From contig ONLL01000012.1 of NCBI GenBank assembly GCA_900318685.1, positions 1 to 64,000 on the forward strand: a stretch of DNA of 64,000 nucleotides, read 5' to 3'. This document shows positions 1 to 64,000 of this stretch, in pieces; position 1 is the stretch's first letter, and the number at the start of each line of letters is the position of its first letter. Source of the stretch: an uncultured Prevotellaceae bacterium (GTDB lineage Bacteria > Bacteroidota > Bacteroidia > Bacteroidales > Bacteroidaceae). A program made the position numbers and the translations under genes. The notes beneath the pieces were generated by a model. That model searched no databases and was not told where the DNA came from. It worked only from the letters and a program-made list of their open reading frames with translations.

Positions 1-144
1 GAGCTGCGCTCAGAGGTCTGCCGTCTGGCAAACATCACGCAGTATAAGTTCTACAATAAACTGCTGCAGCGGGCACAGGACGAGAAGGTCATCGTCAAGA
101 TGGAGCGCGACCGCCACACGTTCTATCAGCCTGCCCCCTTCTGA
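1..144 (+). CDS. C-terminal fragment of an unidentified protein
   Basis: An open frame runs from the first base to a TGA at 142-144 and gives the last 47 residues of a protein ending HTFYQPAPF. The fragment is charged and looks helical, with a short C-terminal strand. A small winged-helix-type tail is possible, but I do not recognise the family. The start lies outside the window. It is followed at once by a large hairpin (145-209). Confidence 0.6.
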   Translation, partial: ELRSEVCRLANITQYKFYNKLLQRAQDEKVIVKMERDRHTFYQPAPF

Positions 145-209
145 AGCCTCCATCCACCTTCATATTTCCGTCCCCCTATAAGGGGGACTCCAATATGAGG
201 TGTGAGGCT
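145..209 (+). terminator. Large imperfect hairpin after the first gene
   Basis: AGCCTC at 145-150 pairs with GAGGCT at 204-209, an inner CACCTTCATATT arm pairs with AATATGAGGTG, and the centre is the palindrome GTCCCCC-TATAA-GGGGGAC (170-188). It follows the stop codon directly, so it may act as a terminator. Its GC-rich centre resembles the palindromic repeats found inside genes elsewhere in the window. Confidence 0.5.
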
Positions 210-224
210 TCATCTCCCCCACGT

Positions 225-278
225 TGAAAGTGAAGAGGGAATGAAAGTGAAGAGTGAAGAATGAAGAGTGAAGAATAA
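225..278. repeat. Heptanucleotide repeat (gaagagt/gaagaat)
   Basis: Degenerate 7-bp words GAAGAGT and GAAGAAT alternate here, upstream of the 22-bp array. They belong to the same class of 7-bp tandem repeats as 9395-9432, 45614-45671, 60661-60691 and 63709-63746, with a different word. Confidence 0.6.
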
Positions 279-280
279 AA

Positions 281-346
281 AGTATAGTAGTTAGCACTGA
301 AAAGTATAGTAGTTAGCGATGGAAAGTATATTAGTTAGCATGTATA
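281..346. repeat. 22-bp-period array A (core AGTATAGTAGTTAG)
   Basis: The core AGTATA(G/T)TAGTTAGC begins at 281, 303 and 325, exactly 22 bp apart. About 15 bp of each unit are conserved and the other 7 vary. The same core with the same 22-bp period recurs at 50869-50956. Units are contiguous, so this is not CRISPR. Two helical turns per unit suggest protein-binding iterons, but that is inference. Confidence 0.75.
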
Positions 347-449
347 AGCCATATCATTATTAACTGGAAAAGACTATGATTTGTCAGAAGCAATGCAAAT
401 CGGCGCTTTGCCCTGCTGTAGAAGAAAAATGAAAAAAAATGCCGAAAAA

Positions 450-481
450 TTTGTTGGATTGAAAAATTATGCGTACCTTTG
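450..481 (+). promoter_or_regulatory. Promoter of the trp leader and operon
   Basis: TTTG at 450-453 is followed after exactly 20 bp by TACCTTTG at 474-481, matching the Bacteroidetes -33/-7 consensus. Transcription would start near 485, leaving a leader of about 190 nt before trpB that holds a Trp-rich leader peptide and a terminator. Confidence 0.8.
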
Positions 482-512
482 CCGCCGAATTGAAACAAAA
501 ACGGACGCAAGC

Positions 513-572
513 ATGATCAGATTGACAGCAAATGCATGGTGGTGGCGCAACTCAAGATTCAAAAAGTCGTGA
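513..572 (+). CDS. trpL: trp operon leader peptide
   Basis: A 19-residue frame, MIRLTANAWWWRNSRFKKS, carries three consecutive TGG codons at 537-545. It begins about 28 nt after the predicted transcription start and ends 38 nt before the strong hairpin at 611-642, which precedes trpB. This is the classical arrangement for ribosome-mediated attenuation: stalling at the Trp codons when charged tRNA-Trp is scarce should stop the terminator forming. A weak alternative hairpin, CATGG (535-539) with CCATG (581-585), overlaps the Trp codons. I could not find a convincing antiterminator. The longer frame from 381 is not the gene, because its start lies upstream of the promoter. Confidence 0.8.
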   Translation: MIRLTANAWWWRNSRFKKS

Positions 573-610
573 GAAGTGAGCCATGTGTGTATTGCTGAGA
601 TGAAATACCA

Positions 611-642
611 GGGAGGCCCGTCGTTCTTGCGACGGGCCTCTC
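611..642 (+). terminator. Attenuator hairpin before trpB
   Basis: GAGGCCCGTCG (613-623) and CGACGGGCCTC (630-640) form a perfect 11-bp stem with a 6-nt loop, extended by a G-U and a G-C pair at 611-612/641-642. The U-tract is poor (TCAAAGTTT), as is common in this phylum. Its place between the Trp-rich leader peptide and trpB makes it the likely attenuator. Confidence 0.75.
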
Positions 643-675
643 AAAGTTTAGGTACCACATAAAAACAGTGAATAT

Positions 676-1887
676 ATGAGTTATTTAGTTGACAAGAAAG
701 GATTTTATGGAGAGTTTGGCGGAGCCTACGTGCCCGAGATTCTCTATGCCACAGTCAGCCGGCTGCAGCAGGAGTACCTGCCCATCTTGGAGTCGGAGGA
801 GTTTCAGCGTGAGTACATGTCGCTGCTTCGCGACTATGTAGGGCGTCCGTCGCCCCTGTACCTTGCCCGCCGCATGAGCGAGAAGTATGGCTGCCGCCTC
901 TACCTGAAGCGTGAGGACCTGAACCACACGGGTGCCCACAAGATCAACAACACCATCGGACAGATACTGCTGGCCAAGAAGATGGGCAAGAAGCGCATCA
1001 TTGCCGAGACGGGAGCAGGCCAGCATGGGGTGGCCACAGCCACGGTCTGCGCCCTGATGAACATGCCCTGCGTGGTCTATCAGGGAGCCCTCGACGTGGA
1101 GCGCCAGCATGTGAACGTAGAGCGGATGAAGATGCTGGGAGCCGAGGTGCGCCCTGTCCGTACAGGCAACTGGACCCTGAAGGATGCCACCAACGAGGCC
1201 ATCCGCGACTGGTGCTGTCATCCCAGCGACACCTTTTATATTATAGGCTCCACTGTCGGTCCCCATCCCTATCCGGATATGGTGGCCCGTCTGCAGAGCA
1301 TCATCTCGAAGGAGATCAGGGAGCAGCTGCTGGAAAAGGAAGGCCGCGACTATCCCGACTACCTGATGGCCTGCGTGGGAGGAGGCTCGAATGCTGCCGG
1401 CACCATCTACCACTACATCGACGACGAGCGCGTGCGCATCGTCCTGGCAGAGGCTGGCGGTCAGGGTGCTGACACAGGTCATACGGCAGCCACCATTCAT
1501 GCCGGCCGCCTGGGCATCCTTCATGGGGCCAAGACACTGGTGATGCAGACCCCCGACGGCCAGATCATCGAGGCAGAGAGCATCTCGGCAGGACTCGACT
1601 ATCCGGGCATCGGTCCTATGCATGCCAACCTGGCCACGCAGCATCGGGCCACCGTCTACAGCATCAACGACGACGAGGCCGTGCGTGCCGCCTACGAGCT
1701 CACCCGCATGGAGGGCATCATCCCTGCGCTGGAGAGTGCTCACGCCATAGCCGCTCTGGGGAAGATGACCTTCAGCCGGGACGACGTGGTGGTGCTCACC
1801 GTCAGCGGACGTGGCGACAAGGATATCGATACATACTTGGCCCACCGGGCCCACCCCCTGCCCCTCCCCAAGGGAGGGGAGATGTAA
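676..1887 (+). CDS. trpB: Tryptophan synthase beta chain
   Basis: TrpB condenses indole and L-serine to L-tryptophan with pyridoxal phosphate, in complex with TrpA. The 403-residue product has the PLP-lysine motif NHTGAHKINN (Lys about 89) and the phosphate-binding loop GGGSNAAG near residue 235. It is first in the operon, unlike the order in enteric bacteria, and lies behind a leader with Trp codons and an attenuator. The last dozen residues (AHPLPLPKGGEM) are not typical of the family: they are the translation of a GC-rich palindromic repeat that provides a new C-terminus and stop. Confidence 0.97.
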   Translation: MSYLVDKKGFYGEFGGAYVPEILYATVSRLQQEYLPILESEEFQREYMSLLRDYVGRPSPLYLARRMSEKYGCRLYLKREDLNHTGAHKINNTIGQILLAKKMGKKRIIAETGAGQHGVATATVCALMNMPCVVYQGALDVERQHVNVERMKMLGAEVRPVRTGNWTLKDATNEAIRDWCCHPSDTFYIIGSTVGPHPYPDMVARLQSIISKEIREQLLEKEGRDYPDYLMACVGGGSNAAGTIYHYIDDERVRIVLAEAGGQGADTGHTAATIHAGRLGILHGAKTLVMQTPDGQIIEAESISAGLDYPGIGPMHANLATQHRATVYSINDDEAVRAAYELTRMEGIIPALESAHAIAALGKMTFSRDDVVVLTVSGRGDKDIDTYLAHRAHPLPLPKGGEM

Positions 1888-1998
1888 AAATCACCTAATA
1901 AATGATGTAAAAATCACCTAATAAATAAAAATATGGCAATAAACAACAGCAATAGCAACTCGCTAATCTCCCCTCCCTTGGGGAGGGGCAGGGGGTGG
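1851..1998. repeat. Perfect 31-bp inverted repeat bridging trpB and trpE, with a 23-bp duplication in the loop
   Basis: The 31 bases at 1851-1881 (starting CCACCCCCTGCC, end of trpB) are exactly the reverse complement of 1968-1998 (start of trpE). Each arm also holds a small palindrome, CTCCCCAAGGGAG-like. Between them a 23-bp unit beginning GATGTAAAAATC occurs twice without change (1881-1903 and 1904-1926), duplicating the trpB stop codon. The loop contains the trpE ATG at 1933, so the folded mRNA would put that start in an 86-nt loop. Confidence 0.9.
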
Positions 1999-3402
1999 AC
2001 CTATCAAACCGTCAGTCGCACTATCCTGGGCGACCTCCACACCCCTGTGGCAGCCTACATGCGGCTGCGCGACATCTATCCGCAGAGTGCGCTCATGGAG
2101 AGCTCTGACTATCACGACCAGAGCAATTCGCGATCCTTCATCGGCATTCGTCCGCTGGCCAGCGTCGCCGTCAGTCATGGGCTGGCTGTCATCAGCTATC
2201 CTGACGGCACCACGATGCGGCGCGAGCTCGGCGCCGACTTTGGCACAGCCGAAGCCATTCATGCCCTCATCGACCATATCCACGTCGAGGGCGACGATGC
2301 CGATGCCATCGGACTCTACGGCTATACCTCGTTCAATGCCGTCCGCTACTTCGAAAACATCGACGTGAAGGACGAGACGCAGGAGCGCAACGATGCCCCC
2401 GACCTGCTCTACATCCTGTATCAGGTGGTGGTAGTGTTCGATCATCACAACAACCTGCTGAAGGTGGTCAGCCTGGGCGACGAGAGTCTCATCGACACCG
2501 TGCTGCAAGCCATCAACCGTGCCAATGTGAAGACCTACGACTTCCATCCCGTAGGTGAGGTGCAGTCGACGCTGACTGACGATGAGCACAAGGCCAACAT
2601 ACGTCAGGGCATCCGGCACTGCCTGCGTGGCGATGTCTTTCAGATAGTGCTTTCGCGGAGGTTCATCCAGCGCTTTGAGGGCGACGACTTCAAGCTGTAT
2701 CGGGCCCTGCGCAGCATCAATCCCTCGCCCTATCTGTTTTATTTCGACTTTGGCGGCTTCCGCATCTTCGGCTCCTCGCCTGAGACGCACTGCAGGATAG
2801 AAGCCCCCTCGGGGGCCGTAGGGGGGGCTTACCGCGCCTACATCGACCCCATTGCCGGCACGACACGCCGTACGGGCAATGCCGAGGCCGACCGCCGGGG
2901 CGCAGAATTCCTCAGGCAGGATCCCAAGGAGAATGCCGAGCATGTGATGCTGGTCGACCTGGCACGCAATGACCTCTCGCGCAACTGCCACGAGGTGAAG
3001 GTTGACTTCTACAAGGACCTGCAGTACTACTCGCATGTCATCCATCTCGTGTCGCGTGTCAGTGGTCTGCTCGATGCTGATGCCGACCCTATCAAGGCAT
3101 TTATCGATACCTTCCCTGCAGGCACTCTCTCGGGTGCTCCCAAGGTGCGTGCCATGCAGATCATCTCGGAGCTGGAGCCTCACAACCGAGGGGCCTACGG
3201 AGGCTGCATCGGCATCATCGGCCTCGACGGCAGTCTCAATCAGGCCATCACCATCCGCACCTTCGTCTCGCGGGGTGGCGAGCTCTGGTTCCAGGCTGGA
3301 GGCGGCATCGTGGCCAAGAGCAACGACGAATATGAGCTGCAGGAAGTGAACAATAAGTTGGGCGCCCTGCGCAAGGCAATCATCATGGCAGAAAAAATGT
3401 AA
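1933..3402 (+). CDS. trpE: Anthranilate synthase component I
   Basis: TrpE makes anthranilate from chorismate, using ammonia from TrpG. The 489-residue protein has the feedback-site-like region LMESSDYH near residue 55 and the catalytic chorismate-binding segments GSSPETH, IAGTTRRTG and DLARNDLSRNC, ending in the LSGAPKVRAM and GGCIGIIG blocks. Two stretches look foreign. Near the N-terminus SLISPPLGRGRGW is the reading of the right arm of the 31-bp inverted repeat. APSGAVGGAY (bases 2801-2830), just before the IAGTTRRTG block, is another palindrome. Both are in frame and the catalytic motifs are intact, so the enzyme should work. Confidence 0.96.
   Translation: MAINNSNSNSLISPPLGRGRGWTYQTVSRTILGDLHTPVAAYMRLRDIYPQSALMESSDYHDQSNSRSFIGIRPLASVAVSHGLAVISYPDGTTMRRELGADFGTAEAIHALIDHIHVEGDDADAIGLYGYTSFNAVRYFENIDVKDETQERNDAPDLLYILYQVVVVFDHHNNLLKVVSLGDESLIDTVLQAINRANVKTYDFHPVGEVQSTLTDDEHKANIRQGIRHCLRGDVFQIVLSRRFIQRFEGDDFKLYRALRSINPSPYLFYFDFGGFRIFGSSPETHCRIEAPSGAVGGAYRAYIDPIAGTTRRTGNAEADRRGAEFLRQDPKENAEHVMLVDLARNDLSRNCHEVKVDFYKDLQYYSHVIHLVSRVSGLLDADADPIKAFIDTFPAGTLSGAPKVRAMQIISELEPHNRGAYGGCIGIIGLDGSLNQAITIRTFVSRGGELWFQAGGGIVAKSNDEYELQEVNNKLGALRKAIIMAEKM
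2801..2830. repeat. Palindromic repeat inside trpE
   Basis: AAGCCCCC (2801-2808) pairs with GGGGGCTT (2823-2830) around a GC-rich loop. It is 30 bp long, a multiple of three, and reads through as a Gly/Ala-rich loop just before a conserved catalytic block. Confidence 0.75.
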
Positions 3403-3409
3403 GAAGAAT

Positions 3410-4006
3410 ATGAAGACTGTTATCATCGACAACTACGACTCGTTCACCTATAACTTGAGTCATCTGGTAAAGGAAATAGGAGCTGAAGTCACCGTGCTGC
3501 GCAACGACCAGTTCCAGCTCGACGACCTGAAGGCTTTCGACAAGATCATCCTCTCGCCAGGCCCTGGCATCCCCAGTGAGGCAGGGCTGCTGCTCGACGT
3601 CATCCGTCAGTATGCAGGCGTCAAGCCCATCCTGGGAGTCTGTCTAGGCCATCAGGCCATCGGCGAGGTGTTCGGAGCCAGGCTCGAGAACCTCAGCGAC
3701 GTGTTTCATGGCGTAGCCACACCCTGCCATATCACGGCTGCCGACCCCATCTTTGCAGGGCTCGACAGCGACATCACCGTGGGCCGCTATCACTCGTGGG
3801 TGGTGGCTGCCGACGACTTCCCCGCCTGCCTCGAGGTGACGGCTGTGAGCGATGAAGGACTAAGGGTGGGCGACGGGACGTCGGGAATGGGGCAGATCAT
3901 GGCCCTGCGCCATCGTCAGTACGACGTTCACGGCATACAGTTCCATCCTGAGAGCGTGCTGACACCAGAAGGAAAAACAATCATCAAAAACTTTATAGAC
4001 CTATGA
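3410..4006 (+). CDS. trpG: Anthranilate synthase glutamine amidotransferase component
   Basis: TrpG hydrolyses glutamine and channels ammonia to TrpE. The 198-residue class I amidotransferase has SPGPGIPSEAG (oxyanion region), the nucleophile elbow GVCLGHQAIGE (Cys about 78) and the His/Glu pair in FHPESVLTPEG near the end. It is separate from both TrpE and TrpD, unlike fused versions. It lies 7 nt after trpE and overlaps the trpD start by 4 nt, which suggests coupled translation. Confidence 0.96.
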   Translation: MKTVIIDNYDSFTYNLSHLVKEIGAEVTVLRNDQFQLDDLKAFDKIILSPGPGIPSEAGLLLDVIRQYAGVKPILGVCLGHQAIGEVFGARLENLSDVFHGVATPCHITAADPIFAGLDSDITVGRYHSWVVAADDFPACLEVTAVSDEGLRVGDGTSGMGQIMALRHRQYDVHGIQFHPESVLTPEGKTIIKNFIDL

Positions 4007-5001
4007 AAGAGATTCTGACCAAGCTCCTGAACCATGAGGAGCTGACACGTGAAGAGATGAAGAACATTCTGGTGGGCATCACCCAGAGTGAGTATCCCAA
4101 CGAGCAGATCACTGCGCTGCTCACAGCCTTGCAGATGCGAGGCGTCACCGTCGACGAGCTGCTGGGCTTCCGCGATGGCATCCTAGAGACTGGCGTGCCT
4201 GTGCCCCTCGACTGCGACCGCTATATCGATGTGGTGGGCACTGGCGGCGACCGCAAGAACACGTTCAACATCTCCACTACCTCGTGCTTCGTCATCGCCG
4301 GGGCTGGCTACAAAGTGGCCAAGCACGGTAACTATGCCGCCACGTCGACTTCGGGTGCCTCCAACGTCATTGCCCAGCATGGGGTTAGGTTCACTGACGA
4401 CCTCGACCAGCTCAACCGTTGTCTCAACGAGGCAGGCATCGTCTATCTCCACGCACAGCTCTTCGCACGTGCCATGAAGTTCGTGGGCCCCATCCGCAAG
4501 GCTCTGCAGTTTCCCACCATCTTCAACCTCCTGGGCCCCATCGTCAATCCCTCGCAGCCTCAATGTCAGCTGCTGGGCGTGGCCAATCTCGACCAGATGC
4601 GCCTCTATCATCAGGTCTACCAGCGCCTGGGCATTGACTATGGCATCGTGAACAGCATCGACGGCTACGACGAGATATCGCTGACGGGCGACTTCAAGGT
4701 GACCACGAAATCCTATGAGCGCATCTTCTCGCCACAGGATCTGGGCTTCGAGTGTGCCAAGCCTGATGAGCTAGTAGCAGGAGCCACCGAGCAGGAGGCA
4801 AAGGAAATATTCGATGCCGTGCTCGAGAACCGGGCTCTGCCTGCCCAGAAGAATATCGTGCTGGCCAATGCAGCCTTCGGCATACAGGTGCTGGAACAAG
4901 GGGCGAAGAGCATCGACGAGTGCATCGCCATCGCCCGCGAGAGCATCGACAGCGGCTCTGCCCTGCAGACTTTCAAGAAGTTTGTGGAAATGAATTCTTA
5001 G
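4003..5001 (+). CDS. trpD: Anthranilate phosphoribosyltransferase
   Basis: TrpD transfers the phosphoribosyl group of PRPP to anthranilate. At 332 residues it has the usual length and carries VVGTGGDRKNTFNIST (PRPP/pyrophosphate binding), the KHGNYAATSTSGASNV segment and the GPIVNPSQP loop. The ATG overlaps the trpG stop (ATGA). It is followed by a 54-bp spacer of short direct repeats before trpC. Confidence 0.96.
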   Translation: MKEILTKLLNHEELTREEMKNILVGITQSEYPNEQITALLTALQMRGVTVDELLGFRDGILETGVPVPLDCDRYIDVVGTGGDRKNTFNISTTSCFVIAGAGYKVAKHGNYAATSTSGASNVIAQHGVRFTDDLDQLNRCLNEAGIVYLHAQLFARAMKFVGPIRKALQFPTIFNLLGPIVNPSQPQCQLLGVANLDQMRLYHQVYQRLGIDYGIVNSIDGYDEISLTGDFKVTTKSYERIFSPQDLGFECAKPDELVAGATEQEAKEIFDAVLENRALPAQKNIVLANAAFGIQVLEQGAKSIDECIAIARESIDSGSALQTFKKFVEMNS

Positions 5002-5055
5002 TCGAAATCTCGAAATGCCGTAATCTCGATATCCCGAAATCCCGAAATCCCGACA
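5002..5055. repeat. Short tandem repeat (CCGAAATC) between trpD and trpC
   Basis: The spacer is made almost entirely of degenerate copies of CCGAAATC / TCGAAATC, about eight bases per unit, ending against the trpC ATG at 5056. The surrounding gene junctions are tight, so the repeat has probably expanded in the spacer. Confidence 0.7.
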
Positions 5056-5796
5056 ATGACACAAGACATCCTACAACAAATCGTCGCCACCAAGCATCAG
5101 GAACTGGAGCAGATGCGGCAGAAGAAACCGTCGCTGCGCCAGGCCCTGCTCGACTCTGATACAGGCATCATTGCCGAGTTCAAGCGCCGTTCGCCTTCAA
5201 AAGGCTGGATTAAGGAAGAGGGCAGGGCAGACGCCATCCCCCTGAGCTACCAGCAGAATGGTGCTGCGGCACTGAGCATCCTCACCGACCGCCAGTATTT
5301 TGGAGGCCACGACAGCTTCATCACTGAGGCGAGGGCGTCAGGCGTCACGCTGCCTGTGCTCTACAAGAACTTCGTCGTCGACGAGCTCCAGCTGTATCAG
5401 GCACTGCTCTGCGGAGCCTCTGCCGTGCTGCTCATCGCTGCCTGTCTCTCGCTGCCTGCTTGTGAGGCACTGATGAACAAGGCCCATGAGCTGGGGCTGG
5501 AGGTGCTGCTGGAGATGCACGACGAGCGAGAACTGGAGTATGCCGCCCTGGGGCCCGACCTCTGTGGCATCAATAATCGCCATCTGGGATCGTTCCATAC
5601 AGATGTCGAGACCAGTTTCCGCCTGGCGTCGATGCTCCCAGCCGATGCGGTGAAGGTGAGCGAGAGCGGCATCAGCAGTCCGCAGACCGTTAGCCAGCTT
5701 CGTGCTGCAGGCTTTCGCGGCTTCCTCATCGGCGAGACTTTCATGCGCGCTGCCGACCCAGGCCTGGCGCTCCTACAATTCATCAACGAACTATGA
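5056..5796 (+). CDS. trpC: Indole-3-glycerol phosphate synthase
   Basis: TrpC closes the indole ring of CdRP to give indole-3-glycerol phosphate. The 246-residue TIM barrel has IIAEFKRRSPSKGWI (catalytic Lys region, about residues 38-52), LTDRQYFGG, VLYKNFVVDE, LLEMHDEREL, GINNRHLGSF and VSESGISS, all typical of the family. It is not fused to TrpF, which is a separate gene here. Confidence 0.96.
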   Translation: MTQDILQQIVATKHQELEQMRQKKPSLRQALLDSDTGIIAEFKRRSPSKGWIKEEGRADAIPLSYQQNGAAALSILTDRQYFGGHDSFITEARASGVTLPVLYKNFVVDELQLYQALLCGASAVLLIAACLSLPACEALMNKAHELGLEVLLEMHDERELEYAALGPDLCGINNRHLGSFHTDVETSFRLASMLPADAVKVSESGISSPQTVSQLRAAGFRGFLIGETFMRAADPGLALLQFINEL

Positions 5797-5806
5797 CAAT
5801 AAGCAT

Positions 5807-6583
5807 ATGAACAAGATCAATCAACTCTTCGCCCAGCGTGGCGACCGCAAACTATTGTCACTCTATTTCTGTGCCGGCGCCCCTGTGCTCGACGCCACTG
5901 CCGATGTCATTATCACCCTACAGCGGCGTGGCATCGACATGATCGAGGTGGGCATTCCCTTCAGCGACCCGATGGCCGACGGCCCCGTCATTCAGGATGC
6001 TGCCACCAAGGCACTCAAGAACGGCATGACGCTCAGCACGCTCTTCGCTCAGCTGCAATCCATCCGTCAGCAGGTGACCATCCCCCTGGTGCTCATGGGC
6101 TATCTGAATCCCATCCTCCAGTATGGCATCGATTCCTTCTGCCAGTCGTGCGTGGAGAGTGGCGTCAGCGGAATGATTATCCCTGACCTTCCTTTCAAAG
6201 ATTATATGGAGATGGTGAAGCCAGTGGCCGACCGCTATGACCTGCGGGTCATCATGCTCATCACCCCGGAGACCAGCGAGGAGCGCATCCGTTTCATCGA
6301 TGAGCACACCAGCGGATTCATCTACATGGTCAGCAGTGCTGCCATCACTGGAGCACAGAAGAGCTTCGACGAGCAGAAGCAGGACTACTTCCGTCGTATC
6401 GATGATATGCAGCTGGCCAATCCTCGTATGATAGGCTTTGGCATCAGCAACCGTCAGACACTGGAGAGTGCGCAGGCACATGCCGCAGGAGCCATCATCG
6501 GCTCGAAGTTTGTCTCCTTGCTCGATGAGGAGGGCAATGCCGATGCCGCTCTCGACCGTCTCTTTGAAGCGCTGTCCAGTTGA
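5807..6583 (+). CDS. trpA: Tryptophan synthase alpha chain
   Basis: TrpA splits indole-3-glycerol phosphate to indole and glyceraldehyde-3-phosphate and passes indole to TrpB. The 258-residue frame starting MNKINQLFAQRG has the catalytic glutamate in IEVGIPFSDPMADGP, the aspartate loop IIPDLPFKD and GFGISNRQT. An upstream in-frame extension to 5702 overlaps trpC and is rejected; the ATG at 5807 gives the family N-terminus and a 10-nt gap. trpA is five genes away from trpB. Confidence 0.95.
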   Translation: MNKINQLFAQRGDRKLLSLYFCAGAPVLDATADVIITLQRRGIDMIEVGIPFSDPMADGPVIQDAATKALKNGMTLSTLFAQLQSIRQQVTIPLVLMGYLNPILQYGIDSFCQSCVESGVSGMIIPDLPFKDYMEMVKPVADRYDLRVIMLITPETSEERIRFIDEHTSGFIYMVSSAAITGAQKSFDEQKQDYFRRIDDMQLANPRMIGFGISNRQTLESAQAHAAGAIIGSKFVSLLDEEGNADAALDRLFEALSS

Positions 6584-6614
6584 ATGGCTGAGAAGACGAA
6601 AAAAGGTGGGTGGA

Positions 6615-6648
6615 TTGGCACGAATGTCGAAAAGATTTCGTACCTTTG
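6615..6648 (+). promoter_or_regulatory. Possible internal promoter before trpF
   Basis: TACCTTTG at 6641-6648 is a perfect -7 element in the 88-bp trpA-trpF gap. A TTG at 6615-6617 lies 23 bp upstream, a little further than the 20 bp seen at the other promoters here. It would let trpF be expressed independently of the attenuator. Confidence 0.6.
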
Positions 6649-6671
6649 CACCCACTAAAATGTTAGAGCCA

Positions 6672-7373
6672 ATGAAAGTCAAGGTTTGTGGCATGCGCAA
6701 TGGCGAGAACATCCGTCAGGTGGCTGCCTTGGGAGTGGACTATATCGGTATGGTGTTCTGGGACAAGTCGCCACGCAATGTGACGATGATTCCCACCCAT
6801 GCAGGCATTATTCCTGACAGGGCCGCCCTCCATCATTCGTCTTCTGAGATTCAGCCTGCAGGCAGCGAAACTACTTGCCGCCGTCCTCAGTGCGTGGGTG
6901 TCTTCGTCGACGAGATGCCCCAGAGCATCATCACGCGTGTGGTGAGCTATAAGCTCGATGTCGTTCAGCTGCACGGACAGGAGTCGCCTACACTCATCCG
7001 CAACCTTCGTGCCACGCTCGACCCTGACCTGCGCCCTGGCATTCAGATATGGAAGGCCATCAGCATCAGCAGCGCCGACGACATCGCCCGCTACAAAGAC
7101 TATGAGGATAGTGTCGATGCCTTTGTCTTCGACACCAAGAGTGCTTCTGTAGGAGGCAGTGGCCAGCAGTTCGACTGGAGCATCCTCGGCAGCTACGACG
7201 GCAGCCTTCCTTTCATGCTCAGCGGCGGCATAGGCCCTGACGATGCGGAACGTGTGAAGGCGTTCCATCATCCCCGTCTGATGGGCATTGACCTGAATTC
7301 TCGCTTCGAGACAGCCCCTGCCCAGAAGGATGTCACAGCCCTCCAGCGTTTTCTTGAGATGCTGCGAACCTGA
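6672..7373 (+). CDS. trpF: Phosphoribosylanthranilate isomerase
   Basis: TrpF converts phosphoribosylanthranilate to CdRP. The start at 6672 gives MKVKVCGMRNGEN, the standard N-terminus with the catalytic Cys; an ATG at 6660 would add four residues. Further motifs are CVGVFVDEMPQ, DVVQLHGQES, DTKSASVGGSGQQFDW and MLSGGIGPDDA. At 233 residues it is longer than the usual 200-210 because of an insert after SPRNVT, between the first substrate loop and the VGVFVD strand. It is last in the operon and has its own candidate promoter. Confidence 0.93.
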   Translation: MKVKVCGMRNGENIRQVAALGVDYIGMVFWDKSPRNVTMIPTHAGIIPDRAALHHSSSEIQPAGSETTCRRPQCVGVFVDEMPQSIITRVVSYKLDVVQLHGQESPTLIRNLRATLDPDLRPGIQIWKAISISSADDIARYKDYEDSVDAFVFDTKSASVGGSGQQFDWSILGSYDGSLPFMLSGGIGPDDAERVKAFHHPRLMGIDLNSRFETAPAQKDVTALQRFLEMLRT

Positions 7374-7421
7374 TGTCCTGACGACCTTACTTCCTAAAAC
7401 AAAGCTTTTTATCCGCTAATA

Positions 7422-7453
7422 TTTGGCGGTATGGATTTTTTGTTGTATCTTTG
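7422..7453 (+). promoter_or_regulatory. Promoter of the pectinase fusion gene
   Basis: TTTG at 7422-7425, a 20-bp spacer and TATCTTTG at 7446-7453 match the Bacteroidetes consensus. The ATG at 7483 follows with a short leader. Confidence 0.8.
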
Positions 7454-7482
7454 CAGCCTATTAACTAACACGCTTATTGACA

Positions 7483-10400
7483 ATGAAACGTATGCTGAGA
7501 CTGTTTCTGCTGGCTCTATTAGTGCCTATGGCAGCTGTCGCCAACGATTGGGACGATGCCAAGTACAGGCAGATAGAGCAGAGCATCCGCATGCCGGCTT
7601 TTGCTGACAAGGAGTATTTAATCACAAAGTTTGGCGCTAAGACCGACGCTACGGCTGCCCAAAACCAGAAGGCCATCCAGAAGGCCATCGACAAGTGTTC
7701 GAAGAAGGGTGGGGGACGTGTCGTCGTGCCTGCCGGAAGCACATTCCTCACTGGGGCGCTGCAGCTGAAGAGCGGTGTCAACCTGGAGGTGCAGGAGGGC
7801 GCTGTGCTGCAGTTCGCCTTCGAGCCGGAGCTCTATCCCATCGTCGAGACTTCATGGGAGGGCCTCGACTGCTACAACCTTTCTCCCTGCCTCTATGCCT
7901 TCCAGGCCGAGGACATCGCCCTGAGTGGCAAGGGCACCATCGACGGTGGCGGCTCGCGCGACACCTGGTGGCCTTGGTGCGGTGCTGCTCATTATGGTTG
8001 GAAGGAAGGCATTGTCAGCCAGAAGCTGGAGGCTCGTCCGCGTCTGTTGAAGAACGGCGAGGATGGCATCCCCATGCGCGATGAGCAGGGACGGCCAACC
8101 AAGGAGCGAACCTTCGGTCCACAGGACGGACTGAGGCCGCAGCTGGTGTGCTTCAACCAGTGTCAGCGGGTGCTCATCGAGGATGTGACGCTACTGGCTT
8201 CGCCTTTCTGGGTGATTCATCCCTTGAAGTCGACAGATGTCATCGTGCGTCGCGTGCATATTAATAATGATGGTCCCAATGGCGACGGCTGCGACCCGGA
8301 GTCATGCGATCGTGTGCTCATCGAGGATTGCTACTTCAACACAGGCGACGACTGCATCGCCATCAAGAGCGGACGCAATCGCGACGGACGTGAGCGTGGC
8401 ATGCCCTCACAGAACATCATCATACGCCGCTGCCAGATGAAGAATGGTCATGGCGGCGTGGTCATTGGCTCGGAAATCAGCGGAGGCTGCAAGAATGTCT
8501 TCGCCCACGACTGTACGATGGACTCGCCCAACCTCGACCGTGTGCTGCGCATCAAGACGAACTCCTGTCGCGGAGGCATCATCGAGAACATCTTCGTCAA
8601 GGACGTCAAGGTGGGACAGTGTGGCGAGAGCGTGCTGAAGATCAACCTCGACTACGAGCATAATGAGGTGTGTTGCCGAGGCAATTATCCCACGGTGCGC
8701 AATGTACTCATGGAGAACGTCACCTGCGAGAAATCAAAGTATGGCGTGCAGATCATCGGACTGCAGGAGGATACCTATGTCTACGACATCGACGTGCGCA
8801 ACTGCCGCTTCAACGGCGTGCAGCAGGGCAACACCATCACGGGTAAGACACGCGACGTGCGCTTCGACCGTCTCTTCGTCAATGGAGGCCTGGCACTCAT
8901 GGAGAAACCCTACAAGCACTACTCCGAGTGGATGACACGTTCAGAGATGAAACGTGTGCCCCAGTCCTATATGCTCGACTTCTCGACACGTCCGAAGTGG
9001 AGCTATGTCATGGGCATAGAGCTGGAGAGTATGCTCGACACCTACCTGCGCTATGGCGGGCAGGACATCTTCGACTACTGCAAGCTCTATACCGATACGA
9101 TGATCAACGAGAAAGGTGAGATCAGGGGCTACAACATCCTCGACTACAACCTCGACAACATTCGCACCGGCCACTTCGTCACACGCATGTATCAGCAGCT
9201 GCCCGAGGCGAAGAACCTGCTGGCCATGCAGACCATGATGCGCCAGCTGCAGGACCAGCCTCGCACCATTGCCGACAAGGTGTACTGGCACAAGGCCATC
9301 TATGCCTATCAGGTATGGCTCGACGGCATCTTCATGGGACTGCCCTACAGGGTGCTTACTGCCCCCATCATGGAGCAGGCAGCAAAAGGCAATCGCAAAT
9401 CTCAACTCTCAACCATCAACTCTCAAACCATCTACGACGATGCCGTCAATCAGTTGAAGGTGACCTATGAGCGCACCCTCGATCCCAAGACGGGACTTAA
9501 TCGTCATGCCTATGATGAGACCCGCAAGACTTTCTGGGCCGATTCCGAGACCGGGTTGTCGCAGCATTGCTGGGGAAGGGCACAGGGATGGTACACGATG
9601 GCACTCATCGAGGTGCTTGATGCCCTGCCTGAGACGTACAGCCGCCGCTCGGAGGTCATCGACCTGCTGCAGAAGGATCTCGATGCCGTGCTGAAGTGGC
9701 AGGACAAGAAGAGTGGTGTGTGGTATCAGGTGATGGACTCGCCGGGTCGCGAGGGCAACTATCTGGAGTCAACCTGTTCGGCCATGTTCACCTATGTGCT
9801 GCTCAAGGCCTATCGTAAGGGATATGTAGGCACTAAGTACAGGGATGCCGGCATCCGGGCTTATAAGGGCATCATCAACAACTTCATCCGCATCAACGAG
9901 GATAAGACCATCTCGCTCACCAACTGCTGCTCGGTAGCCGGACTGGGGCCTGCAGCCACTGCCGAGGTGGAGGCTGCCATGAAGAAGGTCAATCCCAAGG
10001 GCTCGGTCAAGGAAAACCGCAGGCGTGACGGCAGCTATGCATATTACCTCTCGGAGCAGATTCGTGACAACGATGCCAAAGGTCTTGGCCCCTTCATCTG
10101 GGCATCGCTCGAGATGGAGATGCTGGGCTATGACACTGACAACATCGACAAGCCCATCAACCGTCAGGCAGTCGTCTCACGCAATAACCCCGTCATCACC
10201 ACGGCTGATCCATTGGCTTCGCTCACCGTGGGCAACGGACACTTTGCTACGACGGTCGACGTCACCGGCCTGCAGAGCTTCCCTTTTGAATACGAGGCAG
10301 GTGTGCCTCTGACAGCCATGTCCGACTGGGGATGGCATAAGTTCGAAAACACCAACGGCCTCGCCCCTCAGGAGTCGGAGAAAGCCTACGACATGGGGCA

Positions 10401-12324
10401 TGGTCATGCTGAGGTCTATGCCGTGGAATACAAAAAGCAGGAGGATGGTCGCCACCGGTTGGCCACTGAGTATTTCCGCGTGAATCCTCATCGTCTGAAC
10501 CTCGGCGCCATTGGCTTGGAGCTGAAGGATGCCAATGGCAAGAAAGTAGAAATCAGCGAGCTGAAGGATATCCGTCAGGAGCTGCAGATGTATGACGGCA
10601 AGATAGAGTCGTCGTTTAGTGCCGACGGTCAGCAGGTGGAGGTCACCACAGCAGCGCTTCAGTCGAGTGATGCTGTGCTCTATCGCATCAAGACGCCCCT
10701 GCTGAAGGACGGCCGTGCCAGGGTGAGCATACGCTTCCCCTATCCCACAGGCAAGCATGCCGATGCCGCCAGCGACTGGACGAAGCCTGAACGTCACACT
10801 TCGCGTATCGTCGCCAGCAATGAGCATGCAGCTATCTTGGAGCACGTCGTCGACTCCATCACCTACTACCTCACGCTCACCTGGCAGGGCGAAGCCACGC
10901 TCAACGAGTGCGACCGTCACTACTTCGAACTCAGCACCACCGACGATGTCCTTGCCTTCGAAGCCTCCTATAGTTCCGTATGTGGCGATGCCATCGCCAC
11001 TCTCTCCACCCTCCCGGCACTCGTCTTCGACCAGGACCTTCGCACCGTCATCAAAGACTGGAACCGCTGGTGGCAGCAGGGAGCCATCGTCGACTTCTCA
11101 CAATGCACCGACCCAAGAGCCAAAGAGCTGGAGCGCCGTGTGGTGCTCTCGCAGTATCTCACACAGGTGAACTGCGCCAACTCGCTGCCTCCACAGGAGA
11201 CAGGGCTCACCTACAACTCCTGGTTTGGCCGTCCCCATTTGGAGATGGCTTGGTGGCACTTGGTGGACTTTGCCCTTTGGAGTCGGCCAGAGGTCGTAGC
11301 GAAGATCATGGAATGGTACAATAAGGATGCCTATCCTGTGGCTCGCCAGATAGCACAGCGGCAGGGCTTCAAGGGCATCCGCTGGATGAAGATGACCGAC
11401 CCCTGGGCTGGTGAGGCTCCTTCCAACACGGGTTCCTTCCTCATCTGGCAGCAGCCACATTATATATATATGGCTGAGGAGCTCTACAGGGCCAACCCCA
11501 GCCGAGAGACATTGCAGAAGTACGCAAAGCAGGTGGAGGAGACGGCTGAGTTCATGGCCGACTTTGTGAGCTATGACTCCAAATCGAAGAAGTACTATCT
11601 GCAGGGAGCTACTGCCATGCAGGAGTCGATGTCGAAGGATTTCTCGTTCAATCATCCTTTTGAGCTGGCATACTGGCAATACGGCCTGAAGGTGGCCAAC
11701 GAATGGCGTGAGCGTCAGGGCAAGGAGCGTCATGCTCAGTGGGATGCCATCATCAACGGCCTCACTTCCCTACCTGAGAAGAACGGCATCTACACAGCCG
11801 GCCTGCCCAAGGGTAAGACCGACAACCTGAAGAGCTTCGATCCCTTCGATGCCGTTGCCAGTGGTGCTCAGCCCGTCCTTGCCACTGAGTCTTTCGACGA
11901 GAAATGCCGTAACGACCACCCCGCTGTCCTGGGGCCCCTCGGCATGCTCCCCTCCAGTTCAGTATGCTGCGATGCCATCGCAGCCCAAAGCACCCTCACC
12001 TGGGTGATGCAAAACTGGAACTGGCCCACCACCTGGGGCTGGGACTACGGCATGACAGCGATGGCTGCTGCCCGGCTGGGTCAGCCTGATGTCGCCCTGA
12101 AAGCCCTCCTCATCGACACTCAGAAAAACACCTACCTGAAGAATGGTCACAACTTTCAGACCGCCGACCGCCTCCGCATCTATCTCCCCGGCAACGGAGC
12201 CCTGCTCACCGCTGTCGCCATGATGTGCGCCGGATGGGACGGTTGTCAGATACCCAATAATCCAGGCTTCCCCCAAGATGGCACATGGAACGTGCGCTGG
12301 GAGGGCCTCCAGCGTATGCAGTAA
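7483..12324 (+). CDS. Multimodular pectinase: GH28 + GH105 + six-hairpin-glycosidase-like module
   Basis: The 1,613-residue secreted protein starts with a signal peptide (MKRMLRLFLLALLVPMAAVA); ATG 7483 is preferred over an in-frame TTG at 7477. Residues about 40-470 are a GH28 polygalacturonase-type beta-helix with the family motifs NDGPNGDGCD, GDDCIAIKSG (Asp pair about 289-290), GHGGVVIGS and RIK. Residues about 485-880 are a GH105 unsaturated galacturonyl/rhamnogalacturonyl hydrolase (RTGHFVTRMYQQL, DGIFMGLPYR, WGRAQGWY). Residues about 900-1613 form a third module starting RNNPVITTADPLASLTVGNG and ending in an alpha-helical, Trp-rich region; it looks like a six-hairpin glycosidase, but I cannot assign the family. 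It would clip galacturonides and their unsaturated ends. A heptanucleotide repeat (about residue 640) and two palindromes are translated within it. Confidence 0.88.
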   Translation: MKRMLRLFLLALLVPMAAVANDWDDAKYRQIEQSIRMPAFADKEYLITKFGAKTDATAAQNQKAIQKAIDKCSKKGGGRVVVPAGSTFLTGALQLKSGVNLEVQEGAVLQFAFEPELYPIVETSWEGLDCYNLSPCLYAFQAEDIALSGKGTIDGGGSRDTWWPWCGAAHYGWKEGIVSQKLEARPRLLKNGEDGIPMRDEQGRPTKERTFGPQDGLRPQLVCFNQCQRVLIEDVTLLASPFWVIHPLKSTDVIVRRVHINNDGPNGDGCDPESCDRVLIEDCYFNTGDDCIAIKSGRNRDGRERGMPSQNIIIRRCQMKNGHGGVVIGSEISGGCKNVFAHDCTMDSPNLDRVLRIKTNSCRGGIIENIFVKDVKVGQCGESVLKINLDYEHNEVCCRGNYPTVRNVLMENVTCEKSKYGVQIIGLQEDTYVYDIDVRNCRFNGVQQGNTITGKTRDVRFDRLFVNGGLALMEKPYKHYSEWMTRSEMKRVPQSYMLDFSTRPKWSYVMGIELESMLDTYLRYGGQDIFDYCKLYTDTMINEKGEIRGYNILDYNLDNIRTGHFVTRMYQQLPEAKNLLAMQTMMRQLQDQPRTIADKVYWHKAIYAYQVWLDGIFMGLPYRVLTAPIMEQAAKGNRKSQLSTINSQTIYDDAVNQLKVTYERTLDPKTGLNRHAYDETRKTFWADSETGLSQHCWGRAQGWYTMALIEVLDALPETYSRRSEVIDLLQKDLDAVLKWQDKKSGVWYQVMDSPGREGNYLESTCSAMFTYVLLKAYRKGYVGTKYRDAGIRAYKGIINNFIRINEDKTISLTNCCSVAGLGPAATAEVEAAMKKVNPKGSVKENRRRDGSYAYYLSEQIRDNDAKGLGPFIWASLEMEMLGYDTDNIDKPINRQAVVSRNNPVITTADPLASLTVGNGHFATTVDVTGLQSFPFEYEAGVPLTAMSDWGWHKFENTNGLAPQESEKAYDMGHGHAEVYAVEYKKQEDGRHRLATEYFRVNPHRLNLGAIGLELKDANGKKVEISELKDIRQELQMYDGKIESSFSADGQQVEVTTAALQSSDAVLYRIKTPLLKDGRARVSIRFPYPTGKHADAASDWTKPERHTSRIVASNEHAAILEHVVDSITYYLTLTWQGEATLNECDRHYFELSTTDDVLAFEASYSSVCGDAIATLSTLPALVFDQDLRTVIKDWNRWWQQGAIVDFSQCTDPRAKELERRVVLSQYLTQVNCANSLPPQETGLTYNSWFGRPHLEMAWWHLVDFALWSRPEVVAKIMEWYNKDAYPVARQIAQRQGFKGIRWMKMTDPWAGEAPSNTGSFLIWQQPHYIYMAEELYRANPSRETLQKYAKQVEETAEFMADFVSYDSKSKKYYLQGATAMQESMSKDFSFNHPFELAYWQYGLKVANEWRERQGKERHAQWDAIINGLTSLPEKNGIYTAGLPKGKTDNLKSFDPFDAVASGAQPVLATESFDEKCRNDHPAVLGPLGMLPSSSVCCDAIAAQSTLTWVMQNWNWPTTWGWDYGMTAMAAARLGQPDVALKALLIDTQKNTYLKNGHNFQTADRLRIYLPGNGALLTAVAMMCAGWDGCQIPNNPGFPQDGTWNVRWEGLQRMQ
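9395..9432. repeat. Heptanucleotide repeat inside the GH105 module
   Basis: Consecutive 7-bp words AAATCTC, AACTCTC, AACCATC, AACTCTC and AAACCAT are translated as KSQLSTINSQT in an apparent loop of the GH105 domain. The words match the intergenic array at 45614-45671. Confidence 0.75.
10982..11000. repeat. GCGATGCCATCGC palindrome, copy 1 (coding)
   Basis: GTGGCGATG-C-CATCGCCAC is a perfect 9-bp-arm palindrome preceded by AGTTCCGTATG. It is read as VCGDAIATLS in the third module of the pectinase. Related copies are at 11967-11983 and 12343-12361. Confidence 0.7.
11967..11983. repeat. GCGATGCCATCGC palindrome, copy 2 (coding)
   Basis: CTGCGATG-C-CATCGCAG is preceded by AGTTCAGTATG and followed by CCCAAAGC. 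It is read as VCCDAIAAQS. The flanks match copies 1 and 3, so this is a repeat family and not a chance palindrome. Confidence 0.7.
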
Positions 12325-12342
12325 TAGTATAATGTCCAGTAT

Positions 12343-12361
12343 GGTGCGATACCATCGCACC
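12343..12361. repeat. GCGATGCCATCGC palindrome, copy 3 (intergenic)
   Basis: GGTGCGAT-ACC-ATCGCACC lies in the 55-bp gap between the fusion gene and the PL1 gene, preceded by GTCCAGTATG and followed by TCTCAAAGC, like the two coding copies. It could also act as a weak terminator or RNA-processing hairpin. Confidence 0.7.
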
Positions 12362-12379
12362 TCTCAAAGCAAATAAAAA

Positions 12380-14572
12380 ATGAAGAAACAACTCACAACA
12401 CTCATCCTCGCCACCCTCTCGCTCACGATGATGGCACAGGCTCCCTCCTTCCCCGGTGCCGAGGGACACGGACGCTATGTCACTGGAGGACGTGGCGGCA
12501 AGGTGGTACATGTCACCAATCTCAATGATTCAGGCACTGGTTCCTTCCGTCAGGCCGTCAGCGGCACTGACAAGAAAATCGTTGTCTTCGACGTCGGCGG
12601 CGTCATTCCTCTCAGCAAGGATGTCACCATCGGTGCCAACACCACCATCCTCGGCCAGACAGCTCCCGCCCCTGGCATCACCCTGCGCTACTATACCCTT
12701 CGTCCTAATGGCAATAACATCGTCATGCGCTATATCCGAGTGCGACGCGGACAGGAGAAGGATGTCAACGATGGCGCTGATGCCTCCTGGTGTCGCAATC
12801 TGACGGGCATCATCATCGACCATTGCTCCTTCTCATGGAGCATCGACGAGGTGGCATCGTTCTACGACAACAACAACTTCACCCTCCAGTGGTGCACCAT
12901 CGGCGAGAGTCTAAACAATGCCGGACACGGCAAGGGAGCTCATGGCTATGGAGGCATCTGGGGTGGCAAGCTCGCCTCATTCCATCATAATCTCATCTGC
13001 CATGTCAACAACCGTTCGCCCCGCTTCAATGGTGCCCGCTATGACTGGACGGGATACACTGCCAACCAGCTCTACGTAGAAAACCACTGGCAGAACGCCG
13101 TGCAGGCGGAGATCGTCGACTTCCGTAATTGTGTGGTCTACAACTGTGGCAACGGCTGCTACGGAGGCCCAGGAGGAGGCTACGTTAACATGGTTAACAA
13201 CTACTACAAGACAGGTCCCGCCGCTGCCACCTCACGTGTGACCAACATTTCCATTGCCAACAGCACATCCTCATCCGACAATCAGAAGTATTGGGACATG
13301 ACTAGCCGCTACTATATCCAGGGCAATCAGGTGAACAACACCGCCAACTACGACTGGCAGAACGTGGCCTATGACTCGGGAGTTGAGAACATCAATGGCG
13401 AGCGCTACACCCTCGACCCCAACCACTACTACGGCGATACTGTCACGTATGTGAAGGGCACTTCCGGCAAGGACTGCGTCCGCATCAAGCTCAACGGCCC
13501 CGTGGCTGCAGGCACTGTTACTACTCACGTCGCTGCCAAGGCCTTCGACAAGGTGCTCACTTATGCTGGTGCCTCTCTTTCTCGCGACAATGTCGATACA
13601 CGCTATGAGAAGGAGGCCCGCAATGGCACGGCCACCTATAACGGCTCGGTCACCAAGAAGCCCGGACGCATCGATCTCGTCAGCGATGTGAATGGATACA
13701 CTGAGGCTAACTTCGGCAAAGGCAGCCGTCCTGAGGGCTTCGACACCGACCGCGATGGTATTCCTGATGCCTGGGAGACGGCCAATGGCCTCAACCCCAA
13801 CAGCGCTGCCGACGGACAGACTTACTCGCTCGACTCCAGGAAATACTACACCAACCTCGAGGTCTATGCCAACTCGCTCGTGCAGGACATTATGCTCAGC
13901 GGCAATGGCGATGCCCAGGATGCCGTCAGCGAGTATTATCCCGCTTATAAGAAGGAGGACGGTACTGAGGTAGCCGCCATCGACGGCGGAGCAGTCATCC
14001 CTGACGATGGTCATGGAGAATCCTTCACTGTGATGTTCAATGGCAGCGATGTGCAGACCACCGAAGGCTTTTTCACCTTCGGCACCAGTGACAACAAGCA
14101 CAACTTCAACACTAAGTTTACTGGCCTCTACGATGGTATAGAGTTCACCCAGGGCCTGAAGATGGAGGGGTCGACTATCGTAGCATTCACCACGACGGCC
14201 ATGTCGACGGTGACCATCGTGCAGTCGACGTGGAGTGACAAGACGCTGTCCTTCGACGGCACCGAGCTGGACTTGGCCTCTGCCACTATGCCCGCCGGCA
14301 GCGAGGGAGTGCGTGTCTATACCATCGCCGATGTGGGCAAGGGTGACCACCAGCTGAAGCGAGGAAACGGCGAGAGTGGCATCTTCCTTGTCAATGTGAA
14401 ATACGCTGGCAGCTCCGGCGTCTCGTCGGCAGCAGTAAATGGTGCCGTCACCTCTACTGAGTACTTCACCCTGCAGGGCCAGCGCATCAGCCACCCGCAG
14501 CATGGTGCCTGCATCGAAGTGTCGGTCATGGCCGACGGCACCCGCCGCAGTCGCACCGTCATCTACGACTAA
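12380..14572 (+). CDS. Secreted pectate lyase, PL1 family
   Basis: The 730-residue protein has a signal peptide (about 19 residues) and then the Bacteroidetes PL1 start FPGAEGHGRYVTGGRGG. The beta-helix shows VTNLNDSGTGSFRQAV, ILGQTAPAPGI, IIIDHCSFSWSIDE and HHNLICHVNNRSPRF (catalytic Arg region near 211). It should cleave de-esterified polygalacturonan by beta-elimination, releasing unsaturated ends that the GH105 module upstream can remove. DTDRDGIPDAWE (about residue 455) is a calcium-loop segment common in these lyases. Residues about 550-680 form a beta-rich accessory domain, and the end (YFTLQGQRISHPQ...) is a Prevotella-type C-terminal tail. It is 34 nt upstream of the CE8 gene. Confidence 0.9.
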   Translation: MKKQLTTLILATLSLTMMAQAPSFPGAEGHGRYVTGGRGGKVVHVTNLNDSGTGSFRQAVSGTDKKIVVFDVGGVIPLSKDVTIGANTTILGQTAPAPGITLRYYTLRPNGNNIVMRYIRVRRGQEKDVNDGADASWCRNLTGIIIDHCSFSWSIDEVASFYDNNNFTLQWCTIGESLNNAGHGKGAHGYGGIWGGKLASFHHNLICHVNNRSPRFNGARYDWTGYTANQLYVENHWQNAVQAEIVDFRNCVVYNCGNGCYGGPGGGYVNMVNNYYKTGPAAATSRVTNISIANSTSSSDNQKYWDMTSRYYIQGNQVNNTANYDWQNVAYDSGVENINGERYTLDPNHYYGDTVTYVKGTSGKDCVRIKLNGPVAAGTVTTHVAAKAFDKVLTYAGASLSRDNVDTRYEKEARNGTATYNGSVTKKPGRIDLVSDVNGYTEANFGKGSRPEGFDTDRDGIPDAWETANGLNPNSAADGQTYSLDSRKYYTNLEVYANSLVQDIMLSGNGDAQDAVSEYYPAYKKEDGTEVAAIDGGAVIPDDGHGESFTVMFNGSDVQTTEGFFTFGTSDNKHNFNTKFTGLYDGIEFTQGLKMEGSTIVAFTTTAMSTVTIVQSTWSDKTLSFDGTELDLASATMPAGSEGVRVYTIADVGKGDHQLKRGNGESGIFLVNVKYAGSSGVSSAAVNGAVTSTEYFTLQGQRISHPQHGACIEVSVMADGTRRSRTVIYD

Positions 14573-14606
14573 CTACCATTATTAACTATAAAAACCAAAA
14601 AACACC

Positions 14607-17600
14607 ATGAACAATTCTCTACGATTCTCCCTGCTGAGCTTTCTGCTCTTGCTCTGCGGGATGACTTATGCCGACACTGACCACTACTTGGCAGTACAGC
14701 AGGACGAAACTCAGGACATCACAGGTACCTGGAGCTATGCCGATGCTGACGTGATGGCAGCCACGATGGCTTGCTCTGGCTCGCAAGAAGCTGGCGAGGT
14801 GGAGGCCATCGAAAAGAACGGCCTGAAGATGATTGTCGAGGCCAACGGTGCCTCCTTCCGAAACAATGGCGACAACATCCAGGTGCGGACGGGAGCCGTA
14901 TTCAAGATTCCCGTGCGCAGCGCCGGCGACCTTATCACCGTCGTGGGCTATCCGGGCTATTCGCGTTATACAATAGGCTCGAGCGATGAAGTGCTGACCG
15001 ACGAGAGTACCTATATCGCCAAGCGCAGCGATGCCGAAGCAGGCTATGTCGCCATCACCTCTGCCGATGGCAACAACTACTACAAGTCGCTCTCCGTCGT
15101 GCAGTATGCCCAGCCCGAGGCTATCACCCTCGACAACGAGCCTGCCACCGCCACCTTCCCCTTCAATGAAGGCACCGAGGGACAGACGGCTACGTTCTCC
15201 AATGCCGACTATTTCCTCAACAGCAAGGTGAACTATGGCGAAGGCCTGTTCATTAAGGACAAGAACAACGGCAGTGGCTTCGACATGACACGCTTCGAAC
15301 CTACTGCTCAGAACAACTCGGTCGACGAGACCAATGCCATCCGCTTCCTCATCCAGCCCAAACCCGGCTTTGTGTTTACTCCGACGAAGGTGGCATTGAA
15401 GACCACCCGTTTCGGCACTGACAATGGTCTGCTCGATATCGCTTGGCAGAATGCCGACGGCACTGCTGTCACCTTGGCCACTGAAGTGAAGCCCAACCGC
15501 AACAACGGATCCAATCCAGCCATAGCCAGTGAAGAAGGACAAAAATTCAGCGACCTGTCGTACGAGGTGAAGGATGCCACTCCCGGCGAGGGTGTCTGCG
15601 GACTGCTCGTCAACCTCTATCACCTGCAGAGTGGCAAGCAGATAGGCTTTGCCGACATCGTCATCGAAGGTGTTCTGAATGGCTCCGAGGAGGATGTGCC
15701 CGTGCTGGCTTCGTTCAAGGTCAACGGCATCGAATATGCTGCAGAGGATGTGTTCGGCGACCTCTTTGAGGCTACCCTCGAACTGCCCAACGGCTCGCCG
15801 ATGGTCAGTGCCGAGAATCCCCTCACTGATGTCACTGCTGTCAACGGCACTATCGGAGAAATCATCTACGAGGGTACAGCCACCAGTTGCAAGGTTACCA
15901 TCCCCATGGCTGCAGGCGACATTCAGATGAGCTATGTGCTCAACGTCGTCTACAAGCCATACTTCACCCTCGAATATCTTGATTGCGAAGGTAAAGTCAT
16001 CACCACCCAGCAGGTCGAGAAGGATGCCGCTATCGGCGAGTTCGCCCTCGATATTGCTGATGTGCCTGCCACGAAGGACGGATACAAGGCACGCGGATGG
16101 TTCAAGAAGGCTGTCCTGGGCGAGAAGTTCACTACTGCCGACATTATCACCTCCAACACCCAGCTCCATGCCATCCAGACCGAAATCGAGGAGGTAAGCA
16201 CCCACAAGAAGTACACCTTCAACCTGGCCGACCCGTTCTTCTATGCCGAGGATCATGAGGCCTTCATTCCCTCTGGCGACAAGTTCTACTACCACGACGG
16301 CCAGCACGGCTGGGCCTTCAGCGGCAACAATAAGATCGACCTGCTCGTAGGTCCGAAGGCCACTGTCACCGTGACCCTTTGCCGCTATGGCAGTGCCAAC
16401 GACATCGTAGTCACCGATGCCAACGGCAATGAGCTGGGTACACTGCCCGGCATGAACAGTGAGAATGTCGACGGCGAGATCGTTGCCTTCAACTATGAGG
16501 GCGAGGGTGGCACCATCACCCTTAACCTCAGTTCCAGTGGCGAAATGTATATCCACGGCGTGAAGATTGCCAACATCGCCGAAGTGAACTTCGACATGCA
16601 GGGCGACTGGTACATTGTCAAGGCTGGCGATGCAGGCAGTCTGCTCGATGTGCTCGACGTAGTCAATGGCAAGAACGCCAGTAAGGATGCCCAGCGCGCC
16701 TTCATCTTCCTGCCCGACGGTACCTACGATCTCGACGCTACGGTGAAAACCGCCATCAGCGGCCACAACATCTCGATCATCGGACAGTCGATGGACAACA
16801 CTATTATCGTCACCAAGCCCGACAGGAGCATCGAGGGACTGGGCAGCGCCGACATGCTGCATAACAGCGGCACCAACCTCTACCTGCAGGATCTCACGCT
16901 GAAGAACGCCCTCGACTACTACGGCGCACTCAGTGGCGGACAGGTGGGCGGACGTGCTGCCGTGCTTCAGGATGCAGGTACGCGCACTATCGGCAAGAAC
17001 GTCCGCATGCTTTCCTATCAGGACACCTATTACAGCTCGAACGCCAGCCAGCAGGCCTATTGGGAGACCTGCGACATTCACGGCACTGTCGACTTCATCT
17101 GCGGTGGAGGTGATGTACGCTTCCAGAACACCACCATCTCGCTCGAGCCACGCAACACCAACGGCACTGGCGGACGTACTGTCACAGCACCTACCACCAC
17201 CACCCAGTTTGGCTATGTCTTCGACGGCTGTAACGTGGTAGACCTTGCTGCAGGCAAGGGCGACTGGAACTTCGGTCGCACCTGGCAGAACCAGCCCATC
17301 TGCGTCTATCTGAACACCACACTCGACGACAATGCCAAGAACACCCTCGTCAGCAGTCGCTGGACTCAGAAGGGCATGAACAACAAGGACCCGAAGCTCT
17401 TCGGCGAGTACGGCACTAAGGACGCTTCCGGCAACGACATCACTCCCGCCTCGAACATCATCAACTCCTTCGGCGGAGCCTTCGAGACCATCCTCTCGGC
17501 TGAGCAGGCAGCAGCATTTGCCTACGATAAGATGTTCTCCGACTGGTATCCCGCTGTGATGGCCCGACAGATTGATGCCGAGGCCGCCCATCCAGTGTAT

Positions 17601-17927
17601 GCCAACGGTGCCATCACCTTCGACCTCATGGATAACGGCATGCGTGGAGCTGCCATCTTCCGCAACGGTGTGTTTGTTGGCCTCTCCTTCGATGGTCTCT
17701 TCCCCATTGACGTCGACCCCGCCACTGACGAGCTGACTATCCGTGTCATCAACATGATGGGTGGCTTTGGTCCTGCCTCACATGTCACCGGCACCATCAC
17801 CAAGGTTCACACCCTGGAAGCCTCCGCTTCTCAGCCCGCTGTCATCTACAACATGATGGGCATCCCCGTCCAGCAGCCTGTCAGCGGCTTATACATCGTC
17901 AACGGCAAAAAGGTCGTGATGAAGTGA
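14607..17927 (+). CDS. Secreted pectin methylesterase, CE8 family, multidomain
   Basis: The 1,106-residue protein has a signal peptide, about 620 residues of beta-rich N-terminal modules, and a CE8 pectinesterase beta-helix from about residue 665. Catalytic motifs are SYQDTYY (about 811), GTVDFICGGGDVRF (about 826) and GRTWQNQP (about 890). It removes methyl esters from homogalacturonan and so prepares the substrate of the PL1 enzyme encoded just upstream. The C-terminus (YNMMGIPVQQPVSGLYIVNGKK, cut short here: begins YNMMGIPVQQ) is the Prevotella-style tail also seen on the lyase, suggesting a shared export or anchoring route. A 990-codon antisense frame over it is a codon-bias artefact. Confidence 0.9.
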   Translation: MNNSLRFSLLSFLLLLCGMTYADTDHYLAVQQDETQDITGTWSYADADVMAATMACSGSQEAGEVEAIEKNGLKMIVEANGASFRNNGDNIQVRTGAVFKIPVRSAGDLITVVGYPGYSRYTIGSSDEVLTDESTYIAKRSDAEAGYVAITSADGNNYYKSLSVVQYAQPEAITLDNEPATATFPFNEGTEGQTATFSNADYFLNSKVNYGEGLFIKDKNNGSGFDMTRFEPTAQNNSVDETNAIRFLIQPKPGFVFTPTKVALKTTRFGTDNGLLDIAWQNADGTAVTLATEVKPNRNNGSNPAIASEEGQKFSDLSYEVKDATPGEGVCGLLVNLYHLQSGKQIGFADIVIEGVLNGSEEDVPVLASFKVNGIEYAAEDVFGDLFEATLELPNGSPMVSAENPLTDVTAVNGTIGEIIYEGTATSCKVTIPMAAGDIQMSYVLNVVYKPYFTLEYLDCEGKVITTQQVEKDAAIGEFALDIADVPATKDGYKARGWFKKAVLGEKFTTADIITSNTQLHAIQTEIEEVSTHKKYTFNLADPFFYAEDHEAFIPSGDKFYYHDGQHGWAFSGNNKIDLLVGPKATVTVTLCRYGSANDIVVTDANGNELGTLPGMNSENVDGEIVAFNYEGEGGTITLNLSSSGEMYIHGVKIANIAEVNFDMQGDWYIVKAGDAGSLLDVLDVVNGKNASKDAQRAFIFLPDGTYDLDATVKTAISGHNISIIGQSMDNTIIVTKPDRSIEGLGSADMLHNSGTNLYLQDLTLKNALDYYGALSGGQVGGRAAVLQDAGTRTIGKNVRMLSYQDTYYSSNASQQAYWETCDIHGTVDFICGGGDVRFQNTTISLEPRNTNGTGGRTVTAPTTTTQFGYVFDGCNVVDLAAGKGDWNFGRTWQNQPICVYLNTTLDDNAKNTLVSSRWTQKGMNNKDPKLFGEYGTKDASGNDITPASNIINSFGGAFETILSAEQAAAFAYDKMFSDWYPAVMARQIDAEAAHPVYANGAITFDLMDNGMRGAAIFRNGVFVGLSFDGLFPIDVDPATDELTIRVINMMGGFGPASHVTGTITKVHTLEASASQPAVIYNMMGIPVQQPVSGLYIVNGKKVVMK

Positions 17928-17936
17928 GCTTAGTAG

Positions 17937-18112
17937 ACACCCGTGTGGCACTTTGCGAGTCCTCCTTGCGGAAGAAGCAAGTCAAAGTTTCGCACGGGTG
18001 TATCGAAAGGTGGTGACTTGATAAAGTAAAACAACTTGTTTTACCTTCGCTCGTGGCTGACTTTGGTCATCAAAGTAGGCCACTTTGACAAGTAAAACAA
18101 GTTGTTTTACTT
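17937..18112 (+). terminator. Complex of inverted repeats after the pectinase genes
   Basis: ACACCCGTG (17937-17945) pairs with CACGGGTGT (17993-18001). Next come two versions of one palindrome: AAGTAAAACAA-C-TTGTTTTACCTT around 18024-18046 and the perfect AAGTAAAACAA-G-TTGTTTTACTT at 18090-18112. They fill most of the 339-bp gap between the CE8 gene and the HU-like gene. Termination is likely; the duplicated palindrome could equally be a binding site. No gene is visible here. Confidence 0.6.
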
Positions 18113-18196
18113 TAGCAAGTCGCAGACTAAGGAAACCGAACTCCCAAGGGCGCATCTTGCAGATGGGTCATCAGGGTGATGAAAAACATAGGGGAG

Positions 18197-18262
18197 GGCA
18201 ATCAAAATAATAGATTAAGGTAGCTAAGACAATAGATTAAGGCAATCAATAACACAACATAC
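18197..18262. repeat. 22-bp-period repeat upstream of the HU-like gene
   Basis: ATAGATTAAGG occurs at 18210 and 18232 (22 bp apart), and GGCAATCAA at 18197 and 18241 (44 bp apart), so the stretch is two and a half copies of a 22-bp unit ending 4 bp before the ATG at 18267. The position suggests an operator or promoter region. No good -33/-7 promoter is visible. Confidence 0.65.
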
Positions 18263-18266
18263 GATT

Positions 18267-18683
18267 ATGGCAGTACACATTAAACTAGTAAGAAACAACA
18301 TCAAGAGCAGCAGCTCGTACGGGAAGTATTTTGCAAAAGCCGTGAGCCAGGGTGAGGTGACGCTCAAGGACTTGGCCGCCGATGCCTGTCGCAACAGCAG
18401 TCTCTCGCATGGCGCTGTCATCCATGTGGTGACGGAGCTGGAGGACATGCTCAAGCAGCGGCTCTCAGAAGGGCAGACGGTGCGCATCGAAGGCATCGGC
18501 AGTTTTAGCCTGCGCGTAGAGAGTATCGGAGTGGACGACCCGAAGTCGTTCAACCTGCGTTACCACATCAAGCGCATCATCTGCGGCTTCCTCCCTGCAG
18601 GTCATCGCAGGCGCGACCACCGCATTAGCTATAATTTCTGCGAGGATGTGAAGACGGTCTGGCAGATTGGGGCTAAACCGTAG
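18267..18683 (+). CDS. HU-like DNA-binding protein
   Basis: The 138-residue protein belongs to the Bacteroidetes HU-like group: an N-terminal helix region (KSSSSYGKYFAKAVSQGEVTLKD, first part KSSSSYGKYF), the dimerisation segment and the beta-arm GIGSFSLRVES, then a basic C-terminal extension that keeps the HU-type RYHIKRIICGFLPAG stretch. It would bind DNA non-specifically as a dimer. It stands alone, convergent with aroB, with 22-bp repeats directly in front of it, which makes self-regulation a reasonable guess. Confidence 0.8.
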   Translation: MAVHIKLVRNNIKSSSSYGKYFAKAVSQGEVTLKDLAADACRNSSLSHGAVIHVVTELEDMLKQRLSEGQTVRIEGIGSFSLRVESIGVDDPKSFNLRYHIKRIICGFLPAGHRRRDHRISYNFCEDVKTVWQIGAKP

Positions 18684-18713
18684 CCCTCAGTCCTCAGACC
18701 ATTGGCATCGTAG

Positions 18714-19829
18714 TCACATCCCCTCGCGATAGAAGTCGAGGGCTTCCTCTATCTCCTGCTTGGTAGCGGTCTGATTGATGCGGATGTCGCCAATATCGCC
18801 GAGGAGGGTGAAGTTGATCTGCCCGGCGATGTTCTTCTTGTCGTGCGTCATGAGCTGAAGGAGAGTGGGGTAGTCGTGGCAGGTGATGGGCATGCGGCCG
18901 TAATGCTCGAAGATGAAGTGTACCACCTGGCGCATACGATCGACCGGGAAGCCTGTCTTGATGACGCTTAGGTATAGCTCGCAGACGAGGCCCCAGGCGA
19001 CGGCATAGCCATGTAGAATGGGGGCCTCCTTCTCCTGCCCCCTCCAACTGGAGGGGTTGTTTAATGCGTAGGATTCGAAGGCGTGGCCGATGGTGTGACC
19101 TAGGTTGAGGGCTTTGCGCAGGCCTTGCTCCGTAGGGTCTCGGAGGACGATGCGCTGCTTCACCTGGACGCTCTCGTCCACCATGCGTTTGAGTTCTTGC
19201 ATATCAGGGTGCTCGATGTCAAAAGAGAGCAAGCCTCTCTCTGCGCCCTTCTCAAAAAGGGAGGGGGCTCCCTCCTTATGGAGGGGAGAGATCAGCCCAT
19301 GCTTCAGCATCTCGGCATAGCCCGAAAGGATGTTCTCCCTGTCGAGTGTCTTCAGGAAGATCGTATCGAGAATGACAGACGATGCATTGCGGAATACGCC
19401 TAGCTCGTTCTTCAGCCCTCCGAAGTTGATGCCCGTCTTGCCGCCCACGCTGGCATCGACCATAGCGAGCAGCGTGGTGGGTATATTAATAAGGTGTATG
19501 CCGCGCTTGAAGGTGGAGGCAGCGAAGCCCCCCAGGTCGGTGACCATGCCTCCGCCGAGGTTGATGAGCAGCGAATGGCGCGTGGCTCCCTGTCGCTGCA
19601 GCTCCTCCCACACATGAGTGAGGCTCTGCAGGTTCTTGTGGTCGTCGCCGGCAGGGATGACAATATGATGTGCATCGGCCAGGCAGCTGTAGCTGCTGAC
19701 CACGGGCCAGCAGAGCTGCTGCGTGGTCTCGTCGGTGAGCACCAGCAGACGGTCAGGCCGGCATTCCTCGATAGCCTTTGAAAGTGCTTCCTCGAGGTTG
19801 TGCGAGATGATGACTTTCTGTTCTTCCAT
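18714..19829 (-). CDS. aroB: 3-Dehydroquinate synthase
   Basis: AroB converts DAHP to 3-dehydroquinate, the second step towards chorismate, the substrate of TrpE in this window. The 371-residue protein has GGGMVTDLGGFAAS, IPTTLLAMVDASVGGKTG, the metal-site region ALNLGHTIGHAFES and HGYAVAWG. Two in-frame inserts are foreign: SPLHKEGAPSLFEKGAE after MLKHGLI, and NNPSSWRGQEKEA just after the HAFES metal motif. Both are translations of GC-rich palindromic repeats. All visible catalytic motifs remain intact. Convergent with the HU-like gene and divergent from the outer-membrane protein gene. Confidence 0.95.
   Translation of the reverse strand: MEEQKVIISHNLEEALSKAIEECRPDRLLVLTDETTQQLCWPVVSSYSCLADAHHIVIPAGDDHKNLQSLTHVWEELQRQGATRHSLLINLGGGMVTDLGGFAASTFKRGIHLINIPTTLLAMVDASVGGKTGINFGGLKNELGVFRNASSVILDTIFLKTLDRENILSGYAEMLKHGLISPLHKEGAPSLFEKGAERGLLSFDIEHPDMQELKRMVDESVQVKQRIVLRDPTEQGLRKALNLGHTIGHAFESYALNNPSSWRGQEKEAPILHGYAVAWGLVCELYLSVIKTGFPVDRMRQVVHFIFEHYGRMPITCHDYPTLLQLMTHDKKNIAGQINFTLLGDIGDIRINQTATKQEIEEALDFYREGM
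19039..19056. repeat. Palindromic repeat inside aroB, copy 1
   Basis: CCCCTCCA-AC-TGGAGGGG has perfect 8-bp arms and is read on the minus strand as PSSWRG. The same palindrome with longer arms occurs at 42895-42916. Confidence 0.75.
19245..19290. repeat. Palindromic repeat inside aroB, copy 2
   Basis: Two adjacent hairpins, CCCTT/AAGGG and CTCCCTCC/GGAGGGGAG, form a compound palindrome of about 46 bp. It is read in frame as a Gly/Pro/Lys/Glu-rich insert in AroB. Confidence 0.7.
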
Positions 19830-19866
19830 AAGAAACCGTGTTGGTCACGTTTATTTGTTTCGGGCG

Positions 19867-19898
19867 CAAAATTACTCAAAACTTTTCATCCTGCCAAC
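19867..19898 (-). promoter_or_regulatory. Promoter of aroB
   Basis: On the minus strand TAATTTTG (19874-19867) is preceded after 20 bp by GTTG (19898-19895), fitting the Bacteroidetes consensus, about 38 bp before the aroB ATG at 19829. Confidence 0.6.
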
Positions 19899-20016
19899 AA
19901 AAGCGCTGCTATTTTTGAAACATAACGGCAAAAAAGATTTTTTTCGAAATAGTTTTAAACCTTTCGGAGGGGCGTCCGTCAGAGTAGATAGTTATGATAA
20001 AAAAGTAAACCTAGCA

Positions 20017-23000
20017 ATGAAACGAATTCTACTCTTGATGGCCGTGATGCTGTCGGCGGCCCTCTCCATCGAGGCACAGCGCACAATTACAGGAACAATC
20101 GTAGACAAAGTAAGCAACGAGCCTGCCATGCAGGCTTCGGTGCAGCTGTTGAAGGCCGACAGCACGCGTGTGGCCAGCACCGCTTCGAGCACCAGCGGCA
20201 AGTTTACGCTGACGGCTCCCCAGGACGGTAAGTACCTGGTGAAGGTGACATACGTGGGCTACAAGACCCTGTTCAAGGATGTGACCATGAGTGGCCAGCC
20301 CGTGCAGCTGGGCACGCTGAGCCTGGAGGAGGATGCCACGCTGCTGAAGAACGTGATGGTGGTGAAGAACGTGGCCAAGGTACAGTCGAAGGGCGATACC
20401 CTGATATATAATGCCGATGCCTTCAAGACCCCCGAGGGATCGGTGGTGGAGGAGCTGGTGAAGCGCCTGCCGGGTGCTGAGGTCGACGAGAGCGGCAACA
20501 TCAAGATCAACGGTAAGCAGGTGAGTAAGATCAAGGTGGATAACAAGGAGTTTGGCGATGCCCAGACGGCATTGAAGAATCTGCCTGCCAACATCGTGGA
20601 GCGCATCCGTGCCTACGACGAGAAGAGCGACCTGGCTCGTATCACCGGCATCGACGATGGTAATGAGCAGACGGTGCTCGACTTCGGTCTGCGTGCCGGC
20701 ATGAACCGTGGTACGGTGGCCAACATCGACCTGGGTGCGGGTACGAAGGACCGCTACACCAGCCGTATCTTCGGCATGTATATGAGAGGTGACTATCGCG
20801 TGATGGCCATGGGTAATGCTGCCAATGCCAACGAAGGCATGGGCGGCGGCGGCCGCCGTTTCGGCGGTGGTGGCGGCATGGGCGGCGGTGGCCTGAACGC
20901 TCAGAAGACCGGCATGGTGAACCTTAACTACGAGAAGACCGACAGGATCATTGCTCAGGCCAGCGTGAACATGAACCACCGCGACGGCGACACCTGGTCG
21001 CGCCGTTCGAGCGAGAACTTCGTGGGTACCACTTCGTCGTTCCAGAACTCTATCAACCAGAGCTATTCCCGCTCGCATAACTGGAGTGCACAAGGACGTA
21101 TCGAGTGGACGCCCGACACGCTGTGGAACATCAGCTTCCGTCCGCAGTGGAGTTACGGCACTAACGACAGCCGCAGCGGGAATACATCGGCTACGTTCAA
21201 TGCCGATCCCTATGACAAGATCAACTATCAGCTCGACGGAGCCGTGATGCATGAGATCGTGAAGAACGGAGGTGACCTGAGCGACATCATCGTTAACGGA
21301 ACAAGCAACAGGTCGCTGAGCTACGGTGAGAACAAACGACTGGGTGGTACGCTGATGGTCAACCGCCTGCTGAGCGGCACCGGACGCAATCTCACCTTGC
21401 AGCTGACGGGTAACTATAGCAACAACGAGAATCAGCAGATGTCGAGCAACCAGACGAAGCTCTTCCAGTCGACTGCAACTTTCAACGGTGTCAGTGGCCT
21501 GTCGGAATATCAGACCAACCGCTACAACCTCACTCCTACGAAATCGTGGGACTACAGTGTGCGCGCAACATATAGTGAGCCCGTCGCCTATGCCACATTC
21601 CTGCAGTTCAGCTATACCTTCCAGTATCGCAACAACGAGAACGACCGTTCGACGTTCGACTATTCTAATCCTCTGCTTTCAGATCCTACGAGGGGCTTTA
21701 ACTTCAACGACGTGTCGAACGGCTACCGTCAGTGGAACAACTATTTCAGCTTGGTAGACAATGGCTATCAGCCTCATTCTGGCGACCAGTACTATACGAA
21801 GGATCAGAGCCGCTACTCAGCCTATAAGAATTACATCCACACAGGAGAGCTGATGCTGCGTTTCATTCGCAATACCTACGACTTCAATGTGGGCGTGCAG
21901 GTGATTCCACAGTCATCGGAGTACACACAGCGCTATCTGGGCGTCGACACCGTCGTCAATCGTACCGTCACGAACTGGAGTCCAACGGCCAACTTCCGTT
22001 GGCGCTTCTCACAGCAGGGTAACCTGCGCTTTGAGTACCGAGGCAGCACCAGTCAGCCGTCGATCGAGCAGCTGCTCGTCATCAACGATGATACCGACCC
22101 CCTGAACAAGACAACGGGTAACGCTGACCTGAAGCCTTCGTTCACTCAGAGCTTCAACCTGCGTTATAACGACTATTTCATGACTCGTCAGCGCTTTATC
22201 AATGCTAATGCTAACTTCTCGACAACGTCGAACAGCATTGCCAACAAGGTGAGCTACGACCCGACGACCGGCGGACGCACCAGCCGTCCCGAGAACATCA
22301 ATGGTAACTGGAACGCAGGTGCTAATGTGATGTTCAGTTCGGCCATCGACACACTGGGATACTTCAGCTACAGCGTCTCGCTCAATGATAACTACAACCA
22401 CCGTGTGAGCTATCTCGACCAGAACAGACAATCTGTGAAGAATGCTACCAACTCGAATAACATCGGCAGCCGTCTGGGACTTTCCTATCGTAACGACTGG
22501 CTGGAGGTGGAGCTCAATGGTTCGCTGAACTATAACTATACACGTAACGAGCTGCAGCCGCAGTCGAACCTTGACACCTGGAGCTTCGCCTACGGATTTA
22601 ATACCACGCTGACCTTGCCTTGGGGTACACAGATTGCTACCGACATGGGTATGAATAGCCGTCGCGGTTATAGCGATGCTTCGATGAACACCAACGAGCT
22701 CATCTGGAATGCTCAGATCTCGCACAGCCTGCTGCGTGGCAAGCCACTGACACTCATGCTGCAGTTCTTTGACATCCTTGGTCAGCAGTCGAACTTCTCA
22801 CGTACCATTTCGGCTATGTCGCGTACCGATAACGAGTACAACGCTGTCACAAGCTATATCATGTTCCGCGCCAGCTATCGTCTGAATCTCTTTGGAACGC
22901 GCGAGGCTCGTCAGGGCATGCGTGGCATGATGGGCATGGGCATGGGAATGGGCGGAGGCCGTGGTGGCAACCGTGGTGGTCGTGGCGGTGGCGGCTTCGG

Positions 23001-23052
23001 CGGAGGCGGCGGCTTCGGCGGCGGTGGTTTCGGTGGCCCTGGACGCTTCTAA
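20017..23052 (+). CDS. TonB-dependent-receptor-like outer membrane beta-barrel protein, Gly-rich
   Basis: The start at 20017 gives a clean signal peptide (MKRILLLMAVMLSAALSIEA) and a 1,011-residue protein. An upstream in-frame extension lies in the aroB promoter and is rejected. Residues about 22-110 are a carboxypeptidase-regulatory-like beta-sandwich (ITGTIVDKVSNEPAMQASVQ), followed by a plug-like region (GDTLIYNADAF, VEELVKRLPGAEVD) and a barrel of the OMP_b-brl_3 type. Two very Gly-rich, low-complexity stretches stand out: about residues 273-295 and the C-terminus from about 968. There is no SusD partner, so it is not a standard SusC; the ligand is unknown. Confidence 0.82.
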   Translation: MKRILLLMAVMLSAALSIEAQRTITGTIVDKVSNEPAMQASVQLLKADSTRVASTASSTSGKFTLTAPQDGKYLVKVTYVGYKTLFKDVTMSGQPVQLGTLSLEEDATLLKNVMVVKNVAKVQSKGDTLIYNADAFKTPEGSVVEELVKRLPGAEVDESGNIKINGKQVSKIKVDNKEFGDAQTALKNLPANIVERIRAYDEKSDLARITGIDDGNEQTVLDFGLRAGMNRGTVANIDLGAGTKDRYTSRIFGMYMRGDYRVMAMGNAANANEGMGGGGRRFGGGGGMGGGGLNAQKTGMVNLNYEKTDRIIAQASVNMNHRDGDTWSRRSSENFVGTTSSFQNSINQSYSRSHNWSAQGRIEWTPDTLWNISFRPQWSYGTNDSRSGNTSATFNADPYDKINYQLDGAVMHEIVKNGGDLSDIIVNGTSNRSLSYGENKRLGGTLMVNRLLSGTGRNLTLQLTGNYSNNENQQMSSNQTKLFQSTATFNGVSGLSEYQTNRYNLTPTKSWDYSVRATYSEPVAYATFLQFSYTFQYRNNENDRSTFDYSNPLLSDPTRGFNFNDVSNGYRQWNNYFSLVDNGYQPHSGDQYYTKDQSRYSAYKNYIHTGELMLRFIRNTYDFNVGVQVIPQSSEYTQRYLGVDTVVNRTVTNWSPTANFRWRFSQQGNLRFEYRGSTSQPSIEQLLVINDDTDPLNKTTGNADLKPSFTQSFNLRYNDYFMTRQRFINANANFSTTSNSIANKVSYDPTTGGRTSRPENINGNWNAGANVMFSSAIDTLGYFSYSVSLNDNYNHRVSYLDQNRQSVKNATNSNNIGSRLGLSYRNDWLEVELNGSLNYNYTRNELQPQSNLDTWSFAYGFNTTLTLPWGTQIATDMGMNSRRGYSDASMNTNELIWNAQISHSLLRGKPLTLMLQFFDILGQQSNFSRTISAMSRTDNEYNAVTSYIMFRASYRLNLFGTREARQGMRGMMGMGMGMGGGRGGNRGGRGGGGFGGGGGFGGGGFGGPGRF

Positions 23053-23075
23053 GACATCAAGATTAATAAAAACAT

Positions 23076-23118
23076 CAAGGGCAGCTATTCTGGATGAGCC
23101 AAAGAATAGCTGCCCTTG
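23076..23118. terminator. Strong terminator hairpin
   Basis: AAGGGCAGCTATTCT (23077-23091) and AGAATAGCTGCCCTT (23103-23117) form a perfect 15-bp stem, 16 bp with the flanking C-G pair, around an 11-nt loop, 24 bp after the stop of the outer-membrane protein gene. Because it is symmetric it may serve both converging genes. Confidence 0.85.
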
Positions 23119-23141
23119 TTGTCTAAATATTGTCTTTGTTG

Positions 23142-23205
23142 TCTTGATGTCAAAGAAATAGTTCTTGTTGTCTTGATGTCAAAAACAGTTGCTCTTGATG
23201 TCAAA
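23142..23205. repeat. Direct repeat TCTTGATGTCAAA
   Basis: TCTTGATGTCAAA occurs at 23142, 23171 and 23193 (29 and 22 bp apart), with related TTGTTGTCT words before it. It lies between the terminator and the DUF5606 stop. Similar TTGTTGTCT words occur at 63210-63240. Confidence 0.65.
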
Positions 23206-23211
23206 AAGGAA

Positions 23212-23649
23212 CTAGGCTCGGTCGTCGATATTGTCGCCCTCGGTGGGTTTCATCTCCTCCTTGAAGTCAGTGATACCGGCCTTGATGAGGATGTTGTACC
23301 ACTGAATGAGCTTCTTGATGTCGCTGCCATGAACACGCTCGCGGTCGAAGTTGGGCAGCACGTGGCTGAAATACTCAAAGAGCTCGTCTCCCTTGGCTTT
23401 CTTAATGTCGATGGGCGAGGGCTTACCCTCTTCCAGGGTCTTCAGACTGTCAAGGACATTCATCAGAGGCACATCGTCGCCGTCGGTGAACATGGCGATA
23501 TCTGACAGCGAGGTGATACGGTCGGTGGCAAAGGCAGGCATGCGCTTATGGCTTTCATCGAGCGACTCTACGATGAGGTTGCCCTTGCCACGTGAAATGA
23601 GTTTGTAAAGACCGGGTTTACCGGAAATTGCTAGAATTGTCTGTTCCAT
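23212..23649 (-). CDS. DUF5606 family protein
   Basis: The 145-residue cytoplasmic protein starts ILAISGKPGLYKLISRGKGN, the characteristic opening of a family known only from Bacteroidetes and annotated DUF5606. It has no signal peptide or membrane segment. The beta-rich N-terminal half (residues 1-60) resembles a small SH3-like barrel; the rest is helical. It is the last gene of the run nusB-yajC-ybbR-coaE-DUF5606, 3 nt after coaE. Function unknown. Confidence 0.8.
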   Translation of the reverse strand: MEQTILAISGKPGLYKLISRGKGNLIVESLDESHKRMPAFATDRITSLSDIAMFTDGDDVPLMNVLDSLKTLEEGKPSPIDIKKAKGDELFEYFSHVLPNFDRERVHGSDIKKLIQWYNILIKAGITDFKEEMKPTEGDNIDDRA

Positions 23650-23652
23650 GAT

Positions 23653-24231
23653 TTACTGTTGTATGTTTGTAATGATTCTTTCTATTTGTGGTAGTAACGG
23701 CAGCAGACCGTCGTTCACGATCTCGTAGTCAGCTAGGCTTCGTACCTGCTCTTGTGGCCATTGCCGCTCAATCCACTGCCGTGCTTTTAGCTCAGGGATG
23801 CCGTCGCGCAGCATGATGCGCTGCAGGCGTACGCCGTCAGGAGCTGTGACGACAATGACCTTGTCGACCAGTCGGTCGAACCCCGACTCATAGAGTATGG
23901 CGCACTCCATCCACTGCTTTCCACTCTGGATGAAGTCGGTGGCCACGGCAGGATGAACGATGGCGTCGATGGCATGGGCATGATCGTCGGAACTGAGCAG
24001 GAACTGGGCCACGGCAGCTTTGTTGAGCTGGTCGCCGATGTAAGTGTCGGGACCGATGAGTTGCGTCAGCTGTTGACGAAGATCGGGTGAGCATCGCATG
24101 AGGCGCTTGGCTGCTGCATCGCAGTCGTAGACATCGATGCCCCGGCGCTGCAAGAGACGACACACGTAGCTCTTGCCGCTGCCTATGCCTCCTGTGATGG
24201 CTATGCGGGGTGGGGTGCTGTGGCTGCTCAT
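23653..24231 (-). CDS. coaE: Dephospho-CoA kinase
   Basis: CoaE phosphorylates dephospho-CoA in the last step of coenzyme A synthesis. The 192-residue P-loop kinase has the Walker A motif ITGGIGSGKS and the DCDAAAKRL substrate region. The start at 24231 overlaps the stop of the ybbR-like gene (ATGA), a typical coupled junction; the longer in-frame version starting at 24336 is rejected because it runs through that gene. Confidence 0.93.
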   Translation of the reverse strand: MSSHSTPPRIAITGGIGSGKSYVCRLLQRRGIDVYDCDAAAKRLMRCSPDLRQQLTQLIGPDTYIGDQLNKAAVAQFLLSSDDHAHAIDAIVHPAVATDFIQSGKQWMECAILYESGFDRLVDKVIVVTAPDGVRLQRIMLRDGIPELKARQWIERQWPQEQVRSLADYEIVNDGLLPLLPQIERIITNIQQ

Positions 24232-25217
24232 GGCTGGTTGTCTGTCGCTACCTTCTCGATGAGGTAGTCCACCTGCTGGGTCTTCATCGTCACACGCTGG
24301 ATGCCCTCGGGCTGCTTGCGCAGGTAGACGTTGCATTGTGATGACGAGTCGCTGCTGATTTCGTTGTAGTCGGCCACAATGAGGAAGTCGGCAGCCGACA
24401 TGTTCTGGTAGTTCTTCATGCCCGTGACGAAACTCACTGAGAGCTTGGCAGGGAAGGTACGTAATCTTGTACCGGGAGGCATGTTCAAACCAACGACGGG
24501 GATGTTGTCGATGCTCACCTCAGTGAGCATGTCGGTTTGGAAGTTGATGGTCACTATGTCGGGAACGAGTTTCGCGCCTTCGATACGCTTCAAGCGCGCC
24601 TTCACAGTCAGTGAGTCGCGGAAGTCCTGATACTGCAGTGCCTCGGTGAACACCTTCTCAATGCTGTCGAGCTTGTCCTCTGAGGCATAGACTGTGATAC
24701 TGTCGGGCTGATAGGTCACGCTGGAGATGAAGTATAGCTGGTGGGGCTCCACCTTTCCCTGATAGGCAACGGGCACGGTCTTCTTCTCGCCGTTGTTGTA
24801 GTAGAACACCGTAGTCTCGGGCTTCACGCTGGCAGCCTTAGCCGATGCGGGCAGATGGGCATTGATGAGGCGCAGCATGTCGCTGGCAGGTACCGACCCA
24901 GTGCCGTCGGCATGGGCATAGCGGTTGAAGTCGATGTCGACGGGCAAGATGTCCTTCTTATATATATAAGTAATGAGGCTGATGCCTTTGTCGCGAACGT
25001 TGACGCGCAGGGTGTCGTTGTCGCCCGAGGTGATAACCACGTTCTTGGGCACATTGACAATGCGCACCGGTATCTTCATCTCTTGCTCGAAGCTCTCGTT
25101 GAGCGTGGTGAGCAACCAGAAGATACCAGCGACAAAAAGGAAGAACAGGAAAATCAGGAACTCCCTGTTGACCCATCCGAGCAGGTAGCGCCTGAGATTC
25201 TTGGTGACGTCGCCCAT
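24228..25217 (-). CDS. YbbR-like membrane-anchored protein
   Basis: The 329-residue protein has one N-terminal membrane segment (EFLIFLFFLFVAGIFWLLTTL, about residues 19-39) and then extracytoplasmic beta-rich repeats of the YbbR/CdaR type. In Firmicutes such proteins regulate the cyclic-di-AMP synthase; in Bacteroidetes the gene usually stands beside coaE, as here. No diadenylate cyclase gene is in the window. Its role here is unknown. Confidence 0.75.
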   Translation of the reverse strand: MGDVTKNLRRYLLGWVNREFLIFLFFLFVAGIFWLLTTLNESFEQEMKIPVRIVNVPKNVVITSGDNDTLRVNVRDKGISLITYIYKKDILPVDIDFNRYAHADGTGSVPASDMLRLINAHLPASAKAASVKPETTVFYYNNGEKKTVPVAYQGKVEPHQLYFISSVTYQPDSITVYASEDKLDSIEKVFTEALQYQDFRDSLTVKARLKRIEGAKLVPDIVTINFQTDMLTEVSIDNIPVVGLNMPPGTRLRTFPAKLSVSFVTGMKNYQNMSAADFLIVADYNEISSDSSSQCNVYLRKQPEGIQRVTMKTQQVDYLIEKVATDNQP

Positions 25218-25232
25218 CTGTGGTGGGGTGTG

Positions 25233-25547
25233 CTATTTCTGCATCATGTTGCTGTTGGCATCGCGGAAGACGGAGCCTTTGGCAACGGTGACGACGGTGT
25301 CCTTGGCTATCTTCACGTCGACAGTGTTGCGTGCCAGGTCGATGCTCTTCACCGTGCCGTAGATGCCACCGCCGGTGACGACGGGCGTACCCTCGGTGAG
25401 CTGGTTCTGGAAGTTGCGAATCTCCTTCTGCTGCTTCTGCTGCGGCCGGATCATGAAGAAGTACATGATGGCAAAGATGGCCACCATCATCAGCAGCATC
25501 ATCATGCCGCCTCCGCCCTGCTGGGCCTGTAGTAAAATGGTTGTCAT
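25233..25547 (-). CDS. yajC: Preprotein translocase subunit YajC
   Basis: The 104-residue protein has one membrane helix (GGMMMLLMMVAIFAIMYFFM, residues about 12-31) followed by the YajC signature MIRPQQKQQKEIRNFQNQL and a small soluble domain. It associates with SecDF and the Sec channel. It follows nusB by 30 nt and precedes the ybbR-like gene. Confidence 0.93.
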   Translation of the reverse strand: MTTILLQAQQGGGGMMMLLMMVAIFAIMYFFMIRPQQKQQKEIRNFQNQLTEGTPVVTGGGIYGTVKSIDLARNTVDVKIAKDTVVTVAKGSVFRDANSNMMQK

Positions 25548-25577
25548 GGTTTTGTATTGTTTTTAATAAATGTTATG

Positions 25578-26534
25578 CTATGATTCCTGTTGGGGCCCAC
25601 GTGTGGTGTCAAGCTGCTTCATCAGCCGGTGCTGACGGATGAGGTGACGTGCGATGGCGTCGAGCATGCCGTTGATATATCCTGAGCTGCGTGGCGTGGA
25701 GTAGACCTTTGCCAGCTCCACGAACTCGTTGATGGTCACGGAGAGCGGGATGCTGGGGAAGGTGAGCATCTCGGCGATGGCTATCTGCATGATGATAACA
25801 TCCATGTAGGCCAGTCGGGAGAAGTCCCAGTTGATCGATGCTTCGCTCATGTAGCGCTGATACTCGTCGGCATTGAGGATGGCAGCACGGAAAAGCTTGC
25901 GAGCATAGTCGCGTTCCTCTTCTGAGTCATATTCAGGCAGCAACTCCTGGCGTGGTCCGTTCTTTTCGTCGAAGCGCTTGATGGTCTTAAGCACGAAGGT
26001 GTCGACCACCTCCTTGTCGTCGTTCCAGTAGAGGCTTTGCTCTTCGAGCAGTTGGTCGAGATCCTCGTTTTCCTGGATAAGGGTGCGATAGAGACGGCGC
26101 CACAACTCACGGTCGGTGGCATAGTCGTCGTCGTTGCCCGACATATAGTCCTTGTAAATCTGGGTCTGCTCGATTTGCTCCAGCAACTTACCCACAAACT
26201 CGGGATAGTCGGTCCAAGGGCGCTGCTGAGTCTCGATGAACTCCATCAGCTGACGGTTGCCCTCCAACTGGATGGCAAAGCGGTTGAAGGCGAACTTCTG
26301 CGATGGTTCGGGCCTGCCTTCGCGCAGTGCCTTGGCCTGTAGCACCTCCAGTCGTCTGCGCGACTCCCGTGTGATAGCCACGATGAGTGCCAGCAGTATG
26401 TTGTAGAGATCGTAAGCCTTCGACAGACTGAAAAACAATTCTTTCTCAGCCGTATCTATGTTCTTGTTACCGTTTTGATAATACGCGTAGGTTAACTGAA
26501 CAATCTTTATTCTGATGATTTCTCTGTTGATCAT
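25578..26534 (-). CDS. nusB: Transcription antitermination factor NusB, long Bacteroidetes form
   Basis: NusB binds boxA RNA with NusE (S10) in antitermination complexes. At 318 residues it is about twice the length of the enteric protein. The N-terminal half is a helical extension typical of Bacteroidetes. The NusB fold is C-terminal: DEYQRYMSEASINWDFSRLAYMD (shown from DEYQRYMSEA), then IAIAEMLTFPSIPLSVTINE and KVYSTPRSSGYINGMLD. It heads the minus-strand operon that ends with DUF5606. Confidence 0.9.
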   Translation of the reverse strand: MINREIIRIKIVQLTYAYYQNGNKNIDTAEKELFFSLSKAYDLYNILLALIVAITRESRRRLEVLQAKALREGRPEPSQKFAFNRFAIQLEGNRQLMEFIETQQRPWTDYPEFVGKLLEQIEQTQIYKDYMSGNDDDYATDRELWRRLYRTLIQENEDLDQLLEEQSLYWNDDKEVVDTFVLKTIKRFDEKNGPRQELLPEYDSEEERDYARKLFRAAILNADEYQRYMSEASINWDFSRLAYMDVIIMQIAIAEMLTFPSIPLSVTINEFVELAKVYSTPRSSGYINGMLDAIARHLIRQHRLMKQLDTTRGPQQES

Positions 26535-26560
26535 TTAGCACAAATATGATTTATCGACTG

Positions 26561-26592
26561 CAAAAGTAGGCATTTTTCTGCTATTATACAAG
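26561..26592 (-). promoter_or_regulatory. Promoter of the nusB operon
   Basis: Minus-strand TACTTTTG (26568-26561) with CTTG 20 bp upstream (26592-26589), 26 bp before the nusB ATG. It is back-to-back with the rplY promoter. Confidence 0.75.
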
Positions 26593-26628
26593 AAAAATGA
26601 CGTTTTTTTGAAAATTTATCGTCAATCG

Positions 26629-26660
26629 TTTATTATTTATCATTTTATTTTGTACCTTTG
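26629..26660 (+). promoter_or_regulatory. Promoter of the rplY operon
   Basis: TACCTTTG at 26653-26660 is a perfect -7 element; 20 bp upstream is TTTA (26629-26632), one base off the -33 consensus. The leader to rplY is about 80 nt. Confidence 0.75.
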
Positions 26661-26743
26661 CACCCGCTTTTTTCGTGTGATGGCGAATTAAGTCGCAAAC
26701 AAAACATTTTTAAAACAACTTAATTTAGAGTAACACAACAGTT

Positions 26744-27343
26744 ATGAAAGTTATTGCAATCAATGGTCAGAAGCGCGAGACCACAGGCAAGAAAGCCTCG
26801 AAACTGATGCGCAAGGAGGGTCTGGTGCCCTGTAACATCTACGGTGAGGAAAAGGACGAGAAGGGTCTGCCCAAGGCTTTGTCGTTTGCTGTTCCTTTTA
26901 CTGAGCTGCGTAAGGCTGTTTACACCCCCCATGTCTATGTGCTGGCACTGAATATCGATGGTGAGGAGCACAAGGCTATCATCAAGGAATTGCAGTTCCA
27001 CCCCGTCAACGACAGTCTGCTGCACGCTGACTTCTACGAGGTGAACGAGGATAAGGATATCACCGTGGGCATCCCCGTGAAGCTCAATGGTCTGGCACAG
27101 GGTGTGCGCGATGGTGGTAAGCTGAACCTCAGCATCCGCAAGATTGATGTCACCGCTCCTTATAAGAATATCCCCGAGTTGCTGGAGATCGACGTCACCA
27201 ACCTTGGCCTGGGTAAGGCCATCAAGGTGGGCGAGCTGAAGTTTGAAGGCCTCACGCTGGCTACTCCCGCTCAGGTTGTTGTCTGCTCGGTGAAGGAGAC
27301 ACGTGCTTCGAAGTCGGCTGCCGCTGCTGCCGCTGCAGAGTAA
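26744..27343 (+). CDS. rplY: 50S ribosomal protein L25/general stress protein Ctc
   Basis: A 5S-rRNA-binding ribosomal protein of the two-domain Ctc type, 199 residues. The L25 barrel is N-terminal (KRETTGKKASKLMRKEGLVP, NIYGEEKD), followed by the TL5-type C-terminal domain (HADFYEVNEDKDITVGIPVKL, shown from HADFYEVNE). It ends in an Ala-rich tail. It is the first gene of a plus-strand run to cysE, 3 nt before pth, a common pairing. Confidence 0.95.
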   Translation: MKVIAINGQKRETTGKKASKLMRKEGLVPCNIYGEEKDEKGLPKALSFAVPFTELRKAVYTPHVYVLALNIDGEEHKAIIKELQFHPVNDSLLHADFYEVNEDKDITVGIPVKLNGLAQGVRDGGKLNLSIRKIDVTAPYKNIPELLEIDVTNLGLGKAIKVGELKFEGLTLATPAQVVVCSVKETRASKSAAAAAAAE

Positions 27344-27346
27344 TAG

Positions 27347-27937
27347 ATGGACAAGTATTTGATTGTAGGGTTGGGTAATCCGGGCGATGAATATGCCCAG
27401 ACCCGCCACAATACAGGATTCATGGTGTTGGATGCTTTTGCGAAAGCATCCAACGTCGTTTTCAGTGACCGCCGCTATGGTTTCGTGGCTGAGACCTCGT
27501 TGCGTGGCAGGAAGGTGTTTCTGTTGAAGCCCACCACTTACATGAACCTCAGCGGCAATGCCGTGCGCTATTGGCTCAACCATGAGAACATCGAACAGAA
27601 CCGGCTGCTAGTCATTAGTGATGATGTGGCGCTGCCTCTGGGTACCTTTCGTCTGAAGGCCTCCGGCTCTAATGGTGGTCACAACGGTCTGGGACATATC
27701 CAGCAGCTCATCGGTGAGCAGTATGCTCGCCTGAGAATGGGCATTGGTGCCGACTTCCCCCGTGGGTCGCAGATTGACTGGGTGCTGGGACGCTACAGCG
27801 ACGAGGAGCTGCAGCTGCTGCAGCCCAGTATCGATTTGGCCGTGGACGTTGTGAAGAGCTTCGTCCTTGCCGGTATCGACATCACCATGAACCAATATAA
27901 CAAACTGGGAAAGAAATGTCCGACGAAGCAAGAATAG
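27347..27937 (+). CDS. pth: Peptidyl-tRNA hydrolase
   Basis: Pth releases tRNA from stalled peptidyl-tRNA. The 196-residue protein has GLGNPGDEYAQTRHNTGF (catalytic His), LLKPTTYMNLSGNAV and SNGGHNGLGHI, ending in the usual MNQYNKL region. It overlaps the next gene by 22 nt. A perfect 12-bp-stem palindrome (27427-27454) is translated within the conserved VLDAFAKASN segment. Confidence 0.95.
   Translation: MDKYLIVGLGNPGDEYAQTRHNTGFMVLDAFAKASNVVFSDRRYGFVAETSLRGRKVFLLKPTTYMNLSGNAVRYWLNHENIEQNRLLVISDDVALPLGTFRLKASGSNGGHNGLGHIQQLIGEQYARLRMGIGADFPRGSQIDWVLGRYSDEELQLLQPSIDLAVDVVKSFVLAGIDITMNQYNKLGKKCPTKQE
27427..27454. repeat. Perfect palindrome inside pth
   Basis: GTTGGATGCTTT-TGCG-AAAGCATCCAAC gives a 12-bp stem with a 4-nt loop. 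The encoded residues agree with the family, so the DNA has become palindromic without altering the protein type, unlike the insertions in trpE and aroB. Confidence 0.65.
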
Positions 27938-28329
27938 ACAAGTGGCTTTGGGCAGCCCGCATCTACAAGACCCGCACCATTGCCGCCGATGCCTGTAAAA
28001 ACGGGCGCGTGGCTGTCAACGGTGTGAATGTGAAACCCTCACGAATGGTGAAGGCCGATGATGTGATCAGCGTGCGCAAGCCGCCGGTCACCTTTTCCTT
28101 TCGTATCATCAAGACCATCGAACAGCGGGTGGGGGCGAAATTGCTGCCAGAGATCTATGAGAACGTGACGCCTCAGGACCAGTATGACCTGCTGGAGATG
28201 AACCGCATCAGCGGTTTTGTCGACAGGGCTCGTGGCACGGGACGTCCCACGAAGAAAGACCGTAGGCAGATGGATGCCTTCATTGGCCCGTCGCTGGAAG
28301 GCTTTGATGATTTTGACTTTGAGGACTGA
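27916..28329 (+). CDS. S4-domain RNA-binding protein (Hsp15 type)
   Basis: The 137-residue protein opens with the S4 RNA-binding fold (RIDKWLWAARIYKTRTIAAD, residues 6-25), typical of Hsp15/HslR, which binds stalled 50S subunits carrying peptidyl-tRNA. Its overlap with pth fits a shared role in ribosome rescue. The basic tail GTGRPTKKDRRQMD is common in the Bacteroidetes version. Confidence 0.88.
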   Translation: MSDEARIDKWLWAARIYKTRTIAADACKNGRVAVNGVNVKPSRMVKADDVISVRKPPVTFSFRIIKTIEQRVGAKLLPEIYENVTPQDQYDLLEMNRISGFVDRARGTGRPTKKDRRQMDAFIGPSLEGFDDFDFED

Positions 28330-28350
28330 GAGTATTAGAAATAGAGAATT

Positions 28351-29499
28351 ATGAACAGATTATCATTGGGAATTATTCATGTGGCATGTAGCGCAGCACT
28401 GCTGACGCTCACTGTTTCGTGTCTGGAAGAGAAAGATCCCTACAATGCTGGATTCGTCTTCCGCAAGCCGACCTCCGTTTATAATATGTTGTACGCCAAC
28501 AACCAGGTGGACACCATCTCGTTTATGAGCTATGGCCGTTGGAGTGTCAACAGCAGTACTAATATGGGTGGCAATTGGTGCAACTTTGAGTATACCTCTG
28601 GTCATGGCAGCACACTCTACACCTTCCCCATCCATTTTCAGCAGAATAATACCGGTATGGGACGAGGGGTGCAGTTGAACTTTGCCGACACCGATCACCC
28701 TGGCGATGCCAGTGCCCTGGTGATCTTCTGGCAGTCGGCCACTCGTGGCGACGGCACCTTGGGCAATGCCCCCGACGTGAAGACCATCACTGGTAGCGAC
28801 GGCTCGTACTTTGAGTTTACCTACGATGACCAGCATCGTCCGTTGTCGCTGCGCATCACCAAGGATGAGGCTTTGGTGCGAAGCCTCTCGCTGAGATACA
28901 ACGATAACGACAGTACGCTCACCGTGCAGGATATGACAAAGACACTGACCGGCAGCTATTCCAAGGATTACCAGCCAGTCAGGCTCATTGGCAGCAGCGA
29001 CACCGTTGGCTATTACTCACAGTACTACTCCAATGGCATGCCTGTCTCTATGGTTTACGCTTTCAATTTGGAGCACCATACTTATAATGGCGACAACACT
29101 TATTATGCTTTCAAACTTGGTGGGCAAAGCCTCAGTGCCGACAGTTTGCATTGTGCCGATAGCCTGCGTATTGCAGTGACCACAAAGGAGACGACGCAGG
29201 TGACGAAGATGAAGCTGAACTACTCGAAGAACGATAACCGTTGCCAGTCGGTCGATGTCAACCAGTTGGTGTTTGGCACTGAGCAGTGCGACCCCTATCA
29301 GCTGCTGTCGCTCTTCCGTGTTGCCCGCAATACCAGCATCGTCAGTAGCATCGAGAGCGATAAGGGAAGATGTGACGTGGAGGTCAGTCTTAATGCTGAC
29401 AAGAGTGTTGCCCAGCTCACGGTCAATCGCTCTGGATCCATACTAGGCAATGAGGTTTCTAGCCAAGATCCATCTGTCACCTATACCTTTGAATACTAG
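28351..29499 (+). CDS. Lipoprotein of unknown function
   Basis: The 382-residue protein has a lipoprotein signal ending [10 protein letters not shown] (Cys about residue 25). The mature part is beta-rich, with many Asn, Ser, Thr and Tyr, and no recognised domain. It lies between the S4 gene and queF. Its end overlaps a false upstream extension of queF. It probably sits in the periplasm or on the outer membrane. Confidence 0.7.
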
Positions 29500-29503
29500 C
29501 CAT

Positions 29504-29965
29504 ATGTCAAGAGAAAACGAGCATCTGCAGCTATTGGGCCGAGAGACCCAATATGCCAACAATTATGACCCGTCGCTGCTGGAGACCTTCCAAAACCAGC
29601 ATCCCGACAATGACTATTGGGTGCAGTTCAACTGTCCTGAGTTCACCACGTTGTGTCCCATTACCGGACAGCCCGACTTTGCCGAGATAAAGATTCTCTA
29701 CCTGCCCGGTGACCGCATGGTCGAGAGCAAGAGCCTGAAACTCTATCTCTTCTCCTTCCGTAATCATGGTGACTTCCACGAAGATTGTGTAAACGTTATC
29801 ATGAAGGACCTTGTGCGCCTGATGGATCCCAAGTATATTGAGGTCATCGGATTCTTCCTGCCGCGTGGCGGCATCAGCATCTATCCTTATGCCAATTACG
29901 GACGCCCAGGCACGAAGTACGAAGAGATGGCACATCAGCGACTCATGAATCATCAGCTGTTGTAG
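29504..29965 (+). CDS. queF: NADPH-dependent 7-cyano-7-deazaguanine reductase
   Basis: QueF reduces preQ0 to preQ1 in queuosine synthesis. The 153-residue unimodular (YkvM-type) enzyme has the catalytic Cys in [14 protein letters not shown] (Cys 51, Asp 58), the NADPH-side block [16 protein letters not shown] and FHEDCVN. ATG 29504 gives the standard N-terminus; a longer frame from 29450 overlaps the preceding gene. No queC, queD or queE is in the window. Confidence 0.95.
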
Positions 29966-29970
29966 CAAGG

Positions 29971-30672
29971 ATGAAGAGGGCTGTTGTCGTTGGAGCATCA
30001 TCTGGCATAGGCCGCGAGGTGGCCATACTGCTCAGAGAACGGGGATGGACGGTGGGCGTGGCCGCCCGCCGAGAGGAGTTGCTGTCCGACTTTGAGCTGA
30101 CAGCTCAGATTGATGTGACAGCAGCCGATGCCGGCCAGCGACTGCTGAATCTCGTCGAACGATTGGGAGGAATGGATCTTTATTTCCATGCTTCGGGGGT
30201 AGGTCACCAGAATCGTGAACTGCATGAAGAGATCGAGATGCAGACCGTCGATACTAATGGCATGGGCTTCACCCGCATGGTGGGCACTGCCTATCGATAT
30301 ATGGCAGAGCATGACGGAGGGCATATCGCTGTCATCTCGAGCATTGCTGGCACCAAGGGCTTGGGGCCTGCTCCCAGCTATTCGGCTACAAAAGCTCTGC
30401 AGAATACCTACATCCAGGCTTTAGAGCAGCTGGCCAATGCCCGGCGGCTGAACATCCGCTTCTCTGACTTCAGGCCTGGCTTTGTTGCTACCGACCTTCT
30501 GAACGATGGTCATCGCTATCCTCTATTATTAGATAAGGAACGGGTTGCACGAGATATGGTTCGTTCCATCGAATGCGGTCGCCACGTGCGAGTTATTGAC
30601 TGGCGTTGGAGGGCTATCACCTGTTTATGGCGCTGCATACCCCGTTGTCTCTGGCGAAGAATGAAACTATAA
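29971..30672 (+). CDS. Short-chain dehydrogenase/reductase
   Basis: The 233-residue classical-type SDR has the cofactor motif VVGASSGIGRE (residues 6-16), the HASGVGH segment, catalytic Ser in VISSIAG and the YSATK Tyr-Lys pair, followed by RPGFVATD. Arg residues after the second strand (VAARREE) suggest NADP(H). The C-terminus is short and very basic, ending in Trp and Arg. Substrate unknown. It lies 5 nt after queF. Confidence 0.88.
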   Translation: MKRAVVVGASSGIGREVAILLRERGWTVGVAARREELLSDFELTAQIDVTAADAGQRLLNLVERLGGMDLYFHASGVGHQNRELHEEIEMQTVDTNGMGFTRMVGTAYRYMAEHDGGHIAVISSIAGTKGLGPAPSYSATKALQNTYIQALEQLANARRLNIRFSDFRPGFVATDLLNDGHRYPLLLDKERVARDMVRSIECGRHVRVIDWRWRAITCLWRCIPRCLWRRMKL

Positions 30673-30685
30673 TGATGATATGCAT

Positions 30686-31291
30686 ATGAAGAAATTTTAT
30701 CTGATTGTCGTTGCTGTCTTTGCTTTTGGCTTGGCGACATCTTGCGGAAGCAAACAAACGAGCGGGGAGAAGAACGCAGACAATGACCTTGAGGAACAAG
30801 TCGATGACGAAGCTCAGGAGTCTGATAGTGAGATGACTGCACCTGTTGAAAAATGGGATGAGGAATCCGTCATCATGAAGCTTCATCTGGTTTATGCCAA
30901 TGTGAACACTGTGTTTTTGCTAAAGGAAGAAGGCAAGGAAGTGACCCGGGACCTTTGCGATGAGTTCTGTACGAAGCATTGGAATGAGGTGCTCACTCAG
31001 GTGAGGGCCTTGAACAGCAGTTTGAATGATCCTTCCGAAATGAGATTTGCCAATGAAAGGTTCTTCTGGAACTATTGGGGCGAAGGACAGGTTCAGCCCA
31101 AGGATATCAAGGTTGAACTGCTTACGAACGATATGGCCGAGGCTACTTTCAACCTGGCACATGGCGACGAGTGGATGCATACCAAGTTGTCGCTTGCCTA
31201 TGAGAACCATCAGTGGCGTATCGACGACTGGCTCGAGGTAGGTGACAATGGCCAGAGCCTGTTGGAAGATATGAAAGAGTATGTAGAGTAG
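30686..31291 (+). CDS. Small lipoprotein, DUF3828-like
   Basis: About 201 residues from ATG 30686 (an ATG at 30680 adds two). The lipoprotein signal ends LATSCGSK. An acidic linker (DNDLEEQVDDEAQESDSE) precedes a soluble alpha/beta domain that ends LSLAYENHQWRIDDW, resembling the DUF3828 group of Bacteroidetes. The family call is tentative and the function unknown. Confidence 0.65.
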   Translation: MKKFYLIVVAVFAFGLATSCGSKQTSGEKNADNDLEEQVDDEAQESDSEMTAPVEKWDEESVIMKLHLVYANVNTVFLLKEEGKEVTRDLCDEFCTKHWNEVLTQVRALNSSLNDPSEMRFANERFFWNYWGEGQVQPKDIKVELLTNDMAEATFNLAHGDEWMHTKLSLAYENHQWRIDDWLEVGDNGQSLLEDMKEYVE

Positions 31292-31302
31292 ATAGTACGT
31301 AT

Positions 31303-32211
31303 ATGGATCAGGGACGGATCAACGAGGTGCTGCTGCGCAACGTGGCACGGCTCTCGAAACTGGACGAGAAAGAGGAAGGGATGATGCCGACAGGATCGGC
31401 ACCACTGCCTGACGTGGAGGAGGTGCGTCGCATCGTGAGCTTGGCACAGCGCATCATTTTCACTGATTATTTCTATAAGCGCCAGCCGGAAGAACTCATT
31501 CGCCAACATTATATTGGTGTGAATATGGAGGAGTTCTATGGGTTGCTTCGTCGTCAGATAGCGCGTGCCCTCCAATTCTGTGAAGAGTGCAGCGAGGAAG
31601 ATGTGCTACCCACTGCCGAGGAACTGTCATTGAAGCTCATCGACCATCTGCCCGAAGTGAAACGTCTGCTGTATACTGATGTGGAGGCTATGTTCCAGAA
31701 CGACCCTGCTGCAAGGAACTATGGGGAGGTCATCTATTGCTATCCCGTGGTGAGCACGATGACCCATTATCGGTTGGCGCATGTGCTTCATCAGATGCAG
31801 GTGCCTGTTATTCCTCGTATCATCACTGAACAAGCTCATTCGCGAACGGGTATTGATATCCATCCCGGCGCCACCATCGGCGAGTATTTTGCCATCGACC
31901 ACGGCACAGGTGTAGTGATTGGCGAGACGACTATCATTGGCAATCATGTGACTCTATATCAGGGCGTGACGCTAGGTGCCAAGAGTTTTAAATATGATGC
32001 TGATGGCAATATGCTCAACGTGCCTCGCCATCCCATCATCGAAGACAATGTGACCATCTATTCCAATGCCTCGATCCTGGGGCGCATCACCATTGGTCAC
32101 GACTCGGTCATCGGAGGTAACATCTGGCTTACACACGACGTGCCGCCTCACTCACGCATATTGCAGAGTAAGGCGGTCGACGTGTCATTCCAAGGCGGAT
32201 TGGGTATTTGA
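31303..32211 (+). CDS. cysE: Serine O-acetyltransferase
   Basis: CysE acetylates L-serine with acetyl-CoA, the first step of cysteine synthesis. The 302-residue protein has the helical N-terminal domain and a left-handed beta-helix of hexapeptide repeats with DIHPGATIGEYFAIDHGTG (catalytic His/Asp region), GETTIIGNHVTLYQGVTLG and GNIWLTHDVPPHS. It is the last gene of the run from rplY and is separated from the convergent lipoprotein gene by only 3 nt. Confidence 0.92.
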   Translation: MDQGRINEVLLRNVARLSKLDEKEEGMMPTGSAPLPDVEEVRRIVSLAQRIIFTDYFYKRQPEELIRQHYIGVNMEEFYGLLRRQIARALQFCEECSEEDVLPTAEELSLKLIDHLPEVKRLLYTDVEAMFQNDPAARNYGEVIYCYPVVSTMTHYRLAHVLHQMQVPVIPRIITEQAHSRTGIDIHPGATIGEYFAIDHGTGVVIGETTIIGNHVTLYQGVTLGAKSFKYDADGNMLNVPRHPIIEDNVTIYSNASILGRITIGHDSVIGGNIWLTHDVPPHSRILQSKAVDVSFQGGLGI

Positions 32212-32214
32212 CTC

Positions 32215-32823
32215 TTATTTGGCGAAGGCACCGCTGGCGATGCTCTTCCCTTTGCTCACGGCGGCTATACTGTCGGCAGTTACGTTGGTGCTGTCAGCAG
32301 AGCGTGTGCGTGAGTAGTAATAATCGTCGTAATAATAGTCGTCGTAGTAGCTACGGTAGGTGTCCCAGTAGCCAAAGTTCACATTCTCCAGCTTGAAGCG
32401 GATGTCACGACGCGTGCCATCATTGATGTAGCCGGCGAAGTAGTCACGGTAGAGTGAATAGTTGGTGATGTAGACGGGATACCACATGCTGTCGTCATAG
32501 AGTAGTGTGATGACCCCGTTGACAATCGACCATGAGAACTCGCAGTAGGCATAGTCGTTGAACGGCGAGCGAGTGTCATAGTCCACCTCATATCCACGTC
32601 CGCTGGTGACACCATTGCCGTTGGCGCAGAAGCGGATGACGGTCTCATAGGTGTTGCCCGTCAGTCCCCAGCGGTCATAGTAGTAAGCGCCCAGATATCC
32701 CTGCCAGTCACCGGCGATGAGCACATCGGCTTCGTACTGGTCTTCAGTTTCACAACTTGTGAAGGTCGTGGTTGCCATGCTGAGCATCAGCACCATCATC
32801 AGGTAGGTATACATCTTTTTCAT
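32215..32823 (-). CDS. Lipoprotein of unknown function, paralogue 1
   Basis: A 202-residue lipoprotein (signal ending TTFTSCETED). It shares its whole plan with the neighbour at 32949-33617: GDWQGYLGAYYYDRWGLTG, SGRGYEVDY, YCEFSWSIVNGVITLLYDD and YITNYSL, so the two are tandem duplicates. The C-terminal linker is extremely Tyr/Asp-rich (SYYDDYYYDDYYYSRT). Family not recognised. It has its own -7 element and is separated from its paralogue by a terminator. Confidence 0.7.
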   Translation of the reverse strand: MKKMYTYLMMVLMLSMATTTFTSCETEDQYEADVLIAGDWQGYLGAYYYDRWGLTGNTYETVIRFCANGNGVTSGRGYEVDYDTRSPFNDYAYCEFSWSIVNGVITLLYDDSMWYPVYITNYSLYRDYFAGYINDGTRRDIRFKLENVNFGYWDTYRSYYDDYYYDDYYYSRTRSADSTNVTADSIAAVSKGKSIASGAFAK

Positions 32824-32852
32824 AATCGTAGAGTATTTATTGTTTGATGGTG

Positions 32853-32860
32853 CAAAGATA
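32853..32860 (-). promoter_or_regulatory. -7 promoter element of paralogue 1
   Basis: Minus-strand TATCTTTG, 30 bp before the ATG at 32823. The -33 position is only T-rich, without a clear TTTG. Confidence 0.55.
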
Positions 32861-32884
32861 CTGCTTTTTGCGTATCAATAAAAA

Positions 32885-32916
32885 GGTTTCCCCCTAAAAG
32901 ACATTAGGGGAAAACC
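32885..32916 (-). terminator. Intrinsic terminator of paralogue 2
   Basis: On the minus strand GGTTTTCCCCTAA and TTAGGGGGAAACC form a 12-13-bp stem with one bulge, followed by TTTTTATT, a standard intrinsic terminator 33 bp after the stop at 32949. Confidence 0.85.
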
Positions 32917-32948
32917 TATTCGTGATAGGGAAATGCGTTGCAGCCCTA

Positions 32949-33617
32949 TTATCGTATTGACTCCTGGATGGCTTTGGCAAACTCTCCACTGGCTATGCTC
33001 ACAGCCTCTGACTCGCCACTCTGTTGGCGGACTATGTCGGTGCGATCGAGGAAGGGAACATCTTCGGTAGCACCGGTTTTTGTGCGTGAGTGGAAGTAGC
33101 GCGGATCGTCGAAGTCGCCATAGTTGCCGTAACGGCCACTGCCGTTGCGATAGTAGTCCCAGTCATCGTAGGCTACGTTTTGGAACTCAAACTGTATGCG
33201 GCGGTTGGTGGGAGTGTATATCTTGCCGCGGAACCAGCTGGTGCCCAGCGAATAGTCAATAATATAAATAGGTGTCCATACATCGTCGTCGTAGAGCAAG
33301 GTGATCTCACCATCGACGATGAACCACTTGAACGATGAGCAGGCATAGTCGCGGTGGGGAGAGTTGACATTGTAGTTCAGCTCGTAGCCGCGTCCGCTGG
33401 TGTAGTAGGAGCCTCTCGACTCAAAGCGCATCACGGTGGCATAGGTGCTACCGCTGATGCCCCAGCGGTCGCTATAGTAAGCGCCGATGTAGCCCTGCCA
33501 GTCGCCTTCGCGCAGTTTCTGGGCGATGTAGTCGTCTTCCTCTTCACAACTGGTGAAGGTGGTTGTTGCTGTGGCACACAAGGTGAGCGTCAACAGAAGG
33601 GAATAGATTTTTTTCAT
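32949..33617 (-). CDS. Lipoprotein of unknown function, paralogue 2
   Basis: A 222-residue lipoprotein (TTFTSCEEEDDY) with GDWQGYIGAYYSDRWGISG, SGRGYELNY, SSFKWFIVDGEITLLYDDD and YIIDYSL, aligning along its length with paralogue 1. It lies 20 nt downstream of the AmpG-like permease gene on the same strand and is probably cotranscribed with it, which could point to a cell-envelope role. Confidence 0.7.
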   Translation of the reverse strand: MKKIYSLLLTLTLCATATTTFTSCEEEDDYIAQKLREGDWQGYIGAYYSDRWGISGSTYATVMRFESRGSYYTSGRGYELNYNVNSPHRDYACSSFKWFIVDGEITLLYDDDVWTPIYIIDYSLGTSWFRGKIYTPTNRRIQFEFQNVAYDDWDYYRNGSGRYGNYGDFDDPRYFHSRTKTGATEDVPFLDRTDIVRQQSGESEAVSIASGEFAKAIQESIR

Positions 33618-33637
33618 ATTCTCAAAGTTTAATGGGG

Positions 33638-34927
33638 TTATTGATTGCTTTTCTTTCCAAACGAAGGGTCAATCTTGATGCAGGCTGCCACGAGGAACGT
33701 GACGCTGCATAGTGCCATCACGATGATGAAGAATGTGCTGTAGCCGACCGAGTCCTTCAGGTATCCGGAGAACATGGCAGGCACCTGCAGACCGAGATAG
33801 CTGATACCAGTGCAGATGGCATAGTGCGAAGTCTTGAACTCGCCCATCGAGAAGTAGAGCATGTAGAGTGTCAGAGCCGTGAATCCCAGTCCATAGCCAA
33901 ACTGCTCGATAAAGATGCAGGTGCTGATGAGCAGCATGTTGGATGGCATGCTGAGACTCATCCATACATAGACAATGTCGGGAAGGGTGATGGCGCACAC
34001 CATGGGCCAGAGCCATCGCTTCAGCCCGTCGCGGCTGGCCAGCCATCCTCCGACGATACCACCTAGTAGCAGGCCGATGAGTCCTACGGTGCCATAGGAT
34101 AAACCAAACTGTGCCAGCGTCAGCCCCAGTCCTCCGTCTTCTTGCGGACGTGTGAGGAAGGTCTTACTCATAGCATTGAGCAATGCTTCAGGGAATCTGT
34201 AGAACAGGATAAAGATAATGGCTGCCAGCATGGCACGCCAAGGCATCTTGTGTATGAAGGCAATCAGCATCTTCTTCAGTCCCTTGGCAATTTCGATAGC
34301 CGAAGTGTTGTGTCTGACGTCAGCATCAGCATGTGGCATGATATACGAATGATACAGCCAGATGGCCAGGAACAATGCTGCAGTGGCATAGAACACAAGG
34401 CTCCACGCGAAAGCATTGCTGTCGGGGTAGACTTTTTGTAGCAGTCCAGCCACAGGCACTAGCACGCCATTACCAAAGATGACTGCCAGACGGTAGAACG
34501 TGTTTCTGATGCCCACAAACCATGCTTGCTTGTGCTCGTCTAGCTCCAGCATATAATAGCCATCAGCAGCAATGTCGTGAGTTGCGCTCGAGAAGGCCAT
34601 GAGGAAGAAGCAGAACATGGTGCCTTGGAACCAGAAGTCGGTGTTCAGTGTAAAGGCGATGCCGGCCAGTGACGAACCCAGCAGAAGCTGCGTCAGCAGC
34701 ACCCACCAGCGCTTTGTCTTGTAGAGGTCAACGAATGGGCTCCACAGAGGCTTGATAATCCATGGCAGCCCTAGCCATCCTGTATAGAGACCAATCTCTG
34801 TGTCTGTCAGCCCCATTTGCATATAGAGCACAACTGCCACTGAGGTCACAATAACGTTGGGTAGGCCCTCGGCCATATAGAGCGTGGGTACCCAAACCCA
34901 TGGATTGCGTGTTTTAACTTGTTTCAT
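33638..34927 (-). CDS. MFS permease, AmpG-like
   Basis: A 429-residue major-facilitator protein with about 12 membrane segments. The opening YMAEGLPNVIVTSVAVVLYM (shown to 20 residues), the LGLPWIIKPLWSPFVDLY loop and HDIAADGYYM are characteristic of AmpG-type permeases, which import anhydro-muropeptides or GlcNAc-anhMurNAc for wall recycling. A SpoIID/LytB-domain protein is encoded two genes upstream on the same strand, which supports a wall-recycling context. The exact substrate is not proven. Confidence 0.82.
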   Translation of the reverse strand: MKQVKTRNPWVWVPTLYMAEGLPNVIVTSVAVVLYMQMGLTDTEIGLYTGWLGLPWIIKPLWSPFVDLYKTKRWWVLLTQLLLGSSLAGIAFTLNTDFWFQGTMFCFFLMAFSSATHDIAADGYYMLELDEHKQAWFVGIRNTFYRLAVIFGNGVLVPVAGLLQKVYPDSNAFAWSLVFYATAALFLAIWLYHSYIMPHADADVRHNTSAIEIAKGLKKMLIAFIHKMPWRAMLAAIIFILFYRFPEALLNAMSKTFLTRPQEDGGLGLTLAQFGLSYGTVGLIGLLLGGIVGGWLASRDGLKRWLWPMVCAITLPDIVYVWMSLSMPSNMLLISTCIFIEQFGYGLGFTALTLYMLYFSMGEFKTSHYAICTGISYLGLQVPAMFSGYLKDSVGYSTFFIIVMALCSVTFLVAACIKIDPSFGKKSNQ

Positions 34928-34954
34928 TATTGCTTGTATTCAAAGAATAGTGTG

Positions 34955-34986
34955 CAAAGGTAAGCATAAAAAACGATACGAACAAA
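34955..34986 (-). promoter_or_regulatory. Promoter of the AmpG-like gene
   Basis: Minus-strand TTTG (34986-34983), 20-bp spacer, TACCTTTG (34962-34955): a perfect Bacteroidetes promoter 28 bp before the ATG. Confidence 0.85.
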
Positions 34987-35089
34987 TAAAAAGGGAGAAA
35001 ATGATCGGAACATGGTCTCGCTGATGAAGACCTTGCCCGTAAGTCCGGATGGAACCAGGATGTCTTCAGACCTTGCCGTTCAGGCAGCA

Positions 35090-35689
35090 TTATTCCATGT
35101 AGTCCATTTTCACCACGATGACCCTGATGTTCTGGTCTTTCTTCTTGGTCAGCACCTTGGCAATGTGCCAGTCAGTAGGGAAGAAAATCACAAACTGACC
35201 TTGCTTGACGTTGAAGAAGTTGGTCTTCTCAGGGACATAGTTGTAGCGCATCACATCCTTTCGCTCGTCATATTCCTTCTTGATGGTACTCGACTCATGG
35301 TCGAGCAACGCAAAGCCCTCAGTGCCTTTCACCACCAGTTGGAAGTCTATCTTCTTGCGATGGCTTTCTGTGTCGCGTTTGTCCAAGGGACCGTTCTCCG
35401 AGTCTTCCACGCTGGCTACGAGCGTCGAGTTGGGGATGGGATGCCGGCCGGCGGGAATGGCCAACAGGTCGGTGGACTTCAGCCAGTTGAAGAGCGTCTG
35501 CCACTGGGCTTCATTCTTGTGATACTGGACGTAGAACTGATCGACATCGAGTGTCTTGTGGGCTTTGGCAGTTGTGAAACCGCATCGCCACTCGCCTTGT
35601 TTCATCCACTGGCGAGCTTCCTTGGTCTGGGCTGTCATACTGACGGTAAAGGCCAGCATCAGCAGCACAACGGTGAATAATCTTTTCAT
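35090..35689 (-). CDS. YhcH/YjgK/YiaL family protein, secreted
   Basis: The start at 35689 gives a signal peptide (MKRLFTVVLLMLAFTVSMTA) and 199 residues; a longer frame from 35794 overlaps the upstream gene. The body matches the YhcH/YjgK/YiaL (DUF386) cupin-like family, with GQFVIFFPTDWHIAK near the metal-site end. Members are linked to sugar or sialic acid metabolism and may act as sugar anomerases. Export is unusual for the enteric members. It lies 13 nt after the giant fusion gene and is likely cotranscribed with it. Confidence 0.82.
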   Translation of the reverse strand: MKRLFTVVLLMLAFTVSMTAQTKEARQWMKQGEWRCGFTTAKAHKTLDVDQFYVQYHKNEAQWQTLFNWLKSTDLLAIPAGRHPIPNSTLVASVEDSENGPLDKRDTESHRKKIDFQLVVKGTEGFALLDHESSTIKKEYDERKDVMRYNYVPEKTNFFNVKQGQFVIFFPTDWHIAKVLTKKKDQNIRVIVVKMDYME

Positions 35690-35702
35690 AGTGAGATCGT
35701 TT

Positions 35703-38700
35703 TTAATATAGTTGTTTGATTTCTGCTCCTTGATAATAGTATTGCAGGATATGGCGGTAGTCGTGGCCGTCTCGACCCATGACGGCTGCACCAATCTGGC
35801 AAAGGCCTACACCGTGACCCCAACCGTGACCTGTAAGCACGAAACTTCTGTCAGCGGTACGTGTTACATCGAAGGCAGAGCTGTAGAGATGGGTCTCACT
35901 GAGTGTTCGCCGAATCTCGAGTTCCTTACCAATGATGAACGCCCCTTTCGTACCCACAATTTTCAGCCGCCAGATGCGTCCGCTCTTGCCGCGACTAAGG
36001 GGAACCAGATCGACTATATCGCCCAAATCCATCTTCAGCTTCCTGCTGATGAGTTCAGTAAGCTGTGAAGGCGTATAGACAACTCGCCAGTCGTGGAAGT
36101 CAGTGGTTTCAAGGTCATAGTTGTTGAGAACTTGATGCAGCAAGTCGGCATCGTGGGTGTCGCAGTAAGGGCATTCCACGCTCTGCAGATAGGGCTTGGG
36201 AGTGTCTTCCCAGCAGTATTGGAATTCTTCTGTTCGACCTCCACAGCATTTCGAGAAACGCGCATCGCAGATGTGCCCATCGTAAGTGAGCACCTGACCG
36301 CGAGTAGCTCTGACAGCCTGAGCCACCACGGGCGAAGTAGCACGTGTGATGCCTTGATAGCGCTGGCAGTGGTCATCGGCACAGACATCGAACAGTGTAT
36401 GCTCTTCGTGGTCGTACCAGCGTATCAACTCGTCTTCTTTCTTGATGAAGGAGAAGAAGCCGTCGGTACCGTTCTTGCCTTTTTCTTCTTTTCGCTCTTT
36501 CTGGCATAGAAGCCACGAGCGGGATATGACAGCATGAGCCTTGAGTAGCTCGAGTGATGAACTGGCACTCATCTCGCTGGAGATGACGCTTTCCAGATAG
36601 TCTTCAACAGGCAGCTCGTTGATGGCCAGCACGCTGTCGGCCTCGATGAGCAGCCGCAATGCTCCGCGGAATGTCTGCCGCTCGCGACGCTCCCAGTGGA
36701 AACCATTGCCTATAGTCACATCGTTGAGGGTAAAGGAGGCATCAGGCTCCAGAGGTGTGAAGGTAAGCTGGCGATACTGCTGTCCGCGCCATGCCAGGCC
36801 TCCTTCTGCCAGTTCGACGCTCTGCATGCCCTGAATATTTTCGCCTTTGGCCTGATAGTTGCCGTTGAGGCAGAAATCGATACGCTGGGCACTGACAATG
36901 CCTACGGAGACAGTAGGGTTGGACGGCAACTGTGAGGGATTGGCATCGGTAGACATTAGGCTTGGCAGGAGCATCTGCAGCAGTTCGTCCTTGTCGATGG
37001 AGCATTCTTGCAGGATGGCTAAAGCCGTATCAGCATCCAGCTTGTGGAAATCTTCTGCTCGTGGGGTAATCATCAGTCCACTCATGTCGAGCGCACCTGG
37101 ACTGATCATCAACTGTCTGTCGTCATTGCGATAGTAGCAGTCTGGACGATGCTTCTTGCGTGGGAATACGACCGAAAGATAGTTCTCGCCGTCGTGCCAG
37201 GCCACAATGTTCATCATTGGCTCCTGTTCGTTCTTCTCACCTTGTGTGTCGAGGATTTCGTAGAGTCGTACAAAGAGTCGTTCACTGGCCTTGCGACCCT
37301 TCGAACGGATGAGCAGTGCACTGCAGGGATAGTCTTCTATCAGAGCGAGCTGAGCATCGGGAGCAGGCTGCAACAGTGTCTTTAGGTGAATCGACAGGCG
37401 CTGCCATTCACGTTGAAGTGGCAGCAGCCCGCTGGTGCCTGCCTGCAAATGTGCATGGTCGGGAGCAGATGCTCCACACTGTGGGCCATTGTAGAATACG
37501 GTCAGTTCAGGATGCTTGCTCAGCAGCAACAGCATCTGCCCATACATCGGACTGATGCGCTGTGGCTGATGGAGGCTAGTGGGCAGGGTGAAGTGCATGG
37601 GCAGGATGGGGTAGGGGTTGACCAACAATTCGTAGGCACCTTTCTCCAAGCTTATTGCCAACTGTCTTTGTGGGCGGTTCTCCTTACAAAGGAAACAGGG
37701 ACGCTTGTCGAGAGCCGCCTTGTCGATGCTGGCTCCTGTAGAGCGTATGCGGGCAGGATTGAACTGTACTTTCAGTGTGAACTGTCCTGCTGACAGCTCT
37801 TTTGTCTCTATATCTGTCAGCTCACGATAGCGTTGCAAGGTCTCAGGCCACTCGCGCAGCTGACGGTCGAAGAACCGCTCCAGGGCAGAACTCTCCTCTT
37901 TCCGTTCTCCACGCTCCTCCTCGTTCATGCGCTGCCGGGCTTTGATCTCCATGGTTCGCAGGCTGTCCTTGTAGAGGTTGTTCTGGTTTACACGCTCCGT
38001 GCTGAGTGCTGCGTCGCTGTTGCCCTCCCATCTACGGCAGAGGTATAGCTCGTCGTAGATACGCCCGATGCGGTAGCGTCGTGAAAAAGCCAGTCCCATG
38101 GCATAGTCTTCGCCATAGGAGGTATTAGGCAGCTGCAGTTGTCGCAGTATCGGCGTGAAGAAAGCCCGCGGGGCACCAAGGCCATTGATGCGCAGGGCAT
38201 TGTTAGGACCATTGCTGTCAGTCCACTCACGATGGTCGATGAGTCCAGGAGGAAGTGTCTCTAGTTGGAAGTTGCAAATGCGGTAGCTGCCCACGATCAT
38301 CGCTGCTTTCTGCTTCTTGAAGGCATCGACAATGCGCTGCAGGGTCTTTTCTGAAGAATAGAGGTCGTCGCTGTCCAGTTGTACGGCAAAGCGTCCGCAG
38401 TGTGGGTCGTTGATGGCCATGTTCCAGCATCCGCCTATGCCCAGGTCTGTTCGTTGAGGCTGGAGGTGGATGAGGGCATTTTGTTTGTTGTCATGGCATG
38501 ACAACATACTTGACAGGAGTGCCGTGGTGCCGTCGCTGGAGTGGTTGTCGACCACGATGACGTTGAACGGGAAGTTCGTCTTTTGTGCGAGGGCGCTCTC
38601 TACGGCATCCTGAATGGTGCGCACACGGTTGAAGACAGGGATGATGACGGAAGCCTCCACTGGGAAGGGCTGCTCGTCGAAGTCGATGTCTGCATAGGCT

Positions 38701-39365
38701 GCGGTGTCGATGAGTGCATGGATGGTGCTCAGGTGATTGGTGACTGCCTTTTCCATCTCTATCTGTACGTCGCGGTTGGCAGGATTCACATAGTCGAATT
38801 GCTTTACGCCTGAGGCTCTGTTGTCAGTCTCGACCTCTGTGTAGAGGTATTCACTCAGGTGAAGCAAGTCGCCATGACGGCTCAGGAAGAGTCGCACGTC
38901 GTACAGACCGGCATATATATAAGATGTGTTGTCAGATACCGTTTCTGCCCATTGCTTTAGCAGACTGGTACGCAACAGAAGCAGCGAGCCGAAGTCAAAG
39001 TCATTGCGCACAGATCCCAGCTGATAGTCGATGACGGGGTGACGCTCCTCCCTCCATTCTCCGCTCTCTGCTTTTCGTTCTCTTCTGTCGGCGTAGACCA
39101 TGGCAGCCCCACTGTCATCGGCCGCACGGGCCATACGTTCCAGTGCACCTTCGCCCAGCACCAGGTCAGTTGCTTTAGTCACCAGCACGGTATAATCGGC
39201 CTTGGCCTTTGTGGCAATTGTCTGCATCGTCTGGGTGGAAGGCAGGCTTTCGATATCTTCCACGAAAATAGCCCTCACTACGGGCAGACCCTTCACTTGC
39301 TCTGTGATTGATGCAACAGTATTCTCATCGCCTTTGGGCAGGAAAAAGTCAATCCTTCTATTCAT
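35703..39365 (-). CDS. Giant fusion: glycosyltransferase GT2 + DUF4922 (HIT-like) + SpoIID/LytB
   Basis: About 1,220 residues from ATG 39365; an upstream TTG at 39386 falls in the -7 promoter element and is rejected. Residues about 238-470 are a family 2 glycosyltransferase ([31 protein letters not shown], acidic QLDSDDLY near 330, SYGEDYAMG). Residues about 545-800 match DUF4922, related to HIT-type nucleotidyltransferases/phosphorylases, with [10 protein letters not shown] near 555 and the HxH motif [11 protein letters not shown] near 637. Residues about 830-1220 are a SpoIID/LytB domain ([15 protein letters not shown] near 918, [24 protein letters not shown]). SpoIID proteins cleave or help remodel peptidoglycan outside the cell, yet no signal peptide is visible here. 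It is divergent from the sugar-kinase operon. Confidence 0.88.
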
Positions 39366-39383
39366 TTTTTGAGTATTTTCCTG

Positions 39384-39391
39384 CAAAAGTA
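39384..39391 (-). promoter_or_regulatory. -7 promoter element of the giant fusion gene
   Basis: Minus-strand TACTTTTG lies 18 bp before ATG 39365. Transcription would begin only about 14 nt before the ATG, and this rules out the upstream TTG as the start. The -33 element is not clear. Confidence 0.6.
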
Positions 39392-39431
39392 ATCATTTTC
39401 TCATGAAATAAAGAATCTTTCGCAAACTTTG

Positions 39432-39463
39432 TTTGGAGGAATGGCGGGAAATGCTTAATTTTG
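39432..39463 (+). promoter_or_regulatory. Promoter of the GHMP kinase operon
   Basis: TTTG (39432-39435), 20-bp spacer, TAATTTTG (39456-39463). With the usual offset the transcript begins about 39467, only two bases before the ATG at 39469, implying a leaderless mRNA. Confidence 0.75.
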
Positions 39464-39468
39464 CACAC

Positions 39469-40617
39469 ATGAACTATCAATATCATATCTTTTCTCCCTA
39501 TCGGGTGTGCCCGTTGGGAGCACATGTCGACCACCAGCATGGACTGGTGACGGGTTTTGCCATCGATAAGGGTGTAGACCTGTGGTTCAACACCCGTGAG
39601 GATGACTTGGTGAAATTAACGTCAAGAACGTTTGAAGGTGATGTGGAGTTTCATGTGAACGCCCCGTCACAAGTGAAAGAACGTCACTGGGGTGACTATG
39701 CCCGTGGAGCAAAGTACGCGCTGCGGAAGCGTTTTGCCCTCAGTCATGGCATCGAAGGCGTGATTCAAGGGTCGCTGCCCGTCGGTGGGCTGTCGAGCAG
39801 TGCCGCTGTGCTCGTGGCTTATGTCATGGCACTTGCCAAGGCCAATGATATCATGCTGCAGCCTTTCGAGGTAGTGAAGATTGCTTCTGAGGCCGAACGT
39901 GAGTATATCGGTCTGAACAACGGCTTGCTGGACCAGGCCTGCATCGCCCTGGGACGCAAGGACGGTCTGCTGTTCCTGGATTGCGACTCTAACGATTACC
40001 GCATCATCAAGCGCAACCCTGATATGCCACCGTTCGAGATAGGCATCTTCTTCTCCGGACTGACGCGTAGCCTGGTGAACAGCGACTATAACCTTCGCGT
40101 CTATGAGTGTAAGACGGCTGCATGGAACATGCTTGCCTATACCGACCAACCCCTGAAAACCTTCGACAAGACGTTCCTCAGGGATATTCCGAAGGCCACG
40201 TTCGAGAAGACTCGCATAGCCATGCCTGCCCGCTTTGCACGCAGGGCAGAGCACTTCTATAGCGAGTATCGGCGAGTGCGTCAGGGAGTGACGGCTTGGG
40301 AGACAGGTAATTTGAAGCTCTTTGGAAAGCTGTCATTCGACTCATGCGAGAGCAGCATTCACAATTATGAGTGTGGCAGTCCCGAGCTGATTGCTATCTA
40401 TGAGGTGATGCGCCAGCTGCCAGGTGTATGGGGCGGACGCTTCTCTGGCGCTGGCTTCAAGGGCGCCTGCATTGCTCTTGTCGATCCTGCCTACAAAGAA
40501 CAGATTCAGCAGCAGCTCACAGAGCGTTATCTCGAACAGTTCCCCGAGTATGAGAATACCTTCCAGGTGTTCTGGGTGAATCCTGATGACGGTGCCCGTT
40601 TTGTGGAGGGTCAATGA
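39469..40617 (+). CDS. GHMP sugar-1-kinase resembling galacturonokinase
   Basis: A 382-residue GHMP kinase. It lacks the galactokinase signature GRxNLIGEHTDYNGG and has SPYRVCPLGAHVDHQ, as I recall it from plant galacturonokinase, with further matching segments YARGAKYAL, the ATP loop GGLSSSAA, YIGLNNGLLDQ, YECGSPELI and GRFSGAGFKGAC. This suggests phosphorylation of a free sugar acid such as D-galacturonate at C1; another hexose or a MurNAc-type sugar cannot be excluded. The next two genes, a nucleotidyltransferase and a UDP-uronate-type 4-epimerase, fit a salvage route to UDP-galacturonate and UDP-glucuronate. ATG 39469 is set by the promoter and homology. Confidence 0.7.
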   Translation: MNYQYHIFSPYRVCPLGAHVDHQHGLVTGFAIDKGVDLWFNTREDDLVKLTSRTFEGDVEFHVNAPSQVKERHWGDYARGAKYALRKRFALSHGIEGVIQGSLPVGGLSSSAAVLVAYVMALAKANDIMLQPFEVVKIASEAEREYIGLNNGLLDQACIALGRKDGLLFLDCDSNDYRIIKRNPDMPPFEIGIFFSGLTRSLVNSDYNLRVYECKTAAWNMLAYTDQPLKTFDKTFLRDIPKATFEKTRIAMPARFARRAEHFYSEYRRVRQGVTAWETGNLKLFGKLSFDSCESSIHNYECGSPELIAIYEVMRQLPGVWGGRFSGAGFKGACIALVDPAYKEQIQQQLTERYLEQFPEYENTFQVFWVNPDDGARFVEGQ

Positions 40618-40632
40618 TAAACTTATGAGTGT

Positions 40633-41397
40633 ATGAAGAATATCGTTATAGCCGCCGGCTACGCCACCCGTCTGGGCGAGCTGACCAAGAACTTCCCCAA
40701 GCCTCTGTTGAAGATAGGCTCATCTACCATCCTCGATCGCATGCTTGCTGACATCGACCGCATACCTGATATCGATGAGCACATCATTATCACCAACCAT
40801 AAGTTTGCACCTATCTTCCAGCAATGGGCTCAGGCGAGTCATTATTCCAAGCCCATAACCGTCATCGATGATGGCACGGAGACCAACGACACCCGTTTGG
40901 GAGCTGTCTGCGACTTGCTGTTGGCCATCAATGGCGAAGGTCAAATCATTGGCGGAGCATCTGGTAATCGCCAGTTAGATGATGACCTGCTTGTTGTGGC
41001 TGCTGATAATATCCTCTATTTCTCCTTCCAGGAGTTTGTCGATTTCTTCCACGAGAAGCACACCTCATGCATTATGTGCCATGAACAGCCCGATATAGAG
41101 AAGTTGCGCCGCACAGGCGTCATCGAGGTCGATGCACAGATGCGTGTGCTCAACATGGAGGAGAAACCCCAGCAGCCTAAGTCGCACTGGGCTGTCCCAC
41201 CTTTCTATATATATAGGAAGGAAGATCTCGACCTTGTCCGCCATGCTGTAGAGAACGGCTGTGGCAAGGATGCCCCAGGCAATCTGGCTCATTACATGGC
41301 CCAGAAGACCATCCTCCATGCCTGGCCCATGAGTGCCGGCCGTTTCGACATTGGCTCCCTCGACACATATTACGAGGCCCAGAATCTTTTCTCCTAG
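40633..41397 (+). CDS. Sugar-phosphate nucleotidyltransferase
   Basis: A 254-residue NTP-transferase with the signature IAAGYATRLGELTKNFPKPL at the N-terminus, VVAADNILYF (metal-binding Asp) and EKPQQPKSHWAVPPFYIY. It should join a sugar-1-phosphate to UTP or dTTP. The position directly after the sugar-1-kinase suggests it acts on that product. MurU-type uridylyltransferases of wall recycling are an alternative relative. The stop codon lies in a tandem repeat that fills the spacer to the epimerase gene. Confidence 0.82.
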   Translation: MKNIVIAAGYATRLGELTKNFPKPLLKIGSSTILDRMLADIDRIPDIDEHIIITNHKFAPIFQQWAQASHYSKPITVIDDGTETNDTRLGAVCDLLLAINGEGQIIGGASGNRQLDDDLLVVAADNILYFSFQEFVDFFHEKHTSCIMCHEQPDIEKLRRTGVIEVDAQMRVLNMEEKPQQPKSHWAVPPFYIYRKEDLDLVRHAVENGCGKDAPGNLAHYMAQKTILHAWPMSAGRFDIGSLDTYYEAQNLFS

Positions 41398-41450
41398 AAT
41401 CTAGTGTTACTAGGATCACTAGGATGACTAGTACTCCTAGAATCCCTAGA
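41393..41450. repeat. Short tandem repeat (ACTAGGATN)
   Basis: Degenerate 9-bp words of the form ACTAGGATC / ACTAGGATG / CCTAGAATC fill the gap between the nucleotidyltransferase stop and the epimerase gene. CTAG tetramers recur every 9-10 bp. Confidence 0.7.
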
Positions 41451-41468
41451 AAAAAAACAAAAAAAGAC

Positions 41469-42533
41469 ATGAACAAGATAACCTTAGAAAACAAAACCCT
41501 CTTCGTCACAGGTGCTGCCGGCTTCATCGGCTCCAACCTGGTGAAGCGCCTGCTCAGCGATACGAAGAGTGCACGCATCATCGGCATCGACAACATGAAC
41601 GACTATTACGACGTGTCGCTCAAGGAGTATCGCCTGGAGCAGCTTCAGGACGAACGTTTCACCTTCATCCGTGGTGACATTGCCAACCGTGATCTCATCG
41701 ATCGCATCTTCCAGGAGTATAAGCCTGCTGTCGTCGTTAATTTGGCAGCACAGGCAGGTGTGCGCTATAGCATCACCAATCCCGATGCCTATATCCAGTC
41801 TAACCTCATAGGTTTCTATAACATCCTTGAGGCCTGCCGCCACTCGTACGACGGAGGTGCTACGGGTGTTGAGCATCTGGTTTATGCCAGCTCCTCCAGT
41901 GTCTATGGCTCGAACAAAAAGGTGCCTTATAGCACTGATGACAAAGTCGATAACCCCGTGTCGCTCTATGCCGCCACGAAGAAGAGCAATGAGCTGCTGG
42001 CACATGCCTACTCCAAGCTCTACAACATCCCTTCCACGGGCTTGCGTTTCTTCACTGTCTATGGTCCTGCCGGAAGACCCGATATGGCCTATTTCGGCTT
42101 TACCAACAAGTTGCTGCGTGGTGAGACCATACAGATATTCAACTATGGCAATTGTCTGCGTGACTTCACCTATGTCGACGACATCGTGGAGGGTGTGGTA
42201 CGCATCATGCAGGGAGCTCCTGAGAAGCATCTTGGCGACGACGGACTGCCTTTGCCGCCATACGCTGTTTACAACATTGGCAACTCCAACCCTGAGAATC
42301 TGCTGGACTTCGTCGATATCCTGCAACAGGAACTCATCCGTGCAGGTGTGCTGCCTGAGGATTATGACTTCGAGGCACACAAGCAGCTGGTGCCCATGCA
42401 GCCTGGCGATGTGCCTGTCACCTTTGCAGATACCTCTGCTCTGGAGCGCGACTATGGTTTTAAGCCTTCTACCTCGCTGCGACAGGGACTGCGCAACTTT
42501 GCTGAGTGGTACAAGCAGTTCTATCAAGTTTAG
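41469..42533 (+). CDS. NAD-dependent epimerase, UDP-glucuronate 4-epimerase type
   Basis: A 354-residue extended SDR with the NAD motif VTGAAGFIGSNL, NLAAQAGVRYSITNPDAYI (shown in part, typical of UDP-glucuronate 4-epimerases), the catalytic YASSSSVYG and YAATKK, and FFTVYGPAGRPDMA. It should interconvert UDP-glucuronate and UDP-galacturonate. This supports a uronic-acid role for the two genes before it. ATG 41469 is chosen; the longer frame from 41424 runs through the repeat spacer. Confidence 0.85.
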   Translation: MNKITLENKTLFVTGAAGFIGSNLVKRLLSDTKSARIIGIDNMNDYYDVSLKEYRLEQLQDERFTFIRGDIANRDLIDRIFQEYKPAVVVNLAAQAGVRYSITNPDAYIQSNLIGFYNILEACRHSYDGGATGVEHLVYASSSSVYGSNKKVPYSTDDKVDNPVSLYAATKKSNELLAHAYSKLYNIPSTGLRFFTVYGPAGRPDMAYFGFTNKLLRGETIQIFNYGNCLRDFTYVDDIVEGVVRIMQGAPEKHLGDDGLPLPPYAVYNIGNSNPENLLDFVDILQQELIRAGVLPEDYDFEAHKQLVPMQPGDVPVTFADTSALERDYGFKPSTSLRQGLRNFAEWYKQFYQV

Positions 42534-42542
42534 AGTTTATAG

Positions 42543-43391
42543 TTGAAAGTGGTGGAGATAACGAGTGCACAGAATCCGCGTATCAAGCATCTGCTGACAT
42601 TGCAGCAGAAATCATCGCTGCGTCGCAGCGAGGGTCTGTTTGTAGTGGAGGGACGGCGCGAACTGGAACATTGCCTGACTGCAGGCTATGAAGTAGACAG
42701 CATTTTTTGTTGTCCTGAGCTTTTAGGAGAAAGTCCCCTCCCAGGTAGGACAGGGGGCAAAGCCAGCATCTTCTCCCTTCCCTCATCCCTCTACGAAAAA
42801 GTAGCTTATCGCGGCTCTACCGAGGGTATCATCGCCGTCATAAAAGAGCGCAGACTCACCCTTGATAGCTTGTTGCAATCTAGCCGAACACTCCCCCCTC
42901 TCCAGTTGGAGAGGGGGCAAGGGGGTGAGGCCGCATCTCCTCTTTTCATCGTCCTTGAGAGCGTGGAGAAACCTGGCAATCTGGGTGCTGTGCTTCGTTC
43001 TGCCGATGCTGCCGGTGCTGATGGCGTCATCGTCTGCGATCCCCTCACCGACATCTATAATCCCAACCTGATCCGGTCGTCCATAGGCGCTGTCTTCACC
43101 GTGCCAACTGTGGCCTGCACCAGCGAGGAGTGCATCCTGTTTCTCAAGCAGCATGGCATCCGCATCCTCACTGCCCAACTGCAGGATTCCCGTCTTTATT
43201 ATGATACCGACATGCGGCAGCCCACAGCCATCGTCATGGGAACAGAGTCAACAGGACTCACCCAGCAGTGGCGTGATGCTGCCGATGCCCATATCCGCAT
43301 CCCTATGATGGGGCGACTCGACTCACTAAATGTTTCTGTCTCGGCAGCCATCCTCCTCTTCGAGGCTGTCCGTCAGCGGCAGAGTCCATAA
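42543..43391 (+). CDS. TrmH/SpoU-family RNA methyltransferase
   Basis: A 282-residue 2'-O-methyltransferase of the SpoU/TrmH class, with the N-terminal substrate-binding domain (SLRRSEGLFVVEGRRELEH) and the knotted SAM domain: VLESVEKPGNLGAVLRSADA, YNPNLIRSSIGAVFTVP, VMGTESTGL and RIPMMGRLDSLNVSVSAAI (each a family block). The start is a TTG at 42543; GTG codons at 42549 and 42552 are alternatives. Two GC-rich palindromic repeats are read in frame: SPLPGRTGGKA and LPPLQLERGQGGEA, the second directly before the SAM domain. Confidence 0.88.
   Translation: MKVVEITSAQNPRIKHLLTLQQKSSLRRSEGLFVVEGRRELEHCLTAGYEVDSIFCCPELLGESPLPGRTGGKASIFSLPSSLYEKVAYRGSTEGIIAVIKERRLTLDSLLQSSRTLPPLQLERGQGGEAASPLFIVLESVEKPGNLGAVLRSADAAGADGVIVCDPLTDIYNPNLIRSSIGAVFTVPTVACTSEECILFLKQHGIRILTAQLQDSRLYYDTDMRQPTAIVMGTESTGLTQQWRDAADAHIRIPMMGRLDSLNVSVSAAILLFEAVRQRQSP
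42731..42760. repeat. GC-rich repeat inside the TrmH-family gene, copy 1
   Basis: An imperfect palindrome, AGTCCCCTCCCAGG...ACAGGGGGC, encodes SPLPGRTGGKA. It resembles the repeats in aroB and trpB, with weaker symmetry. Confidence 0.6.
42895..42916. repeat. GC-rich palindrome inside the TrmH-family gene, copy 2
   Basis: CCCCTCTCCA-GT-TGGAGAGGGG has perfect 10-bp arms and is followed by GGCAAGGGGGTGAGG. It is read as PLQLERG. The arms extend the palindrome at 19039-19056. Confidence 0.8.
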
Positions 43392-43395
43392 GCAT

Positions 43396-44298
43396 ATGAT
43401 GGAAGGAAAGAACCGCTGGGTCTATCATGCCGTGGCCTTTCTAGTGGTGGCCATCTGGGGCTCCACCTTTGTGTTCACGAAGCTCTTGCTGCTCAGCGGT
43501 TTGTCGGCAGCCCAGATCTTCACTCTCCGTTTCATCATTGCCTATGTGCTGTTGCTGACTTTCTCGCTGACACAGAAGCCCTTCCGGCTGTTTGCAGCTT
43601 CACTGAAGGATGAACTCCTGATGGTGGCTCTGGGCATCAGTGGTGGCTCGCTCTATTTCCTGACCGAGAATTCTGCGATGATCTATACCACGACCACCAA
43701 CACCTCACTCATCGTTTGTCTCTGCCCGCTGTTTGCTGCCCTGCTCATATCGATGTTCTACGAGTCCGAGCGTCTGCAGAGCATCCAGATCGCAGGGACA
43801 TTGATGGCCGCCATAGGCGTGGTGGTAGTTGTGCTCAATGGTCATTTCGTGCTTCATCTCTCACCCCTGGGCGACACCTTGGCTTTTGCCGCCTGTTTGT
43901 GCTGGGCCGTCTATTCCTTATTGATGATTCCTGCAGGACAGCACTACGACACCGTTTTCATCACACGGAAGGTGTTCTTCTATGGGCTGCTGTCGATGAT
44001 ACCCTACTACCTGCTGCGCCCGGGATTCCCCTCGATGGACCTGGTCTTCAGGCCCGACATCCTTGCCAACCTGCTGTTCCTGGGCTGTGTGGCATCGATG
44101 CTGTGCTTTGTGGCCTGGAACTGGGTCATCAAGAAACTGGGAGCGCTGACAGTCACCAACTACGTTTATTTCAATCCTGTGACCACCGTGCTCTTCGCAT
44201 GGCTGGTGCTCTCCGAGAAGATTACGATTTATTTCATCTTGGGAACGGTGCTCATCCTCACAGGCATGTACTTGGCAGAAAAGAAGAAACATGGATAA
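43396..44298 (+). CDS. DMT-superfamily transporter (EamA)
   Basis: A 300-residue membrane protein with ten predicted helices in two EamA repeats (FLVVAIWGSTFVFTKLLLLS; second repeat LAFAACLCWAVYSLLMIPAG). It probably exports a small metabolite; the substrate is unknown. ATG 43396 is the first after the methyltransferase stop, and its stop overlaps the vsr start by 8 nt. Confidence 0.88.
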   Translation: MMEGKNRWVYHAVAFLVVAIWGSTFVFTKLLLLSGLSAAQIFTLRFIIAYVLLLTFSLTQKPFRLFAASLKDELLMVALGISGGSLYFLTENSAMIYTTTTNTSLIVCLCPLFAALLISMFYESERLQSIQIAGTLMAAIGVVVVVLNGHFVLHLSPLGDTLAFAACLCWAVYSLLMIPAGQHYDTVFITRKVFFYGLLSMIPYYLLRPGFPSMDLVFRPDILANLLFLGCVASMLCFVAWNWVIKKLGALTVTNYVYFNPVTTVLFAWLVLSEKITIYFILGTVLILTGMYLAEKKKHG

Positions 44299-44821
44299 GA
44301 TCTCGTCAGAACAGCGGCACAAGAACATGGCGGCCATCCATTCGAAGAATACCAAGCCCGAGATGGTGGTGCGCAAGTGGCTATGGGCGCATGGCTTCCG
44401 CTACAGGCTCAACTCACCTCGTCTGCCCGGACATCCCGATCTGGTGCTGCGCAAATATTGTACCTGTGTCTTCGTCAACGGATGTTTCTGGCACGGTCAT
44501 CTCGTGAATGAGCGAGTGACGGATACGCAGTTGACCATTGAGAGCTCGGAGTGCTGCAAGATCCCCTCAACAAACAGGGCTTTCTGGGTGAAGAAGATCA
44601 TGAGGAACAGGGAGCGCGACAAGCAGACGCAGCAACGGCTGGCGCAGATGGGATGGCACTGCATCACGGTGTGGGAATGCCAGCTGACGCCTAAGCGACG
44701 CGAACAGACCCTGCGCTCGCTGGCCTTCACCCTGAACAGCATTTTCATCGAGGATCATACCGTGCCTCCTGCCCTGAGGAAGCAAGCCAAGGAACAATGT
44801 GATGTGGCTGCCGAGGAATAG
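44291..44821 (+). CDS. vsr: Very short patch repair endonuclease
   Basis: Vsr nicks beside T:G mismatches that arise by deamination of 5-methylcytosine. The 176-residue protein has the family motifs NTKPEMVVRKWLWAHGFRYR, LPGHPDLVLRKY (catalytic Asp) and FVNGCFWHGH, and a zinc-site Cys region. These enzymes are normally next to a DNA cytosine methyltransferase; none is present here, and the gene instead overlaps a transporter gene. The matching methylase may be elsewhere or lost. Confidence 0.9.
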   Translation: MDKISSEQRHKNMAAIHSKNTKPEMVVRKWLWAHGFRYRLNSPRLPGHPDLVLRKYCTCVFVNGCFWHGHLVNERVTDTQLTIESSECCKIPSTNRAFWVKKIMRNRERDKQTQQRLAQMGWHCITVWECQLTPKRREQTLRSLAFTLNSIFIEDHTVPPALRKQAKEQCDVAAEE

Positions 44822-44830
44822 AAAGAGGCC

Positions 44831-45613
44831 TTATTGCATCTGCCACACCACGACGAGGTAGACGGTAAGCTCCGTCAGCAGGAACAGCGCTCCGCAGCAG
44901 TCGCCCGTATATCCTCGCAGACGACTCCAGATGAGCCGGTAGAGGAAATACATCGACAGGCAGGGCAGGAAGATGACGAACGACCAGTCCACCACATCTC
45001 TCATATAATATAGATACAGCCCTATGGGCAGTAGTCCCTGAATGGCCAGCAGTATACCCGCCTGAGTATTCATGCGCCGATAGACGACATGTGCCTTCGA
45101 AGTGGCTTCCGTCCGTGCGTAGGGCAGCATCATCACCACCTGTCCTGAGAGCATCTTTGCATAAGGGTCGGCAGCCATGACGGTGAGGGCGGCATAGAAT
45201 GGCGGCATCGACAGCAGCAGCGTGAAGAGCAGGGCCATATAGATCACCAGCGACAGCACGCCGTAGGTGCCGATGTGCGAATCCTTCATGATGTCGAGGA
45301 TGCGCTGACGGTCGCTGCCGCCGCCTCCGAAACCGTCGACGAAATCGGCCAGGCCATCCTCATGCAAGGCACCTGTCAGCAGAAGTCGGGCAGCGATGGC
45401 CAGCAGTGCTGCTACGGGGTAGGGCAGCACCAGACTGCCGAAATAGAGCACCCCGCCCATGACGGCTCCTGTGAGCCATCCCGTCAGCGGCCACCATTCC
45501 ACCACCGAGGCATAGCTCCCCTGTGCTGGCTGGTGCACCCGCCACAGCGGCAGACGTGTGAAAAACATATAAGCCGCCCAGATGCGGTCGTACCATTTAA
45601 TATGATTATCCAT
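44831..45613 (-). CDS. cobS: Adenosylcobinamide-GDP ribazoletransferase
   Basis: CobS joins adenosylcobinamide-GDP to alpha-ribazole (phosphate) in the last step of cobalamin assembly. The polytopic 260-residue protein has FFTRLPLWR, VVEWWPLTGWLTGAVMG, the acidic metal site GALHEDGLADFVDGFGGG and KDSHIGTYG. The start at 45613 is at the edge of a heptanucleotide repeat separating it from cobT; 45622 is an alternative. Confidence 0.94.
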   Translation of the reverse strand: MDNHIKWYDRIWAAYMFFTRLPLWRVHQPAQGSYASVVEWWPLTGWLTGAVMGGVLYFGSLVLPYPVAALLAIAARLLLTGALHEDGLADFVDGFGGGGSDRQRILDIMKDSHIGTYGVLSLVIYMALLFTLLLSMPPFYAALTVMAADPYAKMLSGQVVMMLPYARTEATSKAHVVYRRMNTQAGILLAIQGLLPIGLYLYYMRDVVDWSFVIFLPCLSMYFLYRLIWSRLRGYTGDCCGALFLLTELTVYLVVVWQMQ

Positions 45614-45671
45614 AAATCTCAAATCTCAATCCTCAAATCTCAAATCTCAAATCTCAACTCTCAAATCTAAA
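45614..45671. repeat. Heptanucleotide repeat (AAATCTC)
   Basis: About eight contiguous 7-bp words (AAATCTC, with AATCCTC and AACTCTC variants) fill the cobT-cobS gap and include the cobT stop codon. The same words occur inside the pectinase gene (9395-9432) and, on the other strand, inside the last gene (63709-63746). Confidence 0.85.
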
Positions 45672-46713
45672 AGTACTTCGTGATATTCGCATTGTCGAAG
45701 TTGTTCATCTCGTTGATCATCCTCACGGCAGAGTCGATGAGTGGATAGGCACAGAGTGCTCCTGTGCCTTCGCCCAGCCTAAGGCCCAGCTGTAGTAGCG
45801 GTTTCGCTCCGAGGTAGTCGAGCATCTTCCGATGACCGCTCTCGTCGCCGCAGTGACAGAATATCATGTAGTCCTTGGCACTGGCGTTCAGCGCACAGGC
45901 TGCGAGCGCACAAGCCGTCATGATGAAGCCGTCGACCATCACCAGCATCCTGAGCTCAGCTGCCCTCAGCATCGCTCCGATGGCACTCACCATCTCGAAG
46001 CCGCCGAAATAGCGGATGAGGGAAGGAACGGACCAAGGATGGAGGAGGAAACGGTCGATGCTCGTCTGCAGCACTTCCTGCTTATGGCGTATGCCGCTGT
46101 CATCCAGTCCGCTGCCAGCTCCGATGCAGTTGGTCAGGGGAATCTGGCAGAGCAGGCTCATCCAGATGCTCGATGGCGATGTGTTGCCGGCTCCCATCTC
46201 ACCTATGCAGACGATGTTGCAGCCTTTCTTCTGGCAGCTGTCTACCAGACTGACACCCACCTCGATGGCCTGTTGCATCTCTTCCTCTGTCATTGCCGGC
46301 TCATGAAGGAAATTACGTGTGCCGAAGGCTATCTTGCGGTTGATGATACCTGGCACGCTGGTCAGATCATGATCCACGCCCACGTCCACGATGCTCAGGT
46401 CGAAACCATGCTGTCGGCAGAACATGTTCACGCCTCCACCGCCACGGGTGAAGTTCACCATCTGCTGCCAGGTCACCTCACGGGGGGTGGCACTCACGCC
46501 TTCCTTTTCTATGCCGTGATCACCGCCCAGCAGCAAGTGGCAGGGGTGTGTCAGCCGAGGCTCCATCGTCTGCTGCACCAGACATACCTGCAAGGCCAGC
46601 TCTTCCAGCCGGCCCAGTGCTCCTTTCGGTTTGTTAAGGTTGTCAATCTTCCGCTGGATGGCTGCCTCCATCCGTCTGTCGACGGCTTCTATCTGAAATG
46701 TTCTCATAGTCAT
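45667..46713 (-). CDS. cobT: Nicotinate-nucleotide-dimethylbenzimidazole phosphoribosyltransferase
   Basis: CobT makes alpha-ribazole phosphate, the lower-ligand nucleotide of cobalamin. The 348-residue protein has KPKGALGRLEELA-like NKPKGALGRLEELALQ, GDHGIEKEGVSATPREVTWQ, FTRGGGGVNMFCRQHG, IGEMGAGNTSPSSI, the catalytic Glu region LRLGEGTGA. ATG 46713 overlaps the cobU stop (ATGA). Confidence 0.95.
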   Translation of the reverse strand: MTMRTFQIEAVDRRMEAAIQRKIDNLNKPKGALGRLEELALQVCLVQQTMEPRLTHPCHLLLGGDHGIEKEGVSATPREVTWQQMVNFTRGGGGVNMFCRQHGFDLSIVDVGVDHDLTSVPGIINRKIAFGTRNFLHEPAMTEEEMQQAIEVGVSLVDSCQKKGCNIVCIGEMGAGNTSPSSIWMSLLCQIPLTNCIGAGSGLDDSGIRHKQEVLQTSIDRFLLHPWSVPSLIRYFGGFEMVSAIGAMLRAAELRMLVMVDGFIMTACALAACALNASAKDYMIFCHCGDESGHRKMLDYLGAKPLLQLGLRLGEGTGALCAYPLIDSAVRMINEMNNFDNANITKYF

Positions 46714-47216
46714 TTGATCTTTACTGCGATGCCGCTCACCATCAGCAGCACCTCGTCAGCACGACGGGCCACATACTGATTCATCCACCCCTGCAGGTCG
46801 GTGAACTGCCGCTGTACGGCATCGGTGCTCACGCCGCCACTGCCTATCTCGTTGGTCACAAAGATAAAAGTGGCATCCTGTGCCACCAGTCGGTCGAACT
46901 CGGCCTTCGCTTCTGCTAAAGCTTTCTCAGCATCCTGAAGGTCGAAGAAGATATTGGTCAGCCATAGCGTGATACAGTCCACCAGCACCACCCGTCCTCT
47001 GAGGTCGTGACGGCTCAGCCGACGCTCCTCCTCGATGTTCGTCCATTGCGGACCGCGACGCTGCTGATGGCGCTCTACACGCTGCCGAAACTCCTCGTCC
47101 CATACATGCGCCGTAGCCAGATAAACAGGGCGGTCCGACAGGCTCAGTGCCAGTCGTTCCGCCTCCTCGCTCTTTCCTGAGCGCTGTCCGCCAGTGATCA
47201 GTATGACCCTACTCAT
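46710..47216 (-). CDS. cobU: Adenosylcobinamide kinase/adenosylcobinamide-phosphate guanylyltransferase
   Basis: CobU phosphorylates adenosylcobinamide and then attaches GMP. The 168-residue protein (start 47216) has the P-loop ITGGQRSGKSEEAERLA, the guanylyl-acceptor region VERHQQRRGP and VTNEIGSGGVS. With CobT and CobS it completes nucleotide-loop assembly, so the organism can at least salvage cobinamide. The corrin-ring genes are not here, and no B12 riboswitch was found upstream. Its start overlaps the upstream gene by 8 nt. Confidence 0.94.
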   Translation of the reverse strand: MSRVILITGGQRSGKSEEAERLALSLSDRPVYLATAHVWDEEFRQRVERHQQRRGPQWTNIEEERRLSRHDLRGRVVLVDCITLWLTNIFFDLQDAEKALAEAKAEFDRLVAQDATFIFVTNEIGSGGVSTDAVQRQFTDLQGWMNQYVARRADEVLLMVSGIAVKIK

Positions 47217-48003
47217 GCTGCTGCAAAGCATTCATGATCAGCTCCAGCGAGCCGTCCTTGATCAGCACACGCTTCTCGGCATCGAGCAGGTAGAGTGATG
47301 GCAGGGCAGGCAGGTAGTAGGCTTTCTCCACGTCGTCGTTGCCGTTCGTGTTCACATATACCACCGCCATAGCCTCGGCCGGCACCTTCGCGGTCTGGTC
47401 CTTGATCTGGGGCAGCATCTTCTCGCAGTGCTCGCAGTAGGGGTCGAAGAACACCAGCAGCGTCAGCGGACTCTTCACGTCATACATCCGTCGCGTCACA
47501 TCGTCCTCGTCCTTATAAGCGAAGTCTGCGGCAATGGTGCCGGGCAGGTTCTTCGTCACCTGTTTGATGAGGAACGTTCGCTGTGGTGTCTGTGGCAGCA
47601 CCCGCAGCAGATGGGCGTACACCACATCATTGCGCATGGGTGAGTTGGGATTGCCCAGGTAGTGGTCTATCAGGCTCTCAAAGTGCTTCAGTCGTGCTTC
47701 AGGTTTGCCGATGCTGTCGATGAACATCTTCGCACTCTTTGCTGCCAGCGATGAGTCACAGTATTGCAGCATGTTGATATAGTCCACGAAACCTTGTTCT
47801 TCTGTTGCACGGTTCACAACCGTCGTGTCGTTGAAGTCGAACATGCTCCAGTAGCGTTCCATCAGGTATTCCAGTCGTGCCTGCGGCTCTTGCAGCAGAT
47901 CAGGTATGGCGGGGTAGGGGAACGGACTCTCCTGCCCCCAGCTGCTCACGGCTGCCATCAGCAGCATCAGCGCAACATATATTCTTCTTTCTATTCCTTT
48001 CAT
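47209..48003 (-). CDS. DUF5106 thioredoxin-like protein
   Basis: A 264-residue exported protein with a signal peptide (MKGIERRIYVALMLLMAAVS). Residues about 30-150 match the helical DUF5106 domain of Bacteroidetes. The C-terminal half is a thioredoxin fold with a CEHC active site (FFDPYCEHCEKMLPQIK). It probably works in periplasmic thiol-disulfide exchange. It heads the operon with cobU-cobT-cobS, with no evident functional link to cobalamin. Confidence 0.85.
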   Translation of the reverse strand: MKGIERRIYVALMLLMAAVSSWGQESPFPYPAIPDLLQEPQARLEYLMERYWSMFDFNDTTVVNRATEEQGFVDYINMLQYCDSSLAAKSAKMFIDSIGKPEARLKHFESLIDHYLGNPNSPMRNDVVYAHLLRVLPQTPQRTFLIKQVTKNLPGTIAADFAYKDEDDVTRRMYDVKSPLTLLVFFDPYCEHCEKMLPQIKDQTAKVPAEAMAVVYVNTNGNDDVEKAYYLPALPSLYLLDAEKRVLIKDGSLELIMNALQQHE

Positions 48004-48029
48004 GTTGAGGTCGTTTCTTTTTCAAAGGG

Positions 48030-48061
48030 CAAAGATAGTGCAAACTGAGCGAAAAACCAAA
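48030..48061 (-). promoter_or_regulatory. Promoter of the DUF5106-cobUTS operon
   Basis: Minus-strand TTTG (48061-48058), 20-bp spacer, TATCTTTG (48037-48030). No conserved B12-box-like RNA was seen between it and the ATG at 48003, only 27 bp away. Confidence 0.8.
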
Positions 48062-48144
48062 TTTTTATTTGACTTTTTCCGAGGTGCCGCCTATCTTCGC
48101 CTTTTTTCAAAGGCAAAAATAGGCATTTTTCGTGATATGAACAA

Positions 48145-48268
48145 ATTTTGGAGCAGTAAATGCAGAGGAAAACTTGTTTTCACTCTGCTGCGTCGTGACA
48201 AAATTCGACGAAGTCAGATTTTGGAGCAGTAAATGCAGAGGAAAGCTCTTTTTCACGCTACTGCGTCG
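48145..48268. repeat. 51-bp direct repeat between cob operon and luxS
   Basis: Two 51-bp copies beginning ATTTTGGAGCAGTAAATGCA and ending CTGCGTCG start at 48145 and 48218 (73 bp apart) with about six differences. The 357-bp gap also holds the two divergent promoters. No gene is visible in it. The repeats lie just upstream of the luxS promoter. Confidence 0.8.
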
Positions 48269-48287
48269 AGTTTTTCTTTCAGATAAG

Positions 48288-48319
48288 TTTGGCGGTTTTC
48301 TGGAAAAGCTGTAACTTTG
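48288..48319 (+). promoter_or_regulatory. Promoter of luxS
   Basis: TTTG (48288-48291), 20-bp spacer, TAACTTTG (48312-48319), about 40 bp before the luxS ATG. Confidence 0.85.
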
Positions 48320-48360
48320 CAGCATAAAAGCAAGAAAAAAGAAATATAAGCAAAGAAAAA

Positions 48361-48855
48361 ATGGAAGTTATACAGAGTTTCACCATCGACCACACCCACC
48401 TGAAGCCGGGCATCTACGTCTCACGCGTAGACAGAGGCTTCACCACCTTCGACCTGCGTATCACCGAACCCAACCAGGAACCAGCGATGGCACCTGCTGC
48501 CATTCACAGCCTCGAGCACCTGATGGCCACATGGTTTCGCAATTCCGAGGCGAAGGACGACGTGGTCTATGTAGGTCCCATGGGTTGTCTCACGGGCATG
48601 TATATCATCATGACGGGAACATACACTGTCGAGGACATGCGTCGCCTGACCATCGAGTGCCTCCAGTGGATTCTCACACAGACCGAAGTGCCCGCCACGC
48701 GCCCTGAAGCTTGCGGCAACTATTTGCTTCACGACCTGCCGATGTGCAAATGGGAGAGTGCCCGTTATCTCGATCGCTTGCAGCACGATTTCCACAGCGA
48801 ATACACCAAGCTTCAGGTTACCCTCGACGACGGAAAGGTTTTTGCCGACGCATAA
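48361..48855 (+). CDS. luxS: S-ribosylhomocysteine lyase
   Basis: LuxS splits S-ribosylhomocysteine to homocysteine and DPD, the precursor of autoinducer-2, in the activated methyl cycle. The 164-residue protein has the metal-binding HSLEH motif (His 49, Glu 52, His 53), the Cys ligand in GPMGCLTGMY (Cys 77) and DHTHLKPGIYVSR. It is monocistronic. Its stop is followed within a few bases by an eight-copy 22-bp tandem array. Confidence 0.96.
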   Translation: MEVIQSFTIDHTHLKPGIYVSRVDRGFTTFDLRITEPNQEPAMAPAAIHSLEHLMATWFRNSEAKDDVVYVGPMGCLTGMYIIMTGTYTVEDMRRLTIECLQWILTQTEVPATRPEACGNYLLHDLPMCKWESARYLDRLQHDFHSEYTKLQVTLDDGKVFADA

Positions 48856-48858
48856 TAC

Positions 48859-49034
48859 CGCTCGCTCGTTGCGGACGGTGCGCTCGCTCGTTACGGACGG
48901 TGCACTCGTAGGTTACGGACGGTGCACCCGTAGGTTACGGACGGTGCACCCGTAGGTTACGGACGGCGCACCCGTAGGTTACGGACGGCGCACCCGTAGG
49001 TTACGGACGGTGGACATGCTCGTTACGGACGGCG
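48859..49034. repeat. 22-bp tandem array C (core GTTACGGACGG), eight copies
   Basis: TTACGGACGG (first copy TTGCGGACGG) starts at 48869, 48891, 48913, 48935, 48957, 48979, 49001 and 49023, a strict 22-bp period. The middle units are nearly identical, with GCACCCGTAG between cores; the outer ones diverge (CTCGCTC, ACATGCTC). There are no unique spacers, so it is not CRISPR. It runs from just after luxS to the first base of the inverted-repeat element at 49035. Confidence 0.95.
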
Positions 49035-49142
49035 GACACCCTAACACCCCACCTGATCTTCTGAAGTGCCTTTGCAGAAAGGATATTTGAAAGGTGGGGT
49101 GTTGGCCTGACATCCTACCAACACCCCACCAACACCCTACCT
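49035..49142. repeat. Left 108-bp inverted repeat
   Basis: It begins GACACCCTAACACCCCACCT. Inside it AACACCCCACCT pairs with AGGTGGGGTGTT (49092-49103), so each end can fold by itself. The motif CCAACACC(C/T)ACC then recurs twice before the inner edge, 9 bp before the VirE stop codon. Confidence 0.92.
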
Positions 49143-49151
49143 CCGAGGAAT

Positions 49152-50402
49152 CTAAGCAGCCACCAGGGGCACCAGCTTGTAATAAGTGATGCCACAATGG
49201 GTCACATGATCGAATCCCAGCTCCTTCATCTCCAGTCCCAGCTTCACCTTCATGCTGTGAGTGCTCTTCACCGAAGGATACTCACCTCGGATCAGGTCCA
49301 GCATCTGCGAGCTGTTCATCGACTTTCCTGACTCACCCTCTATAGGTTTGCGGAAGCAAGCCGCGATCATCTCGGCGATGTCACACTGTGCCATGTAATC
49401 CAGGTTGAGCTCCTGGATGCGGGCCACCTCTGTCTGGTTAAACCAGTAGGGAGCATCCTTCACCCTCAGCTCGTAGAGCACCTGTGCATAGAGCTGCCCG
49501 TAGTCGATGTCGCCTGTGTTGTCGATGAGCAGACCCTTTGGAATCTTCAGACAGATATAGCGACGACTGCCCGTAGCATCCGTCAGCGGATGAGGATTGT
49601 TGGTCGTAGCTACGAACGAGGCAAAACGCAGGCGGTCGTCCTGTGCACGTCCGAAGATAGGACGTCCGTTCACCTTGCTCTTCGATAGTGTCTGCTTCAG
49701 CGCAGCATGCTGGCTGGGACGGATGGCCTCCAGCTCGTCGAGGTTCACCAGCAGATTGTTGGTCAGGGCCATCTCTTTGTCGAACTTGTTCGACAGGTTC
49801 AGGTGGTCCAGATAGTAGCAGCGCAGCTCTGGAGGCAGCAGTCGGCGCACGAAGGTGGTCTTGCCACATCCTTGGTCGCCAATCAGCGTAGGCACACACT
49901 CATTGCTGTGCAGCAGGTCCATCTGCAGCCAGTGGGCCACTACAGAGCGCAGCCATATAGCCAGAAAGTTGTGCTGCTCCGTGCTGATGCCAGGCAGACG
50001 GCTGAAGAGACGGTTCATGTGATCCTGGCCGTCCCACTGGGGCAGGCCGTCGAGGAACGCACCGATAGGATTAAAGGCAGCCACTTCTTCCGACTGCACA
50101 TACTCGATGATGGTTGCCTTCGGGTTGCCCTTCTCACAGATCTGTTCGCGCTTGGCGCGAAGGATGGTGCTGTTGAGAGCTTCCTGCGTCAGCGGACGGA
50201 AAGTAGGCTCTGCAGACGATTCTGAGAGCTTGGCAGAGGACTCGGGATCCTGTTCTGCCAGAGGCAGCACGGCGAACTCCACCTTACCGCTGAGGATGTT
50301 GCGGCGGAAGAGGTAGTTGTCGTGCAGGAATTGCTCGATAGCGAGCAGCGTTTGTTGCGAGGCTTTTTGAGCCTCATCACTCAAAGTGACGAAATTCTTC
50401 AT
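49152..50402 (-). CDS. VirE-family P-loop ATPase/helicase-like protein
   Basis: A 416-residue protein of the virulence-associated-E type (primase-helicase relatives of phages and mobile elements). It has GAFLDGLPQWDGQDHMNRLF (family opening), Walker A LIGDQGCGKTTF, Walker B-like LLVNLDELEAI, the sensor block FVATTNNPHPLTDATGSRR and a C-terminal winged-helix-like region (SSQMLDLIRGEYPS) typical of the Bacteroidetes version. The longer family members have an N-terminal primase-like part; here only about 100 residues precede the ATPase core, so it is a minimal form. It is the only gene of the inverted-repeat element. Confidence 0.88.
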   Translation of the reverse strand: MKNFVTLSDEAQKASQQTLLAIEQFLHDNYLFRRNILSGKVEFAVLPLAEQDPESSAKLSESSAEPTFRPLTQEALNSTILRAKREQICEKGNPKATIIEYVQSEEVAAFNPIGAFLDGLPQWDGQDHMNRLFSRLPGISTEQHNFLAIWLRSVVAHWLQMDLLHSNECVPTLIGDQGCGKTTFVRRLLPPELRCYYLDHLNLSNKFDKEMALTNNLLVNLDELEAIRPSQHAALKQTLSKSKVNGRPIFGRAQDDRLRFASFVATTNNPHPLTDATGSRRYICLKIPKGLLIDNTGDIDYGQLYAQVLYELRVKDAPYWFNQTEVARIQELNLDYMAQCDIAEMIAACFRKPIEGESGKSMNSSQMLDLIRGEYPSVKSTHSMKVKLGLEMKELGFDHVTHCGITYYKLVPLVAA

Positions 50403-50475
50403 AGATTTTTAGTCCTTTTCTTTATTTAGTTAAGTGTCATGAGGTCTTGTGTCTCTCAAGGCGTTTTTCACAGTG

Positions 50476-50507
50476 CAAAGGTACAAAATTTCCTTTGCGA
50501 TTACAAT
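50476..50507 (-). promoter_or_regulatory. Promoter of the VirE-family gene
   Basis: Minus-strand ATTG (50507-50504), 20-bp spacer, TACCTTTG (50483-50476). It lies inside the element, so the gene carries its own promoter, with a leader of about 70 nt. Confidence 0.8.
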
Positions 50508-50575
50508 ACTTTTGCCCCTTAAAAAATGTTAATGATGCGGACGGCTGAGATTTGCCCCCGTCACTCTGGCTTCAA

Positions 50576-50683
50576 AGGTAGGGTGTTGGTGGGGTGTTGG
50601 TAGGATGTCGAGCCAACACCCCACCTGTCAAATCTCCTTTCTGCAAAGACGTTTCAGCAGATTAGGTGGGGTGTTAGGGTGTC
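50576..50683. repeat. Right 108-bp inverted repeat
   Basis: It ends AGGTGGGGTGTTAGGGTGTC, the reverse complement of the left end apart from one base. Both copies are exactly 108 bp, including the internal hairpin and the repeated CCAACACCCC-type motif. About nine mismatches separate the two, mostly in the loop of the internal hairpin. Confidence 0.92.
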
Positions 50684-50712
50684 TTGCTTATCTGTTCTTG
50701 CACGATAAAGCG

Positions 50713-50748
50713 CAATTATCCTTTTTGGATAATCTTTTTTGGATAATT
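50713..50748. repeat. AATTATCC/GGATAATT repeats
   Basis: AATTATCC-TTTTT-GGATAAT-CTTTTTT-GGATAATT forms overlapping inverted repeats between the right end of the VirE element and the ATPase remnant. It could be an operator or terminator left from the lost gene. Role unknown. Confidence 0.5.
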
Positions 50749-50766
50749 CCTTGCATGTTCCGTTAA

Positions 50767-50877
50767 TTGACGATAAGACAGCGTGATTTACTGGTGGACA
50801 AACAGCTGCTCACTCATCAACAAGGCGTCTACGAGGTATATGATAAGTTTATGGGCGAATGGCTTAGAAATAATTAG
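50767..50877 (+). pseudogene. C-terminal remnant of an AAA ATPase gene
   Basis: After an in-frame TAA at 50764 an open stretch of 36 codons ends at TAG 50875-50877. It reads LTIRQRDLLVDKQLL and VYEVYDKFMGEWLR, matching the winged-helix tail of the ATP-binding proteins of archaeal-ATPase type that are very common in Prevotella. The ATPase domain itself is absent, so this is a relic. The stop codon lies inside the first unit of repeat array B. Confidence 0.75.
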
Positions 50878-50956
50878 TTAGCAAATCGTAAGTATATCAG
50901 TTAGCAGTCGAGAGTATAGTAGTTAGGTGACATAAGTATAGTAATTATGGTACCTA
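50869..50956. repeat. 22-bp-period array B (core AGTATAGTAGTTAG)
   Basis: Units start at 50869, 50891, 50913 and 50935, exactly 22 bp apart, with cores AATAATTAGTTAGC, AGTATATCAGTTAGC, AGTATAGTAGTTAG and AGTATAGTAATTA. The core equals that of array A at 281-346, about 50.6 kb away and in the same orientation. It starts within the last codons of the ATPase remnant. Confidence 0.8.
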
Positions 50957-51024
50957 ACAGGCATTCAACCTATGGCAGGGTTAAAGTAAAAACCATTCAC
51001 CTTTTTCTAGGGTAGAACAATGAA

Positions 51025-51184
51025 ATGGTTACGGTTACACTTGTAACCATGTAACCGCAGAAGGCTGTGGGTATAGTCGCTTGCGTTATAAAGCGATGTG
51101 TATTAGTATGTTAACGCTATTTTTATTGTGGTTTCATAACCCTAGTGGTTACATGGTTACAACTGTAACCATGTAACCACTAGG
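51025..51184. repeat. Two GGTTACA hairpins, one perfect
   Basis: CCTAGTGGTTACATGGTTAC-AACT-GTAACCATGTAACCACTAGG (51141-51184) is a perfect 20-bp stem with a 4-nt loop. A shorter relative, ATGGTTACGGTTACA...TGTAACCATGTAACC, lies at 51025-51057. Both are made of GGTTACA words. They lie beyond the end of the minus-strand fimbrial operon (stop 51205), where the larger one may terminate transcription, although no U-tract follows. The rest of 50957-51204 shows no gene. Confidence 0.75.
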
Positions 51185-51204
51185 CTGATCTAATACTACT
51201 TGTA

Positions 51205-53883
51205 TTAGTCTCCTAATGAAGTAGGCTTTGTTTCGCTGAAGTTCAGGACAAGATTTATATAACCACCATTCTCGCCACCGTTTTGCACCCAATTTTGACA
51301 AATTGCACCAACAGTGAGCACTGCATATTTCTTTGGCCCTTCGTGTGTACGGTTATTGTACTCTTCGATGGTAGCGTCGTAGTTAGGCTGTGTAGAACCG
51401 TAATTGTAATAGGTGGTGAATACAAACTGGGTTGATTCAGTGAACTGCTGCACACGTCCGCCGTATGTGGCGTCTATCTCAAAATCTTCTGTGGTACCAG
51501 CATTGTTACCATTTCCTCCATTAATTCGCCCTGAACCGCTATCTATACCGTCCAAGTGAAAGTCGGGCCATTCATAGTTGTTGGCATGCGCCCAGTAATA
51601 GGTGTCGCCACTACGCTCGATAGCCCAGTTGTTCAGCACGTTTGTGTCAGTGATGCGGAAACTGCCTTTGGGAATCAACAGCACATGACGTTTCTTGGGG
51701 TTGGGAATGGTGATGGTCTGTGTATTACCGTTATACGTGGCCGTGATGGTGAAACTTACGTCATCACTGAAACTCAGGGTCTTCATCGTCACCTCATGAG
51801 TGCCAGCGCTTCGGTCGGCGTTGGTAATGGTGTGCGTTGCAGTCTGGGTACCATCATTGAGTGTGATGCTTAAATTACCATTATTGACTCGATTGTCCAA
51901 TGTATATTTCAGCGTCAAGCTATGCCCAGCGCCATAATACTCCGTGCCGACAATATTGACATTGGTGATGACACCTGCTGTGCCTGTCACCAGCGTTGCC
52001 TCTCCTTGGTTGAAGTAGGTGTTGTTGACGTGCACTGTCGTTCCGCTTTGCAATGCATTTGTCATGAAATAGCAGTCTATGCGGCGCATCGGCTGGGTAA
52101 TGGTTTGTCCTCCGATGTTGACTGTTGTTTCCTCAATGGGCAATTGTTCATAGTCCACCTTGCGAATCTCCTTCAGGAAAGAATACGTGCCATCATGGTT
52201 CACGACCACAGGCATATCGGTGTTAGCCTGAGGATAGAGGGTGTTGTTCTGTGAATCGATATAGAAACTGAGCGGGAACATGGAAGCCGAAGGCTCCAAT
52301 CCTGTTGGGATATAGACACTTACTTTCACAGGGCAATTATAGGTCTGTGGTACCGGGTTTGGTGTGAGTGTCACTTTCATGGTGTAAGGTCTGCGAAGCG
52401 TCAGCTTTATCTTCCGCATCAATTTAGTATCGTTGTCAATCAATATCAACTCCTCTATCAAAGGTATAGCTTGATTGGCTGGATTATTCGGAGTCAATGT
52501 CAGTATCTGCCAGTCGCCGTCAGTCCCTGTTTTCTGAGGTGCCGATGCCAACACATGGCCTGTACCTGTACAACCTGACGAAATAATGGAGATACGGTTG
52601 TTGACAGTGCTCATATTTTCCAGATCCACAAATCTGTATTTCAGCTGATAGGCGTTGTTATGCACCATGACGAGATCCATATTGTCGACATACAACTGGT
52701 ATTCACCATTTGACACATTGGTAAGGCTGCTGACGAGGGTAGAACCAGAGATGTTATTACAAGCAGGGCGCTGCATAGCGTCTTCTTCTGTCTCATAGCC
52801 ACTACCTATTAGCCTTTTAATTTGAACCTTATACTTGAAGTTGCGAAGGACATGATAATAGTGCGTAACATGATTGTCATCCTCGTAGGTTAAGTCCACC
52901 TTGTAGTAGGTGTCGTTGGCATCATCACCAAACTTGCCCTTAATAATCATCGACATCGTGCTGAGTTCGTCACGGTCGTTGTTGAACTCGTAGGTGTAAA
53001 TAGCATTTCCAAAGGATACATAATTCTGCTCCTCACTGTGCTCTACACCGTAGGGATCGTTGCCCTTATAGCCCTGGGCGAGGATATTGGCGTACGACTT
53101 GCACGTGGCACTCCGTTTTTCACCGTCATAATAGTTGGCAAAGGTATTCTGAGTGATACGCGGTGCCACACTGCCTCGGTCGGGCATGTTGGTCAGCGCA
53201 AATCCCGTGACGGTAAAGTTTGTGACTGTTGAAGCCAATTCCAGTTCTACCATGGCATAGTTACGTACCAGAGGCACCTCTACCAACTCATCGGGAGCCT
53301 TGATGACCTTCGGCGTAGTGGTTGCGTCAAGCATCTGACTGGTGTAGTTCCCGTCGCCGTCCAATTCTATCTTGATGGGTACACTGGGTATCCGCTGCCA
53401 ATAGACATCTTTGTTGCCCGTGACCTCCAAACTACCGATAATTTGTCCTTCCTGTCCAAAGGGCAGGGTGCTGAGGTCGTAGTTGGCGATGAGGTGGATA
53501 ATCACATTCTGATCAGTGGTATTGAGTGTCACATCGAAATAGGTGAGGCGATGGGGATCATCGTCATCATCTGGCAGAAAATGACCTTGCGCGTTCGTCT
53601 TTACGGGCATTGCTTCGGCCACCTGCTTCAGATAGTGATCTTGTGTGAATACGGCAACCCACAGTGACGTGATGGTTGGTGCCGCACCGTTATCCATAGC
53701 ACGGGTGGCCATGCCTGTCTCAGGCATGGCGATACTCATGCGGAGCGTCACCGGCTCGCCAGTCTGTGGCTGGCTGCCGCTTCGTTCTGTCGTCAGCTCT
53801 TCGCTGCAGCTTGCTGTCAGCATCATCAGGAGCATCATCAACACCCCTGACATATTATGCCATATCTTATGTAATATCTTCAT
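51205..53883 (-). CDS. Large fimbrial lipoprotein, DUF4906-like (putative tip/adhesin)
   Basis: An 892-residue lipoprotein (LMMLTASCSEEL) of the large Bacteroidetes fimbrial type. After the lipid Cys comes an acidic linker and PVTLRMSIAMPETGMATRAM; the ATRA segment fits the Arg-cleavage position known for FimA/Mfa pilins. The middle is beta-sandwich-like and includes two or more Ig-like modules (YNCPVKVSVYIPTGLEPSAS, VTNVNIVGTEYYGAGHSLTL). Its place at the end of the operon and its size suggest an adhesive tip subunit. The exact family is not certain. Confidence 0.75.
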   Translation of the reverse strand: MKILHKIWHNMSGVLMMLLMMLTASCSEELTTERSGSQPQTGEPVTLRMSIAMPETGMATRAMDNGAAPTITSLWVAVFTQDHYLKQVAEAMPVKTNAQGHFLPDDDDDPHRLTYFDVTLNTTDQNVIIHLIANYDLSTLPFGQEGQIIGSLEVTGNKDVYWQRIPSVPIKIELDGDGNYTSQMLDATTTPKVIKAPDELVEVPLVRNYAMVELELASTVTNFTVTGFALTNMPDRGSVAPRITQNTFANYYDGEKRSATCKSYANILAQGYKGNDPYGVEHSEEQNYVSFGNAIYTYEFNNDRDELSTMSMIIKGKFGDDANDTYYKVDLTYEDDNHVTHYYHVLRNFKYKVQIKRLIGSGYETEEDAMQRPACNNISGSTLVSSLTNVSNGEYQLYVDNMDLVMVHNNAYQLKYRFVDLENMSTVNNRISIISSGCTGTGHVLASAPQKTGTDGDWQILTLTPNNPANQAIPLIEELILIDNDTKLMRKIKLTLRRPYTMKVTLTPNPVPQTYNCPVKVSVYIPTGLEPSASMFPLSFYIDSQNNTLYPQANTDMPVVVNHDGTYSFLKEIRKVDYEQLPIEETTVNIGGQTITQPMRRIDCYFMTNALQSGTTVHVNNTYFNQGEATLVTGTAGVITNVNIVGTEYYGAGHSLTLKYTLDNRVNNGNLSITLNDGTQTATHTITNADRSAGTHEVTMKTLSFSDDVSFTITATYNGNTQTITIPNPKKRHVLLIPKGSFRITDTNVLNNWAIERSGDTYYWAHANNYEWPDFHLDGIDSGSGRINGGNGNNAGTTEDFEIDATYGGRVQQFTESTQFVFTTYYNYGSTQPNYDATIEEYNNRTHEGPKKYAVLTVGAICQNWVQNGGENGGYINLVLNFSETKPTSLGD

Positions 53884-53900
53884 AATCTTAAATTATCAAG

Positions 53901-56531
53901 TTAGTAGTCTTCATCGCCCCAGGTGTATTGTGTCCTGTCGCATTTGTCATCTTCGTCACGTCCCCAGAACCATGTGTCATAGACACAACGGACAGCTGTA
54001 TTTGAAGTGCTATTATATACTCTTGCTGTTCCTTTACCTGCATTTACCATGATTTGGCCATTTGCACTCCAATAGGGTGCATCTCGATCGCTTCCAGTAA
54101 CCGTCCCGTCATTATTGGTAGTTACATAGCCAAAAAGATGAGGTATGATTCCCCATGCAGAAAGTTGCACAATGTACATGACCTCTGCTTGCGTAGGAAG
54201 TCTCCAACGTCCAGCTGGATAACCGTCCTCCTGATAAGAAGCACAACGTTTGCGTGCTGCTTCTTTACTAATGTCACTTGTTACACCATAGGAAGATGCA
54301 ATCATAAACTCAGGAGCAATCATATTCTCTGTACGTTCTGTTTCATCTGTGGGATGATAGTACATCAGAGTGTTGGAATAAGAAGGTACTGTCGTATAAT
54401 ATGCGTATATGTAATAATATGCATAATAGTATCGATAGCTGCCATTATTTCTTACTCTCCACCAATAAATGGGATCATTATCACCATCTAAAGTGACATA
54501 GGCATTAGCTTCCGAAGTATGTTGACTCCAATCAACACCACTTGGGATATTATTCGTATTAGTAATATAGTCGGATTGTCTATATCCTCCATGTTCCTGA
54601 TACTCTTGATATGTTCCATAATGCCCTGCAACTGTCTGAGTAGTTGTACCTTCTGTATATCTCCCCCAAGACTCGGCAACGTCTAAATCGGTGGTAGTTG
54701 TCGTATACGACCAGTTATAAGTATTACTTTGTTCGTACCCAATTGTCGCATTAGTCAGGTTATTATTAATGTAAGATGTTCTTGGGTCTCCAATGACATA
54801 TTCATTAGAAGTCAAAGCTGTCGCTTTGATAATGTATCGGTTCGGATTCTTATTACCAGCATTACTGCTTATACCATTTTGACCACCATAAGATCCTTGC
54901 CCATTATTAACCCACATATAGCCTCTTTGATCATTGTAGTTATTCGTCTGGCCATTCAAATAGCGAATATAGTTATAATTCATCTCTGCTTCAGCATAGA
55001 TCATCGGCTCCTGATAGACTACGATATGTTCTTTGTACCTTGTAGTGGCAAGTTCTTCGTCATAATGGTAAACATCGAACTCCATCTTATACTGAGTATA
55101 GTCACCGTCTTCGTTCATGCTGTTGTTCAACTCATGTTCCACGGTGATAATGCCTGTTGGATTCTCCTTTGTCGGATTGGTTATGACCACACGGAATTTG
55201 CCAGGATCCAAGTCTTCCCATTGAGCAGTAGTAGCATGCAGGTCACGATGCTGCAGGGTCTTGTTAGCATAATAGATATTATGGCTGCTGGAGAAATAGA
55301 CCGATGTAGCGATGATGTTCTCCATGTTTAGTTCGGTTTCGTCCACAACGAGGTATCTCACCTGCGTGAGGTCGGCGAGAATAGTTTCGTTCGTTCCCCA
55401 CGGCAGAATGACATAGCTGCATGTCATCTTAACGGGTTCTTCCTCCACCAAGCTGCCTATAACACCAACTTTAAGTGAAATCTTGTAGTAAGTGTTGCGA
55501 ATCAATGCTTCGTCCTCGTCATTGATAGGTATTTCGTAATAAGTGGGCTGGAAAGAACTACCTGCCTGATTGGTGTTTTTCCAGTATACGGTCAGCAGCA
55601 ACGATGTACGGTAAGATTGTGCGGTTGTCCAGTTGTGGGCATAGCTATAGAAAGGTACATCAGTGGAATAATGCCCTGTTGTGGAAACTGCCGTGTTTTC
55701 CGTCGCCGGGATCATTCTGATGTCCTTCAAGGTATAGTCGCCTGTAACATTTGTGGTCGTTGGGGCATCGACATAGCCCTTGGTCTGTCCATGACGGATG
55801 CTAACAACAATATGTTCCGTTTCTGAATTCCATATATTACCATTGGCATCAGTGAACGTGGGGCTCACGCCAGTTAGTTCCAACGTAATCTTAGAGGCAG
55901 CACGGTAGACATTGACATTACCCTGAATAGTGCGCTTGTCACTTGACAGTGTGACGCGATTTCCTTCGTTATCGTCAGAAAGCCCGCTCATGACAAATTC
56001 GGTCGGGATAGCACTTATCTGTACATTATTGGGATTAGTCTGCCCGAATACAGGGTTCGATAGTTCTATCTGCTTTAACGAGGCAAGGTCGGTATTATCA
56101 CCGATGGTGACGTTTGTGGGCAGGTTGACAATGGCATAGACCTCACAAGACTGAGTTTCCGTTGCCGTGTCGTAGTTAGGGAAGATGTTCCTGAGAACAT
56201 TGATTCCGACTTTTGATGTCAACGTAGCAATATGAGTCTGATTATCCACAGACATACCGTTGCCAACAGTGTATTTCACATGATGCACGGCATTGGAGGC
56301 GGTTCCCCCTATTGGGTAGAAAAACAGGTCAACACTTCTGATCACGTTTTCGTTGAACCGGCCTAGGCCGTCGGAGGTGGCGCGTGTGGGCATACCTAAG
56401 TCAGGCAAGGTCAGCGTCAATGTGGTAGCGGAGCCTAGGTCATCGTCCCAGAGGTCGTCGCTGACCATACAGGAGGAGAATGCCGCTATCGTGGCAATAG
56501 TGAAACCTAAATATGACAAATATTTCTTCAT
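53901..56531 (-). CDS. Large fimbrial tip-like protein with lectin-fold-like C-terminus
   Basis: An 876-residue lipoprotein (FSSCMVSDDLWDDD) with LTLTLPDLGMPTRATSDG, the pilin-type Arg site. The first half is fimbrillin-like (ASKITLELTGVSP). The C-terminal part, KRCASYQEDGYPAGRWRLPT, AEVMYIVQLSAWGIIP and TAVRCVYDTWFWG, is like the DUF1566/FISUMP C-type-lectin-like domains, which suits ligand binding. A striking aromatic stretch, YRYYYAYYYIYAYY, lies near residue 700. It is 17 nt upstream of the 892-residue gene. Confidence 0.78.
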   Translation of the reverse strand: MKKYLSYLGFTIATIAAFSSCMVSDDLWDDDLGSATTLTLTLPDLGMPTRATSDGLGRFNENVIRSVDLFFYPIGGTASNAVHHVKYTVGNGMSVDNQTHIATLTSKVGINVLRNIFPNYDTATETQSCEVYAIVNLPTNVTIGDNTDLASLKQIELSNPVFGQTNPNNVQISAIPTEFVMSGLSDDNEGNRVTLSSDKRTIQGNVNVYRAASKITLELTGVSPTFTDANGNIWNSETEHIVVSIRHGQTKGYVDAPTTTNVTGDYTLKDIRMIPATENTAVSTTGHYSTDVPFYSYAHNWTTAQSYRTSLLLTVYWKNTNQAGSSFQPTYYEIPINDEDEALIRNTYYKISLKVGVIGSLVEEEPVKMTCSYVILPWGTNETILADLTQVRYLVVDETELNMENIIATSVYFSSSHNIYYANKTLQHRDLHATTAQWEDLDPGKFRVVITNPTKENPTGIITVEHELNNSMNEDGDYTQYKMEFDVYHYDEELATTRYKEHIVVYQEPMIYAEAEMNYNYIRYLNGQTNNYNDQRGYMWVNNGQGSYGGQNGISSNAGNKNPNRYIIKATALTSNEYVIGDPRTSYINNNLTNATIGYEQSNTYNWSYTTTTTDLDVAESWGRYTEGTTTQTVAGHYGTYQEYQEHGGYRQSDYITNTNNIPSGVDWSQHTSEANAYVTLDGDNDPIYWWRVRNNGSYRYYYAYYYIYAYYTTVPSYSNTLMYYHPTDETERTENMIAPEFMIASSYGVTSDISKEAARKRCASYQEDGYPAGRWRLPTQAEVMYIVQLSAWGIIPHLFGYVTTNNDGTVTGSDRDAPYWSANGQIMVNAGKGTARVYNSTSNTAVRCVYDTWFWGRDEDDKCDRTQYTWGDEDY

Positions 56532-56575
56532 GATGCTTATGATGCTAATGAATATCTTGATTCGAAAATATAGTC

Positions 56576-58237
56576 TTAGTTGGCCACCTGAACGATCTTA
56601 TAGATACTTAATGTCGACAAGGGAATGTTCTTTCCTTCTCCCTGACGTACGGTTAGGGTGAGAATAGCCGATGAGCTTTCAGAGGGTGTGTCTGTTGCAG
56701 CTTTTATTTTCAGGGTAGTCGGTCCTGTACCGATTGTGCCCGTGAAAGTGTCGGACAGCGAATTGTCGGCATGCACAAACTTAAAAGCTTGCGGATTGCC
56801 CGTCAGCGAGGTGAAATTTGCAATCCATGAGAAGCCTTGTGGGCTGGTTATCTCGAAGGAGTATTCAGCCGCAGTACCTGCTCGGAGGGTTATCGTACGG
56901 ATACCGCCTTCCTCTTCTTCGACAGACGGATAGGACATCGTCTGGTCGTAAGTATTGTCCGTCCATTTGGGAACGCCCCTTATGATTGGCGTCTGGCTAT
57001 ATTCGATAGTCGACTCCTTCAGTTCCCAGGGCATGACGGTGACAGTGAGGTTCAGCTGGCCACGGTCGAAATAACCGTATACAACATAGTAGTGGTTACG
57101 GGTGAAGTCATTTTCATTAGCCATCTCGAAAGTGGCTTCACGATCGGTGGTTTCATCAGGTAGACGGTAAGAAACCGTGCCCGTAATTTTCTTGTCACTC
57201 TCACGGAAATAGGTAAGGCCGTAGGTCTGGGCAGCTGTAAGTGTCTCACCGGAGAGTTTGTTCGTCAAGGCAGCATCGAGGCGATTGATATAGGCTTGGC
57301 CCGTCTCGGCACCGTTGGCTCCAAAAATATATGACTTGGGATTGTTATCTTCAAAGATGGATGCTTGAGGAAGGGATGTCGTATAGTTGAAAGCATTCTC
57401 ATATGTGATACCCGAGGGCAAATTCGGTGTGCGTTCAAGGGTGCTGCCTTCTAAGGGTGTATGAGCAGGGAAGGCATACTCGGCAGACAGGATGGTTTCT
57501 GCGTCAAAAGTGATACCCGTGACAGATATACCAATATATCCTGTGAGACGGGCAAAAACGAAGCGAATCTTAGAAACAGCACGTTTTAGGGCCAAGGAAA
57601 CGCCAGTAGAATTAATACTGATAGAAGAGCCCGAAACAGAGTAGATGTTCTGGTCGAGGACATATTCCGAAAGGGGCAGACCGCCGTCGGGCACAGCATG
57701 TGTGGGCGTGGTGACGCCAAAGTCATCAGTTGTAACTGTCTCTCCATCCAAGATTTTGCCAAACTGTATGGCAAGGAGGTCGGAGCGTTTGATGGCTTTC
57801 TTGTCGGTAATGGCGCTGAGTAGCTGGTCGCCTACCTTGGCAGTCGGGATGGCCCCCACGTTGGCAATGACGAAGACATCAATGTTCTTCGTATTGAGAA
57901 TGGTGGTCACAGGAAGCTGCACCTGCACAGTGTATTTGCCACTAGCATCGGGTGTGGCTGTTGACAGGTCAACGGGCTTGAATGCAACTGCCAATCCATC
58001 GTTACCGCTAGCATTCTCGTAGATCCAGATATAGGTCATGTGCAACTTGTTCTCGTCAGTGGTGCCAGGAATCGTGCCGACATCAGCTCGGGTCGTGACC
58101 TTGGATTCGGGAACATAGATGTTGATGTCGACGCTGGTTGTAGGTTCGGCCTCGGCATCTTCCTCCTTACACGAGGTAAGCATGATACCCGAAAGCATCA
58201 TAACTGGGAGGAATATGTATCTTACAAAGTTTCTCAT
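56576..58237 (-). CDS. Fimbrial subunit lipoprotein
   Basis: A 553-residue lipoprotein (IMLTSCKEED) with VDINIYVPESKVTTRADVGT, the pilin-type Arg site, then VFVIANVG and the RAVSKIRFVFARLTGYIGIS block typical of Mfa/Fim accessory subunits. The end, NIPLSTLSIYKIVQV, resembles the C-terminal donor-strand region of accessory subunits. The ATG overlaps the preceding stop by one base (TGATG), so translation is coupled. Confidence 0.78.
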   Translation of the reverse strand: MRNFVRYIFLPVMMLSGIMLTSCKEEDAEAEPTTSVDINIYVPESKVTTRADVGTIPGTTDENKLHMTYIWIYENASGNDGLAVAFKPVDLSTATPDASGKYTVQVQLPVTTILNTKNIDVFVIANVGAIPTAKVGDQLLSAITDKKAIKRSDLLAIQFGKILDGETVTTDDFGVTTPTHAVPDGGLPLSEYVLDQNIYSVSGSSISINSTGVSLALKRAVSKIRFVFARLTGYIGISVTGITFDAETILSAEYAFPAHTPLEGSTLERTPNLPSGITYENAFNYTTSLPQASIFEDNNPKSYIFGANGAETGQAYINRLDAALTNKLSGETLTAAQTYGLTYFRESDKKITGTVSYRLPDETTDREATFEMANENDFTRNHYYVVYGYFDRGQLNLTVTVMPWELKESTIEYSQTPIIRGVPKWTDNTYDQTMSYPSVEEEEGGIRTITLRAGTAAEYSFEITSPQGFSWIANFTSLTGNPQAFKFVHADNSLSDTFTGTIGTGPTTLKIKAATDTPSESSSAILTLTVRQGEGKNIPLSTLSIYKIVQVAN

Positions 58238-59955
58238 CAGAACAATTCAGTGGTTGAGGGTGTGGGAACAATCCAGGGAAGTATGGTTAGTCCAATCTTA
58301 ACATTGGTGTCGCGCAAATCGGGGATGACATTATAAGCATTCTCCAGAGAGCTGACCTCACAGCTCAGCTTGGTCACACAGTCTTGCAAGAATGTTTTCT
58401 GCCCGATCTTTTCGCTCATATCTATCTTGCCGGCCAGATAGAACTTGGCACCATTGGGAATCATATTGCCGTTGACGCCGTAGAACTCTTTGCCGCTGTC
58501 GTTTCGGAACTCAATGGCGAAGGGTACGAAGAGATTGTTCGTCGATGCTTCTTCGCACTCAAAGAGCAGCGTGTGAATGGCCGCAGACTCTGAGCTAGTA
58601 AGGGCAATGCCGGTGGGCATGGCGCTGTCATAGACGACATAGTTGTCGCTGCTGGCATTGGGATGGAACTCAAAGTCGACAGACTTCTGTCCTCCGATGA
58701 GGATGCCAGTAATAGGGAAGGTCGTAGCAGCGAGTGTGAAAGATGTGCCATTTTTGTCCTTGAGACTTGCAGCAGTGGCCTTAACCGTGGCTTCCAATCG
58801 GGCAACGGCATAGTTCAACTGGTCTTTCATCGCTACGGACTTGGTGCGGAACATGACCACGCCCGGCTGTGTGCTGTAGTAGTTAAGGATGTCAGTCCAT
58901 CCCACGTTGTCGGCATAATGTTCCTTTTCTTCCTCATTGGAGGTGTAAATCACGCTGTTATTGCGATAAACGAGAGGCAGAGGATGGACGAAGTGATTCA
59001 TCTGCGTGACCAGCAAGGTGGTCTCATCGTTCTGCAACATGCCGAGATTATAGTTCGTGGCATTGGTCTCAAACTTGTTCTCTGAGCTATTCCACAGGAC
59101 CGCAGCAGCACCATCGGGCAAGCCCATCTCGGAGGGGAAGTTGGAGAGTCTATCAGCAAGTGTGGATGTCATAGCAAGGCCCGTTCCTTCGATGGTGGCC
59201 TGTGCTGTGATAGCAGATTTAACGGCCGTAGCTACGGCATCGGTCTTATCTGCAAAATAGGAGTATAATCCAGCAACGGTGGCAGCAACATCGGTGCTGG
59301 CTGCTGCATGAAGGCCTAGGAAGGCATTGCGAACATCGGCATATTCGGCACTGGCAGCCCAACCAGTAGCATTGGCGATACTTGTCAGATAGTTGGCGAT
59401 GGAGGCCGCCTTAGCTACCTGGGCGCTGGTTGCACTCTCTGTGAACGCTACGGGGTCGAAATTGAGAGAGGCTGGCGTGGGAGCTGCATTGACGGCGAAG
59501 CTCGCTTCATCCATACCCTTGATCTTACCGTTTGTCTGTTCGGATGCCATGGCATAGGTGAGATAAGATGCTGTGCCCATAATCTTGGTGAAGGGAATAT
59601 ATAGCTTATGACGACTGGTCGATGTCTTATAGACATTCTGAGCCGTCCCATCAGTCGTGCTGATACCGTTGAGCAGCCATTCTTCATCTGTGTCAATACG
59701 CCTGTCGGTACTTTTAATGACTCCTTGTACAGCGAAAGGAATAGCATAGACAGCATCCACGCCAACAAAGCTGCCGTTTGTTGCCTGTGTCTCTTCAGCG
59801 GTCATACGTGTGGCATGGGTGCCATCATCGAAAGTCATGGCTACCCTGATGGTAGGCTCGTAGCCGAGGGAGCTCTCGTCGTAATAATCCTTGCACCCCG
59901 CCACCACGATTGGCAGTAGGAGTGATATACTCAATATGGAACGTACGTTGTACAT
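58237..59955 (-). CDS. Fimbrillin-like lipoprotein, paralogue of the major subunit
   Basis: A 572-residue lipoprotein (VVAGCKDYYDE) with the site HATRMTAEE. It parallels the protein at 61253-62974 in length and order: AVYAIPF, HKLYIPFTK, PDGAAAVLWN, QLNYAVARLEATVKATAAS, ILIGGQKSVDFEFHP and NAYNVIPDLRDTNVKIGL. The two are clearly duplicates, so this is a second stalk-type or an accessory pilin. It lies 20 nt after the Mfa2-like anchor gene. Confidence 0.8.
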   Translation of the reverse strand: MYNVRSILSISLLLPIVVAGCKDYYDESSLGYEPTIRVAMTFDDGTHATRMTAEETQATNGSFVGVDAVYAIPFAVQGVIKSTDRRIDTDEEWLLNGISTTDGTAQNVYKTSTSRHKLYIPFTKIMGTASYLTYAMASEQTNGKIKGMDEASFAVNAAPTPASLNFDPVAFTESATSAQVAKAASIANYLTSIANATGWAASAEYADVRNAFLGLHAAASTDVAATVAGLYSYFADKTDAVATAVKSAITAQATIEGTGLAMTSTLADRLSNFPSEMGLPDGAAAVLWNSSENKFETNATNYNLGMLQNDETTLLVTQMNHFVHPLPLVYRNNSVIYTSNEEEKEHYADNVGWTDILNYYSTQPGVVMFRTKSVAMKDQLNYAVARLEATVKATAASLKDKNGTSFTLAATTFPITGILIGGQKSVDFEFHPNASSDNYVVYDSAMPTGIALTSSESAAIHTLLFECEEASTNNLFVPFAIEFRNDSGKEFYGVNGNMIPNGAKFYLAGKIDMSEKIGQKTFLQDCVTKLSCEVSSLENAYNVIPDLRDTNVKIGLTILPWIVPTPSTTELF

Positions 59956-59975
59956 CTTTATAAATGTATATTAGT

Positions 59976-61124
59976 TCAATATTTCCTCACACCAAAAGGT
60001 ATGTCGGGGAATTCGTTGCCTGGCTTCCAGTCAAGGTCTACGTTAACGCCTACCTCAGCATCATAGAGGCGGATGCCGCCATTGTCATCGATATAACCAC
60101 GGAGCACTTTCAGCTGTCCGGCACGTAGCGGGTGACGGATGGTGAGTGTAGTCTTGGTGACGTCACCTTCTTCGATATTGACACCTGAGACGGTGCCATC
60201 GGCCATAGTGACGTAGCATTCGTACTGCCAGAGGTCTTCACCGCAGTCATAATAGATGAAGGGAGCATCGGTGTCGATGCGGGAGCGGGTGCTATTGACC
60301 ATTGACCATTCATCATTGACCGTTGTTTGGCGGGAGAGGGTGTTGGGTTCTTTGGAGGGATAGCTGACGCCACAGAAGGCGAGCCAGCGGGTAGTATCGG
60401 GCATGGCCACGCTCTCGGAGCGGACCAAGGGGGAGTTGTCGTATCGGTAGGTGCTGTCGGCCACTGAGAATGAGGTGGCGAAGCCGGTGGTGTAAACCTT
60501 AATGTCGGTGTACTTGCATGTGCGCGGGTCGAGCACGATGGCTGCTGCGCTGTTGGCCATATAGAGGGGCATGTGGTAAGCGTATGTGCCCCAAGTCATG
60601 TTGGGGAAAGAACGGCGGCCGGTGAAGATGCCGGATGTTTGCGAAGCAATGGCTTCGCTAGAGGTGAGAGGTGAGAGGTGAGAGGTGAGAGCTGTTGTTG
60701 CAAGGGTGTTGTCGCCTTCCAGGGTGACGACGTTGTTGTTCTGGATGTTGGCGATGGCGAGGTGCTCGTAGTCCTCGATCTCGAGGGTCATGTTTACACG
60801 TTTGGTCGAGGCATTGTTCATGTCCTCGGTCTGCTGATACTGGCGGGTGCCATTGAGATAGAACGACAGGTTGAGGTCGCGTCCCTGGTCGGAGAACACG
60901 CCGCTGAGGTGCTGACGCAGGGCATCGGCAATGCCGGGGCGGTCGCCAAGCACGCGTGCCAGCTCTTGGTCTTCGTTGGTTACCAAGCGCAGCTCATACT
61001 CGGCCTGCAGATCGATGAAGCAGTCGTCGAGGTTGTCGTCGATGCTGCTACACGATGTGGGCAGCAGTGCCATTGTCAGCAGGCTGCAGGCGCAAAGGGC
61101 GTTAATCTTCCTGTACGTTTTCAT
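59976..61124 (-). CDS. Mfa2/FimB-like fimbrial anchor lipoprotein
   Basis: The start at 61124 gives a 382-residue lipoprotein (LLPTSCSSIDDN); the frame upstream to 61298 runs through a palindrome and the previous gene. The sequence SIDDNLDDCFIDLQAEYELR and the NMTLEIEDYEHLAIANIQNN block are typical of the fimbrillin-associated anchor family of Mfa2. Such proteins keep the lipid anchor, hold the pilus base and limit its length. LTSHLSPLTSSEAIASQ is the translation of a heptanucleotide repeat followed by a GCGAAGC palindrome, in frame. Confidence 0.83.
   Translation of the reverse strand: MKTYRKINALCACSLLTMALLPTSCSSIDDNLDDCFIDLQAEYELRLVTNEDQELARVLGDRPGIADALRQHLSGVFSDQGRDLNLSFYLNGTRQYQQTEDMNNASTKRVNMTLEIEDYEHLAIANIQNNNVVTLEGDNTLATTALTSHLSPLTSSEAIASQTSGIFTGRRSFPNMTWGTYAYHMPLYMANSAAAIVLDPRTCKYTDIKVYTTGFATSFSVADSTYRYDNSPLVRSESVAMPDTTRWLAFCGVSYPSKEPNTLSRQTTVNDEWSMVNSTRSRIDTDAPFIYYDCGEDLWQYECYVTMADGTVSGVNIEEGDVTKTTLTIRHPLRAGQLKVLRGYIDDNGGIRLYDAEVGVNVDLDWKPGNEFPDIPFGVRKY
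60641..60691. repeat. Palindrome plus heptanucleotide repeat inside the anchor gene
   Basis: GCGAAGC-AATG-GCTTCGC (60641-60658) is followed by four and a half copies of GAGGTGA (60661-60691). The whole tract is translated in frame as a Ser/Thr/Leu-rich loop of the anchor protein. Confidence 0.85.
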
Positions 61125-61179
61125 CTTTGTTTCTTTTCGTTTTGGACTTAGGTGTCCAGCCATTTGTTTTTTATAAAGG

Positions 61180-61233
61180 TAGGGACGCGCCGTGCCTTCT
61201 GCGCACTTGCGGCGCTGACACGCCGCGTCCCTA
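61180..61233. repeat. 54-bp palindromic element between the major fimbrillin and the anchor gene
   Basis: TAGGGACGCG-C-CGTG at the left pairs with CACG-CCGCGTCCCTA at the right, with an inner GCGC/GCGC helix. It looks like a REP-type element. It occupies the 128-bp spacer between the major fimbrillin stop (61253) and the anchor start (61124), where a partial terminator would reduce the anchor relative to the stalk subunit. Confidence 0.8.
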
Positions 61234-61252
61234 TACATAATGTGGTTGATAA

Positions 61253-62974
61253 TTACTCGCCGAGGACAACACCGTTGAACTCGAGACCAGCTCGCCACTC
61301 GAGGTCAACACCGAGACCGAGCTCGAGCTCCGGAGTGCGGAGGTCAGGAATAGTGTTGTAAGCGTTCGTCAGAGACGTAGCACCAATCTTGAAGGTAACG
61401 ATGGTGGTGTAGTCTTGCTTGAAGACAACGTCGATGTTCTTGGTGTTAGCCTCACTAACCTTCAGCGTACCGAGGAGGTAGAACTTAGCACCAGCGGGGA
61501 TGAGCTGATCGTTGTAGCCATAGAACTCAATAGGATTGTTGTCGGCGTCCTTGAGGTTGTTAACCAACTCAACAAGCACCTTAACTTCCGTTGCTTTGGT
61601 CTCACCAACGAGGGTGTAGTTCCAATCGGTAGCTGTCCCGCTTTTTGCTGTTACATTTGAGCCAGTCTGAACCGCATCGTAAACGACAAACTCAGAAGTA
61701 CCTATGGGCAGGAAGGCCCAGTCGAGGTTCTTTTGACCACCGACGAGAATGGCGGTGACATCGAATTGAGCTGCGGAAGCAGCGACAACATCAACCAACG
61801 TAGGAGTAGTACCACCGGGAACACCATCGTTTGCCTTAAGCGTGGGAGCAGTACCAGTGCCAGCGTCAACGATAACACGTGACTTCAGCTGAGCAACAGC
61901 GAACTGAATCTCGTCGTCGAGAACGATAGCGCGGGTAGCGGAGGTGACAGCTGTACCTGCGTCATACAGAGCAACAACGTCTGCCCATTCGGCCTTACTG
62001 TCGTAGTTCGGCTCCTGCTTCTCGGGATCAACATGAATCGGAGTGTTCACGGTGTACCAGAGCTCTGCGGGCTTCACATAAGTGTTCAGCTCGGGCTGAC
62101 CAAGACCATTGACGTTGGTGGCAGCAAATGCCCACACGTGATCTGTGCACTTTACACCAACAGCACCGTCGGGAAGATTGAGGCCAGCGGGGAATGTGTC
62201 AGTGAAAGCAGCGCAAGCAGTCTGAATAGCATTGGTACCAGGAATGGTTGTCAGAGTAGCCTTCAAATCAGCCAACAAAGCGTTAACGGAAGCAGCAGAA
62301 CCAGCCAAGTTGGTCTCAAAAGCAGCGCAAAGGTCGGTCAGGATGCTTTTAGTCGTACCTTCAGCAGTAGTAATAGCAGTTGCGAAAGCACTGGAAACAC
62401 CATTGAGAGCGTCAAGAACAGCCTTACCAGTAGCAGCATTTGCACCGAGGGTTGCAACAGTCTTGTCAGTCACAGGAACCAGATCGAACTTAGCAGCAGC
62501 TTGAATAGCTGCAGTACCAGCAGCGGTAGGCAGGGTGGCCGTGAGCTCGCCTTCACCGTTAGAACCGGTGCGCTTGCCATAGAACAAGAAATGGTTGACA
62601 CCAACGGGAACGGTCACATCGTTGTAAACCTTACCATTGAAATTGTTAGCATTGCCATTTGAAGTCCACTCGGTAATAGCTGCCAGAGAGATGGGGCTAA
62701 GAGCTAGAACATCCGTACCAGCAACATCGCCACTCTTTGCAAAGGGGAGCAGGACAATGCTCTCAATACCACTGAAGTCAGTAACCTCAGTCTCACCAGC
62801 CTCACCGGCTGTCATACGAGTACCCATCTTGCTGTTGGGGATGTTGAAGGTGAAGGTAGTCTTCACAGACTCACCGGTAAGCTGAGGGGTTACAACGTCG
62901 TCTTCCGACGAGCAAGCACCGAATGTGAGTGCGAGGGCACCCATCATTCCAAGAAAAAATAACTTTTTCATCAT
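61253..62974 (-). CDS. Major fimbrillin-like subunit
   Basis: A 573-residue lipoprotein precursor (LTFGACSSEDDV) with IPNSKMGTRMTAGEAGE, the Arg site at which FimA/Mfa-type pilins are trimmed before polymerisation. It is Ala/Thr-rich, with IVLLPFAK, HFLFYGKRTG, EIQFAVAQLKSRV, ILVGGQKNLDWAFLP and the C-terminal NAYNTIPDLRTPELELGLGV. It is first of the pilin genes and just before the anchor gene, which is the usual place of the stalk subunit. The gene at 58237-59955 is a paralogue. Confidence 0.82.
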   Translation of the reverse strand: MMKKLFFLGMMGALALTFGACSSEDDVVTPQLTGESVKTTFTFNIPNSKMGTRMTAGEAGETEVTDFSGIESIVLLPFAKSGDVAGTDVLALSPISLAAITEWTSNGNANNFNGKVYNDVTVPVGVNHFLFYGKRTGSNGEGELTATLPTAAGTAAIQAAAKFDLVPVTDKTVATLGANAATGKAVLDALNGVSSAFATAITTAEGTTKSILTDLCAAFETNLAGSAASVNALLADLKATLTTIPGTNAIQTACAAFTDTFPAGLNLPDGAVGVKCTDHVWAFAATNVNGLGQPELNTYVKPAELWYTVNTPIHVDPEKQEPNYDSKAEWADVVALYDAGTAVTSATRAIVLDDEIQFAVAQLKSRVIVDAGTGTAPTLKANDGVPGGTTPTLVDVVAASAAQFDVTAILVGGQKNLDWAFLPIGTSEFVVYDAVQTGSNVTAKSGTATDWNYTLVGETKATEVKVLVELVNNLKDADNNPIEFYGYNDQLIPAGAKFYLLGTLKVSEANTKNIDVVFKQDYTTIVTFKIGATSLTNAYNTIPDLRTPELELGLGVDLEWRAGLEFNGVVLGE

Positions 62975-63240
62975 TTGTTTGAAATGTTTAAAAAGTGAGT
63001 TAATAAAATTAATGAATTAATAAAATGTTGTTGTCTATCTTGTGCGGATGTCTGCATCCGCTGTCTGTCTTGTTTGTGTCTGTATTTCTTTTGCCTTTTC
63101 TTGCGATTTAAGTTTGACGTGGTTCTGTTCTCGTTGAAGTTGAGGAGGCCCCGGAGGGGCGGAGTTCGTCAAGAATTAGAGAATTTGAGAATTATTTCTT
63201 GCCTTGATATCTTGTTGTCTATGTTGTCTAAGTTGTCTTA
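62975..63240. other. Intergenic leader of the major fimbrillin gene
   Basis: This 266-bp gap separates the OmpA/TPR gene from the fimbrillin gene. It holds the perfect small hairpin GCGGATG-TCTG-CATCCGC (63044-63061), an AT-rich tract next to the fimbrillin ATG, a short GCCCC-GGA-GGGGC palindrome (63148-63160) and degenerate TTGTTGTCT repeats (63210-63240). I see no clear -33/-7 promoter and no invertible inverted-repeat pair. Confidence 0.5.
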
Positions 63241-64000
63241 TTATCTTGAAGCCCGCGACTGAATGAGCTGGTTGTACTTCTCGTACTCCGTCTGGTAGGT
63301 GCGGAGGGCATCGAGGTAGCGCTGCAGCTGCTCGGCATTGCGCTGTGCATCGGCATTACCCTTGGCAGCGGCACGACGGAAGTAGTCGAGAGCCTGCTCA
63401 CGCTGTCCGGTCTGGAAGAGGGTGACGCCGAGGGCGTTCCATGAACGCTCGTCCGCGCGTACATTATTTAATATAGGCAGGGCCTCCTCCCAGTGCTGCT
63501 GCTGCATCAGGCGCACGGCACGGTTGATAGCGTCGGCATTGGCATCGGGCACGCGGTCGAAGTAGATGCGTAGGTAACCGGAGTTACGCTGGTCGGGCAG
63601 GAGCTCGTTCTTGATGTAGTCGTAGGTCTTGCCTCCGTTCAGACGGCGTATCTTCTGCTCGCGGCGGTTCAGGTCCTGCTCGGTGTCCATGATGGTGAGA
63701 ACCTCCTTGAGAGTTGAGATTTGAGGTTTGAGATTTGAGGTTTGGGCGTTGTCGCCTTCAGCGACGACGTCGTTAATCTGGTCGCGGAGCTCAGCCCATG
63801 CCTCGCCGCCGCCGTTGAGCTCGAAGAGCTGGTCGGTGGTGCCGGGCACTCGGTCCTTGATATAGTCGCGCAGAGCCTGTGCACGTCCGTTGCCGAGGTC
63901 CTCGTTGTGAGGAACGGTACCCTCGATACTGGCCAGACCGATGATCTGGATGAGGCGGACGTTAGACATCGAGTCGGCCATGATCTGGCGGGTGATGTCG
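63241..64000 (-). CDS. OmpA-like/TPR protein of the fimbrial operon, N-terminus outside the window
   Basis: The frame continues past the right edge, so the ATG at 63981 is probably internal. The visible 252 residues begin within an OmpA-type domain (IQIIGLASIEGTVPHNEDLG, GRAQALRDYI) and end with tetratricopeptide-like helices (AVRLMQQQHWEEALPILNNV, WNALGVTLFQTGQREQALDY). Proteins of this plan (often with an N-terminal DUF3868 domain) precede the pilin genes in Bacteroidetes fimbrial loci and may tie the pilus to the wall. The segment NAQTSNLKPQISTLK is a translated heptanucleotide repeat. Confidence 0.78.
   Translation of the reverse strand, partial: DITRQIMADSMSNVRLIQIIGLASIEGTVPHNEDLGNGRAQALRDYIKDRVPGTTDQLFELNGGGEAWAELRDQINDVVAEGDNAQTSNLKPQISTLKEVLTIMDTEQDLNRREQKIRRLNGGKTYDYIKNELLPDQRNSGYLRIYFDRVPDANADAINRAVRLMQQQHWEEALPILNNVRADERSWNALGVTLFQTGQREQALDYFRRAAAKGNADAQRNAEQLQRYLDALRTYQTEYEKYNQLIQSRASR
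63709..63746. repeat. Heptanucleotide repeat inside the OmpA/TPR gene
   Basis: On the minus strand the words AAACCTC, AAATCTC, AAACCTC, AAATCTC and AACTCTC follow each other. They are the same words as at 45614-45671 and 9395-9432, here translated in frame as SNLKPQISTL. Confidence 0.8.

Follow-up and report, generated by a model that had tools for sequence, protein, structure and literature searches.

At positions 49035–50683 of the window, by which we mean the whole stretch of 64,000 nucleotides analysed here, a single virE-type gene lies between two long inverted ends. The unit is located on contig C41 of a 3.96-Mb, 66-contig assembly (G000, the own genome in what follows). Its ends, 49035–49142 and 50576–50683, are 108 nt each, align without gaps at 92% complementarity (about nine mismatches) and leave 1433 nt between the arms. 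In length, inverted orientation and number of mismatches they agree with an earlier note on this DNA, which had also correctly placed an internal hairpin and repeated motifs in each end and one VirE-family ATPase gene between them. The parts of the locus are as follows.

48861..49034 (+), tandem array of about eight copies of a ~22-bp repeat, abutting the left end; probably part of the dispersed unit, by analogy with relatives
49035..49142 (+), left end, on the 3′ side of the gene: 108-nt inverted repeat with outer repeat copies, a conserved core, an element-specific hairpin and inner tandem repeats of ~11 bp
49068..49082 (+), core GCCTTTGCAGAAAGG, holding three of the seven nearly invariant columns of the end alignment, with two more just before it
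49093..49130 (+), left-end hairpin with perfect 13-bp arms (49093–49105 and 49118–49130) that are inverted copies of the repeat
49117..49141 (+), inner tandem ~11-bp repeats of the left end
49152..50402 (−), virE-type gene of 416 aa, with a VapE-like AAA+/helicase domain (residues 118–336) and a DUF3874-like C-terminal domain
49155..49394 (−), coding part for residues 337–416, the putative reader of the end repeats, with key residues 382 and 400–406
50576..50683 (−), right end, on the 5′ side of the gene: inverted copy of the left end (92%), matching covariance model R1
50577..50608 (+), inner tandem ~11-bp repeats of the right end
50588..50625 (+), right-end hairpin with perfect 13-bp arms (50588–50600 and 50613–50625)

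The left end matches the covariance model of the ends, R1, at 1.8e-19, its sequence being itself part of that model, and folds as DNA with z values of −4.3 and −3.8 on its two strands; a search of Rfam around the unit gave sub-threshold matches only. The sharp outer borders described earlier hold in so far as the inverted part stops at 49035, but the ~22-bp array (48861–49034) adjoins exactly there. Since such arrays often accompany the element in relatives, the array probably belongs to the unit, and what is dispersed is probably larger than 49035–50683. Other repeats lie nearby. GGTTACA/TGTAACC repeats, both inverted and direct, occur just past the unit (51033–51056 and 51136–51189) and are unlike its ends, and a second ~22-bp tandem family (about AAAGTATAGTAGTTAGC), separate from the unit's own array, is found at 274–340 and 50875–50926 of the window and at 573–616 of locus L008. 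Further upstream, an open reading frame at 44291–44821 (+) resembles what we take to be a Vsr-type mismatch endonuclease.

The protein encoded by the unit matches the VapE-like family PF05272 (9e-32) and DUF5906, and its match to DUF3874 falls just below the curated cut-off. Across 56 aligned family proteins, the VapE-like ATPase is present in all and is followed by DUF3874 in 54. The PF08800 domain (BT4734-like N-terminal, primase-related) is absent from the window protein and from the families matched by these 56 proteins; it is present in both longer relatives scanned, one of which comes from the own genome. The best PHROG match is annotated as ‘DNA helicase’ (1.8e-39), relatives being named DNA helicase or primase in that collection, and the sole PDB relative that was found by sequence is a VapE protein, 7pds. 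A helicase function is thus suggested by homology. Where a bacterial VirE ATPase domain is joined to a primase, a role as helicase in mobile-element replication has been predicted (PMC5862659).

The window copy is one of many. The own genome holds three copies of the gene (100, 69 and 67% identity); the one on contig C30 has its own 107-nt inverted ends, and the one on C42 has inverted ends of at least 55 nt. Within the genus, 86 of 200 genomes contain a relative at E 1e-60 if the longer type of 36–39% identity is counted too. A scan of GTDB yielded 341 loci, the best 80 of which carry the titles Prevotella, Prevotellaceae, Bacteroidaceae or Bacteroidales, with many from rumen or other gut samples. 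When R1 was run on 142 gene loci (40 + 42 + 60), at least one end was found at E 1e-5 in 120, with both ends in 92 and one in 28, and no end at that threshold in 22. These figures include 27 of the 31 elements of the model, which match by construction (directly or as a refetched place), as well as some further loci that are one place fetched from two collections; loci L009–L037 were also scanned for ends and stand outside the 142. The surroundings of the copies differ. In five copies of genome G399 (L265–L268 and L270), the element starts with the same bases, ACCCCTCACC, where the flanks do not align with one another. The window copy lies beside luxS. The luxS query matched 200 other genomes, and in all 29 of the loci retrieved from them the gene was missing from this place (flanks of at most about 1.5 kb). 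Since ends and genes of this kind are met again in many copies and in varied surroundings, the unit is not a fixed chromosomal feature, and the restriction to one chromosomal place that the earlier note had named as the finding that would speak against mobility is not what we see. The window unit is a member of a large, dispersed and seemingly mobile family in Prevotella-type genomes that appears to be undescribed.

The ends of this family follow a common plan. It emerges from an alignment of 62 ends from 31 elements, taken from 35 with long inverted ends by leaving out L014, L059, L066 and L072 (L021, L083 and L116 were skipped when elements with long inverted ends were collected). From the outside to the inside, outer repeat copies are followed by a core around GAAAnGCC..TGTA.AAAGGG, a hairpin and tandem repeats of 11 or 12 bp. 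The hairpin pairs one direct and one inverted copy of the repeat, and its letters vary between elements while the pairing is kept: all eight pairs have changed on both sides, and the covariation score is 0.604 compared with 0.05–0.17 for slid controls. Each element has its own ~11-bp repeat, common to both its ends, as is reflected in a left/right identity of the 8-mer motif of 0.932 within elements (66 elements) versus 0.569 between elements. In L315, L317, L327, L041 and L049, some repeats read AGGT for ACCT (C to G at three places), e.g. AGGTCACT or AGGTAACC, and look as if they were an inverted half-site.

What ties the protein to these ends is covariation. In a set of 90 elements, obtained by thinning the proteins to below 93% identity, distances between repeat motifs correlate with distances between proteins for residues 337–416 (Spearman 0.449) and hardly for residues 1–117 (−0.008) or 118–336 (0.089). 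The partial correlation for the C-terminal part is 0.493, a value reached in none of 300 permutations, whereas those of the two other parts (−0.143 and −0.104) lie below nearly all permutations. Windows of 12 residues give 0.52 at 397–408 and at most 0.27 elsewhere; windows of six residues peak at 400–408, with lower peaks around 358–366 and 376–390. This pattern of peaks would fit a winged helix, the fold that we would expect for DUF3874. At the level of single residues, motif position 5 is C in 54 of the 56 elements with histidine at position 404 and A in 26 of the 27 with asparagine there, the remaining seven of the 90 having G, R or C at this residue. Likewise, histidine at residue 382 is paired with A at motif position 1 in 49 of 49 elements, and 24 of the 25 elements with I, M, T, V or L there have C.

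The same association is seen along the phylogeny. On one FastTree tree of residues 1–330, analysed by parsimony, residue 404 also changes on the branch of 15 of the 18 motif changes; 22 of the 178 branches change that residue (hypergeometric P 5e-14), and eight of 12 changes at motif position 1 share a branch with a change of residue 382. Because the C-terminal coding DNA adjoins the 3′ end of the element, joint exchange of the two stretches was worth testing as a cause of the covariation. Silent third positions do not follow the motif, however, with a correlation of 0.099 in the C-terminal region and 0.02–0.11 across regions compared with 0.449 for the amino acids, so that such hitch-hiking is unsupported. 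Taken together, the residue–repeat covariation, the silent-site control and the shared branches make it very probable that the VirE protein binds the ends of its own element. To this extent, the VirE-based mechanism proposed in the earlier note gains substance, namely in the part that connects VirE with the ends. The C42 copy, which is part of neither the model nor the statistics and in which R1 found no end, has H382, R402 and N404, and its repeats, AGGTAACT, fit the tendencies at three positions in a register chosen by hand. The window copy itself has the rare G404 and a mixed C/T at the matching motif position; it is therefore uninformative at residue 404 and does not itself illustrate the code.

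Many copies of the ends exist without the gene. In the own genome, ends without a close gene are present on contigs C21, C22 and C35 (both ends) and on C36 and C38 (one end found). End matches to R1 at E 0.1 were further counted in 17 genomes, picked partly for having or lacking the gene. Eight of them have several matches, with 82 in G055, 93 in G151, 34 in G088, 21 in G198, 18 in G136, 19 in G045, 55 in G266 and five in G098; these are not exact numbers of ends, as some ends also give a weak second match on their other strand and 150 candidates were scored per genome. Among the other nine, three have one marginal match (E about 0.07) and six have none. Genes and ends largely coincide: seven of these eight genomes contain a virE relative with 45% identity or more, G098 being the exception, and of the nine others, G345 alone has a close relative, the rest having distant ones (37% or less) or none. 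More precisely, G345 carries a close virE gene without an end match (G345:C1:2483987–2485171), and G098 has its five end matches with no gene at 1e-10; both may possibly be frozen or orphaned remnants.

The gene-less copies bear the mark of the genome in which they reside. Across 71 such copies from eight genomes, the mean number of motif mismatches out of eight is 0.54 to the genes of the own genome and 3.15 to those of other genomes, and 61 of the 71 are within one mismatch of a gene motif of their own genome. The set includes copies with one end found and a few copies in G398 and G399 that represent the same site in two related genomes; L246, L248, L262 and L274, which bear the gene, were left out of the comparison. 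Such a match is as expected if the VirE protein of a genome serves its gene-less copies in trans, and it would also arise if these copies were deletion products multiplied by other means. In G266, a genome of two contigs, two gene-less copies are 96% identical over 507 bp while their flanks are unrelated on both sides, which is the constellation of same ends and different flanks that had been suggested as something to look for.

These observations also bear on a reading in which the ends are REP/BIME-like repeats, fixed and with a regulatory or chromosome-organising role, that are bound by a protein and were dispersed passively long ago, the repeats next to the gene being autoregulatory. The window copy does sit between ordinary chromosomal genes, beside luxS, arrays and ends form mosaics in G055, and a DUF6078 gene stays beside the virE gene in 26 of 80 loci. 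Yet near-identical copies with unrelated flanks within one genome, the sharp common borders of the five G399 copies, the patchy presence between species and the retention of both ends by gene-less copies all speak against fixed repeats, and we regard this explanation as quite improbable.

If the family is mobile, the question arises as to what moves it. The unit contains one VapE-like ATPase gene alone and no transposase, HUH nuclease, recombinase, integrase or strand-transfer domain; with no nuclease or strand-transfer domain in the unit, cutting and joining must come from elsewhere. The main rival to the reading that we favour below holds that the ends are moved by another enzyme, a transposase or HUH nuclease whose gene lies at a different place in the genome, with VirE as an accessory, regulator or immunity factor. 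AAA+ partners act as accessories in some transposons. The lack of a strand-cutting domain in the unit, the gene-less copies, which show that action in trans is possible, and the end matches of G098 in the absence of a gene would all suit this idea, as would the distribution of Y1 transposases, for which a match is present in nine of 12 end-bearing versus three of nine end-less genomes. Against it, no Y1_Tnp match was found in three of the 12 end-bearing genomes, G266 (99% complete and with 55 end matches), G399 and G000 (87% complete). A Y1 transposase in trans as a requirement is hence unsupported for these three, while the other nine have one; the enzyme is not needed everywhere, and in view of the imbalance it is a possible helper.

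Nor did any target duplication stand out. Testing 150 units at about 2,500 settings of length and offset gave at most small excesses (for example, six versus 0.9 at 5 bp and 11 versus 3.2 at 3 bp), none covering more than 11 of the 150 units; arrays blur the true outer border, so that array units were tested at the wrong one, and some sites are represented twice, by units from two genomes. On balance, we consider a separate transposase with VirE as its accessory rather unlikely. A clean empty site was likewise looked for. At the luxS loci of other species, the luxS gene alone aligned; the sites shared by G398 and G399 were both occupied or had different units beside the same junction; the flanks of L266 and L260 yielded no empty site; G031 (20 contigs, whole or as their first 20 kb, about 0.28 Mb) was not close enough to serve as a source; and an extra copy in L201, read by eye, is not a clean interruption. 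The notion of a transposase-less element put forward in the earlier note is borne out as regards the missing transposase and the dispersed copies, but it lacks a clean empty site in the loci searched.

The same note had considered a defence or satellite unit. VapE-type proteins occur in phage satellites, and distant relatives of the window protein are indeed present in phage records. However, no PADLOC family matches, the unit has one gene and no integrase, the packaging or interference genes of phage-inducible satellites are missing from it, and gene-less copies are many. Phage and plasmid collections and IMG/VR contain distant relatives only, the best listed phage and plasmid ones being about 28–37% identical and all of them under 60%. 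Neither part of this suggestion has held up, and a defence or phage-satellite unit now seems highly improbable.

We are thus left with the reading that we consider rather probable, namely that the unit is one copy of a mobile-element family that has a single gene, for an initiator-like AAA+ ATPase/helicase, and that spreads by replication from its ends. In this scheme, the DUF3874-like C-terminal domain would bind the element's own repeats at both ends, and the ATPase would assemble on the ends, with their hairpins, into an ATP-driven ring and melt them. DNA synthesis of the element by host polymerases would follow, in cis or, on gene-less copies, in trans, and the copied DNA would be joined elsewhere by an enzyme from the host or another element. 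Copying of one end from the other, or the constraint of a shared reader, may keep the two ends alike. The ~22-bp array would be a second, mostly one-sided set of protein sites. A bolder version, which we put forward tentatively and with more doubt than conviction, sees here a new class of transposable element, in which the sole element-encoded mobility factor would be an origin-binding AAA+ helicase with a re-codable DUF3874 DNA reader. Lineages would switch their private end sequence and a few reader residues together, and the element and its gene-less satellites would be copied from inverted, hairpin-bearing, iteron-like ends without a transposase of their own.

Several known systems resemble the family in part. 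The closest by protein are the BT4734/BF3469-family primase-helicases (PF08800 + PF05272 + DUF3874), which share the ATPase and C-terminal domain and whose longer relatives occur in the own genome as well as elsewhere in the genus. They differ in their PF08800 N-terminal domain, which the protein of the unit lacks, and G024 holds several long copies with no end match better than E 0.077. This single-contig genome, without a convincing R1 end, carries four virE-type genes (C1, at 446546, 2737103, 2798764 and 3438577) with open frames of 698 aa that are 29–30% identical to the query and possibly constitute a different mobile unit. As in REP/REPIN-RAYT systems, the family studied here combines a gene of the genome with numerous short inverted repeat units that lack the gene and match it; in contrast to RAYTs, the unit has no Y1/HUH transposase, none was found in three of 12 end-bearing genomes, and the gene lies between the two ends in many copies.

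A similar comparison can be made with MITEs and their master transposons, which share with the family the short gene-less derivatives that have the inverted ends of gene-bearing copies. The copies on C21, C22 and C35 and many in relatives are of this short, non-coding kind and share their inverted ends with a coding relative, while the window copy has the gene; unlike a master transposon, however, the gene-bearing copy has no transposase. An insertion sequence or DDE transposon encodes its transposase between its ends, which the window unit does not. P4 alpha, parvovirus Rep and SaPI Rep are initiator helicases with origin-reading domains. The unit resembles them in its AAA+/SF3-type ATPase with a domain that would read repeats, here at hairpin-bearing inverted ends, and differs from them as a stand-alone chromosomal unit of 1.65 kb with no nickase, primase or packaging genes. 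Among the matches listed from the open-access full-text literature on VirE/VapE, BT4734, DUF3874, DUF6078, transposase-less elements and Prevotella MITEs, we found no description of the element.

If the favoured reading is true, DNA would be able to spread without an element-encoded transposase, and the large repeat load of some Prevotella-type genomes would be explained. It would also give DUF3874 and VirE/VapE helicases a concrete job, the reading of repeated origin sites. Thanks to the covariation between residues and bases, natural variants of protein and DNA offer a direct test of the central claim.

Two further components frequently accompany the element. The first is the ~22-bp tandem array, which lies within 600 bp of one end in 48 of 77 gene loci compared with 16 arrays in 593 kb of farther flank. 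In these 48 loci, the array is upstream of the gene only in 37, downstream only in eight and on both sides in three, and many array units are palindromic by eye. In G266, G151 and G399, the similarity of gene-less copies continues through the array and then stops. The second is a protein cluster that adjoins the gene in 26 of 80 loci and of which the two members scanned are DUF6078 (PF19555). There is no DUF6078 gene beside the window copy; a two-gene variant, in which the ends enclose both a gene of this cluster and virE, is seen in L042, L063, L084 and L112, and DUF6078 occurs in 116 of 200 genomes of the genus. In the own genome, locus L007 (G000:C23) has DUF6078 at 47–526, a palindromic 22-bp array at 538–604 and a long BT4734-type gene at 688–2541, an arrangement that suggests an old three-part module of DUF6078, array and BT4734-type gene.
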